A DNA stretch of 64,000 nt, taken from the NCBI RefSeq assembly GCF_965363235.1, contig NC_134848.1:65662681-65726680 (forward strand), read 5' to 3'. The position numbers and the translations under genes are program-made. Positions within the stretch are counted from its first letter, which is position 1. Every line of letters starts with the position of its first letter. Positions 1 through 64,000 of the stretch are shown one piece after another. The notes under the pieces are model-generated. The model ran no database searches. It was not told where the DNA came from and saw only the letters and a list, made by a program, of their open reading frames with translations. The DNA comes from Mytilus galloprovincialis. Taxonomy: Eukaryota > Mollusca > Bivalvia > Mytilida > Mytilidae.

Positions 1-1022
1 TTGTAAATCATTACGTCTTAGAGTGTCAACGCTTTTAAGCAAACATTGCATATTGTTAACCATGTCATTCTCGATAAATATCCCTTTCATAAAATGTGTT
101 ACATTTTACAAATATCATATCGGCCTAATTCAAATGATGATCATTCTGCTTCCGTTAATACCCATACATCAAAACCTCATATTATTCTCAGAATAATAAT
201 AAGAAGAAATAGTAAAGTGCAATACCACAAGACAGAGCCGATAGCCGGTTTCGGGTAAAAAAAATCGAGATGCAAAGTATGTTACTGTATGAAAATTGAA
301 ACGATATCTGAACCCTTAAAAACAGATCAGAAATCATCTTTTTCATTTTGTATTTGAGAGCATAAACACGAACATATATAAATACACTTCCATAAGTTTG
401 ATTTCTATCCGATGCAGCTTTTAAGTATTATAATAATTCGAACTACTAAATTTGTTTTACTCCAGTTATAAATTGCCGCCGTCAGATTTTTCATGACTTT
501 TTTGTAGTTTCTAGTATTCAGTTCTATCAAACCACTCACTTAGTTTTAACCAAATCCCAATTATAATTATAATGAAAACGCAATGCGCTATCCCCTTTTT
601 TCAAATAATAGGCCCTTGTGTGTTTTTGATTTCAAATATTGTTCTTGAAAGCTTCTGCCAGGAGTTAACTTGATGACTGTTGTTTAGAAATGGCATTTAA
701 TAATATGATACGGCCCTATAAAGATTTAGATCTGAGAGTATAATTGGTTCATATTTTTCACATGAACTGATTTATTTTAAACATGTTAAACCATTTCATA
801 TTTAATCTTGAAAAATTGACTGATCATCTATTTCTTTCAATGTTTTATTAGTTTTATTTAATGTGTTCACTTGAATTAGATATGTTTCATGCTAAATAGA
901 TTTACATCGCCATTTATCACTGATATCGTTTTTATGCTTCTTTTAGTGGCATCAATTTGTTGTAAAATGTATGTTCCATGATATATGTAGAAATTTCATA
1001 TTTATATCTTCTCTTTTTTTAG
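1..1022. other. Upstream intron or flank of the CARD/GIMAP-like gene
   Basis: I find no supportable coding exon here. The next exon begins at 1023 with an acceptor in phase 1, so at least one earlier coding exon must exist, either left of the window or too short for me to recognise. The sequence is AT-rich and shows no inverted-repeat element. Confidence 0.4.
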
Positions 1023-4000
1023 GGAATTCTCAGAAAATAATTAAGAGCCATTTCAGTCTGGTAAAAAACTGCAATATCAAGGTTGATGAACTAAATGAAA
1101 TTGCTCGTTTGTGCAAAGCATTCACTGAAGAAGATTTTAAGTTCATTAATTGTTTACCCGCAAATATTTTGAAAATGGGCATATTCTGGAAACGACTTTT
1201 AAGGAAGGGTGAAGACAGTTGTAATTTAATCATCAAGGAACTTTCAAACAATAGTAATTTTGATTTAATCAAGACAATTACATCTGACAATGGGGACAAT
1301 GGTGAGGCTTTAAAACACACGTTTCACGTCTAGTCTGTCTCAACAGCTAGTTTCATGGTGTATTTACTTACTGCATTTTTATTACTTTTGTTACTGTTTT
1401 TTTTTTCAAAATATATATATATAACTTATTATAATTCCTGGGGTTTTTTTAAATACCAAATTAAAAAATATCTGAAATTGCAAGTTAAAAGTTTTCATAT
1501 CAGAGCAGCTAACTAGAAGAAAACGGTAACATGTATTACAAAAACAAATCATTGAAAATGACGGTTAACGGCACATCTAGACTACTTTGGCGATATATGT
1601 TTTCAACCTATAATGTGAAATAACAAAAATACCGAACTTCAAAGAAATTCCGAAATGCAAAGTCCTTTATAAAATAGAAAAAAATACAAGCTCAAACACA
1701 ACAAACTCACGGAAAACAACTGTCATATTCCTGACTTGTTTCAGGCATTTCATTGTGTGGAAAAGTGTACATTAGTGTAAACCATGTGTGAGCAAAGTTA
1801 ACAGAAATATCAAATAAAAGGTCACATATTCAGCAGTCAACATGATTGTAATATACTATTTATTACTATGGAAAAGATACAATGTCAATCAAGAAAATCA
1901 AATTGGCATACATACAAAGAATTAAGGTAATCAGAAAGACAAGAATACAAATTTTACCGTAGCACAATTACACAATGCCGGAATATATAAGTACCGAATA
2001 CAGTTTCTATATAAATTAGTGTAACGCTATCGCTTTATGCATATGGTTTATAGAGTTCTGAATGGTGAAGTTGAAATCATCCCTTCGTAAATTTTACAGA
2101 CGCCACCACGGGCTGGTTGACCGTTATGGAATAAAGGTTCCACAAATGATATCGGATATGTTCCTTACGTCGTAACTACAATCCCCTTCCCTTTCATGAA
2201 TGTGACCTACCGAATTAGAATATTTACCGGATTTATTATAACATGAGCAACATACCGGGTGCCTCATATGGAGCAGGATCTGCTTGCCCCTCTGGGGCAC
2301 CTGAGATTACCTTTAGTTTTTGGTGGGGTTCGTGTTGCTTATTCTTTAGTTTTCTATGATGTGTCATGTGTACTATTGTTTGTCCGTTTGTCCTTTTCAT
2401 TTTTAGCAATGGCGTTGTCAGTTTATTTTCGATTTATTAATTTGACTGTCCCTCTGGTATCTTTCGTCTCTCTTTTATAAAATATATCAAATACTATCAA
2501 ATTAATTACCGAGTTAAGCAACACAGTTGTTTTAGTCACAAATGTGACACAAGTGACTACCGTAGGTGGAATATGTAAAGTAATGAATAAATATAAAGGT
2601 TGAAACTTACATGACCTTAATATTTCAGTGAATTGTAATGGAAATGCATCTCATACGAACCAAGAGTTTACAAAAGAAATTTTACAACAGAATGCAATCT
2701 ATATTTGCGATGAGTTGAATTTAACTCACGGTGTTCAAGATATGTTGTTTGAGTATGACATAATAAGCATTGACGACCATGACGTCATTGATGATGTGCC
2801 GAGACGGACAGACAAAAGAACGATGTTGGTGGAACTACTTTTGAGAAAAGAAAACACTGATTGGATCCCTAAATTCATTCAAATAATGTATATCACAGGC
2901 CATACTCATGTTCTGGAATATATCCGGAGTCAGTTAAATATGGAAGAAGGTATATGGAATGATTTTTTGTACTTTAATTGAAGACAGAGGTATTAGTAAA
3001 ATAAATAATGTTGGTTGTTTTTTCACGTCATGATTTTAATCTCTTTGAATATTGTTTTATTTTCTTTATTGAAAAGTTTCTTTTTAATTTCTTTGATTTT
3101 TTATTCTCTAAACTCGAATAAAACGTAGAGTTTATCAAGTTTAAGAGAAGATGTACAATAACAATATAAATCTTAGTTTTGATTTAATCTATTTACTACT
3201 TTCACTTTCTTAAAAATATTACGACGAATGACTACGTTTTTGTTTTACTTGACGATGTATTCATTTCTTCATTTCACAAATTGCATGGTAATATTAGGAT
3301 ACAGCTTGTTACTTAACTGAAGTGTGTTGTCATCGTGTTGCAAACATGTTCCTGTAAAATCATTGTCCAAGGTCGTGCTGTCTTAGATTTTGTCGTCGTC
3401 GTTTTGCAAAATTTAAGAATAAAATTTTATTATTTCATACATAAAGTATATTAGTATATTGTTCTATACCCAATAACACTAATTGGTTGTTATACCTAGA
3501 GTAACATTTAGAATACATATATAGTTAACTACCTTAAAATCATTCCAGGAATTAATACCTTAGCGGTTTGATTTGGTATCTTTAAAGGTAACAAGCATTG
3601 CCTCCGTTAAAGCAACTGTTATTTTTTAGTTCATCTAGTTGACAATAAGATGTAAAACAACATTATTTCAGTTTTTATCGTTTCATTTAGTCAGGGGAAT
3701 TTAGCATAACAATTAGCAATTGACGATTTCCATGTAGGTTTGTATTGTTGTGAAAATATTTGCTATTGTACCTATGGTACTTGTCAAAAGACTCGAAGGT
3801 TAACGTAATTAAATCATAGCATATGAATTCAACTTTTAAATTGTAATTTTGAGAAAGTTGATCAGGTCGTAGTTCCTATTGTTTGTTTAATTCCAATTGA
3901 TGTATTTATTTATCTTTATCATTGATGAATAGCATACATCAACTAGACAAGCAGTGTATTATATTCCTATACAAAATTAATGTAGTTATATGTTTCATGA

Positions 4001-7000
4001 AAAAATTATAAAGATATCAAAGTTAAGTATGAGCAAATAATATATGGAACGTTACATTCTAATATCCGATATTAAGGGTCAATTTGAATTGTGCCCTTTC
4101 ATACTCATTATTGTAATAACTATGTTAATAGATTTTGAATTGTTGTAGAAACAATGCCGGCGCCGTTACGGATTGGTAAAACCCAACTCAGTCTTGGGAG
4201 CACATCAGTTATTCCAACCCAGACGTATTTATTTGGTCTTCAAAGTCATGCACAGGGAATAGGAAATTTCAGTGAAGTGATTGATGCAGAGGAAAGAATT
4301 CAAAGTGTTTTGCAAGAAACAATGAATACTGACGTATTAGAAATAAGAGAGGGGTCGATATATTTCCACTTGCATACATTTTCACCAGATATCATTTTGA
4401 GCATCTTAAATGGACATGCTGACGATAAGATGAAATTATGTCTCAGCAGATTATTTCAGATTAGTAGCTTAGTTGAATATTTTAAAAAGGATGCTGTGAT
4501 AGAATTTATGCTGAAAGAAATTCCTAAAGACACGTTTATAACAGATGGTAAATACTTTTTTGTAATTATGTTTTACTCATCATTGGTTTAACCATTGTAA
4601 CAAACATTTAAATTTTGTATCTACAGATAATAATGCTTTGTTAACTCATAATATAAGAGTTTCGTGTGTGGTAAATACACGCAAGACACTGTGAATTTAC
4701 GACCAAGAATTTATTTTTTTAAACAACAGACAAATAAAGTCTCACCATCTTATATCAAAATGATGCATTACTTTAATTATGTTGTAAAAAAAGATATAAA
4801 ACTAATGGTTGGGTTTCTTGCAGGAAAGAAAACAAAGCATAGCGAAAAGAAAATGGCAAAAGAGTTGTGCACAGGTTTGTGTATTTAAGTGTAGCTGAAC
4901 AAAAGAAATTCAATTTAGACTTTGAATCAATGACAAATCTCAATTTGAGTGCATGATACAGCAACATCTTTGTTTTCCTTTACAATTTTGCCTGCTTATA
5001 GGTTGTATGTTAATGATGCAAAAGAGGGACGAACGATACCAGAGGGACAGTCAAACTCATAAATCGAAAATAAACTGACAACGCAACGGCTAAAAATGAA
5101 ATGGACAAACAGACAAACAATAGTACACATGACACAACATAGAAAACTAAAGATCAAGCAACACGAACCTTGCCAAAAACTAAGGGTGCTAGGGATCACA
5201 TGTGCTCCGGAAGTGTAAGCAGATCCTGCTCCACATGTGGCACCCGTCGTGTTGCTTATGTAATAACAAATCCGGTAAATATTCTAATTCGGTAGGTCAC
5301 ATTCATGAAAAGGAAGAGGAATGTAGTTACGACGTAAGGAACATATATGATAACAATTGTGAAACGATTATTCCATAACGGTCAACTAACTCATGATAGC
5401 GTCTGTAAAATTTACGAAGGGATGATTTCAACTTCACCATTTGAAAGCAACATTGTAAAACAGCATGATCATAAAGTATAACGTCAGACTCATGTGTCGT
5501 TAACATGAAACTGATTAGCGCCGCCCAAATAATAAAGTTTGAAGGCCAACCAAATTTTAGAGCATTGCATATGTTTTACAAATACGGCTTATGACTTGGA
5601 GTATAAACATTTATTGTTTTAAATTATTCCAAACTAAAAAATAGAAATTTATTTCAAGATATTCTCCGTTCAAATGTATTCAGTAAAATACAGTGTTGCA
5701 TATATTTCAAATATATGGCATTATTTCAATAACAGTTATCAAAGGTACCAGGATTATAATTTAATACGCCAGACGCGCGTTTCGTCTACATAAGATTCAT
5801 CAGTGATGCTCATATCAAAATATTTATAAAGCTACAATGTTGAAGAGCATTGAGTATCCAAAATTCCAAAATGTTGTGCCAAATACGGATTAGGTAATCT
5901 CTATGCCTGGGATAAGAAAATATTTAGTTTTTCGCAAAATTCAAAGTTTTGTAAACAGGAAATTTATCAAAAAGACCACATTATTGATATTCATGTCAAT
6001 AAAGTACGAAGTATAAATTCATAAAACAAAATCGTTTGTAGAGATTATCAATAACATTATTGATTTCCATAGGACTCCAGACTCCTTTTATTAAAGCCCA
6101 AGTCACACTAAACCACGATCGAACTACGCTCACCGCGATCTAAAATAAATTCAGATCGTGGTGAGATTGCAATATGATCGGCATGAAAATGTAAGTTTTT
6201 GTTTCAATCACGTTTCTATTACGTCCTCATAACGCCTCTACAACGATCCCGCTACGATTAGACCACGTTCTCACCACGTTTATTCTGCGACCTCACTACG
6301 ATCATCACGATTTATCTACGCTCATTACGTCCTCACTACGATCATACCATGATTTATCCGATTGCAAAACGTGCTTACCGTGCTTCTACTGCGATAAAGT
6401 CATAATCTTACCACGACCATACTACGATCATACCACGTTCATACCGCGATCTTACTACGCTCCCAGAAATAACGATCGTGTTCCATATAAATACTGTATC
6501 ATTCCTTCTATTTCTCACTGATATGTAGAGTTCTCGGAAACAACCCAGACATGCAGACAAAATCTACGTGAGGGTAAGGGTAGAGGTAGAGGCAGACGCA
6601 AAAGGCGGTCTGATAGTAAAGAATCATGATCCAAAAGATATATATCGGACCGACCAATCCAACTTGAATCACAACTGTTTGCTGGTCCATCAAGATAAAA
6701 TAACGATGCTTTTGTGAACGATTGTATGGATGGCACAGATGTGTCAAGAATGATTGAGCCGTTGGAGATAAAAGTCAAGAGGTCCAAATCATATACAGAC
6801 AAACAAAAACTGGAGGGCTTTTATAAATTGTATATGACAATGACAATGTCCTTACTGCGATCTGCTCGATTGCACTACGATCGTCAAAATTTTCGTTTTA
6901 TCCTAGAGCCTAGAAGGACTACGGTATTACAAACAATTGCAAACACTGCATGATTAATAAGATATTTGTTTTAATACTTTTAGAAAAAAAAAATTTCCAA

Positions 7001-10000
7001 ATATATTATCAAAAGTTTATGAGTGTACGAAATATAAATTTGAAAATGCTATTTTGTTAACAAATATATTTGTAAAAATGGCAATATGTGGTCAAATATG
7101 TTGAATTCGACTTAATTGAACTAAACAATCAATATTATATCAATTAACAAATAAACTCAATTCAGTATTCCTTAAATATTCAAAACAACTACAATGTAAA
7201 GAAACATATACAACAAAAAGATAACACATCTAAGACGAAATGGACCTCTGTTTTTCTCCATAATAATAATTTGTTCATACGTTTGCATTATGTTTTTTTT
7301 GTCTAAATCAAAATTATAATTGGCATTATTTTTACAGCCTGCTACCAAACAACCATAAGACAAAATCGTGAAACAATTATTGGTGAAATAGAGGACGACA
7401 TCATTGAGGACACGTTGAATGAAGTGAAAGAATTGAGAAGAAATACTATGCTTAAATCTACAGAGTGTTTTAGTGGGTACAAGTCAAGACGACGAAAAGC
7501 TATTGCGTTTTTGCAGTATGTGGTTTGTAACGAAGACGTACTTTTGGCTTTTGAAAAGGCCTTTACCTTTCGATCCCAGGTCCACATGGACATCGTCAAT
7601 TGTAGAAAATGCGAGGATGGGAATGGTAAGCCAATGACAATGATAAATATTTATAATTTGTTTTTCTTAACAAAGATTGTGTTCAGTGTATTCGTAGGAG
7701 AGGCAAACGTTTCACACTTTGTGTCCGCTGTTGAAATCACATCACGTTCATCTTGTATACTTTTACGATGATATTGATAATGCAATTTATCATTACACAC
7801 GTGTTGTTTTTTTAAACACTTGTCTATTATAGTAACTTAAACAGTAGTATGTGTTTTGTTGTTTTAAGATGTTTTTATTCATACTACCCTGTATTAACTT
7901 TATTAAAAACGAGATCTAAAATATCACTACGTACGCTCAAAGTATTTGCTTACTATAGTTAGGGTGTTTTGATCAGGGTATTACGTGCTTGATATAAATT
8001 TTAACTTCTTTCCTTCAATTTTATTTTACTTTTTTAGAGTAGATCATAAATTAGCATTGTTAGGAATAAGGTTTAAAATGCTGTATTTGTCTTTAGAACA
8101 TAATCGTAATTTCGATAAAACAATGTATCTCATTAACTATTAATGTTGAAATTTACTTACATTGGTCTGAAGTGTATCGTAGCAAAGCATAATTCTGAGA
8201 TCATCAAACTTCTTTTCCTAGGTGCCATTTTGCAAATACCTGAACTGAGGAGTAGAAAATGTTATTTCACAGTATCATTGGATGAAATTGGTAAGGTTTA
8301 AAATGATATATTTCATTTAACTGTATGTCATACTAGCTTGAAACTCTAAAAAATATTTAGCGTATAAGTTAGTTTACGTGAACAGATTACATAGACTCGT
8401 CAGTGTACTCGACACACAGTTCGACGGTTCCATTAATTACTATAATTGAAGAACATTCCGAAGTAAAATTCAATAATATTTTGTTAATTTTGTTCTATGT
8501 ACATGATGGATAAACTTCAACGTAAAAAAAATCGATTATAAATATTTCGGCCGGAGTTTCACTAACTATCAGTTTAAAACGTTCAACAAATGGCGTATCA
8601 CAAAAAGGCTCTAAATTTATCAATAATACTATGCTTATCATTAAGAGTATCAGACACTCGTTTACTTTACACCAGACTTATCAGTAGCATTCAACTTTGA
8701 AAAGTTCAATGGCCAATTAATTTCAAAACTTATAAACATGGGATTAAACAGATAATTTCTCAAATCGGTTAAACTTTTTAGCTTAGTATTAAGTTTATCA
8801 TCTGATTTACCTGCTTTGTTATATTTTAGGCACAGTTTGTATAAATGATGTAACAAAAAATGTCCGCTTACCCTCGCATGTATTTAGGAATTTATCAGAT
8901 CAACAAAGTATTCAGAGGTAAAATATAATTGGTTATTTTGTTGGGTTTGTTTCTCTTTACCACAATATAGTTTTAAACAACAAACAACATTTTCGAGATA
9001 TGTTTTATGAAATTGACGGTAACTTAACTTCATATTAAAATATGGAATGTATAATGCATAACATGTTTTAGTCAATGTCGATTATATATTGTAAGCTCTT
9101 TATATATTGGCAGAAGACTCAAAATCGGTTATTAAAATAAAAAAAAACGATAAGCTGACAATCGAATGTCAAACATGTGAAAACAACAAAAAAAGAACCA
9201 AAATCTACCAAACACACTATAACAAGCTTGTATCTGAGCAACAGGGAACACAAACAATAATCGATGGTGTACACATGTACATCGGAAGATCTAGTAGATG
9301 TGACATCCGTCGTTATTTTGTTTTAAATATGATAATTAACAAAGTGTTCATCTCAACCCTAGGTCTTCAAACTTATACACAATATGCTAGACATGATTAC
9401 CTTAGCAAATATGTTCAACAAAGGTTTTGAAGGGTTTAATTCTGCTCAGTCTTTAGCTTTCTAAGGAGTTTTTTTTTGTAATTTTTTATGTCTGTTCGAA
9501 ACGTTGTCTTGGCCATAATGTTATCTATCGGTTCGACTCAGGAATCTCTTATACTTGTGTATGGTGGTTGTAGCTGTTGCCTGCAATTTTACGATAAAGT
9601 AGGCAAAGTATAGCAACATGTTTCTGTTCTATAAATATTTCATGTACCGAGGATTTCAGGTAAATAATTAAATATATAGAACAAGGTTCTAAAAAGGAAA
9701 ATGATTGAAACCCCGAATCAAGTTTAATTGGCTGAACGGTATGATTTTGTTCATTGTTAAAAGCCTTACGAGTAACTGCAGTTGATTAAATCTTCGGAAA
9801 AGTTCAGTCAAAGAGTATGCGTTCGCCACATGTAAAAAGTGAAATCACAAAAATACTGAACTTAAAGAAAATCAATTCGGAAAGTCCATAATCACATGGC
9901 AAAATTAAATAACAAAACACATAAAAAACGAATGGACAAGAATTGTTATATTCCTGACTTGGTACAGGCATTTTCAAATGTAGTAAATGGTGGATTAAAC

Positions 10001-12230
10001 CTGGTTTTATAGCGCTAACCCTCTCACTTTGATGACAGTCTCATCAAATTCCTATATATTTACATTGATGCGTTAACTAAACAGACACAATAAATAAAAT
10101 AGTCAAAATATGGGTACATCAGTCATCATCGTATAACAATTTTAAAAGGAACAATTTAACAGAACACAAACACATCTATCTACAAACACATTCATTTATT
10201 TGTGTGTCTGACGTCAGAAATTTCTAATTTGTCGTTCAATGTGCATACAAACAATTTTAAAATTTACATAGGCAATGTTAGCATATAGGGTTAAAAAATC
10301 AAAAGTATGTAAAAATAAATTTCAGAAATTGACCGAGATTGAAAATAGTCCGAAAGTTATATATAGAATTTATAAGAATCCACAAATAGTTAATTCCACT
10401 ACGCGATTGAATGATTTTGACGTTCATGGTTCAACGTATTTTGTAATTCATAATAGAAATATATCATAATGACATAAAATTAAACAATATCATACTGACG
10501 GGATCTTTTAAAGTACAGAGTCACGTTATAAGAACTGCAGTAGTTCGTATATTCGATTATAATTTGGATCCGTCAGACGCATTAGATATGCTATGAGGTA
10601 CCGGTCATTCGTGGATAACATCAATCAGACACCATTACGTTGAGTTTCTGCCCAAAAGTAACGCCATTTGTTGCATGAATTGTATACCGCTGGTAATGAG
10701 TCATCAATCAAAACACTGAAGTGCAACAAAAAACAAACGAAAATGCAACATACATAGAAGCAAACTTTTAGATAACAACTACCATATTCCTGAACTGGAA
10801 AAAGACCTTTTAAGAAAAAATCGTGGGTTTAAAGAGGAAATATCCTCATAAAATAGAACGTAATTGAGATGAATGTTAGCACATGTACAGTTCACCAAAT
10901 TGATATAGATTAGTAGTCGTTGATAATCTTGTTAGCTGGAAAATTTGAATTCATGTACAGGTTGATGCGATTCTATATGGAAAAACATCTCGGTTAAAAT
11001 GAAATCTCATATTTCTTTTAGAAAACTTATTAGGACCATGACAATGAGTGAATTTACGCCTTTCAAAGGTAAATTTACTTAGTCTACTTTTTTAATACAA
11101 TTACAACAGATGAATTTAATTCTTTTTAATCATAAATGATAACTAATCATCGATACAAACAATATCTATTCTTTGCATAATTTTAAGCATTGGAACTTAC
11201 GCCTTTTTCAGTGAAAAGGTGTTGTCATGATGTCCATAAATTTCAAAATTATTCAAATTATCATATAATTTGTTATCGAATTCTTTATGATTTATCAGTT
11301 TTGACGATTTTGAAAAAATGATATGATCATACAAATATAGAACTTTGTTAATATCTTACAGTCTTTGAAGAGTACCGACTAATCGTTATGGACGAAACAA
11401 CGGAGCCGGATAAAATAAGTGTTCTTGACGCCATGAAGTTTTGTATAGGACATATAGTACGCTTTTACATGCTTCCTCGTTTTAAGAAAAATACTAATAA
11501 CGAAGAGGGCGACAAAAGGACAATAGCACGTTGTGTTGCTCTTACTTCCCCAGGCCCACATGCGTTTGTGCTAATAACAGATGTCTTGAAGCTTGAAGTC
11601 TTAGAATCAACATTAAGGCCATATAGAGAATATTTTGGTTCAGATTTAATGAAGTATCTTGCAGTCATGTTTATAAAAAGTGAACCGTTCAGATTCGCAC
11701 CCGAAGAATACATTGAAAGTTCGCTTCTACTTCGCCGACTTTTTAAAGATGGTCACGATGGGTCCAGATGTATTATTTTTGACACCGCGGCATCAGAAGA
11801 CCGCAAATATGGACAAGTAAAATGTTTTGTGAAAATGATTGAAGACATGTTCAGACAAAACCAAGGCCAATACTTTAGCAACCAAATATTTGAAGAATCA
11901 GAAAGAGCCATTCAGATAGAAACACAAAAAAAGGAAAATGAAAAACGATTGACTATTCGGCATTATGAGGACGAAAAACAGAAGATAATTAAGCAATTTG
12001 AAGATGAAAAAAAGAAATTTGAAGATGAAAAAAAGAAATTTGAGGGAGAAATACAAAAACTCATTAAACGATTGGGCAAAATTGAAGACGAGAAACGACA
12101 AAAGATAAGGCAAGTTGATGACAAAAGTAAACAACTGAAGCAAAGTAATTCTAGGTCAGAAGCTGCAGAACAAGTCATGTCACAACATCATATTGATGCA
12201 TTACTTTCAAAACAGCGGTTTATACTTTGA
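1023..12230 (+). CDS. Multi-CARD protein with C-terminal AIG1/GIMAP-like domain (5' partial)
   Basis: I join these exons: 1023-1301, 2629-2949, 4149-4547, 4824-4874, 7338-7625, 8222-8290, 9114-9266 and 11362-12230, which ends in TGA. All have AG acceptors and GT donors, all introns are phase 1, and the reading frame stays open for about 809 residues. Residues about 1-93, 104-200 and 355-440 look like CARD death folds; clear stretches are MLFEYDIISIDDHDVIDDV in the second and IRQNRETIIGEIEDDIIEDT in the third. Residues about 220-333 form a domain I cannot name. From about residue 521 the protein resembles AIG1/GIMAP GTPases: the family box between G3 and G4 is seen as ARCVALTSPGPHAF. No G1 P-loop is visible, and G3 reads IVMDETTE instead of a DTPG-type motif, so GTP binding is doubtful. 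Residues about 697-794 are a Lys/Glu-rich coiled coil. CARDs recruit partners by homotypic contacts and GIMAPs act in lymphocyte survival and defence, so an innate-immunity role is an inference. The model could instead be two genes, with a GIMAP-like gene starting at ATG 11038 (coding exon 11038-11068, phase-compatible with 11362). The exons are firm; the joins rest on splice signals only. Confidence 0.68.
1590..1990 (+). repeat. Interspersed repeat family B, copy 1
   Basis: The landmarks CTGTCATATTCCTGACTTG and CAGGCATTT are shared with copies at 9835-10230, 16565-17055 and 51330-51445, and more weakly at 10715-10830. The family is AT-rich and carries no coding capacity. It resembles a repeat I know from Mytilus transcripts. 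Confidence 0.65.
2065..2482 (+). repeat. Interspersed repeat family A, copy 1
   Basis: About 415 bases here match, in inverted orientation, the copy at 5005-5450. Shared landmarks are CCGGATTTATTATAAC / TAATAACAAATCCGG, TCCGTTTGTCCTTTTCATTT, and the end TGACTGTCCCTCTGGTATC. From memory this is an abundant Mytilus interspersed repeat. It lies in the first intron of the CARD/GIMAP-like gene, and the short open frame across it is not a gene. Confidence 0.8.
5005..5450 (-). repeat. Interspersed repeat family A, copy 2 (inverted)
   Basis: This is the reverse-oriented partner of the copy at 2065-2482. It reads GATACCAGAGGGACAGTCAA at its left and GTAAAATTTACGAAGGGATG near its right. The two copies face each other across about 2.5 kb that contains two coding exons. 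Confidence 0.8.
5745..5935 (+). repeat. Interspersed repeat family C, copy 1
   Basis: The segment contains CGCCAGACGCGCGTTTCGTC followed by CATCAGTGATGCTCATATC. Degenerate copies in the other orientation lie at 12845-12965 and near 15825-15910, where the corresponding text is GAGCGTTCCTGATGAAAG. It is a common short repeat of mussels, from memory, and sits in an intron of the CARD/GIMAP-like gene. Confidence 0.65.
6094..6900 (+). repeat. Degenerate CTACGATCATAC-type tandem repeat and flanks
   Basis: Positions about 6110-6475 are built from a very degenerate 10-12 base motif of the type ACTACGATCATACC, with variants such as ACCACGTTCATACC and ACTGCGATC. Two more motif pieces occur near 6855-6885. 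Between them lies a GGTAGAGG-type purine-rich stretch that would translate to an Arg/Gly-rich peptide. The open frames here have no acceptor/donor fit to the surrounding gene, so I treat the block as a repetitive element in the intron between exons 4824-4874 and 7338-7625. Confidence 0.5.
9835..10230 (+). repeat. Interspersed repeat family B, copy 2
   Basis: It contains TTGTTATATTCCTGACTTGG, then TACAGGCATTTTC, then TTAAACCTGGTTTTATAGC, matching the copy at 16565-17055. It lies in the last intron of the CARD/GIMAP-like gene. A shorter, more diverged relative follows at 10715-10830. Confidence 0.65.
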
Positions 12231-12387
12231 AACATCGTACAGTTCACTAAAGTTTCCTAAGCCAGTGAATACTAGTGCTATTAAATTTAAGACCAGCTTC
12301 AGTTCTGTCGTAATGTCTTTAAGAACACCTGTGTTAAACTTTTTATAATTACACCACTATTTAGAAAATACATTTGGCTAAAAGCTA

Positions 12388-12393
12388 AATAAA
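12388..12393 (+). terminator. Candidate polyadenylation signal
   Basis: An AATAAA hexamer stands about 160 bases after the TGA stop of the CARD/GIMAP-like gene. That is a reasonable distance for a short 3' UTR, but AATAAA is common in such AT-rich sequence. Confidence 0.45.
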
Positions 12394-14600
12394 CCAATTT
12401 CTATTCAATAATGACTGTTTCTATTTAAAAAAAGAATAAGTTGAAAAACAAGCTTTTGTTATGATAGATAAACTCGCCATTGACACAAGGATTAAAATCA
12501 TTTACGCAAAAAGCGCTTTAATAAAAGTAAGCAAATTCATCTATACATTTATTACCTACCAATTCGTTATGGTGACCGTTTATCCTATGTTTTGTCATAT
12601 TCAGTCTTTTAACAACTAATTTGACAGGTAGAATCTGAACGTTAATTATAGATTCTTGTTTCTTAATATTCATATGTGTCAATATTAAGAAAAGGGTCAA
12701 TGTAAGAAGCAGATTTTCGACTTTCGGGGGTATCTCAAGTTCACAGGTGAATTATCCGTTTATAAATTTAGAAATTATTAAGAAACTAAGATTTCAACTC
12801 CCAAAGTTTGCTTAAGATGAATTTAGCTATTTATTTTAGGTATTTTTGACATAAAGCTCTTCAACGGTTTCGGTACTTATACATCTTCGGATTTCAAATA
12901 TTTGGCTTTGAGCGTTCCTGATGAAAGTAAATCCAGAAAAGCGCTTCGGACGCAAGAAATTAATAACGTGTTGTTTTCAATATTTTTTAGCTAAAGGCAA
13001 TTTGTGTTTTATTAATTTAATTTTTTGTCTTATTAATGTCTATATAAATTTAATCCATTGTCATATTTTCCAAATCTTGCATACAAGGTTTTACTCAGTT
13101 CAATGCATATCATTTATTGAAATAATTATAATAGATGTGAGTTTTGAATAATGTGTTTTCAATTTTTTTCTAATATAATTTGTAATACTGATCAAATACT
13201 TATGTATAAAGTAAAGCATATCAATGTAACCAATTGATAATGATTGCCCATAATTCAGTACTTTAGCACATGCATAGAATACTGATATTTAGTTTCATTG
13301 AAATTTGTTGTTATGAAAGTATCGAAAACATTGTGATTTCAGGATTGTTGCTTCAGTTTAGTTCTTTTTTTACAAAACGTTTCACCAAATCACAAACTTT
13401 TGTTTTATGTATTTTATTGGGCTCGGGCATCCCTATAAAGACATTAAATTATGGTAATGTTTAGTACTTTTGTCTTTCTTTTTTTGCTCATGTGCTTTGT
13501 TTATATGCCTTTTGGTTTTTTTTCTGTTGACACGTTTGTATAGTAATTAAGTATACAACACAATGAAAGTCCAATAAAACATGTTTTCAAGAAATACAAT
13601 GAGAAATCAAATTAAATTTGTTGCTTACACATAGACAAAATTAGTGATTGAACAGCAGTCATGTATATAAGTATGTTTACATTAACACAAAATAAACAAG
13701 AGTTACGCTTTGGGTGTATTTAACGACTCATTAGAGCTTTCTTACAAATTGACGAAAGGTACGTATGCTTGGCGAATCATACGTAAGACTCGTTTTAGGG
13801 ATCCTTTATTTTGACACATTTATATAATAGTCGTGGAACTTCGGACAATAATCGTGCATGCTACGACACTTATTAAATTGGATTTTTCTTGAGATATATT
13901 TAGGATTTCGGGACGTACGATAGGTTAGAATATGATTATTGATACCATCAGGTCGGAGGACGTAACACTACAAAGTATTCTAAATATAGAGTTGTCAAAC
14001 GAAAAAAATGTCCACTAGAAAACTAAAAACCGACCCCTCCCCCACTTTTAATATTACAATGTTGCACTGTTTAACCTAAGAAAATGTCAAAGCAAATACA
14101 AATGTCTTCTTCCCTAACAGAAATACAAATACTTCCTTGATTCATAATTTGCAACGCTCAAAATAATAACATGAAAAAAATAGGATGATCTTTATACTAT
14201 GTCATATGCTGGTGCTCATTTCATAACTTTTGAATCATCGCCTTAATGTGATATATGATACACCGGAGCAATGGAACGGTTATTTTAGCGTATAACTGCG
14301 TTTTGCCTAAGTCCTGAACATTCATGAAATATTAGCCACTGGACGATAAGTGACAACTTCGTGTCTATCTTCCAAACATGTGTACTGTTAAATCGTCATT
14401 ATAAAATCCACAATATATATGGTGCAAAACTGTAGATTTATTTCTTGATATACAAAGTCTTTTTTTTTCTTTTTTAGATTTATTCAACATTACTTTTTAA
14501 AATCATTGTATCATCATTTTATAGCAAATCTCGATATTCCACTTTGATAATTTGTTGAAAGTGTACTGTAACAAATAAAAATAAATGTGAATCTTGTCGT
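12394..14600. other. Region without a supportable gene
   Basis: I see a degenerate family C repeat at 12845-12965 in the reverse sense and otherwise AT-rich sequence. Short open frames at 12921-13151 and 13270-13464 have no recognisable domain, and the first runs out of the repeat, so I do not call them genes. Confidence 0.5.
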
Positions 14601-15186
14601 TAAAGGAGTAGGTCCGGTAAGGACTCATTTTGGCCTCAAATTTCAGTTTCATCTGACGAAAGATTTTGACCATGTTTTAAACACTTAAGTGTCTATTTCA
14701 CTCAATTCAATTAGTTTATGTGAAAGATTTTAACTGATTAAGTCATTAAAAACGATCCGATTGAAGCTCAAATATGAAAAATCTCTCAAATATGCCAAAA
14801 AACGTCACTTTTCAGATGATTTTTGTCAAAAATGAAAGTGGCCGCATCCGTGTTCATCCACAACCTTTATATATGTTATGTATTATCATAAAATACAACT
14901 TTCATTGCAATATTAAGGATGAACACGAATGCGGCCACTTTCGTTTTACACGGAAACCGTCTAAAATTTAACTAAAATGATAGAATTTTGAAGATTTCAG
15001 TAATTTACCATGACTTAATGGTGATACAACCCTATATATGTGCATTGTATTGTCAAAAACAGCCCATATTTATGTAGCAGAAGCATTCAACTGTCCAATA
15101 AATAACTAAAAGTTTACATTTTAACAATTTTGTAAAACTGTTATATTTTTGGGCCAAAAAGGGGCCTTACCGGACCTACTCCTTTA
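14601..15186. mobile_element. MITE with 22-bp perfect terminal inverted repeats, TA target
   Basis: The left end reads AAAGGAGTAGGTCCGGTAAG after a TA, and the right end is its exact reverse complement followed by TA, giving a 586-base element. Inside, a second inverted pair (GTGGCCGCATCCGTGTTCAT at about 14839 and its counterpart near 14917-14937) would let the middle fold back. There is no transposase frame. Perfect ends suggest fairly recent insertion. TA targets fit Tc1/mariner-like or similar DNA transposons. Confidence 0.85.
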
Positions 15187-16564
15187 GACTAACGATCTTC
15201 AATAATGTCATTGAAATGTTAATCGTGAAACTCGTGCTTAAAAAATTCCCGCGGAAATGTGTGTATTCGTGGTTTACGTAAATAACGTATCGGACGTGAG
15301 TGTATTTGACACTATTTTTTTCTGTTAGATTATATTATAATCGTGTATTATTTGCGATATTAATTTTTTTTTTAAATAAACTTGATTTAGAAAAGAATGC
15401 TGTTTTACTGGATAAAACAAAGACTCTTTTAACTGTTTTTGTAGAAATGAAATACGTGCTCCCTTTACGTTCGTTTGTACCTTTCGTCAATTTGTAAGAA
15501 AGCTCTATTGTATATATCAATGTGTGTGCATAGGCCTTTTTTCAATTTCAAATGAATACTTATATTTCAATAATAAAACCTCTCGGCCTAACAATTTCTC
15601 CTTCAAGCAATTGATTCTAGAGCATATCTGTAATAAATGTATGATTTGTATTACATGGATATGACGATATAAATAAAATTATATTGCGCATAACCTCAAT
15701 AGTTTGTTTATTTCATTACTAGTTGATAGTGTGGTTGTTTATGAAAGGTATTGAGACAGAAATGAACAAAACAATAACAGTTTATACATTTATCATGTTT
15801 ATGCGTCACAATCGCAATTCTAAGTTTAACTTCATCAGGAACTCTCAAAGCCAAATATCGGAGGGCCAAGGATATACAGATGTAAATACCGCCACACGTG
15901 AACAGGTTTAATACGCTCATGTGTCACGTAAACATTAGAAAAATAGTTCAGATGATCGTTTTGAGTTTTCTTTATTAAAGTCATACGAGTGACCGGTGAA
16001 AATTATGTAAATCAAATAATTGAACCAATGCATACATATATCATAAACTTAGTCTTCTGTCATTTTATTCGCATCAAGAATAATCGTTAAACAATATTTC
16101 AATCGGTCAGTGTTGTTGTGAAAATATGCCAGCTAATTAATGATCGTGTTTTAAAATCGAAGTTCAACGATTGTCACCCGTTTGTAAACAATAAACAAAG
16201 AAGCATGAATATTCAGGTAAGCACGTGTATAACAGGTACAATAGAATATAATTTATTCATTCGCACTTGCGTATTGCGATAACCGGATTTTTATAAAGTA
16301 TCCACAGTTTTTTTTTAATTTCTAAAGTTAAAATGGTAAACGTCCTATAATTTAAGAAATTTAAAAATTAGTTTTTTTCGTCGATCTCATCAACATCATA
16401 CAGTTTTAAGTAAATTGAGCAAAGCAAAATCTAATATGCATGTGATATTTGAAATGTCCCGTCAATCTTGTTAAACAAATAAAACAATCAAAATAGGAAG
16501 GGATACTTATTCCGTCAAGCTGTCTGTTTTTATAAAACATGTAAAATATGATTTGAATTGGTCA

Positions 16565-17055
16565 AAGCAAACTTTATTTATACTACAAATAGACAGACAG
16601 ACAGAAATGACAGATGATACGTTTCAAAATTAAAAACGGAAATTTCCTTATCAAATAGCAAAAAAGCAAAAACCAAAAGCTGAAACACATCAAACGAAAG
16701 AAAAACAAATGACATATTCGTGTACTTTGTGTAGGCATTTTCTTGTGTAGAGACTGGCTGATTTAACCTGGTTTTATAGCTAAACCTCTGATTTGTATGC
16801 AAGTCGCAAAGAATACTGTTGTATTTAAAACAATTTGTAAGAAACACAAACAGATACAATAGGTAAAGTGTCACAAATTGGGGTACACCAGTAAAGATTA
16901 TTTATAATCATAATCACTATAAAAAAAATGCCAAGAAAGAAAAAACAAAATGACACATAGACACTGTATAGGCAAAGCTCATTCGCAAAAATGAAAGACA
17001 TTAATACAAAAACTGACCATAGCAAAATTACACATATGGCGTGATCTTTGATTAC
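16565..17055 (+). repeat. Interspersed repeat family B, copy 3
   Basis: It carries the family landmarks GTAGGCATTTTCTTGTGTAG, TTTAACCTGGTTTTATAGC and a 3' part with GGGGTACACCAGTAAAG. It is the longest family B copy in the window and has no coding capacity. Open frames across it on the minus strand are chance frames. Confidence 0.65.
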
Positions 17056-17169
17056 CTACCCACGCTAAAAGGATATCACCAAACATGGCTAAAAGTTTTA
17101 AAATACAAATAAATAGAAATCTTTAGAAATGACAGATCTGGAATCTATACTTCTATATAACATGATATA

Positions 17170-17295
17170 AAGATAAGAAGATATGGAATGAGTACCAATG
17201 AGACAACCCTCTATCCACAAGGAACCAATGACACAAACAACTATGGGTCACCGTACGGACTTCAACAATGCGTACAACCCAGACCAACATGTAAT
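17170..17295 (+). repeat. Family D repeat, 5' fragment
   Basis: The stretch AAGATATGGAATGAGTACCA then CAATGAGACAACC, then GGTCACCGTACGGACTTCAA, matches the starts of family D copies at 43990-44195, 48446 and 54845. Only the first 125 bases are present. Confidence 0.7.
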
Positions 17296-17699
17296 ATTTA
17301 TGAAGTAAACAGAATATTAATCGGCAAGGTCTATGTATCGTCTGATTTTTATAGAAAAATGACGAGACTTTCTTTGAAATAACACTGGTACATCAAATTC
17401 CTGCTCAGGCAGTATTGACGCCTTATAAAGTCTCAGTCACAGTGGAAAGATTTGAACGCCGAATGAGATGGGAAATATGTATTTCATATTCGAATGTAGT
17501 TGATATATCTGTTAGGGTGGGATTTTTTTTTACTTTCAAACTTTAAATCGTTTTGTTTGACATAGATTCTAGTATTGAAATGGCCGATTATGTCTAATTC
17601 GAGATATACTAGTAAGTCTATTAAGAGGGCACACGATGAAATGTCTGGCTGTCTTACTTATCATTGATCGAATGTATGTTGAAAGTCTGTAACATGAAG

Positions 17700-18250
17700 G
17701 TTTTACTACAAGTATCACATACACTAAACCATCCCTGTCCGATGAACAAGGGCAGAGAGTCTGTAAACTTTACAATAGTTTCATACACCACATATAGTTT
17801 ACATGTTGCTTATAGTATTTGATAAACTGGTAAAATTATGAAAACTTATTATTGACCAATGAAATATGAAAATGAGGTCAAGGTAAAGATAATACTTCCG
17901 TTCAGACATGCACACCTTACAATTGTCACAATTGTCTCATAGGCAAATATAGCTGACCTATTGCTATTAGTATTTGGAAAACAAACCAAACACAACAATA
18001 ATGTGTCCATAGTACACTGATGCCATACTCGCACTATCATTTTATATGTTCAGTGGACCGTGAAATTAGGGTTAAACTCTAATATGGCATTCAAATAAAA
18101 AGATCATAGCATAGGTAACATGTGTACTACGTTTCAAGTTTATGTTATATTATTAATGTTTATGATATCTCTGTACCATGGATTTTGGTTTATGAAAATA
18201 AAGATATATAGATTGGACTACAAATTCATCAATAAAGAGCTGCGCTATAA
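17700..18250 (+). repeat. Family E repeat, copy 1
   Basis: Landmarks are ATGTGTCCATAGTACACTGA, GGACCGTGAAATTAGGGTTA and GAAAATGAGGTCAAGG. Relatives lie at 19830-20150, 29258-29885 (reverse) and 32625-33010. The repeat carries no protein-coding capacity. Confidence 0.6.
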
Positions 18251-18401
18251 GCGCATGATACGCCCGTTGTCCTTTTAGTTAGTCTTTATGCTTTAAATGA
18301 TTTTTTTCAACGATTAAATTACCTTTGCCGTTTCCGACATTTTTTTCAAAAAGAAAAATTCCACAACTGTACAACATCAAATCAGAAATTATATATACTA
18401 T

Positions 18402-19246
18402 AATACTAGTCAACAAAAGAAACGATACACGAGTTTGGAATCAAATTTATCAAAAAGTATTGAATATAAAACAAAATGAGATATACTATTTTAAAACGCT
18501 TTCATTTGCAATGTATGCAAATATGATAATGAAAATCAAAACCTGTCGGAAAGTAACTAAAATCCGTGTAAACGATCATAGGGTACAAATTAGTTTTGCG
18601 GAAAGTTGGATAACAAATCGACATACAATTTTCAAAGTATTTAACAAATTTTCAAATTTGTTTAAAAATTTTCAATATGCTAGTTAAGTTATGTTCATGT
18701 TGTAAATAATGGGTTAAAATATTGTTTTTTTTTTTAATTTTGGTAAAAAAGGTGTTTTTTGAAATCTCAAAAAATGCAAAAAAAGATATGAAAACAGTCC
18801 ACTATAAATTTGGAACCTTTCGGATTAGTTTTAAAATTGTTACCGTTTTTGGAATTTCACTGTACACATACTGTCTATGGTAAATCAATGATAATGTACA
18901 CATTTTAACGATTTCTTGTGGGGTCGAACTTTGCTTTACAAATTAACGAAGAAACTGTGTTATTTTAAAAACGAATTGATGGCAAGCATTGTCTTAACCT
19001 TTGAATGAGAGGTTGGCATCATTAGTTGAAACTTCTGTTTTTAAAAGTGTCGTTGATGTAAATTTTATCAAACAATTTAAATTTCGCCTAATGACGTCAT
19101 AAAAGCAAAATTTAATTTTTTGTAAACGGATTTATATTTCCGTGGCCATTAAGTATTACCACTTTCAATACTGGTAGTATAAATTGAAAACTTCATCTTT
19201 AATTCGGAAAAAAAAGTCGTGAATCGTTTCTTATGTTGATTAGTAT
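18402..19246. mobile_element. DNA-transposon-like element with 28-bp inverted ends
   Basis: The left end ACTAGTCAACAAAAGAAACG is matched by the right end near 19216-19246, whose reverse complement reads ACTAATCAACATAAGAAACG. Both are preceded by TA. The 845-base interior includes a 120-codon open frame at 18325-18687 that begins outside the element and shows no transposase motif, so the element is most likely non-autonomous. Four mismatches between the ends suggest moderate age. Confidence 0.65.
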
Positions 19247-19256
19247 TTTAAAAATA

Positions 19257-19800
19257 AAAGCGTACTTAGTTCAATAGATATAAACAAGTCACCATAGTTT
19301 CATCATAAACTGATGATTAATTATCCGAAAAACTGGAAAATATTTTTTTTAAGAATGAGACTGCATAACACCAAAAATGTAAAATCTGAAATTTATACAA
19401 ATCAAATGGGAATTTACATCAATAGATATAAACAACTCATTAAAGTTTCATAAAAGTTGGTGAAAGTGTTTTTTGAGTTATTGTTCAAAAACTGAAAAAA
19501 TCCCACTTTTTTAAGTATAAAAATGCATAACTAAAAAACGCAAAATCTTAAATTTATAAAAATTGAAAGGTAGTTTAAGTCAACAGATATAAACAATTCA
19601 TAAAATTTTGTGAAAGGTTTATGAGTAATTCTCTGAAAAACAGCCAAATTTCCCATTTTTAAAGCATAAAACTTCATAACAAGGAAACGTAAAATCTGAA
19701 ATTTGTAAAAATTGAAAGGGAGCTTACGTCAATAGATATAAACAATTCAACAGTTTCATAAAAGTTAGTGGAAGTGTGTTTAGTAATTGTTCGTAGTGTG
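19257..19800 (+). repeat. Tandem repeat of about 155 bp, four degenerate units
   Basis: The phrase CAATAGATATAAACAA (or a near match) recurs at about 19272, 19421, 19576 and 19731, each time followed by a TTTCATAAA-type stretch and then a run like TTGTTCAAAAACTG. The units are diverged by point changes and short indels. The array abuts a family E fragment at 19830. Confidence 0.65.
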
Positions 19801-19829
19801 GACGGTATACTATAATAGGAACCGTCTTA

Positions 19830-20150
19830 GACGGGCGTTTAAAACTACTTTGACCAAAAACTTTAACCTGAAGCGGGAGAGATGAACAAACAGACCGAAA
19901 AACATAATGCCTCTAGGTGGTGCATAGAACCTATCATTGACCAATTAAAAATAAGGTCACGGTTAGACGATATCGGCAAGCCCGGTATATACACCTTTCA
20001 TTAATGCCATAGACCAAATATAGTTGACCTTTTGAATATTTTACTTGAAAAAAAACCAGACCAAAACACAAAAACTTAACATTGACCAATGAATAATGAA
20101 AATGAGGTCAAGGCCAATGGACTCACAACAGACGAAAACTTTGTAAGATA
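19830..20150 (+). repeat. Family E repeat, copy 2
   Basis: It shares GACCAAAAACTTTAACCTGA with the copy at 32625-33010 and ATTGACCAATGAATAATGAA plus GAGGTCAAGG with the copy at 17700-18250. It is non-coding and broken by indels. Confidence 0.55.
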
Positions 20151-21202
20151 AGGTATGAAGCATCCAGGTATTCTCCCTTCTGAAATATAAAGCGTTACAC
20201 AGATAGTTTACTATGCCGATGCTGCTGTCTGTTGATTTTACCTATGTCTAGCATACTGCGAAAAAGGGAAACAAACTGATTTGATTATCTAAAACCTTCC
20301 TCCTTAAATACATATTTGATTTCCTTTCTTAATAGTTTTTTTCCTTTCAAAATTAATTGTAACTAGGTAGTAATCAACGTAATGTAACGTAACAAAAAAA
20401 TAAATACCTTTTTTAGATTCAACTTTTTCAGAACATTTTTAGCATTTGATCGTTAAGAAAAGCTATTAGACCTAAAGGGACATAAGAATAGAAGCTTAAT
20501 ACATGTAAGCGATTTTGACAGACAAATCAAGGAAGCATGTAATTAATGAATCATGTCAGTACCAAAGAAATTAACTGTAAAGTAATGGCATGAAATGGTA
20601 AAAATAAACTTGTAGGGTTTCATACTTTCCATGCTTCAGTATACTTTTCAAGTAGAAATGGAAGGTACATGGGATGAAGATGCACCTTTTCCAATAAAAG
20701 TGGATAGAACTCTTTATTTTGAATTTTTAAAGCAAGATACAACAGTTTACAATCCTTTGTTTTTTGTTTGTAGTGTCCAAGCATTTCTGCATAAATAGGT
20801 GTAATAACTTTAGAACTGAAAGGTTATATTTCTTTCCTTTTTGGTGTTGATGCTTTCTTTATTCATTTAAAATTGGGAGGCTGTGAATTAAAATGGGTGT
20901 AACCTGAAATGCGGATAGATTTTCTTATAGGACAACCACCTTGAAAAATGTTTTCAGTGTACTGCAGCTGAAAAGAAGGCAGTGTGTTTTTTTCATGTAC
21001 TAAGTATTTTGTTAAAATCACTCCAATTATTCAAAAGGCAAAGGGAAAACTCAGAACATCTGTAAATATACTTTAATCCTTCAATTTTGATACAAAACAT
21101 AACATACCTTTCAGTGATATGTATAATAAATAATGTAAACAATAGCATTTAACAAGTACAACATAATACAAAATATGTAAATAATCAATGAGTTATAGTA
21201 AA

Positions 21203-21529
21203 ACCCAATATAGCAGAATTTTACAACCAGTTAGAATTGTGTGTGTAGATGATAAAACAAAAAGATTATAGTACAGTCTAATAGAATAGTTGATATGTGT
21301 TGTACTACATCACACTTCCTAACTTTTTTCACTATAGGAACGTATTTCTACCAAGCTATAATCAATTAAATAACGCCTAATATAGCAGAATTTTACAACC
21401 AGTACATTTTTTGTCTGTTGATGATAAAATAAAAAGATTATAGTCAAATAGAATAATTGATATGTGTTGAACTACCTCACACTTCCCCAACTATTTTCAC
21501 TTTATGAATGTATATCCACCAAGCTATCC
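21203..21529 (+). repeat. Imperfect tandem duplication of about 170 bp
   Basis: The text AATATAGCAGAATTTTACAA at about 21206 recurs at about 21379, and the end CACCAAGCTAT recurs in altered form at 21350 and 21518. The two copies differ by scattered substitutions and short indels, so the duplication is not recent. No element ends are visible. Confidence 0.8.
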
Positions 21530-22802
21530 AATAATATCAAAAGCTTTTGTCTTACTATCAAATTTAATGCATACAAATATTTCAACATTCTATAAATATA
21601 TCTATACATATTTTTTATATAATAAGTCCATGTAAGGAATAATCTTTGAATACATTATATATATATCATGCAAAAAAGAGGCAAAAGATATCAATGAGAA
21701 TATCAAATAATCTCTGCAAAATCGTTGGTGGTCAAATAAATTTCAAGAACATTGATTTACAAAAAAAACCAGAAAATTTCCGATATGTTCTTTCTTACAT
21801 TGACTGAATGGAGTCCTGCCAAGGGACCTATCTGTGTGATTCTTGTCAAATTTTTCTCAAAAATTGCTTTGGTACAGATGTCAAACTATTATATTGAGCG
21901 GTAATGCAGTAAATATTTTTTGGAATCAGAAAATAAGAATGGTTCAGTATTTTCTTTTACTAGGAGTTATAATCAACATTTTTAAGATGCATCAAATACA
22001 CCATGGTTTTATTTGGCGCTGTTGATATTCAAAAACCAATACAGATTTAAAGTAGTTTGTTTTCTAAATACAAATTTGAGTTCCAAAGTTGAAGACTTAA
22101 GCAGATTTTGTTTAAAACTTGAAATGAAACCTCCCTAATTGCTTGCATAATATTTTGATCCACTGTTTTGGAGAACTGAGTTTATTCTTCAACATTTTGA
22201 CTACTTTCAGATTATTTTGAAACAACCAAGGGGGATAAAACATAAATTTTTAATACAGAGAAAAACTGTATACACAAAACATACATGATTTTATAATATG
22301 ACTAAGAAATCCTGCATATTAAAAAAAAATATGAAACTATTGAACGTACTGAAAGATTGTATACACTTGACTTTTTCAGACAGTTTTATTTCTATTCTAT
22401 ATCAGAGCAAAACTTTTAAACTAAATTTTAGTCATTTGAACTATGATAAATTGAAACACAACAAAAAGTAACTTGGGTTTAAGGCACATTTAATTTCATA
22501 TGGATAACAAGGTTCATTTATAAAGCTGTATCTGGCTTAAATGTCTTAATAAATTTAAGGCTCATTCTAGTAACAGTTCATATACTTAAAGTATGCTTAT
22601 TTCAATTATGTGTCTGTGTCTCAAATCACAGTAGAAGTTTTTTAAATCTCTTTTAACTTGATTGTACTCAATCTTCTATAGTGACAATTTTACAAAGTAT
22701 GGACTTGCGTGGTTGTTTATCAATACAACCTTTCATTTGAAGATTATGCAATTTCCTTGATTTTTTCATTACTGTATTTAAAATAAAACCAGATTTTAAG
22801 AG

Positions 22803-22995
22803 TTTACTGTGGATTCAATATTATTCATGGGATATAAACTTTCAAGGGTAGAGATAAACCATGAATCTAAATGTTTCATGAATTACACATTTTCTATAAA
22901 GTTTTATGCAGATATTGACAAAATATCCATGAAAATGTAAATTTTTCCCAACCAACTAAAAATTGGTACCCACAAAAATTAATAAATCCACATCT
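22803..22995. mobile_element. Old MITE, same family as 49540-49754
   Basis: It starts ACTGTGGATTCAATATTATT and ends with AAATTGGTACCCACAAAAAT and AATAAATCCACA, matching the better preserved copy at 49540-49754. Many differences from that copy show it is an old insertion. Confidence 0.75.
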
Positions 22996-23791
22996 TAATC
23001 ATTTAAATAAATTGTATAATTAATAAAATTATAGAAATAATGTGGACAACGGTCATTTGTGGTGTGCGCTTTACACTAAACAAGCAAACTCAACTTCCCA
23101 ATTGCTTGGTACACTTTTAGATAGATACACTGTGGTAAGCTTAGCTTGAGTTGAACATATTTTACACAGAAATTTGTATTTTTATCATTGAAGATTCACA
23201 TACATGCACAAGTTATTTTGTAGAAAAATTTGGCAACTAATCTTCCTTAACCAAAAAAATACTATATCAAATATAAATTCTTCTTTTTCATCTTTAATAT
23301 GTTTTAAAACTGTATAGTCTTTTGTCTATAGTTTCATTAATTGACAAATAAACTTGTAATGCCATAATTTGTAGAAAATATATAATATATAGATGAAGAA
23401 AAATCACTATATGATCAAAATAAATAAATAAAAATCTTGCTAGCACTAAAATGACTGGAGAAGTCAAATGACTTAAACAAACTTTAAACTTAACATCAGA
23501 TATACAATGTCCATGCATGTATGATTTTGAATGAATCCTAGTTTAGATACAGTTATCTCCCATTCCCCACAATAGATGACTGAAATTAAATGCACATCAT
23601 ACTAAAGTTACTTTCTCCAGAAAAAAAACATAGTGAAATCTGAGTGAGGATTGTAATTACACATATAGCTGTGTTAAAAGATTCCAATGACAATCCCAGC
23701 TATAAAACAGGTTTTTTTAAGAGAAAGTAACGTTAGTCTGATTTGCATTAAATTTTTATTAGTAGCAAATTTTCAATTCTCTAGATCTAAC

Positions 23792-24227
23792 TACACAGCT
23801 AGTTTTGCATAGGTACTATTTCTGTACTTAAAATCTGTAGTACTGGAAATTTACATATTTAGCACTATTTCTTTAGTTTAGAATTATTGTAATATTTAGG
23901 TACTGGTATTTTTTAGTACTTGATTTGTACTTAAAATATTGGTACAAAAATAATACCAACAATGATCCCAGTATTCCATGTTTGAACGTCACAACTTTAT
24001 GAGATTTAAAAAAGACAAACTATCAAAATGCTGAAAATGTAACCGTGCAACCAAAAATCTGTAGTACTTAAATTTCTAGTACAAATCAAGTACTGTAAAA
24101 TACAGGTTCCTAAATATTACAATAATTTTAAAGTAACAAAATAGTACTATTTAAAATATTAAAAGTAGATTTCCAGTACTACAGATTTTTGGTACAGAAA
24201 TAGTACCTATGCAAAAGTAGCTGTGTA
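23792..24227. mobile_element. Fold-back element, 436 bp, long inverted arms
   Basis: The left arm begins TACACAGCTAGTTTTGCATA and the right arm ends with CTATGCAAAAGTAGCTGTGT; they pair over most of their length through GGTACTATTTCTGTAC and GTACAGAAATAGTACC. Almost the whole element is one imperfect hairpin around a centre near 23990. No open frame is present. It is rich in TAGTACT-type words. Confidence 0.8.
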
Positions 24228-25184
24228 CACAATCCCTTAAACTTTTTACTATGACAAATACATGTACTACGAAACCAAAATTCACGGAAAGCACAATGAA
24301 ATTTTCCTGATTTACAAAAAATTTAATTTAGGAAATGTATAATAATTCACAAAGTTTGATCATTAGACCAGGAATTTGTTTATTTCCTATAAAATACAAC
24401 ATATTGATGCCAGATACAAAGACCAGCTTAAATGCATAAATTCAAAAAAATTATCGTACAAAACAAAACCCCAAAAAAGAAAAAAAACATAAAAAGCAAA
24501 TATAATCATGATAATAGAATACATGCATAGTCACAAATATAAATGTTATATACAAATATATGTGATATAAAAAAATCAAATTATAATATTGTGACCAGAA
24601 ATAAAGCTTTAAACTTGACAATCAGATCTTTACTCCAGATACTTGCTATAATCTATCAAGAATGTGATTGATGTTTTCATGGTTGATACAAGCTTGTTTA
24701 TGCCATGATTGAATTCTATTCCCTCCCTCTTAAATTTTACAAAATATTGTGTAGAAAAAGTTCAGGTCATGGACACAAAATGTATCTTGCAGTCTTAATA
24801 ACAGAGGTATTCACTATTTTTTTGAGAATCTAACTAGTAATTTTGGTGGTACAATGTAATTGAATTGCATTGTTGGTTGTTTCAGCTTGCAATTTTTGAT
24901 TGCTGAAGTTGAAAAGAAAGATACAGAAATGACATTTATGCTTAAATTTTCTGAAAAAATTGTACACATCATTACCCATAATACATGTATATTGATTGAA
25001 GCAGGTTCTGAGTAAAATATATATAAAAAAATACTATTTGCCAGTAAATAGTTCACCATATATCCCCTGATTTATGAACTTCATACATTAATAGGAATAA
25101 AAGAAGATGTGACTAACATGTCTATGTGACAGTAATTGAATGGAACATGAAAACACACTGCATGATATTTTTACCTTTTGAATG

Positions 25185-25424
25185 AGGCCAAATAAAAATA
25201 TATGTGTGGTTCCAGTAACCCTACCGTCCCTACTTTTTCGGCTTGAAAATAGCCTACCCTAAAGATTTTATTGTCATTTTTCATTAAGCACTGTTAAAGT
25301 CAGAATGTTGCTCCCATAGACTCAATGTAAAAAAAAAAACATAAAATAAAAAAAAATCCCTACCTACCTACCCTAACTTATATTCAGATGTAACTGGAAC
25401 CACACATACTTTTTTATTTGGCCT
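25185..25424. mobile_element. Fold-back MITE with about 34-bp inverted ends
   Basis: Left AGGCCAAATAAAAATATATG continuing into TGTGGTTCCAGT is matched by right ACTGGAACCACACATAC continuing into TTTTTTATTTGGCCT. Inside are GTAACCCTACCGTCCC and CTACCTACCTACCC stretches. It lies about 400 bp past the Rab stop codon, so it may be transcribed in the 3' UTR. Confidence 0.8.
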
Positions 25425-25822
25425 GACCTTAAATGCACATAGTTTCTAATCAACATATTTATCAGTTTTACTGTAATATCTATTTAAATTGTTATCATGT
25501 TTCAGATATCGCTTTCACAATTTGAAAGGTGAAATAATTTGAATAGTGAAAAATCTCATCTTTTTCAATTCTGTTATTCATTTTTTCCTTTCTGCAACCA
25601 TATTAACAGCTAAGATTTGCTATAATCTTTATTTCAAGATAGATTCAACAATGAATTACTTCTTGAATACAGAATTAATACATTTGTGTAATAACTGATT
25701 CCATGTATATGCTCAAAATGATGCTATTTGTATGCAATTTCATTTTGTATATTCCATCATGATATTGTCCAATCAATTTACAGGTTACATTTATAATCAT
25801 TTGTAAAACATCCTCTGATTGG

Positions 25823-28800
25823 TTAACAACCACATGCTTGACTGTTGTCATTGGTTGAATCGTCATTTGGCACAACTCTAGATGTAGTATCAGCTTTAGC
25901 TTCAGATTCTTCAACTTGTTTCTTGAAAATATCTATCAACAAAAAGTATTTTACATTGTATATTAATGTGTATGAGCATTGATAAGATTAAATAAAGAAC
26001 CTTAGTGAGCACGCTCACATACCCCATGTCCCCACATTGTCATCTGAGAAATTAAATTAGTGCAAGAAAAAAATTTGTATAAGAAAAAACATTCAATAAT
26101 ATTTTTTCTCTCAATATGCACATCAACATAGTATGTCCTTATTATCTACAAAATTTCATGAAATTCTGTTGTGTAGTTTCAGAGGAGTTGCGATGACAAA
26201 CTGTTGCAGTAGTAAATTTAAAGTAAATAAGTTCAAAGCGGCATAACTCCTAGAAAAAAATGAATCTTAATTTCCTGTCTATAGGCACATCTACATATTA
26301 TGTCCTTATTATCTAAAAAGGTTTCGTGAAATTTTGTTGTGTGGTTTGAGAGGAGTAGCGATGACAAGAAACAGGACTGACTGACTCACTGACGGACTGA
26401 CGAGTCAAAAACATTATACTCTCTGCAACTTCGTTGCATGGGGTATATTTGTAAATATAAAGTCATAATTCTAAAATATTTCTTTAATGGTCAAATGACA
26501 CATAAATGATAACTAATGTTTACTCTTGTTTTTTGAGAACATATAATGTTTTTCAATTACAGTCAAAATTTCAAATCCTTCTTTCCAATTACAGAACCAA
26601 TATAATATCATAGAATTTTTTTTTAATTCTCTCTCATCTTGGATCAACATGAAATATTTGACTCTGGATATATCATACAATCAATCTTGCAAAAAGTTAA
26701 ATGCATGTAATCTTGAATGTGTCAAGATATTTCACCTACATGAGATGATTAGGAACACCATCCAGGATGTTTTTAACCTCCCTGTTACTGTATGTAGAAT
26801 GTATAGCACACATTTTTCACTTAAATGTTCTGGACATCTATCACACTGAAATTCAATTGAAATCAACCTAAACAAAATGGTAGAAGTAGAAATGTTCTGG
26901 ACATCTATCACACTGAAATTCAATAGAAATCAATCTAAACAAAATGGTAGAAGTAGAAATGTTCTGGACATCTATCACACTGAAATTCAATAGAAATCGA
27001 CCTAAACAAAATGGTAGAAGTAGAAATGTTCTGGACATCTATCACACTGAAATTCAATTGAAATCAACCTAAACAAAATGGTAGAAGTAGAAATGTTCTG
27101 GACATCTATCACACTGAAATTCAATTGAAATCAACCTAAACAAAATGGTAGAAGTAGAAATGTTCTGGACATCTATCACACTGAAATTCAATTGAAATCA
27201 ACCTAAACAAAATGGTAGAAGTAGAAATGTTCTGGACATCTATCACACTGAAATTCAATTGAAATCAACCTAAACAAAATGGTAGAAGTAGAAATGTTCT
27301 TGACATCTATCACACTGAAATTCAATTGAAATCAACCTAAACAAAATGGTAGAAGTAGAAATGTTCTGGACATCTATACACTGAAATTCAACTGAAATCA
27401 ACCTAAACAAAATGGTAGAAGTAGAAATGTTCTGGACATCTATCACACTGAAATTCAATAGAAATCAACCTAAACAAAATGGTAGAAGTAGAAATGTTCT
27501 GGACATCTATCACACTGAAATTCAATTGAAATCAACCTAAACAAAATGGTAGAAGTAGAAATGTTCTGGACATCTATCACACTGAAATTCAATTGAAATC
27601 AACCTAAACAAAATGGTAGAAGTAGAAATGTTCTGGACATCTATCACACTGAAATTCAATTGAAATCAACCTAAACAAAATGGTAGAAGTAGAAATGTTC
27701 TGGACATCTATCACACTGAAATTCAATAGAAATCAACCTAAACAAAATGGTAGAAGTAGAAATGTTCTGGACATCTATCACACTGAAATTCAATTGAAAT
27801 CAACCTAAACAAAATGGTAGAAGTAGAAATGTTCTGGACATCTATCACACTGAAATTCAATTGAAATCAACCTAAACAAAATGGTAGAAGTAGAAATGTT
27901 CTGGACATCTATCACACTGAAATTCAATAGAAATCAACCTAAACAAAATGGTAGAAGTAGAAATGTTCTGGACATCTATCACACTGAAATTCAATTGAAA
28001 TCAACCTAAACAAAATGGTAGAAGTAGAAATGTTCTGGACATCTATCACACTGAAATTCAATAGAAATCAACCTAAACAAAATGGTAGAAGTAGAAATGT
28101 TCTGGACATCTATCACACTGAAATTCAATAGAAATCAACCTAAACAAAATGGTAGAAGTAGAAATGTTCTGGACATCTATCACACTGAAATTCAATTGAA
28201 ATCAATCTAAACAAAATGGTAGAAGTAGAAATGTTCTGGACATCTATCACACTGAAATTCAATTGAAATCAACCTAAACAAAATTTTAAGTATTAAAGTT
28301 AATGAAGTGCAAATGTTTGTCACTGTTTCAGATTTAGAGAATTGTCAAAATGAAATGCAATTATTTTTTTTTTTTTTTTTTTTTTTTCACGTAATAATAT
28401 CTTTATTGCATATTTGCTGTAACAATTTACTTTTTTTTAGTCATGGGCATCAATGCAAAACTTTCCTACAGTGGACACATGATCAAGGGTTAAACAACAT
28501 GCTCTTACAGCAATGGATAAACATGTAAGAAGTTAAGTAATAAATAACTTACCAATTAAAAGGTTGTTAAATGCCTCACCAACATTTGATGAATCTAAAG
28601 CTGACGTTTCAATAAATGAAAAATGTCTTTCATCTGAATTAAAAAAAGGAAAAACAAATATTATTGGCTGAAAGTGAGTGTATAAATTAGTACAGTATAT
28701 TTATTTCCATATTTTATGTACTTCTTTTAATAACTATGTTGTATGCACTGAGTTATTATCATTTTGTAAAATACTCTTCACCCTTAAAAGGAATATTATG

Positions 28801-31800
28801 GAAGTAAACAAATTTTCTGTTTGGTTCATAGGAATTAACAAGTTGAACTGTAATATATTGCTCACTTATGATACCCTATAAGAACTTCAAACATCACATA
28901 GTATATGGCATACCCACATGTAGTTAAATTGAAAATTACAGAAAGTCTTGATTTGTATAATTCCATTCAATTATTGAGCCATATATATTTTTCTCATCAG
29001 CCATACATTATCATGAGCTCACAAAACGCTTGAAATAAGAAAAGATTTCATATCATTCTCAATAATAAGAGCACACTAAATGTTTAAATCAAAGTGCTGG
29101 ATAGCACCTCTGGAAAGTTTGCAACTGTATATGTGTATTATTTCAAATAGGTCATGTAGGTTATAGACGTGTATTATTTCAAATATGTATTTAATCACAG
29201 TTTTGATTTTTCAAACTAAACCATTGTCTCGCCAGCAATTTCCAAAATTCACTTTTTATGCCCCATATGGGCATCATATTTTCTGATCTGTGAGTCCGTT
29301 CGTCCTTCTGTCCATTGGTCTGTCTGTCCCATTCAGGTTAAAGTTTTTGGTCTAGGTAGTTTTTGATGAAGTTGAAGTCCAATCAATTTGAAACGTAGTA
29401 CACACTACAAAACACCCTTGATATCTTGGGTCCGTGACTGAATTAAAGTATATAACTATGCATATGCCTTATTTTAGTATTGGGATTGTCATCTGATAAA
29501 GTCATGCCGATTATAAGATGCACACTTTTCTCTGCTTTCAAAATCCTTCTGTTTGAATCTGTCGACCTGGAACTTATCAATTATTGGTAATATTAATTAT
29601 TTGGAAAACAAAAGGTTCTGGAATGGAGTATTTTTTAATCAACAGCATTGTGCTATATTGGATATGTAATTATTATATAAAATTGAATTCTTTGATTTGT
29701 CGTTTTTACCCCATGACTGCTGACAAATTGGACCTCGTTATTTTAGTATTACAGATGTTTCCTATGATATAATCTTTCTAATTTAAATGCCAAATTACAG
29801 TTTTACTCCATTTTCACGGTCCACTGATAATAGAAAATGATTTCAGATGGGGCGTGAGTGTACTATGGACACATTCTTGTTTTATATATCTATACTTCTA
29901 AATCTAAAGACCGTTTTTATGTTCACCTGATAATGTATAACCGAAGAAAGCTACAAGTCAAACTTATATATAAGGTTATATATACTTGATAGGGTATACT
30001 GAAATTTTCACCCCTTTTCATCTAGAATGGTAAAAGTGACGCCAACAATTTCAAGCTTAACTTGTGTTTTGTGGTTATAAGCATTGCGTATAAGTTTCAT
30101 AAAATTTGGTTCAGGCAAACTAAAGTAAGAGAACAGAAATCAATTTTTGGATCATATGGACGTACGTACAAGTGAGGAACGTACATACTTACAGAAAAAA
30201 AACAAGGATAAAATTCAATATGGTTGGGGAATAACAATAGAAGTATGACCTCAGGAATAAAAAGTTTATATACACTAGATTCATACAATGTTGATCTGAG
30301 GTGCTTATAACCCTGCAACACATTTTAGTTGCTGTGTGTAATTACCATTGAGGCAATGACATTTGATATTTTTGTTTTAAGCCATTTATTTGATATACTA
30401 GTAATCATTGCATCTGTGTTAGGACGACACATTATAGGTCAAACTTAAAGAATCATACTGTCCCAGGAATAAAGTGTGAGGATAAAAAGTTCTGGATCCG
30501 CCACTGCATTGTTAAGCACTAAGAAAGTAATTTTGCTAGTACATGGACAAACGTTATTAAATCATTTTAATAATTTCTACAGCACTTGTCTTTAGCTTGA
30601 TCTCGGTCTTGATACACTGAACTATAATATTCTCAGAAGTAGATGATTGACTCGGTTGCTTTTAAAAAATACGGATGCAATGATACCAATTGTCATTAAA
30701 ACGTTTTTCTGTTGTCAGTTTGATACACTTGAGCATGCTGAACGAGTGAAGGTCCTTATATCCACATTTGAATGTGAAACAGTTAGTATTTAAATAACGG
30801 AGTTAAAAGTTTTCAAATGATTTTTTGCATCAAAACTTTCAGATCGATGTCAGTTTGACAAAAACAATGCACTTTTCTATTAAGGCCAGTATTTACCTTT
30901 AATCATTCTTGGCATGAGACATAAGCCAGTTAATTATTGATTGTTTTATATTCTATCACCTGTGTATTGTTAAAATAAATCAAACCATTATCACTTGTCA
31001 ATTATCCGACAACTTGCAGTCAAATATCAACTTGTTCTGCCAGAGACATATATACACAAGTGATAATGGTGTGTATATATATGTCTCTGTTCTCGCATAC
31101 GGGACTCTTTCGATACACTCGGGATTTTACTTATTCAATAATAAATAAATTTAGTGTTTTTACTGTCTTCTGATTGGTTAAAATTATTAGTTTTATTTTC
31201 AATGTTGTCAATTTTGATGGTGACACGCCCACTCTGACATTTAGTATTCATACGCCAACATGTGTGTACGTTGTTATTGTTAATATAAATAATATAAAAA
31301 GTTCTTTGAGCCTTATTTTTGATAGAAATTTATTTATAATGAATAGCAATAATTTATTTTGATTTTATTGAACCATAAAACTAATTTTTGACTCTTCACA
31401 TTTTACATAATCCGCTTCGCGGATTATTCAATGTGAAGAGTCAAAAATTAGTTTTATGGTTCAATAAAATCAAAATAAATAATAGCCATTCATTAAATAA
31501 ACAGTTGTAAATATCGTACAGAGTAAAAAATAGTGCGGTAAAATGTTCATTCATAAAATATTCATGAATGAAAAGCTGTCTCGCGTAGATTTCTTTTGAT
31601 TTTCTCTTCAGCCAATGGCCGATCCGCAAAGTAGTGTTTGTGATATTTATTTTTAAAAATGAAGTTAAATTCATCTGAATTGTCGGTGAACATTCATTTT
31701 TTTTTTATTCAGCTGTATAAGAGTAGCAACTCAAAATATCAAAGAATCAGAATTTGAACACTAGTACTACATTATCTTGAAGCAGAACATTGCGATAGTC

Positions 31801-34800
31801 TGTCTCACCGAAAGTTGAGGCCGACGCCTATGGAAACTAGCTATAGCAAGCTATAGCAAACTTTCCAAAAAATAAAAGAAAGAGAATTCCAGTTGTCCCC
31901 CTTTGAGTAGTAAAAAAAAGATGAGAAATTAAAAGTATTCCTTTTTTGCAGGACCATATTTTTTACATTTATATGCCTTGAACTTCTAAAGAGTTAACTT
32001 CTACTAAAAATTTGTGCTACCCTATGCTTTACTTTAAGTCTTCCTGAGAAATTAATTTGTCCCAATGTAACAGTTTTTTACAAGTAAAATTCCAAAGTTG
32101 TGTCTCTATGAGATGAAAATTATTATCTTAAAAACAGATATAATAAGGAGCAGTATACCTGCAAAAGCTCTGCCTTCCTCATGTGTGACTGTTCTTTGTT
32201 CACGTAAGTCGGTTTTGTTACCCACTATAATAACACAAACATTAGGATCAGCATGCTGCTGTAATTCACTCAGCCATTTCTGTAGATTCTCAAACGTGTG
32301 TCTCTTTGTAATATCATAAACTACTAAAGCACCAACAGCTTGTCTATAATAGCTGAAAATGTTACATGAAAACAAATCGTATAATAAATTTCAAATTAGT
32401 AAAATGTTTTTATTATTGCAAACAATGCCACAGAATATGAATTGCCAAAAATTGACATTTGGATAGTATTACTTGAATGTATAGCAATTATTCTGAATTC
32501 AAAATAATCAAATATTGTATTTTGGTACATTGTTTTAATATATAACAATACATGCACATAAACAAATTTGATTTCCAGTATTTAAATACAACCCAAAGCT
32601 TGTATATAATCAAATTAAACAAGAATGTGTCCAAAGTACACGGATGCCCCACTTGCACTATTATTTTCCATGTTCAATGGACCGTGAAATTGGGTAAAAA
32701 ATCTAATTTGGCATTAAAATTAGAAAAATCATACCATAGGAAACATGTGTACTAAGTTTCAAGTTGATTGGACTTCAACTTCATCAAAATCCACCTTGAC
32801 CAAAAACTTTACCCTGAAACTCGCACTTTCATTTTCTATGTTCATTGGACCGTGAAATTGGGGTCAAAAGTCCAATTTGGCTTTAAAATTAAAAAGATCA
32901 TATCATAAGCAACATGTGGACTAAGTTTCAAGTTGATTTGACCTCAGCTTCATCAAAAACTACCTTGACCAAAAACTTTAACCTAAAGCGGGACAGACAG
33001 ATGAACGAACAGAAAATAAATGGAGAATTTGTTCATGGGAATTTTTCAACTAATGTTTCAGAAAAGGGAGAAAGTTTGGTAACATTAAAACGTTTAATCC
33101 TGCTGCAAAAGTTTGCACCTGTCCTAAGTGAGGAATCTGATTACAGTAGTTGTTGTCTGTTTATGTTGTTCATACACATTTCTCGTTTCTTGTTTTTATA
33201 TAGATTAGACCATTGGTTTTTTCTGTTTGAATGGTTTTACACTAATAATTTTAAGGGCCCTTTATAGCTTGCTGTTTAGTGTGAGCCAAGGCTCCGTGTT
33301 GAAGGCCATACCTTGACCTATAATGGTTTACTTTTATAAATTGTAACTTGGAGAGTTGTCTCATTGGCACTTATACCACATGTTCCTATATCTATTGTAA
33401 GCAGACTTTGACTAAATAAACCATATTACACAAATTAGAGAATCTACAGTAGTTGTTTATGTCTTTTAACTTTTGTGGACTGTAACTAGTTGTCTATGGC
33501 AATCAAGCATATATCTTCATATTTATAAAGTTACTCGTTATTTTTTACCATTATCATGATTAAATACCTATCATAGCTATACTTACACACTAGTAATTGC
33601 CCTATATCTTTCCTGACCAGCAGTATCCCAAATCTGAGCCCGAATTGTCTTGCCTTTAATAACCATATTTCTGAAAGAAAAACATTTTTATTATGTTTGA
33701 ATTAAACGTGCCCACATCTAACTTATTCTTCGATAAAGGTTTTAAATAATATTCAGAGATAAAAGGACCAGTCTTAACCGTTGGCCACTAGTCCGATGCC
33801 CCAGGTAAATATTGATTCGGACTAGTGAAAATTTTATATAGTCACATAGGTACAAGTTTTTATATTTAGTTTCCATACTTCTAGATGAAAAAGTTTTTGG
33901 TGCAGACTAAAGGACCAGGATTTTTGTGTTTACAATATGAGGTCTTCCTTTGCACAATGAACATGAAATGTCAGGTGTTAATAATAATCACTCTCAAGAA
34001 AGAAAGACTCATGACCTTTGCATTATTTAAGGTTCAACTTTGGAATAAAGAGGTCATTAATCTGGGACCACCATCAATTTACTTAATATTAATTTTCTCC
34101 TTTCAGAGTATGGACTATTTAAACTATAAAATGTCAGATTGCTTACCGGTATGCTTGAAAATCATAAATATATTCTGTATTTATATAACTGTAATGTTAG
34201 ATGCTTCAGATCAAATTAAAACCCTTCATATTTATTTTTAAATCTTTGAAAATCTATGCTCAACCTAGCCTAATTATTATTTAGGTCCTTAAGATTAAAT
34301 CTAACAAAGTTTGTCTAGGTTGTTTGAAACAAATACACAAGGCATAGAACATAGAACATGTAGATAGGACAAAGTGTGAAAAAATAAAATTTGAGGGAAA
34401 TCTTTGTTTTAAAATTCTTTAAGAGTATTTTATATTGGTTAAATTTAACAATGATAAATAAAAGAATTTTTATGTATTGATCTAAAAAAAATTATTTTTA
34501 CCTCAAATGTTAATTATTTTAAGTATGTAATTTTTGAAGTTTAGTTAAACTTCAGGTTAAATTTCCAGTAACTCTTTTCACTTTTGGATTGTAACTGACT
34601 TACACATGTTTTTTTGTACCAATAAAGTTTACCTTGTAGAGAATTCCACGCCAATAGTTGTTTTACTTTCAGCATCAAATTCATTCCTAGTGTATCTAGA
34701 TAACAGGTTGGTTTTCCCTACTCCAGAATCTCCTATCAGTACAACTGTAATATCATTTGGAAATATCATTTTAAAACAATTTTTAACTACGGTTATCTAT

Positions 34801-35337
34801 TTAAAATTTATTCTGTTAAAAGGTCTTTTCTATAGAATCTTGACTACATTTTTTCATGTTTATAACACGTGAGAAAACTTTAAAATGAAAAAACAAATTA
34901 CCAAAACTTTTATGAACGCTGTTGATACATGTATATATGACATATATAGATTTCTGTTTTAGTTGCTCATAGTTGAAGCCAATTATGTCTCAAATAAAAA
35001 GGATGAATTACTGCCAATCTTTGTGAAGATGAAGGATGAAATTCAGTTTTAGTCTCTATGATTTATAGTATCATAGGATCATGATCATATATGGGTTGCT
35101 TATATAGGGAATAACTGAAGCATGACCGGAGCGGGCCCCCTCTTAGGCAGTCAGTGGGCCCCCACTTATAAAAATTTCTGGATCCGCCACTGAGGTTATA
35201 ATTTTGGATGAACATTCATGATATTAAACAGCAACCAAATAATTTATCCAAGCACTCTCAATATACGTATCTCTACCCAATGTGATGAATGTGTACATAC
35301 CTTTCCATATAAAATCATAATGCTCTTCAGAGGCCAT
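25823..35337 (-). CDS. Rab GTPase, Rab11/Rab25 group, complete
   Basis: There are six exons on the minus strand: 35337-35301, 34744-34633, 33670-33587, 32352-32159, 28633-28553 and 25932-25823. They total 618 nt, 205 residues plus TAA, with phase agreement at every junction. Membrane-trafficking Rabs cycle between GDP and GTP and recruit effectors to vesicles; the Rab11 group serves recycling endosomes. Visible motifs are G1 GDSGVGKT (17-24), switch I TTIGVEF (41-47), G3 [14 protein letters not shown] (64-77), G4 GNKTD (122-126) and G5 ETSAL (151-155). The C-terminus is Cys-Gly-Cys, a double-geranylgeranylation type motif. [14 protein letters not shown] is the Rab11/25 signature, and KTNLLSR with EFSTR recalls vertebrate Rab25, but residue 69 is the catalytic Gln, not the Leu of vertebrate Rab25. 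Vertebrate Rab11/25 end in CC-type tails, so the CXC end is unusual. The start is chosen by alignment: 25 bases before ATG there is an acceptor (35363-35365), so the 5' UTR is probably split. Whether this is a Rab11 or Rab25 orthologue is unresolved. Confidence 0.95.
26005..26452 (+). repeat. Interspersed repeat family F in Rab intron 5
   Basis: The ends pair as ACATACCCCATG (26028) and CATGGGGTAT (26438). Inside, one segment is present twice about 165 bp apart: TATGTCCTTATTATCTA followed by GTGAAATTTTGTTGTGTGGT or its variant, then GCGATGACAA. The repeat is non-coding and is of a kind common in bivalve introns, from memory. Confidence 0.65.
26824..28286 (+). repeat. Minisatellite, 67-bp unit, about 22 copies
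   Basis: The unit begins ATGTTCTGGACATCTATCAC and ends AAAATGGTAGAAGTAGAA. Starts fall every 67 bases from 26825, with one 1-base deletion near 27375. Copies differ at few sites: AATTG versus AATAG, AACCT versus AATCT or GACCT, and CTGGAC versus CTTGAC in copy 8. Such high identity means recent unequal exchange or slippage. It fills more than half of the last Rab intron. As 67 is not a multiple of three, the open frames through it are accidental. Confidence 0.97.
28362..28388 (+). repeat. Poly-T tract
   Basis: An almost pure T run stands about 165 bases downstream, in the minus-strand transcript sense, of Rab exon 5. It may be the poly-A end of an old insertion, but no body is recognisable. 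Confidence 0.6.
29258..29885 (-). repeat. Family E repeat, long reverse copy
   Basis: It begins TTTATGCCCCATATGGGCAT and ends ACTATGGACACATTCTTGTT. The interior carries TTTTTGATGAAGTTGAAGTC and ACGGTCCACTGATAATAGAA, the reverse of landmarks in the copy at 32625-33010. It is the most complete copy of the family here and lies in Rab intron 4. Confidence 0.7.
31042..31090. repeat. Short palindrome
   Basis: AGAGACATATATACACAAGT and its partner TGTGTATATATATGTCTCT form a hairpin of about 18 bp around a TGATAATGG loop. It lies in Rab intron 4 and may be the end of a larger decayed element. Confidence 0.6.
31353..31488. mobile_element. Near-perfect 136-bp palindrome
   Basis: The arms read TTGAACCATAAAACTAATTT and continue into TTGACTCTTCACA, with the exact reverse complement on the right. 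The centre TAATCCGCTTCGCGGATTA is itself palindromic, so nearly the whole stretch folds into one hairpin. The arms match almost fully, which fits a recent fold-back MITE or the fused ends of one. Confidence 0.85.
32625..33010 (+). repeat. Family E repeat with an internal duplication
   Basis: After AATGTGTCCAAAGTACACGG come two diverged units of about 163 bp, each with TGGACCGTGAAATTGGG, then TAAGTTTCAAGTTGATT, then CTTGACCAAAAACTTTA. The second ends AAAGCGGGACAGACAG. It lies in Rab intron 3. Non-coding. Confidence 0.75.
33056..33395 (-). repeat. Family D repeat, reverse copy
   Basis: It carries AGGGCCCTTTATAGCTTGCT, GTGTTGAAGGCCATACCTTG and GAGAGTTGTCTCATTGGCAC, reversed counterparts of the copies at 42115-42420 and 48446. 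It lies in Rab intron 3 next to the family E copy. The 117-codon open frame across the junction is not a gene. Confidence 0.75.
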
Positions 35338-35614
35338 CTTCAACCAATCATATGATATGTATCTGAAATATGTACCCAAGAAAAGTTCATAGAAGAAATA
35401 GTGTACATGCTCATAATGATTAATAATGACAGATTTAGAATGTCTGAAAAATCTCTTGTGGTAAGTGATGATGGTGATACACAATTAAGTCACTTTATAA
35501 TAATATAAAAATATATAACAATGTATAATAGATGCAGAACACATAAAGGAGACAGTAACATGGCCAAGGCAAAAAACACAAAAAATATAAAAGGTAACCA
35601 TGAAAACTAAACAC

Positions 35615-36500
35615 TTAACCCTTTCAACGCTACACAAAAAAATAGAAAAATGGCTGCTGCTGCTGCATTTTTTGTGTTCATTCATTAGAACAGCTATATT
35701 CCTTTTCAGACTGTTGTATCTTTTTTGTTATAAGAGATACAGAGAAAGTTATTGCATGAAAAATGCTCAGGAGAGTATGAACTGTAATGTTAGAGTTATT
35801 TCAGTAAAATTTTTATCAGGTTACCTGCATTTTCAGGTATTTAACAGGTAAAAGGTGTAATTTATTACATTTGTGTTGAATTTTGAATAAAAACTACTTT
35901 TAGTTTTCATCTATTTTGTTGTTTTATCTGCCATATAATAAAGAAGACACCAATTGCTCGATTCCGTAGCGTATTGCACCATACACAACGTATTATGTAA
36001 TCATGGCACAAATCAGTGGCTCCGTCCTCAAAATTTTCAATCAACCTCGGTTTTCCCCCCTTTTTCTACGTCTCGTAATGATTGATCAAATCATATTTCC
36101 CACACGAATTGAATGTAATAAACACATTGAGATAACAAGAAACCTTTTAACTAATCCTCATCATCAGTTTCGCCATAGAAATGCTGAAATATTTCCATAT
36201 TTACAGCTTCGTTTCCGATTTCCGCCATTTGCATTTGTCAAAATATTTGTTTTTATTTTCCTTCAATTTTCCTTCTACTGCATGATTTTACAATAAAAAT
36301 TGCCGGAATTTCAAGCGCAAATGAGACCTTGCATATCCTTGATTCATACAAGGAAAAACTAGAGAGGACCCGAATGAAAACCGAATGGTTTAAGAGTCCT
36401 TATGAAAAATTTGTTGTCAACATGGCATATGCCGAGAATAGCAGTGGCGGACGGCGTATGTTATAGCGGCATATGCCGTGTATAGCATTGAAAGGGTTAA
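35615..36500. mobile_element. piggyBac-like MITE, TTAA flanks
   Basis: The left end is TTAACCCTTTCAACGCTA and the right end TAGCATTGAAAGGGTTAA, that is, TTAA targets enclosing inverted CCCTTTCAACGCTA ends with one mismatch. TTAA duplication and ends starting CCC are hallmarks of piggyBac elements. The interior has only short frames (one of 97 codons at 36003-36296, no transposase motif). It lies about 280 bp upstream of the Rab start codon, so it may affect that promoter. Confidence 0.8.
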
Positions 36501-37564
36501 ATAATGAGCAACATGAACAAAATAAGAACCACAAAGAAAGCTCTTTCTGCTACACAAGTTGCACCTGTTGTATTGCTAATGATCTAAAAACTCTTTGTGT
36601 AGGTCTCATTCATTAATGTTTCAATCAATGAAAACAGGACTACATGAGGGGGGAAAAAATGTTTTCTGTGTACATGTAGTCCAAATAATTTATATGACGT
36701 CTTAAGAGGCTATTGTACTTCTTTGACGCCTAACATCAATGCAGGAAGGCGTCAAAACAAAAATTAGAAATAACTTTCTTAGGCACCATAATTATTTCGA
36801 CTAATGTACATGGTTTATAAAACTATTTTCAACAGCAAAACAACATTAGTCATTAATCTTACTTTATTCAGTCTTTAAGCAGTGACATGCTGTGCCATAT
36901 AATTCATGTAAAATTTCCACAACCCTAGCACTATTGAAATGAAAATAAACTTGTAAGTGCATGGTTTAAAAATAAAAATTACCAATAACTGAGTCAATGT
37001 TTTGATGTGTCACACACACAGAGCAATTTGCAAGCTCAAGTTTCAACGTATACCATCTGGTTATGAACTTAATAGCCTTTTATTTTAAAGTCGTTAAAAG
37101 TCAATAAAATGCTACTTCAGATATCTGCATATCTTTGTGTCATTCTTGTAAATTAATTATAAGTATGTCAATTTTCCAGGTAAGTCAATCACACCTGTCA
37201 ATCCAAATTATCAGTCTTGATTTTAAAGCCGCTTGTCGTATAAATTGTAATTAAAATATGTGCATTTTAAACAATAAAAAGGTTTAAATATGAACTGTCT
37301 GAGTTTTCTTATGCATATGTTGTATTCTTTTAAGTTTTTATGATAAAAAAAATGAAATTAATATAAAAGGCTTTTAGTTTCGTATAAGCCTGGTTTTCGG
37401 TTTCAACTTTCAGTACCAGAAACTCCTTTTCTTGTAGAAAATTATAAACAGAAAAGACGTAAGTGGTTGAATGCACTATATATTATATATGCTTTCTTAG
37501 ACTTTATGGAACGTTTTAATTTTATTTGCATTTTACAACTCTTTTATTCTATGCTATGTATGGA

Positions 37565-37670
37565 ATAAAGACAACTCGCCCCACTGGTAAATCGACCCAC
37601 ACCAAGTCGTCCTACTTTTTTCACCAACTCAACCCACTTTTTAAAAAATCGACCTACTGGCTACACTATT
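37565..37670 (+). repeat. Degenerate CGACCCACT array
   Basis: The words CTCGCCCCACTGG, TCGACCCACACC, TCGTCCTACTT, TCAACCCACTT and TCGACCTACTGG follow one another at intervals of about 16-25 bases. This is a C-rich island in AT-rich surroundings. Its origin is not clear. Confidence 0.45.
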
Positions 37671-40187
37671 GAAAAAATGTTTTAATATCTGTAAATGCTA
37701 TTTCATTTTATTTATTTTTTTCTGGGACACTTCATGTAAAAGCTTTCGAGACGCGGCGGCCATACTTCCATGACGGCCATATATAGGATGTGTCGGCCAT
37801 ACCGCCACATCGTCCATGGGCATGGGACATATTGGCGAGATCTACTTTAGTTTATTCTTGCATGTAAGAGTAATCTTTGCTTGATTATCGTCACTCGTTG
37901 GGGCCATATTATGTAAGTATATTGATTATTTCTTCGTTATCAGTTATAAACAATTTCTGAAGAATAATTTTTATCGTAATGCGATATAAAGGCATCTTAT
38001 TTTATATGAAGTTTAAACTTTAGGAATGTTGACTGTCGCTGTCAATGACGATATATAAATATATGTCCTTGATAAATACAAGCACATATTACAGATCTTC
38101 AAATTTATTATATCTGCAAAAAAATATATAATTCTATCCAATAAAAATCTTCTCAATCTTCTTGAAATTTAAAACAGGGAGCCTGAGTGTAAAGATTAAC
38201 TCTAAGGAAGGCAACTCGTGTCATGATCATCACATAGTTTAATAATTCTGTATTTTTCCTCTTTCTTATAGTTTAGAGTCATTCCATTTTTAGAACAATT
38301 TCCAAGACAGAGACTACTGTAAAATTTTCCAATAACATAACAAAATACCCGTAATATCTGACAAAAATGTAGTATGGACAATCATATCAATATACTCTGG
38401 TATAAGAAACACAAAAAGATAATATTTTTGTTAAACATATATTATTTATCATATCAGCATGATCAGTTATACAGATAAACAAATATACAACAAACATATA
38501 AACCATACAAGCATTGAAATGTAGTAAAATACAATTGTATTTCATTACATATATAGATATGTCATAGAACATTCATCTTGTATACATTTTTTCAATTAAC
38601 CATCTCATACTTTTTCTCTCATATACTCATGTCACTCATTCATTTACTCCACTGCATACACATTTCACCAAATATTCAACATCTATATTCACACTCACAC
38701 ATATAACCTATAACATAAAGCACTAAAATACATAAACGTGCAGTTATAAAAGTCACAACTGAAACTAAAGCACTAAACATGAACGAAAAACATAAGTATA
38801 AAAGTTGTGAAACAAAATATAAAAGTGTACATGTATTTGTGAACAAAAATTATAAAAAAAGGTCAAATATATCAGAGACATGTACATGATGTAATACAAT
38901 TCAAAATAAATAAATTCACATTAATATTTGTAACATTGTTTGATTATTGGCAATCACGTAAATTATTAATGATTGGATTAATATGATTTATGATTGGTTT
39001 TTTTTTCATAGGTAATCAAATTCAGATTCAAATTCTTTATTAACTTTGAGCCTTACAGCTCATCAGAATAATCAAGTACATGTACAGTGTATACATTTGG
39101 CATGTTACAAACAATATATGCATAATAAATATATGTATATTATGTTTTGTTCTTCTGTTGGTTTTTTTTTCTGTATGATGTATTGTAAAATTATTATGTT
39201 GATTTACATGTATGTATCCTTCAACCCATATGGGTAAAAATGTGCATTTATATTCAATAAACATAATAAATAATAGGTGACGTCATTTAGTCTCTGATGG
39301 AGAGTTTTCTCATCAACGGATTCATACTGCAATCATACCACATCTTCTTTTTTATATCTTTTAATTAATGTCTTTTTTGGTCCATTTATTGGACAAAATT
39401 AATTTGTAATGCAAATATCATTTAATATTGAATTAGTTCTTTTCAGGGAAGGGTTAAAACCAAAATTAAGTACAAAAAATGTATATATAAAATATGACCG
39501 AAAGTACGAACTATGATTCAAATGAAAAAATACATTTCTAATAAATTTGTAAATACCTGTATTGCAAAGCTGTGTTACTTTTATAAATCAAGGCCGGTAC
39601 ATCAAGTAGACTCCAAACAGCTTGTATTTTTACAAGAATGTCACATCCCAATGTATGTTTGCACTCCGTTTGAACTCAGCTTGGGTGCTGTGTTTTTATA
39701 GTGATCTCAAATTATTGTATTTCCTTTTGAATTTCTTGACAAAAGCATAATTAATACTTGTGTTCATCAAATAATTGACAATCTTCTTAAATTTAAAACT
39801 TAATCATTACTTGATTACCTTGTTTTATATTTTAAAACTAATCTTATAGTTATAATTTTGACAGAAATTAGTCTCCCATTCAAATACAGTCATTCATATT
39901 TGTTCATTTTGTTCTGTTTGTTATACGGAAGATATTAAAAAATCATTTATATATATATATATATAGAAAACAATATGATATTTTAATATTTTATTAGATT
40001 AAACACATTCCTATATAATGCATAAACAAATGATATAACAAAATTAAACATGATAAAATGATAAATAATGTTAAAACAGTATAGTTTATTAAAAAAAAGT
40101 TATAATAACCATCTATAAGTATCAAAATAATTCATATATAACATCTAAAAAAAACTAAAAAAACATTGACGATACGTCTTTACAAAG

Positions 40188-40277
40188 TATGGCCGTTTTA
40201 GTACTATGGCTGTTTCATCTTTTCGGGGTATGGCCGTTTCATCCTATGGACGTCATGGCAGTATGGCTGTTACGTCC
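40188..40277 (+). repeat. Degenerate TATGGCCGTTTCATCC array
   Basis: Five units of 16-24 bases begin TATGGCCGTTTTAG, TATGGCTGTTTCATC, TATGGCCGTTTCATCC, TATGGACGTCATGGCAG and TATGGCTGTTACGTCC. The array sits about 540 bp before the MTFMT start codon. Confidence 0.6.
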
Positions 40278-40812
40278 TGCATCGATGTAAAAGGCGTCCC
40301 AGAAAAAAATTGGAAGGCAAACCAGAAACAAATGAAAAAAGCCTTGCCAGATGTCATAATTATTTGGACTACTCTACTAATTTGCTAGCCCTTTAGCATC
40401 ACAGAAAAAATATAAAATAGCCTTTCAATAAGTCATATTTATCATTGTTTATCATGTTTATTGAGAGTCGAGACAAAATATATATTAGCTGTGACCTGTG
40501 TCGGATAGAAACAGACCTTATACAAATCAACATGAAAAATTAGACTGAAAATTTAGGACTGTTTGCAAATTGGATTGTTAATCAAATGCCACAAAATGGA
40601 CAAACTTCATCTTTTATTTTATTGTATTTTGTATATATGTATATATTATAATTATAATGTACATAAATATTTTTTGTAGGTTTTTTAGTCACTACAGCAT
40701 TAAGTTGGAAGTAATGTACATGTTACATGTGTGGAGTAACAATCTGCAACAGCAGGATATATTGTGATCTAGCATGTGTTGTCTAGTACTATTTATTTTA
40801 TAAATAAAGAAT

Positions 40813-43800
40813 ATGGACATGATGAAGATTTATCAAACTACCTACAGTATGTACAGGGCCCTAAGGCTACAATTTATAAGATTGTCATCCAATTCTACCA
40901 GTTGTCATAGCTACATTAGAGAAACAGACACTGCATCTGATAAACACACATTAAACTTGCAGAACATTTCTGTGGAGAGTTATTTCAATCATCAAAACAG
41001 AAGGAGAATACTAAAGGGACATAACTCTTGTGCATGTTGTGGAAAATATATTCAAAGACGACACTGCAGTAGTTTTGTGAATGGAAAGAATCAAGATGGT
41101 CCCTGTTCGTCACCTCCATGGAAAATATTGTTTTTTGGAACTGACCATTTCTCTCTATTTACCTTAAAATGCTTAAATGAGAATAGGTAATACTTTTGTA
41201 CTATTTGTGTCTATATCAACTTTAATGACTTTAAATTCATCATTCATACTACATGTATTTCAATTAAGTCTCATTAGTGTGGATTGTAACTATGTTCCTG
41301 AACCATTGCAGCTGATTTCCTAATGCTTGCAATGTAAAATTTTGGTTGGCTTGCTTGCTTTGTTTGAATAATTGTTTATACAAGCTTTGTAAATAAGATT
41401 GACATCTTTAAGCATTATATATAGGCATAGTTTAACCTGTAGATATAATATTTGAATTTAATTGGGTGTTATCCTAATGATTGTAAAATATAAAAACAAA
41501 GCAAGCAAGCTAATTTAAGTTTTGTTCTACATGCATTAGGAAATTAGCTGTAACAACAATGTTTGATAACCAGGTAAGTAAATGTGATATTATTTTGCAT
41601 GTTTTGTAATTAGAACCATCTCATCCATTTTTTCATCCAAAAATTTTATCTAGAAATAAAAAAAATAATCATAACCTCAAAATGCATATATCATGTATAT
41701 AGTTGTCTCATTTGCAATCATCATGATCATACCACATCTCCTTATTTTTGTAATTTATTTACCTAGACATGTGTATTTGTTTGTTTGTTTCAATAAATTT
41801 ATTTAACTTTATAAATCTTCTTTACAGATTACAAGATAAAGACAGTGTTGTTGAAAGTTTAGAAGTTGTAACTGGCAAAGAAAAAGTAAGACCATGTACT
41901 ATATATACCATGCTAGCTTTAAATTTCTGTACATGCTTTTAGTAAAGTAAACAAAATCTGGGATTTATATGTCTGTATAACCAAATAATGAATCTATGCT
42001 GCACAACAAATACGGTTTAATGTCTTGACAGATTCTCATCAAATTTGTAATAATGTGTTGACATGGTTGAGGGATAATTTGGAGGTATTTCTAAAAAAAA
42101 AAACATTATCCTGATTATAGGTTAAAGTACGGCCTTCAGCACAGAGCCTTGAGTTACACCAAACAGCAAGCTATAGAGGGCCAAACATGCTAAAATTTCT
42201 AGTGTAATACAACCCAAACAGGAAAACCATTGATCTAATCATTATATAAAAAAACGAGAATTGAGAAACACTTATGATCCACATCAACAGACCACATTCA
42301 CTGAACAACAGGTTCTTGACTTAGGACAGGTGCAAACAAATGCAGCAGGTTTAAATGTTTTTAAAAGGCGCAAACCTTCACCCTAACCTGAAACAGTAGT
42401 ATAACATCAAACATAAAAAAGACAAACCATTTCAATTGATACTTAAGGGCATACGATACAGTAGAGATCCCTCGTTGATTTTTTCCTAAAATTTTGATAG
42501 TTGGTAAATTTTAAAGTGTACTTTCCAAATATGAAAAGAAAAAAGTACCTTCATGACTTACTTTTTGAGATAATTTGGTTCTAAATTTGCATATTTGGAA
42601 GAAAATTCCCGAAAATTCATAAATAATGACTTTTAAAGAAAGTAACAATACTTTTGAACAAAAAGTCATAACTTAACCGGGTTTTTTGTAAAACGTTCCC
42701 TTGATCCATGGCAGCTACATGCTGGAACAAGTTTAAGGTTAAACCAAATTATGATTTTCCGGATTTAGATTGATATATGCGAAATGAAGAAATTGACCAT
42801 ATTTTTGCATCTTTTCGGAAGTGCAGAAAAAAAAATGATCGTTGATTTTTTCTTGAAATTTTGGGGGAGTGTTCTTGAAACAGTACTTGATTGATTGCAA
42901 AAGAAAAAAATATGGGTCCATGTGCTTGTTTTTTCAATAAAAGCCATATACCTTAAATTTTTACGACGTCTGTCAGTATGGCGCTATATTACGTTATATA
43001 AAGTTTTAATCGCACCAACGTCGTGTAATCATTCCCGCCGTACACGAATACGCTGTCAAGTATATGAAGGTGTTTTCCAAAGCGTTGATACTTATCATAA
43101 AAGTTCATAAGATGGTTATTCATAAAATCGCTAAACATTTGTGATAAACATGAGGCTAAGCATTTACGAAACGGAATTTGGACAGGAACCTTTTCATAAT
43201 AAAAAAAAGGATATAAAAAAGGATCCCAGCAGATTACTTTGTCAGATGTACGGCAAAACAGAAAAATCTTATAGAAGTATACAGGTGCAGCTTCGTCCGA
43301 CATAAGTTTTAAATTACTTCATGTACCGAAAGAGGATAGCCAACATTATTGCAAAGGCCCTAACATGGCAAAATGTGAACCAACTATAAATTAAGTGAGG
43401 TGATACCATTAATTAACAACCGTATAACCTTCAACAATGACCAAACCTGTCAGCTTTAAAAGGCCCCGACGTACTTGGATTTTTTTTCTTTTTACATTAA
43501 AAAAATAATCATCTTTCAAATTTAGATTATAAGGAGTACTTCTTGTTCTATAGTTTGAGCTGTTTTGTGCAATTTCATGTCATAATTGCCTCAGTCGACT
43601 GAAAATGAAGTTGTAGTATAACATTTCATAGGAAGTACAGCAGCTAGTATATTAGAGAATAATAGTCAAGGATGTCTTTATCGATAGATAAGTTGCATTA
43701 CCTTTCATACGGCGTAACTGTGTGAATATAGCGTACTTGTATGTCTATAAGTAGAGCTATATTGAAAACACTTTATTTGTTCTTCTGTCCGATGGTGTAA

Positions 43801-46800
43801 CTATAATTGTGTTACTTTTCTCAGAAACAACGCTACTGCATGACTTCATAATTGCTCATCAGCTTGACAGCGACGAGTTTTAACGTGTGTACACTTTTTG
43901 ATCTGTCTGTCTGTCTGCAATTAGTGTACATTTGTCGATACTTCAATTTATATCTCTCGATACATTGAAGTACAAAAGGGTGATGCTTATACAAATAAGA
44001 AGACGTGGTATGATTACCAATGAGGCAAATCGCAACCAGAGTTCAAATGACAAAGACGTAAACGACTATAGGACATCGGACGGCCTTCAACAATGTTTAA
44101 GGCTCACACCAAACAGCAAGCTATAAAGGGCCCTAAAAATTACTAGTGTAAAACCATTCAAACGGGAAAACCAACGGTCCAATCTATATAAAATCTATAC
44201 TCATAATTAGCTATTGCAGCTTTTGTCATGTTTGTGCTGATGTCAAAAATAGCAGGTTCTTTTGTTCCGTAATGTGTCTTATTTGTTAAAATGTTTTTCA
44301 GCATGTTACAGTTTAAGCAACGAATAGTAGGATAGCTCCGAAATCCTTGCAATTTTTCTTTCTCTTGTACGTTGAGCAGATTCTGTTTGGCCGTACAGTT
44401 TTGGCAGTTATTCAGTGCTTTTGACAGACTAAAAAGCTCCACAATTTTTCTTCCGTCTTTCCATTTTATGCTGTCAGAACTCTCTTCTGTGTCTTTTACC
44501 TTTTCTTTTCAATTCGTCATGCAAAGTTGTATTTGATTTATTTTTGTTCATTTTCAGTATTTCCTTTGATCTCACTGCTCTTCGGCGGATTTCGCCGTCT
44601 TTTAGAAACAACATGGCCGCATACTTAATCAAAATGAAATATTAACAAAAACAAGTAAACATATACCATGTACACGGCAGTGAATGAACAATTTAATCTA
44701 TGAGACACTATAAATACAATATGTAAAATAATGTCAAAAAGACAACTATATGACTATAACCTTAGACAAAATGCTTTATAAAACTGCATCTAAAAAAAAA
44801 TAAAAAAAGATAGATATGGTGTATTTATTCAGGTACTATACCAGTTCTTATTATGAAAAATTAAGAAATAATTCATGGAAGCCATAGATTGTTGGATATT
44901 GACACATGGCCTGGGCCGTTATATTTGAATTTTATCCTGAGCGTTAGCGAGGGATAAAATTAACAAATATCACGGCCCATGTGTAAATTTCCAACAATAT
45001 ATGGCTTCCATGAATTATTTCGATTCTAATAGGACAAAAACGGTCATTAAAAAACTGAAGCAAGGGTGGGTATGCTGTGTGTGTGGCTGTTCTTTTTTAC
45101 TCCCTGTTAGATAAAGCTCAAATTTCTTTATAAATATGTAGCTTGCGTAGGTTATTTCGTGAATAACTGCTAGAAAAGAAAAGAAAAAATAATTCTTCAA
45201 TTCTCAAACACAACATTTGCCATTTTTAATTTACATGTTTTTCTCGAAAGCTTCTGTCAAATCCAAAGTTGACATTTTGTAACTAAAGAGCCGCCATGTT
45301 GACCTGCTGAAATGAGTAAATATGCGAATAATGCAATTGAAAAGAAAATAAAACAAAACCTACCTAAAAAATCAGTTTTAATACAATATCACATACGAAT
45401 TCCGATGGTTCACATAACAGAAAACTTTCAACTTTAGCGGTTTCATTTGTATGACGTCATGTTTTGAAATGACTTAAATGCGCCAAAAAGATTAATAGAC
45501 TTTCGCAGAATTTTATTTAATTTTTATTTTGTTGATTTCTACGAGCTCTTGTGCATTACTTCTTTTTATTATGCATACAAATGTAGATTTACATGGGAAG
45601 TATATTGTAACAGCCATTATTATGCATATCTCTGAGTCTGCGCTAAGTATATTTTATCGAGAATTTTATCACAGTGTTGTTTACAAAGTTAAAGAAGCAT
45701 TTCATATTAGAATTCATCATTAAATATGTAAAGTGGCGTAAACAGTAACATTTTGTGATACACAATTTCTACTTTTTCACATATTTAAGAAATCTGTAAG
45801 ACGTTATGCTGAGCAAGCAGGATTAGAAGTTCATAATTGGCCACTGGTTGTACCTGATGGTAAATATGATGTTGGAGTATTGGTGTCATTTGGAAGCTTA
45901 ATCCCCGAAAAAGTTATAAATAGCTTTCCATAGTAGGTAGAAACTAGTTTTATGCAACAAGTTCAAATATATAGCAAATGTTATGAGACAAATACTGAAG
46001 ATTCAAACAATGGAAAAAAAATCTCTGAAATTGAATGCTGATGTGTGTTTACATTTTTAGTCTCCCTCTATTATCACAATTTTTGCCCTATTAAAATATT
46101 TTTAATGCTAAATTCTGCAATAGATATAAAAGTTCAACCAAAGACAGCAAATCATGAGTTTTAAGTAAGTATTCTATATTCATACTCCATCAATAGGCTA
46201 AATATCAAAAAAAATGTTGTACGGGTATGGATAGAAAATCCCATATTGACAGAAACAAGTGCCTGTGGAACATGTGGAATGAATAGAAGATTATTTTTCT
46301 GTTTTAATTGATATAAAAAAAATTTGAATATCTATTTGTTGTATTAAATAACTTGTTGTTTTATTTCAGTGGTATATTAAATGTTCATCCAAGTTTACTA
46401 CCAAGATGGAGGGGAGCCTCACCACTTGTTCATACCATACTAAACGGAGACAAAGAGACAGGGATATCTATAATGGAAATTAGACCCAAACAGTAAGTAC
46501 GACTATTGTTATGTTATTATATCCCTGCTCCAAAAAGGAAGCTATAGAGGTTTGTGTCTGTCCCTTTAATAGTCTCAACATCTTTCCATTAAAACTTGTG
46601 TCATTTGTTCAGAAGCAACAGAGCTTCATGAACTTTGAAATCAAGTAACTGAAACATGTGAGCATGCAAAACCTTGTGCTGGGTTTACTTCACTTCCTGT
46701 TTAGGGTTATTTTGTTAAAACATACATGGTACCCAGGGAAGGTACTTTGAAAATGGGGTAACCACCTATAGAAGCAAATTTAAATTTCACTTACATTTTT

Positions 46801-49800
46801 TCCACTATACATATAACATAGATGACACCCACCCATAGGTTTGAAAGTTCCTTTCATGGGTCCCATGTATGTTTTTATTTATTGTATTTTCTAGCATAAT
46901 ATTTTGATACATTTGTGTTGTTGAAGCATTATCATAAGCATACCATATATATAATACCTGCCAACTTTTCAAAATATACATGGGGGATTTCAAGCGTAAA
47001 AGGAATTTAATTTTCCGCTGTTATTGTCATGAGTGTTTTTAATCTATTTCTATATTGTTTGAATGAGTATGTGTGGGCTTTAATCCCATTTATGTTATTT
47101 TAATGCCTGTTTGAGGTATTCTAGTTAAGAATTTCAATATTCAAGTCGAGACAGCTCATGGTGAATATACCCAGGGTTGGCAAAGTATTACCCGCCCGGG
47201 TTTTACTGCCGGTTTTCCCGGGCTGGGCAATACTCCCAGAAATGGGTAATACTGGGCAATACTGGGCAATATGATTTTTTAAGCTTATTTCAACAATAAA
47301 TAGTAAAGACTTGTTGTAGTTTCATAGTATTATAGCTAAATATATACATTGTATACAGTCTTAACAGATAACCATTGAGAGTCATTTCTAGAAGATACTC
47401 TTCTCTTCTTAAATTTCATGTACAAATGTAGGAAAAATACAAGATTTACACATTTTAGGATTCCTTGTTAATTTCCAAGCATTGTTTCAATAATCTAAAC
47501 ATTTTATTGCAGTGTAAATGTGGATTGTAAATTAGATTGCTACATATGCAATCATGATTGCTAAATAAACACCCTACAGGGTGTTGTCATTAACTCTTAT
47601 AGAAATGAAAAGGCTGATTATTGTTATATAAACATATCTATGTTCTAATCTGAATAAATACTTATTAATTAGTTATGTACATTTGTACATATAAATTATT
47701 TCACTTTATATTAGCTATCTATAGTTAAAAACAAAAATCTCAGAGTTGTTAGAATAATTCTTTCTCAAATGTATAGTATACACTTGTACATTTGTACATG
47801 TATGTCTTATAGGACTCTCAAACAAGTAAACGTACATGTAGTTATAAATAAAAATAGGTTTATATATATCTTAAATGTATTGCATTTGTGTTTGATAAAT
47901 GAATCCTCTTTAAAATTCAGGCCAGTATTCTATATTACCCAGTATTGCCCAGTATTACCCAGTAAAACCCAGTAAAACCCGGGTTTTCCCAGTATTTCCC
48001 ACTGGGCTGGGCAATACTCATAAAACTCGAGTTTTTGCCAACCCTGAATATACTCCAAAAATTGGGACTGCTGGCAGGTCTGTATATTCCATATACTTAG
48101 GTAATATGTCAAGCTAAAGCTTAGCTTTAATCTGCTGGATTGATACAAGTTGTGAATAAATTTTAGAAGATACCATCTAAGATCTTTTTTCCATACCTTC
48201 ATTTGTAATTTGTAATGGCAAAAGTCATTTAGGTATAAGAACACCTCTTTTGTATATTTTTAGTTTTGACACTGGGCCTGTGAAGATGCAAGAAAAGCTC
48301 CCAGTGCCTCCAGACTGCACAACTAGACAGTTACATAATATGTTAGGACCTATAGGAGGAAAAATGGTAAGGTAAAATATGTAATCTGAAATATAGGGTT
48401 GTCCATTGACCAGAATATACAGGCATAATTAGATGTTATAAAAAAGAAGATGTGGTATGATTACCAATGAGACACCTGTCCACAAGAGATCAAAATGATA
48501 CAGACATTAACAACTATAGGTCACCGTACGGCCTTCAACAATGAGCAAAGCCCATACCGCATAGTTGGCTATAAAAGGCCCGATATGACAATGTGAATCA
48601 ATTCAATCGAGAAAAAACTAACGGCCTTATTTATATAAAAAAATGAACGTAAAACAAATTTGTAACACATAAACAAACGACAACCACTGAATTACAGGCA
48701 CCTGACTTGGGACAGACACATACATAAATAATGTGGCGGGGTTAAACATGTTAGCAGGATTCCAACCTGGGACTGTGTAACAGTACAACAAAAGAATGAA
48801 CTATAGGTGTAATGCCACCAAATCATGGTATGTCACATCCGGTTGTATACGAAAGTAGGTCGAAAAAAATATTCCCTTGAATTTGACAGTTGTAGGTATT
48901 TAATCCTACATTTTGTTGCAGTAAAACCATTTCTGTGTCATAAACATATGTCTTGGGTATTTCAAAACACCATTATTTTTTATTTGGGATTTCTATAGAA
49001 AATTTTGTAATCTTGAGGTTACATGGTGACTAAACCTTGTACACAGAGAGAATAAGGGGAGAAATTTGATTGGTTAACTTCCAATGATGGTTATTTTTTT
49101 ATATACAATGAAATGTTATGTGATTTTTTTTTTTATAGAACTGGAAAGGATAAAACTTTACTCATGACAAGTATTTCTTTATTTGAAACAAAGATAAATT
49201 CTACACATTTTTTTGAAAAGTGCAAATTTAACAAAGACTAATAGGGGAAAATCAATGGTGGTATTACACCTATAGAAATCAGTTGAAAAAGGCTTAACTC
49301 ATCAGATGGACAAAAATACAAGTAGACGTGGCCGGGTACTTGTACATTCCGACAACAAAAAGACACAATGAACAGATCTGAGAGTACTCACAGTTATCTA
49401 ACAGCTAGTTCCAAGCCTCTAACAACTAATAAAACAAATCATGCTTCTAAGACTAAACTATCAATAGTGATTAGGTCAGTTTTATGGGAAACACTATAGG
49501 TGAATCAATTATATTGGTATTCTGTTGTATTATAAACGTATACTGTGGATTCATTATTATTCGTGGGATACCAATTTTCGTTGATTTCGTGGGCACAGAA
49601 GAACCACGAAAATAAATGTTCAACGAATTACAAATTTCAAATAGGCTTGTATGCAGACATAAGCAAAACCACGAATTTAAATATCCACGAACATGTAAGT
49701 TTTCCTAAATCCACGAAAATTGGTACCCACGAAAATAAATGAATCCACAGTATTGTGTTACAGGAAACTTTAAACCTGAGGTTATGGTATTCATTCAGCC

Positions 49801-52800
49801 AACATTTCATTTGAATAATGGTTCTTAGGAGGCTTGCAAGTGTTGATGTTTTGACTTACGATTTGCTGAAAATATATTGTCTTTTTAAAAAATGGAAGCA
49901 GTATCTTAAATAATGTACTAGATATTATCATTACTTCAGTTTTTTATACTTTATTCAATTTGCTCTGATATCCACAATTAACAATACAGTTTTCTTGTCT
50001 AGTTGATAAAGTGTTTATACAATCTACCAACCCTGGATGGACTAGAAGTTACTCAGTCTGGACAAGAAGTAAGCTATGGTTAGTAAGAATAGAAAAGTAA
50101 AAATATTCATTGGTTTAAATTATAAAATTACACAAAGCAATATTTATGTCATTTTATTACATGACATGGAGATGTAGAAAAATTGTAAAAAAGGACTAAG
50201 GTCTGTTTTTTCTGCTTTCAGTTTTCAGATTATGTAATCAGTTTTTGTATTGAATTAAACCATCTTCTTCCTTTCATTTCAATTGCTATTGAAAAACTTG
50301 GTAATTAAATAGACAGTTTTAAAAATATGAAGATTTGCTATGCTTGCTGATTTAAAGAAAATAATGATTTTTTAAAGATTTTACTGATTAATATATAAAC
50401 TATATTGATTACATTTCAGCAAACAAAAAAAGATTTTACTGATTAATATATAAAACTATCTTGATTACATTTCAGCAAACAAAACAAAACCAGAGATGAC
50501 CTATATAGACTGGGAAAACCAGACTAGAGAGAGTATTGATAGACAATACAGAGCTTTACATGAAGATGTAAGTGTTAAGTGCCCAAACTTTTATATTTTG
50601 CAATGAGTAAGGTCCTTTTTAATTTTCCATGACATGCCTATTCCTTAGAAAATGTTTAATTTCATACTTATTCCATTCAGATTTTCCAGATAAAATCTGT
50701 TTGAGATAAGATTTTATCATTAATACTTTTACACTGGTATGTATTCTTTCATAGAGTTAATTGAATAAAAAAAAATAATTATAAGCTTTATTCATCTTTT
50801 ACATTAATATCATTCAAGTTTAAGTTAACTTTTCCTCATTATTTTAATCCACAAAACAAACTGACATTTGGATATTTATAGCTTAAGGTGGTACCTAACA
50901 CCTGAACTAAAATTAATTTGGCTCGCTTAATTTTCTTAAAATTTTGACAAATTATTTACTTTGACCCTTTAACAAAAATATAAAAAAATCAAAAAAATTG
51001 AACCAACCGTTTAATCAGAAAAATTACACTGGTTATATAGCAGTTTGACAAACACTTATTTTGATCATTGAGAAGCTTAATATTCCCTAAAGAACACAAC
51101 GTCATTAAAACGTTCTGCTGATTTTATAGAGTTATCTCCCTGTAGTGTTAGGTTCCACCTTAATGTTCTTGCAAATCCAGGTATTTTATTAACTGTGGAC
51201 TCATGGTGCCAATCTAAGTGGATTAAGGAAAATTATATTTTCATGGTTATTTGATTTAATGGTTTTTGACAAGTCTGGAAAAAGTAAAATAATAAAAATA
51301 CCAAGCACCAAGAAAAATTCTAAACTAAACGTCCCCAAGCAAATGGGGAAATCAAAAGTTCAAACACATAAAATGCATTGATAACAACTGTGATATTCCT
51401 GACTTGGTACAGACATTTTCTGGTTTTATAGCTAGCTAAACCTCTCAAACAAGCGTATAGAAAATTTGTACTTAGTTGCACACTTTAATTTGTGGTTTAC
51501 CTGTTACAGTGAAATCTACAAAAGTTGGTATCTAACAAGTAATGACGTATCATAGTTTCTATCATAGAAAATTGAGAACAAGTGTTTTAAGGGTACAATT
51601 ATTTTGTAGTTTCCACTGAAAAGTCATTATGGTAAAGTGCTTGTCAAGTTAAAAAGCATGGTTCCTGTGACAGATGAGATAGGTGAAATATGATTTTCTT
51701 TTTGGGTTGAATTACTTAAAGATGCCCTATAGCGGGTTATTTTCATGGGGTGTAAATATTCACATATTTCGGGGATATAACAAAATTGCCAAAATAAATT
51801 ACGCCAACTTAAAATTGCACATGCAAAGGTATTGATAATTTTTCTTGAATAGGCCAAAATAAAAAACCAAAATATTTCCTAAACCTTATTCATTGAAAAT
51901 TGCGAAATTTTACACCCGTCAAATTAACCCGCTATAAATCTTTATCTGTAAAAAGAAATAGCATGACATTGTGCTGGTGATAAAATAGTTTTACCTTGAA
52001 ATATTGATTCTACCATTGTGAACAATAAGATTTTATATATTTAGCCTCTCATAATGATTTATGAATATTGAAATTTAATTGTCAAGAGTGTATAAAAAAA
52101 AGTGTGTGTAACCATCATCTCAGTTGTCTTAAACACAAACACTGTAGCATTAACATGAGATTATGAAGATGATGATATACTAGAGCCTCTCACATTTTTG
52201 TAAGGGGTGTTATAAATGTGTTCATAGGGTCAGTTATTTTTAATCTAGTTTATTTATTTTTTCGTCTGTGATCCAATTAGTATGCAAGAGTCTCTCTTCT
52301 ATAAGTTTTTGCAATTGTATCTTTCCAAAAGTAATTGTATTTGATTCATCCTAATTAGGGTATGGAAGGGGTGTCCTTTATTTCAGTACTCCTCAATTTT
52401 AGGTCATTATTCTCTATTTATTATATGTTTTTCTCATTGAGCTCTTTTCTTTAATTTTATGCCTTTTATTATCGATTAGAATTCTTTATTTTTTTGGCCC
52501 ATTTTTCTCTTATTTCAATATCTGAACCCATTATTCTCTATTCTGTGCACACTATCCAGACCCTACTTTAAGACAGCTTTATATTTTCCACTTTTGTATT
52601 TTACATATTCCAAACACACAACAATATTAGTTACACAGTGTAAATTAGGTCAATGGTATAAGGGAGATAATTCCAATTGACGTAATAAATAAGGGAGATA
52701 ATTCCAATTGACGTAATAAATAAGGGAGATAATTCCAATTGACGTAATAAATAAGGGAGATAATTCCAATTGACGTGATAAAAAATTGTACTGAAATTTA

Positions 52801-53761
52801 TTAGGACAATATCAGCCAATCAAATTGCGAGAAATTACTCTAAATCAGGATAAAAGAATTTTCACCTATAGCTGATGCTTTAATATTTGTTTAGAGTGAT
52901 TTGATTTCATTGCAGATGAAAGTATTGTGTATCACTACGGCAACACACACCTCAATCTACCTCCAGGAACACCATGTTATGGGAGAAACAGTAAAGTTTG
53001 TTGGATTAAGTGTAAGGTATGATATATCACTATAGTTGAAGGCATGACAATCCCTTTTCCAAGTTATCATAGCTCAGAATTATTTCAATGTTAAATAATA
53101 TCTCATAAAGTTTATAAGATATCTTATACAAAGTAGATTATAGAGGATATCTTATATAGTATGAGTTTATATTAAAAGAGATATCTAAAGTTATAATAAA
53201 TAGTAAAATGGCTTGCCATAGTTATTGACTGTAAGGATAAGAGCATGACTTTGAATGTTCTTCTCTTAAGTTTTATATCATGTGCAATTTATAACTTGAA
53301 ATTTGACTACATGGTTGATATTCACTTCTATCCATAGCTGACTTGTTAAGTTGATTATTCTGCAATAACTACTGTAAACCAACTTATTTTCACAGATACT
53401 TTATTTTGATTTTCTATCCCAATTCAGGGAGATTTATTTCGCAATTTTTTAGTTTATTTGATGTAATTAGACAAGGAAATATGCAGGTTTTACATTTTCG
53501 TGACAAATTATATTTGTATTTTTGTTATGGCAAAAAAAAAATCACTCTAAAAGGTAGTTGGTTTTATACAGTATATATTTATTTTACTTTCAGGATGGTT
53601 GGGTCGGATTTAGAGAGTTAATCATCAAGAAGAAATTAACAGCCAGTGACTTTTATAGTGGTTACCTAATTAATGACATGTATAAAAACCATGTGTTTGC
53701 TAGTCATAGAAATCATTTGTTTGAACATGTACCAGATAAAAAAGTGACTGCAGCTAATTAA
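40813..53761 (+). CDS. MTFMT: Mitochondrial methionyl-tRNA formyltransferase
   Basis: The enzyme transfers a formyl group from 10-formyl-tetrahydrofolate to Met-tRNA in mitochondria to make the initiator. Exons found: 40813-41186, 41828-41885, 45790-45932, 46370-46492, 48264-48366, 50003-50078, 50476-50567, 52916-53016 and 53594-53761 (TAA). An in-frame TAA at 40801 supports the start. Residues 1-100 are Arg/Ser-rich, a plausible but long import sequence (about twice that of human). [13 protein letters not shown] (101-113) opens the formyltransferase fold. Catalytic Asn196 and His198 lie in [12 protein letters not shown] and Asp235 in HFDTGP. The C-terminal domain ends [20 protein letters not shown], closely like the human protein. 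All junctions agree in phase except one: exon 50476-50567 ends in phase 0 while exon 52916 needs phase 1. By comparison with human, about 20 residues (the PLQTLW...KLLDLV stretch) are missing there. A short exon escaped me or is absent from this sequence. Exon 7 has a duplicated upstream acceptor, described separately. Confidence 0.92.
41305..41556. mobile_element. Fold-back MITE in MTFMT intron 1
   Basis: Left arm GCAGCTGATTTCCTAATGC with GGCTTGCTTGCTTTGTTTGA pairs with right arm AAAACAAAGCAAGCAAGCT and GCATTAGGAAATTAGCTG. The arms are about 65-70 bp with moderate divergence, and there is no open frame. Confidence 0.75.
42115..42420 (+). repeat. Family D repeat, 5'-truncated copy
   Basis: It begins within the family at GTACGGCCTTCAGCACAGAG and runs through ACACCAAACAGCAAGCTATA, CAGGAAAACCATTGATCTAA and TCTTGACTTAGGACAGGTGC to CTGAAACAGTAGTATAACAT. 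It lies in MTFMT intron 2. Confidence 0.75.
43990..44195 (+). repeat. Family D repeat, 5' part
   Basis: AAGAAGACGTGGTATGATTA starts the copy, which continues through CGGCCTTCAACAATG and GAAAACCAACGGTCCAATCT and then stops abruptly where a Mutator-like transposase fragment begins on the other strand. One element may have been inserted into the other. Confidence 0.75.
44158..44530 (-). pseudogene. Mutator-like (MULE) transposase fragment
   Basis: The minus strand encodes a run containing [18 protein letters not shown], then a CxxC pair (NCQNC), then [14 protein letters not shown] and [17 protein letters not shown]. The order GRKIVEL, CxxC, Gly-Phe/Leu, CxxC, FDxxT resembles the N-terminal part of the Mutator-type transposases common in invertebrates; that is recognition from memory. 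The usual catalytic DDE region is absent. About 45 codons upstream, a basic stretch continues in another frame, so there is at least one frameshift. Translation falls into the family D repeat at the other end. It is a dead transposon relic in MTFMT intron 2. It could be some other zinc-binding transposon protein. Confidence 0.45.
44865..45021. mobile_element. Fold-back MITE, 157 bp
   Basis: GAAATAATTCATGGAAGCCA at the left pairs with TGGCTTCCATGAATTATTTC at the right, and inner parts ATTGTTGGA / TCCAACAAT and ATCCTGAGCGTTAGCGAGGG also pair. Almost the whole sequence forms one hairpin. MTFMT intron 2. Confidence 0.85.
47172..48046. mobile_element. hAT-type MITE with 8-bp target duplication
   Basis: The 875-base element starts CAGGGTTGGCAAA and ends TTTGCCAACCCTG, a perfect 13-bp inverted pair of the CAG...CTG kind used by hAT transposons. 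It is flanked by AATATACC and AATATACT, a 7/8 match of the 8-bp target duplication expected for hAT. Subterminal arrays of GGGTAATACTGGGCAATACT at the left and their reverse at the right extend the fold-back. The interior is AT-rich with no transposase. It sits in MTFMT intron 4. Confidence 0.9.
48446..49480 (+). repeat. Family D long repeat, split by a nested MITE
   Basis: The left part (48446-48804) runs from AGAAGATGTGGTATGATTAC through GTCACCGTACGGCCTTCAAC and AACTAACGGCCTTATTTATA to AACAGTACAACAAAAGAATG. The right part (49271-49480) runs from GAAATCAGTTGAAAAAGGCT through AGTAGACGTGGCCGGGTACT to AGCTAGTTCCAAGCC. The two join seamlessly once the MITE at 48805-49270 is set aside. It is the longest member of the family here, in MTFMT intron 5. 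Confidence 0.8.
48805..49270. mobile_element. MITE nested inside the family D repeat
   Basis: Ends AGGTGTAATGCCACCA and TGGTGGTATTACACCT are inverted with one mismatch, flanked on both sides by CTAT/TATAG, consistent with a TA or TATA target duplication. The element is about 466 bp with no coding capacity. It is younger than the repeat it interrupts. Confidence 0.85.
49540..49754. mobile_element. MITE, well preserved copy
   Basis: ATACTGTGGATTCATTATTA with TCGTGGGATACCAATTTTCG at the left pairs with CGAAAATTGGTACCCACGAA and AAATGAATCCACAGTAT at the right. The interior repeats CCACGAA several times. A diverged relative lies at 22803-22995. MTFMT intron 5. Confidence 0.85.
50374..50485 (+). 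repeat. Tandem duplication of an intron end with its splice acceptor
   Basis: A 55-56 base unit starting AAAGATTTTACTGATTAATA and ending TTACATTTCAGCAAACAAAA is present twice in a row with a few changes. It duplicates the 3' splice site of MTFMT exon 7: AG at 50418-50419 and AG at 50474-50475. Only the second leads into an open frame. Use of the first would add 56 bases and meet TGA within eight codons. Confidence 0.95.
50884..51161. mobile_element. MITE G, copy 1
   Basis: TTAAGGTGGTACCTAACAC at the left and GTGTTAGGTTCCACCTTAA at the right are inverted ends, next to TTAA. The second copy at 62905-63192 matches along nearly its full length. MTFMT intron 7. Confidence 0.88.
51330..51445 (+). 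repeat. Family B repeat, short copy
   Basis: GATAACAACTGTGATATTCC, TGACTTGGTACAGACATTTT and TTTTATAGCTAGCTAAACC are family B landmarks. The rest of the family body is missing. Confidence 0.6.
51718..51944. mobile_element. MITE with TAGCGGGTTA ends
   Basis: AAGATGCCCTATAGCGGGTT at the left is matched by AACCCGCTATAAATCTT at the right, with inner TTTCATGGGGTGTAAAT and TTTTACACCCGTC also inverted. It is about 227 bp, with no coding capacity. MTFMT intron 7. Confidence 0.75.
52660..52783 (+). repeat. Tandem repeat, 31-bp unit, four copies
   Basis: AAGGGAGATAATTCCAATTG followed by ACGTAATAAAT repeats at 52660, 52691, 52722 and 52753. The copies are identical except for a change in the last (ACGTGATAAA). 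It ends about 130 bp before MTFMT exon 8. Confidence 0.95.
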
Positions 53762-54844
53762 TTTGTATTAAAAAATCTGTGTCTGAGTCCAAATTCTGAC
53801 TTTGCCTTATTGTCAAATTTAAAATTTTAAAAAAATATGACATCTTGTTCAGCCCCATCCATTTAAATTCATCCAGCAAAAAATTTACCCGAAGAAAACC
53901 CATAATGATTTAAGATTTTATGGTTATTTGGAGTAATGTAAAACTTACTGTAAAGGAAAATAATTATCATCTCCTGAAACTTAGACAAATTAATCCAATA
54001 GAGATTTAGTTTGATCCTAACCCATTTGATTATGCCATGGAAGATTCTTCATCATTATTCTTATTCATGCTGCAATCGCTAAATATTGTCTTTAAATAGT
54101 TATATAATTTTCTCTAATTCTTCGTCAATTTATCCCTTTCTGCACCCATTGTATAAAAAAATTTAATCAACATGTGGTTCTTTTGATCTCAGTTCTTCAT
54201 TGGTTAAAATCCGATTATGACGTCAAATATTCTTGTTTTCCTCTGAATTTCCTATTGTGATGGCATTAAAAAAGGCGACCTTGCCTGATGACGTCACATA
54301 GAAAGAACACATATTTTTGCAGATTAGTCGCAAAGAAGCAATACATTTGCCTGCTTGAAAATCATTAGAGAAACAGATTCCACCACCATATCTCGTGTAA
54401 TACGACAGTGGCGTAGCTAGGCGGAAGCTCGGAAGCCAAGGCTTCAACATCATTTTGCCAACAAAAAAAAAAAGAGAGAGAGAGAGATATAGAGAAATGT
54501 GCGATGAGCGGTTAAAAAAAAGGTTGTTGATGTCCTCCGACGGTGCGTGTCGATATCACTTCTCAGACAACCGGCGTTCGTTACTATCCCCAGCGCTTTA
54601 TTTCCCCTATTTTTATAGCAGACGAATATTGTGTCTGCAGGGGTGTTCAGCTTTGTCTTGTTTTACTTCAAAATATTTAATTCACTGAAAAACATGACAG
54701 GAAACTTAGAATTATGCAAAATCACGTGTCATAACTTGCTCAGCTTTTACACACTGTTTGCTTAATACAGCCGAACTTGTTTTAATCTTTTTCCATTTAG
54801 TTGATTTCTAAGTTGTTTTCTGCTGCCCATCAGTAGGTATAAAA

Positions 54845-55150
54845 TTAAGATGTGGTAATGAATGCCAATGAGACAACTCTTAACGAGATAAAATGACACA
54901 AAAATTAAGAACTATACTTCACCGTACCACTACTGCCTTCGACTATGAGTAAAACCAATCCAGCTATGTCAGGTACAAAAGGCCCAGAAATACCAAATGT
55001 AAAACAATTCAAACGAGAAAAAATTGCTGGGGTTTGTAGAAAATTATGAAAGAAAAACATTTCAAATATGATATACAGAAACAACCGACATTCAGTACAT
55101 TGAATGCCATGATCCTGCAACTAATTACTCAGTGATCATGATTAGGTCTG
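54845..55150 (+). repeat. Family D repeat copy
   Basis: It starts AGATGTGGTAATGAATGCCA then ATGAGACAACTC, and runs through GTACAAAAGGCCCAG and AACAATTCAAACGAGAAAA. It is 3'-truncated and diverged. Confidence 0.7.
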
Positions 55151-55752
55151 TTTCTCAGATATTGTAAGCAGAAGGTCATTTATAACTTGGGTCTTGAATC
55201 ATTATTAGATGTACATGTCAGTCTAGCAGGTTTCATCTCACCTTAAGTTAACTCATTCTCACTGCTAATTTGTCAATGTTTGTTTTTTGTGTTTTGGTCT
55301 GGTTTCTTTTAATATTTAAACCAACAGGTCTATTATATTTGGCATATGGAGTGATTGTAAGGTGCACATGTCTGTCACTCTGTCTGGAAGGTATTGTTTC
55401 AAAGATACTAAAAAAAGTAAGATCAATTACATATGATGCATGAATTTATAAAAGTGAACATGTCTGTCTGGTAGTGTTCATCCGACATTGACTTCATTTT
55501 CAAGCTAAACCAAAACACCAGCTGTTGAACTGCTTCAGCACCTTCTGAATGACATGGTTGGCATAAAAATTTTGAATACGCTGTTATTTGGGCTCTGGTG
55601 GAGAGTTTCTCAAATGTATCTTTTTATTTTTACTCATTTAAACTCATTAGTGTTTTTTCTGGTTGTTTTTTTTTCTGTGATTTGGTAAATGTGCTGTAGA
55701 TACAATGTAGCAGTTCTGTTTTAATTTACTAATTCTCTGCACATATGATTTA

Positions 55753-55919
55753 AGAGATAACTGTTTTGTATTTGAAGCTTTAAGGACGTCCATCGGTAGT
55801 TTTACTGTCGCAAATTTAGTTTACCTGGCGACGCAAAGCAGAGACGGGTAAATGGGTATTTGCGACAGTAAAACTACCGATGGAAGTCCGCTAAGCTTCA
55901 AATACAATACAGTTATCTC
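55753..55919. mobile_element. Fold-back MITE, 167 bp
   Basis: AGAGATAACTGTTTTGTATT with CCATCGGTAGTTTTACTGTC pairs with GACAGTAAAACTACCGATGG and AATACAATACAGTTATCTC. Loop region GCGACGCAAAGCAGAGACGG is GC-richer. No open frame of note. Confidence 0.85.
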
Positions 55920-57421
55920 TATTCTAATGCAAAACAAGTTTATAATTAAATTTCAATCATTATTTCAGTGTAAAATGTTCTTTAAAGAAAATTACGCTTG
56001 CTGTTATCCAATCAGAACAATTGTTACAAAATAACTGCATTAGAATTACAGACATAGTGTAAGAACACCTGTACATGTATATGTTGCCTCGTTTTGGTTG
56101 AAGGCATGTGCTATACTTCTCCTTATTTCAATCATTTTGTTATACAAAAGTTCAAATAGTTAGGCCCAACTGAGTACCCTTATGAAACTGAATTGTATTT
56201 TTTATACCTTTAATTTATTATCAAAATAAATTGGCATCTAAATCTTCAAACAAATAGAGAAGAGAATGAAAATGGCAAGGTGTTCAAGAGAAAACAATAT
56301 ACCAATGAGCAGAAAACACTCTATGGCCACCAATAGGTCGTTGTTACAGCAATCAAATTCTGCACCTGGAGGCAGGCTACAGCTAGCCACTTATCAATTC
56401 ACCAAACAAAGACTTTTCTTTATCCATTTTTAATCTCATATAATCAACATACATGTATTTATGATAATGACTGTGTAATGAAACAATTTACAATGATTAA
56501 TGCTAACATTCATGTAATTTATAATGGATAAAATGATAACAATGTCAATCACTAACTTATAACAACATACAAGTGCATGAGCACTCGTACATGTGGAATA
56601 TTCCATTAACACATAAGGGTAATAAGGCACTAAGATGGATGTTTCTATGGGGAGATACATTATCCTTTTCTGAATTCCATTCACATAAAAGGAGGTTATG
56701 TGTAGAAGGCACTGCTATTAATCTTCATGCATACAAATTAAATGAATAATTCCTTGTATGGGTAATTGTTCAGGCTTTTTTTTCTAAAAAGTAAAATTTT
56801 GATAAAAGTGCCTGTAGACCCCTATAAAATACCTTCTGGAAGAAATTATATCTTAAATATGAAAATTATGATCTCATATAAGGGTCTTACCATATATCAT
56901 GTATATTAATGGAACATTCCTACATAAAAGGAAAACAAATGATGCAAAAATAAAATAATATATTTATGTAAATAATATTTCCATTATATCATAGTCTCAA
57001 ATTGTAAAACAATAGTTTGAATAGGTGTTTCTAAAACCAAATTGACGATTCAGAATCTCTCAGATTGCTCTGTAAAAGTTATGTTTTAGCATAAAAATTA
57101 GTTCCTTTTAAAGAACTTTAAAACTGATTTAATCTTTTGTTTGTAGAGATTCAACTCACTCTTATATAAAAGTATAGCATGTCTATGACAAGAGTATTCA
57201 AAATGATATTAAAATAGAAAATAAAGGCTTGATCACCATTACACCTCAACCACATGAAAACAGTTCAATGTGATCAAAACATGTTTAATGAGTATGAAAT
57301 ATTTATGGAGTATTTTTAAAAAAAGAATTCAATATAAAGATCTTGGTTGGATTTAAAGGCTACACAAATTATTTTTTCATTTATTTTTATCTTTTACTTA
57401 ATTATAAGAAAAGATGTATCA

Positions 57422-57573
57422 GGCCCGTAGCCAGGAATTTCCAAAAGGGGGTTCGTTGGCCTCAAAAACTCGACTTTAACAGTCACAATTCGAACAGAAC
57501 GTTGACTTTAACAGTCATTATTTGTTTTCAAGGGGGGTTCGTCCAAACCCCCCGAACCCCCCTGGCTACGGGT
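57422..57573. mobile_element. Small inverted-repeat element with CCCGTAGCCAGG ends
   Basis: Ends CCCGTAGCCAGG and CCTGGCTACGGG are perfect inverted repeats of 12 bp. A GGGGGGTTCG stretch near the right is also part of such elements. Similar ends are widespread in animal genomes, from memory. Confidence 0.75.
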
Positions 57574-58266
57574 ATGTGTATATACTTAGTCTTTTAAACT
57601 TCAAAAAAAATTTCGCATGAATTTTTGACATATTTCTACGAAATAAAGTGAATTTATTTTGAACTTGAAGAAAATCTTTACCTGCTAATTTCTATCACCT
57701 GATCCCAAAAAAACAATTTGTGTGGCCTTAAAACTCTTTGACAATGTTGACCTATGGTGATTAAAAATACATTATAAACTATAACATAATTCTAAACTAA
57801 CCTGAATACATATATGCCCTATTAAAATATCACAAGTTGTTTTTCTCAGCAAAATATCTTTTATACTGAGCCATGTTTTATAGTAGCTGCACATTAAAAT
57901 TTACCAAATTCATATGTAAGGTGTACATAATAAATCTGATATAATTGTTAAAAAAATGTATCTGATTATTTTAACTGAGTCATGGTACAATGAGCATGAT
58001 AATTTAACTGTTTTCTTGTGACTAGATTTCATTTTTGAGTAAAAATCAGATGAACTACATTTTTTCTTGAAAATGAATGGTCCACTCTACTGTCAGATGG
58101 ACTTCAACCTTGTAACTATCTTTCATATTTGATTCGTTAAAATAGTCAGCTGACACAATTTCATCTTGTCCAATTCTGTTCAATGTCTAAAAAATTGATC
58201 TGATTTTTCTGGACAATTCTTGAGAGATTCAAATGATGAAGACTATTTGTTGGAGTCTGTTGTTCT

Positions 58267-61200
58267 TCATTGATGTTTTTGTAAGAAATCCTGCATAAAA
58301 GTCACAAGAGCCATACATTCTTCTACTGATAGAGCATTATACAATGATGCACGGATTCCACCAATAGCCCTGAAAGAGAACAAAGTCAAAGATTATTATT
58401 TGTCACATCATTATTTTGATTTGAAGTTTTGCAATTTGAAAATAACATAAGAATACTGAAACTCCTTAATCCCATGCTTGTGTATTGCAATGAGATGGAT
58501 CACAGTGACAGCTATGTAAGTTATTCAGTAACATATAGTTTATCTAAGTGTAAACAAAGGGGGAAATCTAGTGGACTAATCTGATATAAGTATTTGAAGA
58601 TATGCAAATCATAAGGCTTATTGATTAATGAAAAACTTTTTAAACTCAATGTTGAAGCAGCCATTATCTTCATGATCTTGGAAATCCTGTATTCTACAAA
58701 TGACTTTAAAACAATCATAGACAGCAAAGAGAATAAAAAGCTTTTCTGTTTGTAAACAGCTACTTAACATGCATATTTTTTTATGCATCTGCATGTTAAC
58801 TCAAGATTATATCACTGTAGAAATATTAATGAATACATACCTATGACCTTTGAGAGAGATCAATCCACGCTTTTCAGCTTCCAAGAGAAACAGTTTTTCT
58901 AAAGCTTCATCTCCTTCTTGACAACCAATTCTAAAGGTTACGTTCATTCTGCTACGACATGACTTATCTAATGGAGAACTGTAAACAGAACAAAGAAAAT
59001 AGTTTGAGGTCAAAATTGTTTTAAAGAACTATTTTTCTTTATTCCCTTTTCTTTCCTAAACTGAACTTTCAATGCTATTTTTAATCATGGTATGGTGTGG
59101 TGTATTGCAAATATCTAGTGATACCATTGCAGTATTCCATTTATTAAACACACTAAAGATGATTTTTTTCTCTTATTAAAATAGTGTGGACACAGATCAG
59201 TGTGGAGAGTAAATGTTTTATTAGTGCTAGCTTTTTGACATTGTTTTTTACCCGAGTTTATGCATAGGGTTTTGCCTCGCTTGTTTTTTCTGATCTCTTT
59301 AGATTTAAACTATAAAACAGTTAACAATTAAACGGTTTTGATAACATGTGTACCATTCATGGAACCTTAACAAGTCTTTATATACTTACTAGTAAAATCC
59401 ATTTGAGTTATCAATGATGTCATAGACAGCTTTAGATTTAACGGCAGACAACTCTTCCATCTTCTCAGCACCACCATTATCTTTCAACCATTGTAAAACT
59501 AGACCAAGGATGTATATACTGAAAAATTAGTTAACTACAAATTAGAATTAACATACAAATATTTAACTTGGGCAAAATTAATTTTTGAATACTGAGTTTT
59601 TTAGTGAATATTAAAATATTAACAATAAAATCTGCCATGAACTTTAGCAGATCCTAAGTAGGCAAAATGCGAGGACAGTTAGAAACTTTTAAAATTTTAT
59701 TGAAAGCTTTAATAGTCCTTTCAAGAATTGTAAGTAATTTTATTATTCATACTCCTGAAATAAAATATATGTCCAGTCGTTGGTTTATTTCCATTGTTTA
59801 AGACCTCATAAGCTAACCATATCATTTGGTGTACACTTGCGAAAGTAATAAAATTTACTATCTTCAAAACAGTGAATTGATTACTTTAACTTACTTGTAT
59901 GTAGGTGCTGTATTGTAGACAGAATTATTTCCAACTTGTATTTTGTAGTCAAATATAACTGGGGTAGTATCCATAGCATGACCAATGAGATCTTCTCTGA
60001 TAATGACTAGAGTTACACCAGCACAACCAACATTCTTCTGAGCTCCAGCAAATATAACACCATACTATAAAACAAATCATAGTTATTACATACAGGGAAT
60101 ATGATTACAATGGGACCAGAAAATATAACACCATACTGTAAAACAAAGAATAGTTATAAAATACAAGGAAAAGGATAAGCAGGGGACCAGTAGCCTTGGT
60201 TATCAAATTTCATTATTACACAACCAAGTCAATAGAGCGATACAAAAGTATCCTTTTAAAACATAAGTTTTTATTAAATCTTAATTAGATAATTGCATAC
60301 ATTACTGTCGAATAATAAACTTCTCAGTTTAGGGCTATTCCAGTAAAATTTACCTAGGAGGGGCGGAACGCCGACGATATTTTTTTCCATAGGTGGGGGG
60401 TTATCAACATAATTGTATTCTGGAGGGTGGTGGTCCCGATTTAAATTCATTTCTGTTGGTGGGGGGTTTCTGAATGATAGGTTAAACATATTGTTCCCCC
60501 TGTTATGAAGGAATATTCTCCTGAAAAGGTCATCCGACTGCAAATAAAGTTGGCAGACCACTAATTTTAAGCGTCCGTTTGTGTTCTTGTCAAACCAGTG
60601 ATCGGGAAGGACGTGCCCCCTGCGCCTATAGCGCATATTGACAAGAAATGGCGCATACAGTGACAAATGTAAGCGCCCACGTGGCGCACGATACTTTTCA
60701 CTTCGTTTCGAAACGTTTAGATATCGTCAAATGAATTTCCGATCGTGTTCCATGCCGCCATGTGTGTGTACACAACTGTGTAATGTTCCTCCAATAATAG
60801 GAGCACCTATATATTTTTGGGACGTCTCGGATGTTTACCTATGATAATAGAACCATGCGATTTCACGTCTCGGGTGTTTTCCTATTGTAATAATAAAACC
60901 ATGCGGTCTAACTGATAACCCGTAAAACGTAATTAACCATCATTCATGATATATATTTTTTTTATAAACAACTTTAAATTTGTTAAATTTGGCTAGTACA
61001 GACGAGATTTAGCCCTTATAATAATCTCATTTAGTTTAGCTTGCTATTATTTCGATTGAAGAACCCCAAAGACTTTTTAGGAATATAGTTTTTGTCTCCA
61101 TAAAAGACGCTTAACTGTCCTTGTCATTTTTTGGTCTTTGGCTCATTTTGACATTTTGTAAACATGACTTCTTCAGCGATTTGTTGTTTTGTTCTATGAA

Positions 61201-63971
61201 TTAATGGTACTCTATACTGTTATTCTTGTCACCGTGATGAAGATATAATGATACAAGAAGTGCAGAAGAATTGCCTGAAATGTCCTCTGATACGGAACGT
61301 CTGGAATAAGTATGGTATCGACGAAGACCCAAATTTAATGTAAAAAAAACCAACATGAACATGAACAAGGCAACAGTACCAGTTTAAACATTGTAAATAA
61401 AGGTTAACTTAAATATTGTTGCGGTTGGAAGAAGTTATTGTATATTCATTGAAATTGAAATGGCAGAATTTGCTGTACTTAAATCTCTTTCCTTGCAAAG
61501 AATATGTCCTTAATAAGGTGGACTGGCCAATTCTTTGCAATTTTTGTCCCAAATAATATTTTATTGCATACAGTTTATAACAACTTCAAGTACCCTCTCC
61601 CTTGTATACCGTCTCCCCACAAAAAAATATGTGTGGGTGACATCCAAACTATGCGGTCCATAAAAAAATATTTATATTTGGCACAGACAATTAGATTTTT
61701 ATTGCGCATGTTGCGTGGGTGGTATTGAAGGAAAAAATGGCCTAATTTTTGCGGAAAAATATGGCCTTGTTACACAGGAGAGTATATCATCTTCCTCAAC
61801 ATTTGCCTATTGAAAAAAAAAATGTATATAAGAAATACAAAAAATAAAAAAAGAATTACATTGTGCCTTCCAAAAATATTTTATGGCTCAAACTAAACTC
61901 TGAAACATCAAATGGTTGGTGCCAACCAGTTTCCCCACCTGAAGAATATGTCGTACCTGAAAATGTTATTGACAGTTTTAAAAATAAAATGGGCCATAAT
62001 TAAAATCGCACCCCCCTTTTTCGGTCACTGTGAGCTATTGCCGTCATGTTGCATCTGTCGTCTGCTGCTCCATAACATTGTTACATGTTTCATTTTATAT
62101 TTTAATAGCAACATAGCTAGTATAAAAAAGAAGATGTGGTATGATTGCCATTGAGACCAGAGGCGGATTTAGGGGGGCCAGGGCCCCCCCCTTTTTGGAT
62201 GCACTGAAATAGATAAACCAACAAATTTTACATTTATTTGACAGGATGCAACATTTTTGTATACTTTTAAAAAACTAGCTAACTTTTATTTTTTTTCTCT
62301 AGGTAGGGGGTCTTGGAAGAAAATACATGTTCTAGGTGGGGGTGTATTTTTTTAATCTTTTCCATAGGTGGGGGGTCAAAAAATAAGTGGCGTTCCACCC
62401 CCCCTGGATAATTTTTACTGGAATAGCCCTCATCGGTCAATCATAAAACTGCAACACATTTTATATAAATTTACTTTTTTCAGTTAACTTAATTTCTTTC
62501 ACACAATAAAATGCTTGAAGATTTTTTTCTGTCAAGATTAGAAATTTTTTAGGATGAAGATGTAATATTCAGAAAAGCTTAAAAGGGAGATAATAATTTA
62601 CCTTAGACACATCAAATGGACGGGATAACATATTAGAGGACATATCACAGACTAAGGGTACACCATTAGTTTCTGGTATATACTGGTATTCTATACCTGG
62701 AAAAAATAAATACTTGAAAATAAGAAGGGTGCATTCAAAAATATCTCGTTTTATAATCAGTAATATTGTCATAAGAAGATCAATCTATATGTCTCTACTG
62801 TAAATTTTATGTTTTCTCAAATATTTTTTAACATTTTAATGTCTTTATTTTACCATTATTTAATTACTCCAGAACAAAGTCTGCTTTTTTCCTGAATGTT
62901 TCTTTAAGGTGGTACCTAACACTTTAACTAAAATTAATTTGGCTCGTTTAATTTTCTTAAAATTTTGACAAAGTATTTACTTTGACTTTTTGACAAAAAT
63001 ATAAAAATTTCAAAAAATTTGAACCTACCGTTTAATCAGAAAAATTACACTGGTCATGCTGGTTATATAGCAGTTTGACAAACACTTATTTTGATCATTG
63101 AGAAGCTTAATATTCCCTTATGAACACAACGTCATTAAAACGTTCTGCTGATTTTACAGAGTTATCTCCCTGTAGTGTTAGGTACCACCTTAAAACAAAC
63201 AAAAATCTGTATAAAGTTTTAATGGTATGTACATTTCATAATTTGTAACAGAGTTTTAACATCCTCTTAATTTGGATAGTTGTCTTATTGGCAATCCTAA
63301 CACATCTTTTTATTGTGTAAAATGATATAGACTTTTAAAGCTGATGTTGGCTACAGATATCACCAATCAAATTGTCAACACAACTGTAAACACAACATAA
63401 AACTTACCATGAATCGTTTCATTAGAACAATAATAGACATATGAGGCTTCAGGGTTAAGATTCCATGTGGAAGGGTCTGGTATACCTGAAATATTAAAAA
63501 AAATTATCTATACATGTACTTGCATTATTAAATGTATGTAATATTTCTACTAGTATACAAGATCAAATTTTAAATCATTTTCCTTACAAAATTAAGCTTA
63601 GAGCTTTGTTTTTTTTTACCAATAAGAATGAACCACAAGTTAATTGCATAAATTGAGTTACAAACACAAAAACATTCAAATTAAAGTTACAAACCCATTG
63701 AAAATATTCCTTTTAACCAAGGCAATTGCTTAAAATGTATCTCTTATATTTTAAATATTCACCCCCCCCCCCCCTTTTTTCTGAAACAAACAGCATTCTT
63801 ACTTGTGTATTTAGAGACTTTGGGTACAACTTTGTTGATTTTGCCATATTTCTCTGCTTCTATAGCAGCTTTAGCCGACCAGGTTCCAGTCACAAGATAA
63901 TCTGCAGTGCCACCTGGTTTGAAGTTCATTAGATTCAATGGAATGGCAGAGAACTGACCAGTTCCACCTCC
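58267..63971 (-). CDS. PSAT1: Phosphoserine aminotransferase (C-terminal part, continues past window)
   Basis: The enzyme is a PLP-dependent aminotransferase that makes 3-phosphoserine from 3-phosphohydroxypyruvate with glutamate, the second step of serine synthesis, in the cytosol. Exons on the minus strand: 63971-63803, 63485-63408, 62696-62602, 60064-59895, 59518-59390, 58978-58841 and 58369-58267 (stop TGA). They give 293 residues with full phase agreement, matching human PSAT1 from the GGGCGQFSA region to the C-terminus. Landmarks are [49 protein letters not shown], the PLP-lysine loop [14 protein letters not shown] followed across an intron by [13 protein letters not shown]. The first 75 or so residues (the GPGPA region) are encoded right of the window. 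Nothing in the visible part looks broken. One intron (60065-62601) carries a 2.1-kb element. Confidence 0.96.
60331..62430. mobile_element. 2.1-kb non-autonomous element with long inverted ends
   Basis: Left end AGGGCTATTCCAGTAAAATT and right end ATTTTTACTGGAATAGCCCT are inverted repeats. Subterminal G-rich words continue the symmetry: GGGGCGGAACGCC versus GGCGTTCCACCCC. CCATAGGTGGGGGG occurs in the same orientation at both ends. The interior has no transposase frame; a 130-codon minus-strand frame at 60274-60666 is Pro-rich because it crosses the G-rich repeats. A family D fragment lies inside near 62125-62158, followed by a GGCGGATTTAGGGGGGCC scrap. The family is not one I can name. It lies in a PSAT1 intron. 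Confidence 0.75.
62905..63192. mobile_element. MITE G, copy 2
   Basis: It is the same element as 50884-51161, with ends TTAAGGTGGTACCTAACAC and GTGTTAGGTACCACCTTAA. It differs by a few substitutions and a small insertion (TCATGCTGG). Its ends pair better than those of copy 1, so it may be the younger insertion. PSAT1 intron. Confidence 0.9.
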
Positions 63972-64000
63972 CTGTTTGAAAATTACTTTATAGTTGTCAG

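What the first reader, a model, noticed from the sequence alone, without database searches (positions are those of the whole stretch)
1023..12230. Three CARD-like domains plus an AIG1/GIMAP-like domain in one putative gene
Exons encoding CARD-like folds are joined by uniform phase-1 splicing to an exon with the GIMAP family box (ARCVALTSPGPHAF) and a coiled coil. Vertebrate GIMAPs have no CARDs to my knowledge. A CARD-GIMAP protein would couple death-fold signalling with a GIMAP-type membrane or scaffold module, a possible invertebrate immune architecture.
Basis: partly seen in the sequence, partly recalled or inferred. Interest (0 to 1): 0.78.

Follow-up and report, generated by a model that had tools for sequence, protein, structure and literature searches.

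The report
Mussel CARD cassette beside crippled GIMAP
In a mussel-like genome, a string of death-signalling (CARD-type) exons lies just upstream of an immune GTPase-like (GIMAP) exon that lacks the GTP-binding motif; they may form one unusual immune protein, but similar fusions are already known in a snail and in lancelets and only RNA data can show that these two pieces are really joined.

Summary
The exons exist. Seven consecutive candidate exons (1023-9266) are open, flanked by AG/GT and phase 1 at both ends; an AIG1 (GIMAP) exon follows at 11362-12230. One CARD is significant (2629-2949), one weak (1023-1301), and a third domain (7338-7625) is CARD-like by profile comparison only. That domain has seven relatives in the genome, with the same splice phases at 6 of 6 examined; 2 of 6 have an HSPA12-like ATPase downstream, and 0 of 7 an AIG1 row within 100 kb in a capped list. 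The AIG1 match covers only profile 66-210 of 212, without P-loop or DxxG. The join 9266 to 11362 is unproven: its donor is the weakest of the set, an ATG exon candidate lies at 11038, phase 1 is the usual GIMAP junction (18 of 21), and such an adjacency arises in 309 of 2000 rotations. CARD+AIG1 is already published in Biomphalaria and lancelets. Verdict: real exons, interpretation partly supported, new variant of a known kind. The more original lead is a CARD + CARD-like cassette in front of different NTPase-type modules.

The parts
1023..1301 (+). exon 1, weak CARD (CARD1), phase 1-1
   Evidence: Pfam CARD E 0.0067, below cut-off; local CARD profile E 0.00034 among six exons but 0.29 over ORFs of 84 kb; donor 99.7th and acceptor 99.6th percentile of background sites, codon score not significant (0.146); no relative in the genome at E <= 1
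2629..2949 (+). exon 2, CARD (CARD2), with a weaker CARD_2 match
   Evidence: Pfam CARD E 5.9e-6, over cut-off; CARD_2 E 8.2e-4, under cut-off; nearest paralogue 33% at C5:44982141; acceptor only 77th percentile
4149..4547 (+). exon 3, unassigned exon, possible divergent TRADD-N
   Evidence: no Pfam or PDB hit; no relative in the genome; first hhalign test at shuffle level; a post hoc 3-sequence TRADD-N profile was matched as well by 3 of 2000 shuffles and ranks this exon first among ORFs of 84 kb, but at E 0.31; model too poor to use, pLDDT 38.7; acceptor only 71st percentile, codon score 0.068
4824..4874 (+). exon 4, short basic linker, phase 1-1
   Evidence: codon score 0.015, donor 97th and acceptor 99th percentile
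7338..7625 (+). exon 5, CARD-like domain of a family found at 8 loci of this genome
   Evidence: 7 other loci at E 1.3e-6 to 0.2; best acceptor and donor near the exon ends are phase 1 at 6 of 6 other loci examined; profile-profile to CARD probability 61%; codon score 0.004
8222..8290 (+). exon 6, candidate short exon, phase 1-1
   Evidence: donor and acceptor in the upper 1.5% of background sites, codon score not significant (0.256); no tblastn match at E <= 0.05 at six paralogous loci
9114..9266 (+). exon 7, candidate exon; donor weak, open on to a stop at 9428-9430
   Evidence: codon score 0.013, donor only 82.5th percentile; no tblastn match at E <= 0.05 at six paralogous loci
11038..11068 (+). 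possible first coding exon of a separate or alternative GIMAP transcript (ATG at 11038; further in-frame ATG at 10999)
   Evidence: ATG, open, phase-1 donor GTAAAT; a candidate of this kind occurs in 25% of 2.1-kb background stretches; codon score 0.171
11362..12230 (+). terminal exon: GIMAP-like (AIG1) domain without P-loop, Glu/Lys-rich tail, stop at 12228-12230
   Evidence: Pfam AIG1 E 6e-19, profile 66-210 of 212; best-scoring genome paralogue 31%; no P-loop or D[TS]PG pattern on this strand in the window

Best explanation
A mussel-like innate-immune adaptor locus built by phase-1 exon shuffling. A CARD/CARD-like exon cassette (exons 2 and 5 shown, exon 1 probable), which at two other loci of the genome precedes HSPA12-like ATPase exons, sits here in front of a GIMAP exon that shows no GTP-binding motif. 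Most likely at least some transcripts splice exon 7 (9266) to 11362 and give a CARD - CARD - exon 3 - CARD-like - dead-GIMAP - coiled-coil protein, while an internal ATG exon (11038) could give a short GIMAP-only form, as published for snail gene Bg8770. Proposed action: the tail and the nucleotide-free GIMAP module cluster the protein, perhaps on membranes or with active GIMAPs of the same cluster, and the CARDs nucleate death-fold signalling. Shown: open frames, splice phases, CARD2, incomplete AIG1, the exon-5 family. Inferred: the join, expression, clustering and signalling.
For: An 808-aa open frame through eight exons in phase 1. CARD and AIG1 by Pfam. Exon 5 is a symmetrical phase-1 exon at 6 of 6 other loci examined, with a CARD exon upstream on the same strand within 60 kb at 4 of 7 other loci and an HSPA12-like exon downstream at 2 of 6, so the cassette can precede a further module. 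No HSPA12-like exon was found in the window by tblastn, which leaves GIMAP as the only downstream module recognised by the profiles I ran. Precedents: Bg8770 with DD-CARD+AIG1+coiled-coil and AIG1+coiled-coil splice forms, lancelet CARD+AIG1.
Against: Donor at 9266 is the weakest of eight (82.5th percentile). A possible ATG exon stands just upstream of the GIMAP exon. Phase 1 at 11362 is the usual GIMAP junction (18 of 21), so it is no mark of fusion. No other exon-5 locus has an AIG1 row within 100 kb (0 of 7, among 150 scored rows). The adjacency is not improbable (309 of 2000 rotations), and the window lies in a GIMAP cluster (26 AIG1 rows in C11 64.1-66.0 Mb, the window's included). Exons 6 and 7 have no match at six paralogous loci, and 4 of 6 of these show no HSPA12-like exon in the DNA fetched.
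Confidence: 0.48

Rival explanations
1. Two adjacent genes: a CARD adaptor (exons 1-7, perhaps ending at the stop 9428-9430 or in other exons) and an independent, divergent GIMAP gene with its own ATG exon at 10999/11038, brought together by chance within a GIMAP cluster.
For: ATG exon candidate with phase-1 donor; GIMAP exons here normally follow a phase-1 intron (18 of 21); weak donor at 9266; GIMAP cluster; rotation test 309 of 2000; 0 of 7 other exon-5 loci have an AIG1 row within 100 kb.
Against: The ATG exon candidate occurs by chance in 25% of background stretches; the read-through after 9266 has no coding signal (0.312); by analogy with C5 and C8 the cassette could be expected to carry a C-terminal module.
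Confidence: 0.42
2. The locus is partly or wholly decaying: a CARD gene that lost a C-terminal module beside a GIMAP relic that lost its G1-G3 motifs.
For: AIG1 match starts at profile 66; no P-loop or D[TS]PG pattern on this strand of the window; exon 1 has no codon signal and two acceptors are weak; best-scoring paralogue only 31%.
Against: No stop in any exon over 808 aa; the GIMAP exon has a strong codon signal (though the training set was rich in GIMAP exons); splice sites of exons 1, 4, 5 and 6 score high.
Confidence: 0.1

Closest known systems
Biomphalaria glabrata Bg8770 (DD-CARD + AIG1 + coiled coil; other splice forms) - PMC7053062, passages read
   Same: CARD N-terminal to AIG1 and coiled coil in a mollusc; a short AIG1+coiled-coil form from the same gene
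   Different: Bg8770 is given among genes with complete AIG1 domains; here G1-G3 are not found, more N-terminal exons are present, and the join is unproven
Lancelet CARD+AIG1(+HINT) proteins - PMC12373286, passages read
   Same: CARD N-terminal to AIG1
   Different: AIG1 incomplete here; extra CARD-like exon; different phylum; no HINT seen in the terminal exon by Pfam
GIMAP7, GIMAP1 and GIMAP2 of solved structures (3zjc, 3v70, 2xto)
   Same: conserved box and C-terminal half of the G domain align
   Different: the part of the query that would hold P-loop and DxxG does not align (match starts at query residue 56 or 59)
'Partial AIG' genes of B. glabrata (PMC7053062, passages read)
   Same: AIG1 domain missing G1 or other motifs
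   Different: not described with CARDs in the passages I read
CARD - exon-5 - HSPA12-like loci at C5:44.98 and C8:25.57 Mb of the same genome
   Same: CARD exon plus CARD-like exon 5 in the same order and strand, exon 5 in the same phase
   Different: followed by HSPA12-like exons, not GIMAP; one gene is not proven there either

Membership tests
CARD (PF00619) | profile match over curated cut-off | tested here: met
   exon 2: E 5.9e-6, 26.6 bits vs 23.9. Not met by exon 1, 16.9 bits, nor by exon 5, no hit
CARD (PF00619) | six-helix death fold | tested here: inconclusive
   exon 5 single-sequence model helical but pLDDT 48.7; exons 1 and 2 not modelled
GIMAP/AIG1 (PF04548) | profile match over cut-off, conserved box | tested here: met
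   68.6 bits vs 27; ARCVALTSPGPHAF present
GIMAP/AIG1 (PF04548) | G1 P-loop GxxxxGK[S/T] and G3 DxxG | tested here: not met
   match starts at profile 66; patterns absent on the + strand of the window; the 51 residues before the match align with GIMAP N-termini no better than shuffles (308 of 1000 as good)
GIMAP (AIG1 + coiled coil) | coiled coil after AIG1 | tested here: inconclusive
   Glu/Lys-rich C-terminal stretch with a 21-bp repeat; no coiled-coil predictor was run
TRADD-N (PF20694) | profile match over cut-off | tested here: not met
   exon 3 has no Pfam hit listed up to E 10 and is not among the 5 rows of the genome search
TRADD-N | Gly/tiny-Ser turn between beta2 and beta3 (PMC8195603, passage) | tested here: inconclusive
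   REGSIYFHL present; post hoc profile matched as well by 3 of 2000 shuffles
CARD-AIG1 fusion (Bg8770-like) | one transcript encoding both | not testable with these tools
   no RNA data; frame-compatible only

The most novel reading that the evidence does not exclude
Mussels hold a modular system in which a CARD plus a CARD-like phase-1 exon cassette (a domain without a Pfam name) is shuffled in front of different NTPase-type modules, an HSPA12-like ATPase at two loci and a nucleotide-dead GIMAP here, with the dead GIMAP acting as a CARD-clustering scaffold that recruits active GIMAPs.
Probability: 0.3. Interest if true: 0.66.

Novelty: new variant of a known kind. Interest (0 to 1): 0.42.

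Why it matters
Bivalves rely on innate immunity (established knowledge), and this genome holds large sets of CARD and AIG1 exons (150 scored of 365 candidates, and 150 scored of 214). How these parts are recombined bears directly on how invertebrate immunity diversifies. A CARD protein ending in a GIMAP module that cannot bind GTP would separate scaffold from switch functions of GIMAPs, which is testable, and the exon-5 family gives a marker for tracing such shuffling across mussels.

Tried and rejected
TRADD-N for exon 3: Pfam negative; the first hhalign test was at shuffle level, with a profile that held a doubtful member, L047. A cleaned three-sequence profile gave 3 of 2000, but I picked the three sequences after seeing a likeness and one of them (L050) is itself under the Pfam cut-off, so it stays a lead. 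RIG-I regulatory domain for exons 5-7: considered from the CRKC string (recall), not supported. A P-loop exon upstream of 11362: none by pattern. The 51 N-terminal residues of the GIMAP exon as a decayed G1-G3 region: fits by position and splice site, not by score (308 of 1000 shuffles as good). More CARDs or exon-5 copies in the 20 kb upstream or elsewhere in the window: only CARD-profile rows at E 0.077 and 0.45, not convincing. Relatives of the GIMAP exon and of exon 2 in viral contigs: none. One plasmid search with the exon-2 DNA: no match. Structure models of exons 3 and 5 were too poor (pLDDT 38.7 and 48.7), so no fold search was run. One search scored exon 4 and the read-through of exon 7 in a wrong frame; one search replaces it. 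One search used ends one base off for exons 3 and 6, and its list of exon candidates used too strict a threshold; one search replaces its site scores. The HSPA12 name is recalled from its motifs; by Pfam there are only weak HSP70/ASKHA hits (HSP70 E 0.11 for the C5 exon; E 0.0011, under cut-off, for a related locus at C6), and no PDB hit at E <= 0.01 for the latter.

Full report
What is there. The window is C11:65662681-65726680 of a 1.38-Gb eukaryote assembly. The thirteen of contigs C1-C14 whose length I saw are 73 to 133 Mb, which agrees with the 14 chromosomes of a Mytilus-like mussel (recalled; the assembly is unnamed). Reading the DNA I find seven consecutive candidate exons, 1023-1301, 2629-2949, 4149-4547, 4824-4874, 7338-7625, 8222-8290 and 9114-9266. 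Each is bounded by AG and GT, divisible by three and phase 1 at both ends, followed by a terminal exon 11362-12230. Joined they read 808 aa with no stop.

Domains. Exon 2 is a CARD over Pfam's cut-off. Exon 1 is a weak CARD (E 0.0067; E 0.29 with a local profile over ORFs of 84 kb). The terminal exon is AIG1 (E 6e-19; GIMAP7 in the PDB E 8.9e-17). The AIG1 match begins at profile position 66 of 212, so G1, G2 and G3 are not found; on the + strand no P-loop or D[TS]PG pattern occurs in the window. Of 150 scored AIG1 rows in the genome, 9, the window's included, start after profile position 20 by my reading of the table, and two of these have the missing part in a neighbouring row. Exon 3 has no family, no relative in the genome and only a post hoc likeness to TRADD-N.

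Coding and splice signals. The fraction of background open stretches scoring as high is 0.027, 0.015, 0.004 and 0.013 for exons 2, 4, 5 and 7, and 0.017 and 0.000 for the first 46 codons and the rest of the GIMAP exon. It is 0.068 for exon 3 and not significant for exons 1 and 6 (0.146, 0.256). The training set was small and made of GIMAP, CARD, exon-5-family and HSPA12-like exons, so it leans towards such proteins. Splice scores use an approximate recalled consensus. Exons 1, 4, 5 and 6 have strong sites; the acceptors of exons 2 and 3 (77th and 71st percentile) and the donor of exon 7 (82.5th) are weak.

A family for exon 5. A protein search of the own genome with exon 5 gives seven other loci, E 1.3e-6 to 0.2. 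In 6 of 6 of these whose flanking DNA I fetched, the best-scoring acceptor and donor near the exon ends are phase 1; the seventh (C5:19.47 Mb) was not fetched downstream. A CARD exon lies upstream on the same strand within 60 kb at 4 of 7: C5:44.98, C9:37.57, C8:25.57 and, 21 kb away, C1:45.90 Mb. HSPA12-like ATPase exons lie downstream at C5:44.98 and C8:25.57; none was found on the same strand in 9.1-9.6 kb downstream at the other four (C5:19.50 Mb has one weak opposite-strand match, E 0.041). None of the seven has an AIG1 row within 100 kb among the 150 scored rows, and the window's GIMAP exon has no tblastn match at E <= 0.05 in the six fetched stretches. Profile against profile, the family resembles CARD (probability 61%); the best PDB hit is not significant (E 0.31). 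So there is a reusable CARD plus CARD-like cassette, and the window copy is the only one for which I see a GIMAP behind it.

One gene or two. For one gene: an open frame in a compatible phase, a cassette that at two loci precedes an ATPase-type module, no HSPA12-like exon found in the window, and published CARD-AIG1 genes. For two genes: the donor at 9266 is the weakest of eight. A possible ATG exon 11038-11068 (or from 10999) splices in phase 1 to 11362, although such candidates occur in 25% of 2.1-kb background stretches. If exon 7 were spliced to the acceptor at 11021 the frame would stop after six residues. Of 23 other GIMAP loci examined (four duplicates and the window copy left out of 28), one had no P-loop and one no acceptor; of the remaining 21, 18 have a phase-1 acceptor before the P-loop, two phase 0 and one phase 2. 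The phase at 11362 is therefore the common GIMAP junction. Rotating the 150 AIG1 rows along the contigs against 156 CARD positions gives at least one same-strand CARD-AIG1 pair within 9 kb in 309 of 2000 runs, mean 0.22, against one observed. That one is the window's own CARD, which was not among the 150 scored Pfam CARD rows and entered the list through my exon search. I put one gene at about 0.48 and two genes at 0.42. Both can be true if the ATG exon is an alternative start, as with the Bg8770 splice forms.

Comparison with print. In Biomphalaria glabrata, Bg8770 has DD-CARD + AIG1 + coiled-coil, AIG1 + coiled-coil and DD-CARD + ARM + AIG1 + coiled-coil forms, and partial AIG genes lacking G1 or other motifs are reported (PMC7053062, passages). 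Lancelets have CARD + AIG1 + HINT (PMC12373286, passages). Bivalve expansions of TRADD-N proteins are described in PMC8195603 (passages). My searches for GIMAP+CARD+bivalve, GIMAP+CARD+mussel+domain architecture, GIMAP+Mytilus, AIG1+death domain+mollusc, AIG1+CARD+TRADD, TRADD-N+GIMAP, HSPA12+CARD+bivalve and a set of GIMAP P-loop terms listed no paper whose title or abstract start describes this mussel architecture or the CARD-exon 5-HSPA12 order. I opened passages of three of the listed papers; the rest I saw only in the listings.

Mechanism. If joined, the protein would be an adaptor: CARDs for homotypic signalling, a GIMAP half that should not bind GTP but keeps the conserved box and C-terminal part, and a charged, probably coiled-coil tail for clustering. 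That is inference from families and is untested.

Noticed in passing
L062 1373-6534; L064 1411-9927; C8:25587050-25587667: CARD plus exon-5-like exons followed on the same strand by HSPA12-like ATPase exons at C5:44.98 and C8:25.57 Mb, a possible CARD-HSPA12 gene family.
   Followed up: partly
G000 C11:64.1-66.0 Mb: Dense GIMAP cluster, 26 AIG1 rows in 1.9 Mb, several with in-frame stops.
   Followed up: partly
window 26823-28284: Tandem array of a 67-bp unit, 21.8 copies, 98% matches.
   Followed up: no
window 34632-34796 (-): Exon of a Ras/Rab-type GTPase with intact P-loop (Pfam Ras E 1.7e-11).
   Followed up: partly
window 44161-44508 (-): Fragment like a Mutator-type transposase (Pfam E 2.7e-5, 23.7 bits, under the cut-off of 26.5).
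   Followed up: no
window 40804-41187 (+): Open frame that by recall looks like the start of a mitochondrial methionyl-tRNA formyltransferase; Pfam gave no support.
   Followed up: no
L066 (C1:45.89 Mb), minus strand: Open frame about 8.4 kb downstream of an exon-5-like exon that by recall resembles a DZIP3-type HEPN domain; my Pfam request for it failed on a wrong frame.
   Followed up: no
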